The position numbers and the translations under genes were made by a program. A stretch of 7,653 nt of DNA from Candidatus Eiseniibacteriota bacterium (GTDB lineage: Bacteria > JAFGKV01): the NCBI GenBank assembly GCA_025453925.1, contig JALOPK010000156.1:1-7653 (forward strand). Reading direction: 5' to 3'. Within the stretch, counting starts at the first letter, position 1. Every line of letters starts with the position of its first letter. Of the stretch, positions 1 through 7,653 are shown one piece after another. The notes under the pieces are model-generated. The model saw only the letters and a list, made by a program, of their open reading frames with translations, ran no database searches and was not told the origin of the DNA.

Positions 1-1
1 A

Positions 2-31
2 TTCTCCAGCGTGATGGAAGAGGAGGAGTAA
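2..31 (+). CDS. possible C-terminal tail of a plus-strand gene entering from the left
   Basis: Reading from base 2 gives FSSVMEEEE followed by TAA at 29-31. This would be the end of a gene that starts outside the window. It would converge on clpB, whose stop lies 11 bp away. An acidic tail and such tight convergent spacing are common for real genes, but nine residues cannot identify a protein. The other frames across these bases stay open further and look like shadows of clpB. This is a weak call based on position and plausibility only. Confidence 0.2.
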   Translation, partial: FSSVMEEEE

Positions 32-42
32 GCACTTCCGGG

Positions 43-2664
43 TTACTCCCGCGTTCCTCGCTCGACCCCGTAGGTGAGCGCGCCGTCGGACATGGTGACC
101 CGTACCGTGTCGCCCGGCATGACCGCCCCTTCTATGAGCATCCGCGCGAGGGGCGATTCCAGATGCCGCTGAAGCGCTCTCTTCAGTGGCCGCGCCCCGT
201 AGACAGGGTCGTATCCGACTTGGGCGATGAACTGGCGTGCCTCCGGAGCGAGGTGAAGCTCGCATTCCCGGTCCCTCATTCGCTCGGCAATCCGCGCGAG
301 CTGGATATCCACGATCTTCTCGATCTCGGTCAGAGTCAGGGGAGTGAACAGAACCGTCTCGTCGACGCGATTCAGAAACTCCGGCCGGAATGATCGCCGC
401 AGCTCCGTCATTACCCGCTCCCTGATTCGAGGGTCGAGGCCGCCCGTTGAGGTCACCCCTTCGCTGAGGAGCGGACTGCCCACGTTCGAGGTCATGATAA
501 TGACCGTGTTCCTGAAAACCACCGTGCGCCCCTGATTGTCGGTCAGCCGTCCGTCGTCCAGTATTTGGAGCAGTGCGTTGAACACATCGGGGTGGGCCTT
601 CTCGATCTCATCGAAGAGCACGACGGAGTATGGCCTCCTCCGCACGGCTTCGGTGAGCTGGCCTCCCTCGTCGTAGCCGACATAGCCGGGGGGCGCGCCG
701 ATGAGGCGGGCGACGCTGTGCTTCTCCATGTACTCGGACATGTCGAGCCGCACCATATTGTCCTCACTGTCGAACAACGCCTCCGCCAGCGCCTTGGCCA
801 GTTCAGTCTTCCCGACGCCGGTGGGCCCGAGAAAGATGAACGATCCGATGGGGCGGCGGGGATCCTTCAGGCCCGCACGAGCCCGAAGGACGGCCTCCGC
901 CACGGCGGTCACCCCCTCGTCCTGGCCTACGACCCGACGGTGCAGTTGCTCGGGAAGGCGGAGGAGTTTCTCGCGCTCGCCCTCCATGAGCCGGGCAACG
1001 GGAATACCGGTCCACTGGCTGACCACTTCGGCGATTTCCTGCGGGGTGACTTCCTCGCGCAGGAGCGCGCCGCTCTTCTGCTTCTCGCCGAGTTCCGCCT
1101 CCAGTGCAGCGAGTTGAGTCTGCAATCCGGGGAGCGTGCCATGCATGAGCTGCGCGGCGGTATTCAGATCATAGTTGCGTTGCGCCCCTTCGATCCGCCG
1201 TCTGACCCCTTCGATTTCCTCCTTCATGGCGCGCATACTGGAGATAACCGACTTTTCGGTCTCCCACCGCAGTCGCAGGCTGTCGGCGTCCGTCCGGAGG
1301 GATGCCAGTTCGCGCCTGACTATCTCCAGGCGTGCCTTGCTTGCCTGATCCTTCTCCTTCTTGAGTGCCTCCTCCTCTATCTCAAGCTGCATGATCCGGC
1401 GCATGGCGCCGTCCAACTCCTCAGGCATCGAGTCGATCTCGGTCCGCACCATTGCCGCCCCCTCGTCCACCAGGTCGATGGCCTTGTCGGGCAGGAACCT
1501 GTCGGCTATGTACCGGTTGCTGAGCACAGCCGCGCGAACCAGGGCGGCATCCGGGATTCGGACCCCGTGATGCACCTCGAATCGCTCCCGGAGACCGCGG
1601 AGGATGGAAATGGTGTCTTCCACCGACGGTGGCTCCACCATGACCGGCTGGAATCGTCGCTCGAGGGCGGCGTCCTTCTCAACGTGTTTCCGATACTCAG
1701 CGATGGTCGTGGCGCCGATGCAATGCAACTCCCCCCGGGCGAGCATCGGTTTGAGCATGTTGCCGGCATCCATCGAGCCTTCCGCCCGGCCCGCGCCGAC
1801 TATGGTGTGCAGTTCGTCTATGAAGAGAATGATCCGACCCTCGCTGGCCTGGATCTCCTTCAACACGGCCTTGAGCCGCTCCTCGAACTCCCCCCGGTAC
1901 TTGGCCCCGGCAATGAGCGCACCCATGTCCAGAGCAAACACGGTCTTGTCGCGGAGGCCCTCTGGAACATCACGGCTGACGATCCGCTGGGCGAGGCCTT
2001 CGACCACTGCCGTCTTCCCCACGCCGGGTTCGCCGATTAGAACCGGGTTGTTCTTCGTCCGGCGTGACAGAATCCGAACTACCCGCCGTATCTCATCATC
2101 CCTGCCGATGATGGGGTCGAGGCGACCCTTCCGCGCTTCCTCGACGAGATCACGGCCAAAGCGTCGCAACGCCTCATAGGTGGACTCCGGGTCGGCACTG
2201 GTGACTCTTTGGCGTCCGCGGACCTCGCTCAATGCGGCGAGGAACTCGTGCTTGGTGACGGAATGGCTCGAGAGTATCCGCCCTGCGGGCGTGTCCGCCG
2301 GCTCATCCAGGAAGGCGGCGATCAGATGCTCGACGCTGGCGTACTCATCCTTCATCCGCGCCGCCCATTCCTGCGCGGCGACGAGGAGTTTGGCCAGGCG
2401 CTGGGTGATGTGCACCTGCCCGGGAAGGATGCCGGGGCCGGTGACCTGGGGTATCGAATCCAGAGAAGCCTGCGCATCCCTCAGGATCGCCTGCGGATCC
2501 CGATCCATCTTGGCGAGCAGCCGCGGGAACAGGCCCTCCTGCTGGGCAAGCAAGGCAACGAGGAGGTGCTCGGCCTCTACGTTCGGATGCCCGCGCTCCA
2601 CAGCGAGACGCTGGGCATCGGCGAGAGCTTCCTGGCTCTTCTGGGTGAATCTGGTCAAGTCCAT
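43..2664 (-). CDS. clpB: ATP-dependent disaggregase ClpB (Hsp104 family AAA+ chaperone)
   Basis: ClpB is a cytosolic hexameric AAA+ machine that works with DnaK/DnaJ/GrpE to pull polypeptides out of aggregates after heat or other stress. At 873 aa it is close to the usual length (about 860). Visible parts in order: N-terminal Clp repeats (about 1-150); NBD1 with Walker A GEPGVGKT (211-218), pore Tyr256 in KYRGEFEER, Walker B FIDELH (281-286) and Arg-finger region ERRF (335-338); the long M-domain coiled coil (about 410-535), which marks ClpB rather than ClpA or ClpX; NBD2 with Walker A GPTGVGKT (613-620), pore GYVGYDEGG (660-668), Walker B LFDE (683-686), LNRVDE (764-769) and sensor-2 GARPLKR (823-829). 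All key residues are present, so it should be active. The ATG start gives the canonical [14 protein letters not shown] opening and follows a strong ribosome binding site. It is divergent from the plus-strand operon and has no chaperone neighbours here. Confidence 0.98.
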
Positions 2665-2670
2665 CGTGTT

Positions 2671-2679
2671 TCCTCCCCC
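2671..2679 (-). promoter_or_regulatory. clpB ribosome binding site
   Basis: The minus strand reads GGGGGAGGA six bases before the clpB ATG at 2664. This strong Shine-Dalgarno match supports the chosen start. Confidence 0.8.
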
Positions 2680-2823
2680 ATAACCTGCCCATGACGGGCG
2701 GTGAATCTCGAGGTCTGACTAAGTCGTTCCCATCGTCTGCAAGCTCCGTGCCGCGCCACGGCATGGCTCCTCGTCGCCTGTGATGGACCGTCCCTGGGCG
2801 AATCGAGCCAAGGCGGCATGGGA

Positions 2824-2843
2824 TCTGCCGTTTTGGCGGCAGA
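2824..2843. repeat. perfect 7-bp inverted repeat in the divergent promoter region
   Basis: TCTGCCG (2824-2830) and CGGCAGA (2837-2843) are perfect inverted copies around the 6-base spacer TTTTGG. No T-run follows on either strand, so a Rho-independent terminator is unlikely. It lies about 160 bp upstream of clpB and just upstream of a possible -35 box for the opposite operon. That position would suit an operator for a dimeric repressor, or an mRNA leader hairpin. The role is inference. Confidence 0.4.
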
Positions 2844-2874
2844 CACACCGCCGGTCGGATCAGCTCCACGGCTC

Positions 2875-2903
2875 TTGACTTTCCCGTCTGGGCTGACGGT
2901 ACT
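2875..2903 (+). promoter_or_regulatory. candidate sigma-70-like promoter for the plus-strand operon (distal)
   Basis: TTGACT (2875-2880) matches five of six bases of the -35 consensus. With a 17-bp spacer it is followed by GGTACT (2898-2903), which matches three of six bases of the -10 consensus. The 9-bp direct repeat begins immediately downstream. The -10 box is poor, so this is only a candidate. Confidence 0.3.
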
Positions 2904-2906
2904 GGT

Positions 2907-2938
2907 TCGTCCAACTCGAGTGCGCCGGGTCGTCCAAC
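2907..2938. repeat. direct repeat TCGTCCAAC x2, spaced 23 bp
   Basis: TCGTCCAAC occurs at 2907-2915 and again at 2930-2938. Start-to-start spacing is 23 bp, roughly two helical turns, so both copies face the same side of the DNA. Flanks extend the match to 11 of 13 positions. The second copy ends two bases before a TTGACG box. This is the arrangement of a tandem activator or response-regulator site next to a -35 element. The binding protein is unknown. Confidence 0.4.
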
Positions 2939-2940
2939 CC

Positions 2941-2970
2941 TTGACGAGCCAGGATGACGGCGCGGATATG
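2941..2970 (+). promoter_or_regulatory. candidate sigma-70-like promoter for the plus-strand operon (proximal)
   Basis: TTGACG (2941-2946) matches five of six bases of the -35 consensus. An 18-bp spacer leads to GATATG (2965-2970), which keeps the central ATA of the -10 consensus. It would give a leader of roughly 90 bases before the GTG at 3069. The adjacent direct repeat is positioned as an upstream activator site would be. Candidate only. Confidence 0.3.
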
Positions 2971-3054
2971 CCGCGCGCGCAAACATGGTGAATGCGTGGC
3001 GCCTCTCCGATGGGCCGGCCCGCCGGCGATCGGGTGGAACACTGGCGACCGGGC

Positions 3055-3062
3055 AAAGGAGG
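3055..3062 (+). promoter_or_regulatory. ribosome binding site that fixes the GTG start at 3069
   Basis: AAAGGAGG is a near-perfect Shine-Dalgarno sequence ending six bases before GTG at 3069. An ATG in the same frame at 2985 has no such site and would add 28 residues of poor composition, so 3069 is preferred. Confidence 0.8.
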
Positions 3063-3068
3063 CATACC

Positions 3069-4208
3069 GTGAACCTGATGGCGCTGACGCTCGACGAAGA
3101 GCAGTGGCTGGCGCCATACTTCTTCGATTCCGTGCTCCAGGAACAGCTCGCGGTGGAATTCCGCGCCGGAAGGCTCTCGGCTGACACCAACCGGATTCGG
3201 GGCCGTATCCGCCTCCCCGACGACGGCACGATTGGAGACCTTCCCTCTCCCACCTCGGCGCGGGGTCTCGAGGCGGTTGCCGCCGGCGCGAACATCGCTT
3301 CCCGAGGAGAACTGGCGTTGCTGGTGCTCAACGGGGGCATGGCGACGCGGTTCGGAGGCGGAGCCAAGGGAGTCGTGCCGGTGGATCATGGCGTGAGCTT
3401 CTTGGGGCTCAAGATCATCGGTGCGCGGTTGCTCTCTGAGCGCTATGGCGCGGGCGTCCCGGTGTATCTCATGAATAGCATGGCGACCCACGCCGCCACC
3501 CTCGCGCATCTCGAGGAGTACGCCTACTTCGGTCACGACCCGTCGCTGGTCCGCCCCTTCCTCCAGAATACCCTGCTGCGCCTGACGCCGGAGGGCGGCC
3601 TGTTTCGGCACGCGGACGGCCGGTTGTCTCCCTACGGTCCCGGACATGGCGATATCATCGAGGCGGTTGTTCGCAGCGTGCGGGCCGACATGGAGTCACG
3701 TGGCACACAAGTCGTTCAGGTCTCCAATGTCGACAATGCCCTGGCGACCCCCGACCCGCTCCTCGTGGGTGTGCACGTGCTCAGCGGCGTCGAGATGACC
3801 GTTGAGGTGGTTCCCAACACCGGCGCCGACACCGGCGGCGGCCCTCTTGTTGTCGGTGGCAGACTCCAGATCGTTGAGGGATTCCGCCTGCCCGGCAGCT
3901 TCGACATGTCGTCGCTCTCCGACTTCAACGCCAATACATTCTGCCTTGCGCCATCTTGCTTCGACCGGACGTATCCTCTGTCATGGTTCGTGGTCCACAA
4001 GACCGTGGATCATTGCGACGCGATTCAGCTCGAACGCCTTGCCGGTCAGCTCTCGGCGTTTGTTCCCACGGCGTATTGCCGGGTGCCGCGCGGCGGCGCG
4101 GGGTGCCGCTTCTCTCCGATCAAGGATCGGGAAACCCTGCAGGCGGAGAAAGGCCGGATCATCTCGACCCTGCGCACCCGCGGGTTCCTTCCGGAGTACC
4201 GCCCGTGA
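3069..4208 (+). CDS. UTP--glucose-1-phosphate uridylyltransferase family protein (UDPGP type)
   Basis: Proteins of this family transfer a nucleotide from UTP to a sugar-1-phosphate, giving UDP-glucose or a UDP-N-acetylhexosamine plus pyrophosphate, in the cytosol. The 379-aa product (GTG start) shows the family landmarks: the nucleotide loop LNGGMATRFGG (about 87-97) with the following AKG lysine near 100; MNSMATH (135-141); GPGHGD (190-195); SNVDN (219-223); a Gly-rich TGADTGGG (251-258) leading to a conserved Glu; FNANTFCL (286-293); and RFSPIKDRETL with a lysine near 352. This is the eukaryote-like UDPGP fold, not the GalU fold usual in bacteria. The sugar cannot be decided from sequence by eye. 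Its stop overlaps the start of the membrane enzyme gene downstream (GTGA, 4205-4208), so the two are very likely translated together and work in one pathway, probably envelope glycan or glycolipid synthesis. Confidence 0.85.
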   Translation: MNLMALTLDEEQWLAPYFFDSVLQEQLAVEFRAGRLSADTNRIRGRIRLPDDGTIGDLPSPTSARGLEAVAAGANIASRGELALLVLNGGMATRFGGGAKGVVPVDHGVSFLGLKIIGARLLSERYGAGVPVYLMNSMATHAATLAHLEEYAYFGHDPSLVRPFLQNTLLRLTPEGGLFRHADGRLSPYGPGHGDIIEAVVRSVRADMESRGTQVVQVSNVDNALATPDPLLVGVHVLSGVEMTVEVVPNTGADTGGGPLVVGGRLQIVEGFRLPGSFDMSSLSDFNANTFCLAPSCFDRTYPLSWFVVHKTVDHCDAIQLERLAGQLSAFVPTAYCRVPRGGAGCRFSPIKDRETLQAEKGRIISTLRTRGFLPEYRP

Positions 4209-6034
4209 CCGCCGGGGGAAGCCGACGAGACCGCTTCGCCGTCGGCTGGCTGCTGGGCCTCGCACTGGCTGGGGCAGAGACGATCCGGGGCGGCGTGCCG
4301 TCCGGCAACGTGGGCGTGAGCCTGGCGTTGATGACGCTGGGGCTCTACCCCTTGGGTCTGGGTCTCGCCGCGCTCATCCTGTCAACCCCGCCCCGGCTGA
4401 GACAGCCCGTCCACCTCATGGTCGCGCTAGGGGTGCTGGCCGCTTTCCCATGGATCACCCTCGTCATCTTCCCCAATCTCTCCATGGCGGCCATCGCGAA
4501 TCCCTCACACTGGCCTCGCCTCGCCGCTGTGCTCGGCGGCACCGTCCTCGCCGCCGCGGAGGTGGGACGGCGATTCCGAATCTGGGCCAGAGCGTGTCCA
4601 CCCGTCCCTGCGGCTGCGCTGCTCGGGGTCGCGGCACTGGCGGCGGGGGGAGCCATGTTGTCGGCCCGCCCCAAGGATCAGAGCGTTCCCCCGGCAACGA
4701 CCGCTTCGGGAGTCAACGTGCTCATGATCACTCTGGATACCGTGAGGGAGGACGCCTTGGGATCCTATGCCGGCGAGGACCGGGGCACCCCTACGATGGA
4801 CTCGTTGGCCGCCTCGGGGCTACGGATCGCACCGACGATCAGTTGCGCGCCATGGACGCTGGCCAGCATCAGCTCCATCATGACCGGCCTTCATCCGTCC
4901 ACCACTGGGGTTTTCACCGGCGAGAACCGATTGGCGGGAGGGATTCGGACATTGGCCGAATCCTTTGCCTCCCGAGGATACCACACCCACGCGATCGTAA
5001 CTAATACCTGGTTGAAGCCGGAGTTTGGGCTGGCCCAGGGGTTCGCGGTGTACGACCACCGGGCGCCCGTCAAGCCGGCGCCCGAGCTTTACTCGTTCAC
5101 CCTGTTTCGCCTATTCCGCCGTTGGGTAGGCGGACAGGCGGCCCCTCCGAGGGAATCGGCGACGGACGTGGTAGACCAGGCCCTCGCCTTCCTTGGATCC
5201 AGTCCGCCGCAGCCGTTCTTCCTGTGGCTTCACTTCAATGATGTCCATGACCCGTACGCTCCCCCGTTCCGCCACCTCCCGCGTGAACCGGGCTACCGGG
5301 GCTCCTTCCGCACCACATCGGGCCGCATAGTGCGGCTGCGCGAAGGGCACAGGATCTCAAGCGCTGACCGGCTCCGTATCCGTGCCCTCTATCGAGGCGA
5401 GGTCGAGTATCTGGACCGGAGTCTCGGGAGGCTGTGCGCAGGCCTGCGCACAGCACCGGTGGCCCCCACCATGGTAGCCCTCCTGGCGGACCATGGGGAG
5501 GAGTTCTGGGAGCATGAGAGCGTCGGGCATGGGCACTCACTGCACGGCGAGTTACTCAGAGTCCCGTTCATCGTGTCATACCCTGCGATGGTGGAGGCGG
5601 GGAGCGTGAGCAGCCGCCCCTGCGCGTTGGTCGACGTATGTCCGACGCTCATGCACCTTGCCGAACTTCCGGTCGGCCACACCCAAGGGTATGCCATCAC
5701 GGCGCCGGATCCGGCGCCCGAACGACCCATGATTGCCGAGGGGCTTGAGTTCTTCGGGGAACGGAAGGCCCTCACCATGGGCCGTTGGAAGCTGATCGTG
5801 GATCCGGATTCCGGCCGAAGCTGGCTCTTCGATAGGGCAACGGATCCCTTGGAGCAGTTCGACGTGAGCCGGGAGCACAGCGCGACGCTCGCCGCACTCC
5901 AGGACACGCTCAGCGCGCATCTGGCTCGCTTCCGGGCTGATGCCGATCGCCTGAGTCTGGCGCGCGACGCCTCGGCAATGGTGCTCAGTTCCGAGCTCCG
6001 CGAGCAGCTCCGCGCCCAGGGATACCTCGAGTAG
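4205..6034 (+). CDS. membrane-anchored sulfatase/alkaline-phosphatase-fold hydrolase or transferase
   Basis: Product of 609 aa. The GTG start overlaps the previous stop and has GGAG eight bases upstream. The frame is open back to 3956, but that part shadows the upstream gene. About five hydrophobic segments (near 11-27, 35-60, 68-90, 104-119, 134-153) alternate with basic loops (RR at 7-8, RLR at 64-66, RRFR at 122-125). By the positive-inside rule this puts the C-terminal domain outside the membrane. That domain (about 170-530) has ITLDTVREDALGSYA with metal ligand Asp178, HDPY (348-351), ADHGEEF with Asp429/His430, GHGH (441-444), and the common family ending LRAQGYLE. Aligning on SSIMTG, the residue at the Cys/Ser nucleophile position of CxPxR sulfatases is Thr218; the nearby Cys214 is four residues too early. 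A Thr nucleophile fits phosphotransferases such as LtaS and EptA better than a formylglycine sulfatase. The substrate is unknown; an envelope lipid or glycan is inferred. Confidence 0.85.
   Translation: MTAGGSRRDRFAVGWLLGLALAGAETIRGGVPSGNVGVSLALMTLGLYPLGLGLAALILSTPPRLRQPVHLMVALGVLAAFPWITLVIFPNLSMAAIANPSHWPRLAAVLGGTVLAAAEVGRRFRIWARACPPVPAAALLGVAALAAGGAMLSARPKDQSVPPATTASGVNVLMITLDTVREDALGSYAGEDRGTPTMDSLAASGLRIAPTISCAPWTLASISSIMTGLHPSTTGVFTGENRLAGGIRTLAESFASRGYHTHAIVTNTWLKPEFGLAQGFAVYDHRAPVKPAPELYSFTLFRLFRRWVGGQAAPPRESATDVVDQALAFLGSSPPQPFFLWLHFNDVHDPYAPPFRHLPREPGYRGSFRTTSGRIVRLREGHRISSADRLRIRALYRGEVEYLDRSLGRLCAGLRTAPVAPTMVALLADHGEEFWEHESVGHGHSLHGELLRVPFIVSYPAMVEAGSVSSRPCALVDVCPTLMHLAELPVGHTQGYAITAPDPAPERPMIAEGLEFFGERKALTMGRWKLIVDPDSGRSWLFDRATDPLEQFDVSREHSATLAALQDTLSAHLARFRADADRLSLARDASAMVLSSELREQLRAQGYLE
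5431..5454. repeat. perfect 24-bp palindrome inside the membrane enzyme gene
   Basis: The half-site GCTGTGCGCAGG (5431-5442) is followed directly by its exact reverse complement (5443-5454), with no spacer and no mismatch. It encodes part of RLCAGLRTAP, in a linker-like stretch between conserved motifs. Such length is unlikely by chance even in GC-rich DNA. It could be a protein-binding site, a cruciform, or an RNA hairpin. Confidence 0.6.
5701..5718. repeat. perfect 18-bp palindrome inside the membrane enzyme gene
   Basis: GGCGCCGGA followed by TCCGGCGCC is an exact 18-bp palindrome, 246 bp downstream of the 24-bp one. It encodes the Pro/Ala-rich APDPAP loop. GC-rich codons make chance occurrence more likely here, so function is doubtful. 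Confidence 0.4.
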
Positions 6035-6246
6035 CCCGTCCGGCGCGCCGCCTCCCCGGTGGCCGCGGAATGCGATACGCTTTGCGTGGTGCTCTCGAAG
6101 ATGGGCAACGCGGTTGGGAACCGAGAACTCTATCCCCCGCAAGGTGGCGAAGGGGGCCGGTCCGATTGTTGCAGCGTGCCGATCATGCGCCGGCGGGATG
6201 TGGAATGCGGCGATGCCGAACGTCAGTAGTAGGCCCACCGCTCGGC
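6035..6246. other. intergenic stretch after the plus-strand operon, no gene seen
   Basis: This lies between the end of the membrane enzyme gene and the end of the minus-strand relic, so transcription converges here. I see no coding sequence. Two weak hairpins are present: GCCGCC/GGTGGC (6047-6063, one G-T pair) and CACCGC/GCGGTG (6236-6256, overlapping the relic's stop). Neither has a T-run, so no Rho-independent terminator can be called. Confidence 0.5.
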
Positions 6247-6613
6247 CTAGGCGGTGTGTGACCCCAGGTCAAGGAACTCGATGGAAGGCCCCTTAGTTGC
6301 ACCACCAGCGGTAGCCACCACGATGGGGCGGATCTTCATCACGACCATGTTCGGCACTCGCAACCACCTCCCGGCCGCCTCCGGGAAACGACTCCTGAGA
6401 AGCGCAACAGAGGAGGGGTTGTTCGGCTCGGCGGTCTCCGAGGATTTCCTCGGTCCCTTCGATCTGAATCCGGTCTCTGCTCAGCGCGACATGGGCGTTC
6501 CCGGCGACCTGCATGCACTTCCGTGAATGACGCCAGGTGAACACGAACAGCTCGATGCCACGGGCGGCCACAAGAACGGTGCGGGCCAGGACCCGATGCT
6601 GTTCCCCGTTCGG
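6247..6613 (-). pseudogene. frameshifted relic of a pyridoxamine-5'-phosphate-oxidase-like (split-barrel FMN) protein
   Basis: Two minus-strand frames read as successive parts of one protein. The first (from 6613) gives VLVAARGIELFVFTWRHSRK, then AHVALSRDRIQIEGTEEIL. This is the strand-loop-strand pattern of PNPOx-like flavin-binding proteins, in which SRK, NPxVAL and the IEGTAEI-type strand are typical. After a one-base shift at about 6438-6439 (an extra G in CTCGGAG) the other frame continues ETAEPNNPSSVALLRSRFPE, then PNMVVMKIRPIVVATAGG and IEFLDLGSHTA, ending in TAG at 6247-6249. The N-terminus is also missing: a TGA lies at 6614-6616, no ATG or ribosome binding site precedes the conserved part, and the expected ATVD-type first strand is not found in any frame. 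The relic lies just downstream of the zinc-ribbon gene on the same strand. Family assignment is by eye. A sequencing error could explain the shift but not the missing start. Confidence 0.5.
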
Positions 6614-6685
6614 TCAAAGGGGAAGGCGGTCACGGCGACGGAACGGCCCCACGGCTCTCGTGTAACAAGCTACTCAGTAGCGAGA
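6614..6685. other. short gap between zinc-ribbon gene and relic, nothing recognised
   Basis: These 72 bases carry no start codon with a ribosome binding site and no hairpin with a T-run. They may be the decayed 5' end of the relic gene. Confidence 0.4.
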
Positions 6686-7180
6686 TCACTGTTCCACCGC
6701 GGCGTCCGTCGGTGCGCCCATCCGCTCCACCGTGTTCCTCAACCGTGCCCCGCACCGGGAGCAGAACTCCCACGTGGGATCAGCTCTCTTGCCGCACGCC
6801 GCGCATCGTGACCGGGCGTCGGACACATCGCCGCCGCAGTGCGGGCAGCAAGCGTAGTCCCTCCTGACTCGCGCGCCACAGGCGGGACAAAGCGGGAGTG
6901 CATCGTCATCCGAGTGTGCGAGCAGGTAGACCACGAGTCCGATCACCCACGTGAGCAAGACCAGAAGTGCCCAAAGGAAGGGCCGCGCGACACCGCGCTT
7001 CTGGGCGTTCCAGTACACCCACACGGCGGGGCCGACCCAGACAACGACTGGTATCATGGCGGCGACTCCGGCGAGCAGAGCCTTGGCGAGTGCGAGGGCC
7101 ACCATCGCGCAAAAGGCCCAGAACAGGATCATGATTGTCTTCTTCAGTGCGGAGTCGTGCTCATCGAATACGGGGCTCAT
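6686..7180 (-). CDS. membrane protein with C-terminal double zinc ribbon
   Basis: Product of 164 aa. Three hydrophobic segments (about 13-35, 38-58, 67-88) are followed by a soluble tail with four CxxC knuckles: CPAC (98-101), CPHC (112-115), CAAC (126-129) and CSRC (140-143). These pair into two zinc ribbons of the DZR type. The ATG at 7180 overlaps the stop of the upstream gene as ATGA, with GAGAGG about eight bases before it. A longer frame reaching 7456 only shadows the upstream gene. The segment WVYWNAQKRG followed by a helix resembles small PLDc_N-like membrane modules, a weak similarity. Such zinc ribbons usually bind protein or nucleic-acid partners and are rarely catalytic. Its place in a probable sigma/anti-sigma operon suggests a regulatory or envelope-stress role, which is inference. 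The exact function is not known. Confidence 0.75.
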   Translation of the reverse strand: MSPVFDEHDSALKKTIMILFWAFCAMVALALAKALLAGVAAMIPVVVWVGPAVWVYWNAQKRGVARPFLWALLVLLTWVIGLVVYLLAHSDDDALPLCPACGARVRRDYACCPHCGGDVSDARSRCAACGKRADPTWEFCSRCGARLRNTVERMGAPTDAAVEQ

Positions 7181-7611
7181 CGGATGATCCTCTCTTTGCT
7201 GTGGAAGGAATCCAGGAGAACCAGAGTGGGGGAGGTGAGCACTGCCAATAGGGCGGCGACTGCGAGCACGCCAAGCAGCGGTCTGGTGGTGACGGTCTCG
7301 AGCATCCGGGGTGCGAGCGGAAGGAGCCGCGACGCACACCAGACCGAAAGCGCAGCCAGCCCCAGCAGCATGATCCACCCGCCCGTGATCCACCCGAGTG
7401 GATGAGACCCCGGATTCGACCGAACCAGGGCGCACAGTTCCGCGGGTGTCGCGCATGACAGGGGCGGGGCCACGAGACTCTCGTTCAGCAACGTGAGGAG
7501 GAGGCGATACTGCCGAAACTCACCACCATTGGGGGAGGAACTCGGGGAGCATTCCGGCCCATCAAGGCTTTCGAGAATCTCCTCCGGACCGAGGTGATCG
7601 GCGTTCAGCAT
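7177..7611 (-). CDS. two-helix membrane protein, probable anti-sigma factor
   Basis: Product of 144 aa. The N-terminal 70 residues are soluble and open with HLGPEEILESLDG, the pattern commonly seen at the start of ECF anti-sigma factors. EFRQYRLLLTLLNESLVAPP then resembles their helix before the membrane. Two hydrophobic segments follow (about 73-95 and 111-133), ending in a basic tail KERIIR. The Hx3Cx2C zinc motif of ZAS-type anti-sigma factors is absent (the cysteines at 21, 53 and 60 do not fit). The ATG at 7611 has GAGG seven bases upstream and overlaps the preceding reading frame by 7 bp; its TGA overlaps the zinc-ribbon gene's ATG. This coupling, plus the sigma-like tail upstream, is the main support. 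It should sit in the inner membrane and hold a sigma factor inactive until a signal arrives. Otherwise a hypothetical membrane protein. Confidence 0.6.
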   Translation of the reverse strand: MLNADHLGPEEILESLDGPECSPSSSPNGGEFRQYRLLLTLLNESLVAPPLSCATPAELCALVRSNPGSHPLGWITGGWIMLLGLAALSVWCASRLLPLAPRMLETVTTRPLLGVLAVAALLAVLTSPTLVLLDSFHSKERIIR

Positions 7612-7653
7612 GAGTCGTCCTCAAGAAGCGTCCGCAGCTTCTTCAATCCATAG
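7605..7653 (-). CDS. C-terminal end of a gene cut by the window edge, probably an ECF sigma factor
   Basis: Only the last 15 codons are inside the window: YGLKKLRTLLEDDSC, then TGA at 7605-7607. A basic helix ending KKLRTLLED is what follows the region-4 helix-turn-helix in ECF sigma-70 factors. The frame overlaps the start of the probable anti-sigma gene by 7 bp, the usual coupling for such pairs. Fifteen residues are too few for certainty, so the identity rests mainly on context. Confidence 0.4.
   Translation of the reverse strand, partial: YGLKKLRTLLEDDSC

Follow-up and report, generated by a model that had tools for sequence, protein, structure and literature searches.

The gene at positions 4205–6034 of the window (the whole 7,653-nucleotide stretch analyzed here, contig C162) encodes a 609-amino-acid protein that is almost certainly not a formylglycine sulfatase. 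It is probably an enzyme that uses a threonine nucleophile and acts on phosphoesters. The overall explanation that we favor, with some reserve, is an inner-membrane phosphotransferase of the alkaline phosphatase superfamily with an outer catalytic domain. Only tentatively can we narrow this to a possible envelope-glycan phosphotransferase that takes a phospholipid head group as its donor. The initial annotation of this DNA had also argued against a formylglycine sulfatase, and we agree: T218 is at the nucleophile position, CxPxR is absent and the partner residues match those of EptA and MCR-1. Its positive proposal, a phosphorus enzyme with an envelope substrate, is plausible by analogy.

The reading frame is open from a GTG start through the stop codon, which is included in the coordinates, and has orthologs in the same phylum. 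All features described here are on the forward (+) strand. The genome is 3.9 Mb in size and 82% complete. MAGs labeled Candidatus Fermentibacteria contain the best named relatives of the protein, 58% and 44% identical to it. Residues 171–486 match the Pfam Sulfatase profile (PF00884; E=9.4e-35, 120.8 bits against a cut-off of 25), and profile and fold both place the protein in PF00884 and the alkaline phosphatase superfamily. The EptA model of NCBIfam scores 14.9 bits, far under its cut-off of 561. A Pfam search at E≤1 found neither the EptA nor the YejM N-terminal domain in the protein. The fold, the identity of the nucleophile and ligands, the lack of a formylglycine motif and the link to a neighboring gene were all computed.

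The active site was defined with an alignment of 90 diverse relatives (A1), and a profile from A1 was used to align sequences of E. coli K-12 and the CxPxR paralog of the genome. The residue numbers C214, W217, T218, A220, I222, D178, D429, H430 and G441-H442-G443-H444 were verified; the Asp178, Asp429/His430 and GHGH motifs are as they had been described. T218, H348, D429, H430, G431 and H442 are invariant in A1, and D178 is conserved in at least 90% of the sequences. Within the GHGH motif, the first His (H442) alone is invariant. T218 (4856–4858), the predicted nucleophile, falls on the formylglycine position in local alignments with solved sulfatases, with A220 on the Pro and I222 on the Arg. 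This register, already put forward in the initial annotation, was reproduced against the S136-x-P138-x-R140 motif of AslA and against C109 of the one CxPxR protein identified in the genome. Where a formylglycine sulfatase has [CS]-x-[PA]-x-R, this protein has T218-L-A220-S-I222.

The A1 profile aligns T218 with EptA T282, OpgE T263, OpgB T208 and YejM T302. The counterparts of D178 (4736–4738), a predicted metal ligand, are EptA Glu244, YejM Asp268 and AslA Asp94. D429-H430 (5489–5494), also predicted metal ligands, correspond to D455-H456 in EptA and D422-H423 in OpgE. H348 (5246–5248), which is predicted to contact the substrate or the leaving group, aligns with OpgE H367, OpgB H336 and AslA H303. 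H442 (5528–5530) aligns with EptA H468 and replaces the conserved active-site Lys of sulfatases. The CxPxR paralog has a Lys here, which probably corresponds to Lys375 of AtsA. The EptA/MCR catalytic set of a Thr, an Asp-His pair and a second His is found as T218, D429-H430 and H442. Cys214, whose presence at the site had been named as the case that would speak against a Thr nucleophile, was rejected as a candidate. It precedes the nucleophile position by four residues, and its column varies in the relatives (A, P, Q, S and others); T218 occupies the nucleophile position in the sequence and the expected helix start in the model.

An AlphaFold2 model built from A1 shows a catalytic domain with the alkaline phosphatase/sulfatase fold (residues 168–585; 4706–5959) at high confidence, with pLDDT mostly above 90. 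In this model, helix 218–227 starts with T218, D178 follows strand 171–177 and D429 follows strand 422–428. This is the arrangement expected of the alkaline phosphatase superfamily, and the placement of T218 at the site is based on the alignment together with this secondary structure. The top ranks in Foldseek and VIA-align are S1 sulfatases and phosphonate monoester hydrolases, with Z of about 34–41 (at most 40.7), and PbgA/YejM matches with Z of about 33.5–34. By catalytic-domain sequence and by fold, the closest solved proteins are S1 sulfatases. LtaS is not among the matches listed by sequence or by fold; these are filled by sulfatases, so a relationship to LtaS is not excluded by its absence there.

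The N-terminal part (residues 7–149; 4223–4651) is modeled as five helices (7–29, 35–59, 68–98, 100–130 and 136–149) and is predicted to be a membrane domain from the model, hydropathy and charges. The model is weak here, with pLDDT of about 55–75, and 55 when this part was folded alone (four orthologs). Three helices are clearly hydrophobic, with 19-residue Kyte–Doolittle means of 1.95–2.43; helices 1 and 4 are weakly so (1.19 and 1.13). There are three positive charges at the N-terminus, two in loop 2 and four in loop 4, against zero and one in the outer loops. This distribution fits the positive-inside rule with the N-terminus inside and the catalytic domain outside. The five hydrophobic segments with alternating basic loops that had been read from the sequence are matched by five predicted helices with fitting charges; two of the segments are weak and the confidence of the model is low.

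Proteins with Thr at the nucleophile position (Thr-type proteins) are abundant. Among 132 distinct relatives, which are spread across many phyla, this position is Thr in 123, Cys in eight and Val in one. The full D/T/H/DH/H set is present in 112 of the 123 Thr sequences. Position 442 is His in 112/123 Thr sequences and in 0/8 Cys sequences, and T218 together with H442 can serve as a simple marker for telling Thr-type proteins from sulfatases. About 18 PF00884 genes or fragments of the Thr type were counted in the genome itself (a few fragments without the nucleophile region on the basis of the DHGEE motif), against one CxPxR gene. By a crude hydropathy count, which assigns 2 segments to the query, the Thr-type relatives have between 0 and 8 hydrophobic segments N-terminal to the domain, and 60 of the 123 have 0–1. 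With the segment number varying in this way, five spans do not characterize the Thr-type group. In a quick tree, the Thr sequences fall on one side of a branch (support 80) and the Cys/Ser sequences on another (support 98), while EptA, OpgE, OpgB and YejM of E. coli lie outside on very long branches. With this quick method and such branches, a separation of the Thr-type set from these four proteins is suggestive only, and the tree does not place the set closer to EptA/LtaS than to sulfatases. The LtaS-like topology proposed in the initial annotation stands as a comparison of five-helix layouts. It is better taken as an analogy than as membership, because the protein is nearest to S1 sulfatases in sequence and fold, the Thr-type set is separate in the tree and the number of spans varies.

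Formylglycine sulfatases (SulfAtlas S1) are defined by a Cys or Ser nucleophile within [CS]-x-[PA]-x-R (PMC5066984). In 2016 the SulfAtlas paper reported Thr instead of Cys/Ser in 30 of the 59 PF00884 seed sequences; it noted that formylglycine is not expected to form from Thr and that false annotations have been spread by the PF00884 profile (PMC5066984). The misnaming of Thr-type PF00884 proteins is therefore already published. The mislabeling that had been anticipated does occur: haloarchaeal plasmids encode relatives without CxPxR that carry the name "sulfatase", and the names in the profile libraries would label the 609-residue protein in the same way. By itself the gene is ordinary, a further case of the known, widespread and poorly characterized Thr-type PF00884 proteins. 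A literature search for Fermentibacteria and sulfatase found no papers, and we found no published assay for any close relative. The names matter, as sulfatase labels on abundant Thr-type PF00884 proteins can inflate claims of sulfated-polysaccharide use made from metagenomes.

The gene is coupled to an upstream gene (2985–4208) for a protein of the UTP–glucose-1-phosphate uridylyltransferase family (Pfam UDPGP, 2.3e-33), whose stop overlaps the GTG start by 4 nt. The solved relatives closest to this UDPGP protein are eukaryotic UGPases. The UDPGP and Thr-type genes occur together in each of the three Fermentibacterota genomes analyzed; they overlap by 4 nt in the window and by 1 nt in L039, and are separated by 15 nt in L042. 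ClpB is encoded divergently upstream in the window and in L039. The haloarchaeal relatives without CxPxR sit inside glycosyltransferase clusters. Phospholipid synthase genes occur in all three Fermentibacterota genomes. The UDPGP coupling and the haloarchaeal clusters point to envelope glycans, and neither names the substrate. No second UDPGP gene was found in the genome, and a profile search for GalU there gave nothing above cut-off. The coupling may be uninformative for this reason, since the UDPGP enzyme could be the general source of UDP-glucose in the organism.

We infer metal binding, a mechanism, transfer over hydrolysis and a substrate for this site; metal-activated attack by Thr218 and the transfer step follow the analogy with MCR-1 and LtaS. 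In MCR-1, none of the residues E246, T285, H395, H466 and H478 is dispensable, and a phosphoethanolamine–Thr intermediate has been proposed (PMC12658134). E244, T282, H456 and H468 of EptA are probably the matching positions. LtaS uses the same Thr chemistry at a Mn2+ site, behind five membrane helices (PMC4192460). In the present protein, a divalent metal on Asp178, Asp429 and His430 would activate Thr218, which would attack a phosphodiester to give a covalent intermediate of the phospho-threonine type. His348 and His442 would stabilize this group or the alcohol that leaves. In the last step an acceptor (transfer) or water (hydrolysis) would take up the group. Our guess is transfer, given the membrane domain and the neighboring UDP-sugar gene. 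A phosphoglycerol or phosphoethanolamine head group could be moved in this way to a glycan or glycolipid of the envelope, the sugar of which may come from the UDP-sugar made by the coupled UDPGP enzyme.

The case for a phosphotransferase is made by the conserved site, the correspondence with EptA and in part with OpgE, OpgB and YejM, the lack of CxPxR, the five-helix layout, the pairing with UDPGP, the haloarchaeal clusters and the phospholipid genes. Against it are the sulfatases, which are nearest by fold and sequence, and the roughly one-half of Thr-type relatives that lack a multi-span domain, a feature that suits hydrolases as well as transferases. The same Thr and metal chemistry could also end with release to water, in a phosphodiesterase or phosphomonoesterase that trims extracellular lipids, glycans or nucleotides. 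The Phosphodiest profile (PF01663) does match above cut-off (33.7 bits against 23), on residues 172–237 only; the 60 of 123 Thr-type relatives with 0–1 segments look soluble or singly anchored, and the nearby folds include phosphonate monoester hydrolases. However, biosynthesis would better explain a five-span domain and a genomic link to a UDP-sugar enzyme, and we regard simple hydrolysis as a real but rather doubtful possibility. The closeness of solved sulfatases, together with the library names, could also be taken to mean a genuine sulfatase independent of formylglycine. The missing CxPxR, a Thr that is not expected to give formylglycine (PMC5066984) and the invariant His in place of the Lys of the paralog make this extremely improbable.

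A sulfotransferase that adds sulfate to a glycan, an option that the initial annotation had not considered, has a precedent in Halobacterium salinarum. Agl30 (membrane) and Agl31 (soluble), both alkaline-phosphatase-like, sulfate N-glycans in vivo, as established by deletion and heterologous expression (PMC11980604). Their best fold matches, 5G2U and 6HHM, rank fourth and third for our model, and the haloarchaeal relatives found within glycosyltransferase clusters would suit such a role. Nevertheless, the active site matches known phosphotransferases. Of the three Fermentibacterota genomes, a single one has a clear APS kinase, the source of PAPS, and the match in the incomplete genome of the window is marginal. 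This weakly disfavors sulfation, and we consider a sulfotransferase quite improbable. A regulator with little or no enzymatic activity, like the five-span YejM/LapC/PbgA with its sulfatase-fold periplasmic domain, would share the gross architecture and the fold (Z about 34). The ligand positions here are intact and invariant, whereas YejM has Gly450-Arg451 at the place of the Asp-His pair, and this makes a regulator very unlikely. A phosphotransferase remains our preferred explanation. A bolder extension of it, which we think unlikely, is that the whole Thr-type branch comprises glycan-modifying transferases, for phospho- or even sulfo-groups in the reverse of sulfatases, and that the two-gene unit with the UDP-sugar synthase builds a modified envelope glycan in Fermentibacterota. 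Were any Thr-type member to transfer phospho- or sulfo-groups to glycans, a function would be gained for a large uncharacterized set.

Among known systems, S1 sulfatases and phosphonate monoester hydrolases (for example PDB IDs 6HR5, 4UPL, 5G2U, 7STV and 2VQR) share the fold and give the top structural and sequence scores. They also share a metal site of Asp plus Asp-His/Asn and the His of the HxP loop (H348). The present protein differs from them in having Thr for Cys/Ser, no CxPxR, His442 for Lys and an N-terminal membrane domain. EptA and MCR-1 are similar in the Thr nucleophile, the Asp-His metal pair, the second His and the combination of a membrane domain with an outer catalytic domain. 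However, the EptA N-terminal Pfam match is absent, the EptA model stays far under cut-off, Asp178 stands in place of Glu and the sequence relation is weak. LtaS and LtaP have five membrane helices followed by an extracellular domain, with a Thr nucleophile and a Mn2+ site (PMC4192460); neither the sequence matches listed nor the fold matches listed include LtaS, and the organism is not known to make LTA. YejM/LapC/PbgA combines five spans with a sulfatase-fold domain and has T302 aligned with T218, but it has lost the metal-site Asp-His, and its N-terminal Pfam domain has no match here. Agl30 and Agl31 belong to the alkaline-phosphatase-like superfamily, are annotated near sulfatases and have the same best fold neighbors. 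These are archaeal proteins, and the likeness is one of superfamily and fold neighbors. The Thr-type PF00884 proteins, which make up half of the Pfam seed (PMC5066984), have the same signature, WTxPSxAS..TG and SDHGEEFWEHG..HGH. Within this group there is no defining difference, and the five-helix N-terminal part is common to the orthologs of the phylum.

The gene that overlaps the Thr-type gene by 4 nt (window 2985-4208, + strand) belongs to the UDPGP family and resembles eukaryotic UGPases in type. This is the single copy found in the window's genome, where GalU gave no match above the cut-off. A membrane protein with a double zinc ribbon at its C-terminus is encoded at window 6686-7456 (- strand); a related gene is also present near the ortholog at locus L042, from another Fermentibacterota genome (G002).

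The L042 ortholog is syntenic and lies in two frames (5995-7829, + strand; G002 contig C144), a split caused by a frameshift or sequencing error. G002 also holds a second relative (44% identity), intact and at another locus, without an adjoining UDPGP gene. Next to the closest ortholog, at locus L039 of a further Fermentibacterota genome, is a sulfatase-fold protein (8755-10809, - strand) matching SGSH_C only. It has LAGRGMAFG and no Asp-His-Gly motif, and is probably a catalytically dead paralog.

Although the search of the window's genome found a single CxPxR sulfatase, it has eight FGE-sulfatase (PF03781) domain matches (contigs C323, C251, C478, C345, C207, C405, and C456), most of which are probably not formylglycine-generating enzymes. 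On contig C33 (8803-10082, - strand, partly in locus L137), a CDP-alcohol phosphatidyltransferase gene adjoins a PF00884 paralog truncated at the contig end, of which the catalytic half remains with its DHG motif. This adjacency may link the Thr-type group to phospholipids.

Two tandem haloarchaeal proteins annotated as sulfatases (locus L152, 4986-7639, + strand) both carry Thr at the nucleophile position and are surrounded by a run of glycosyltransferase genes.
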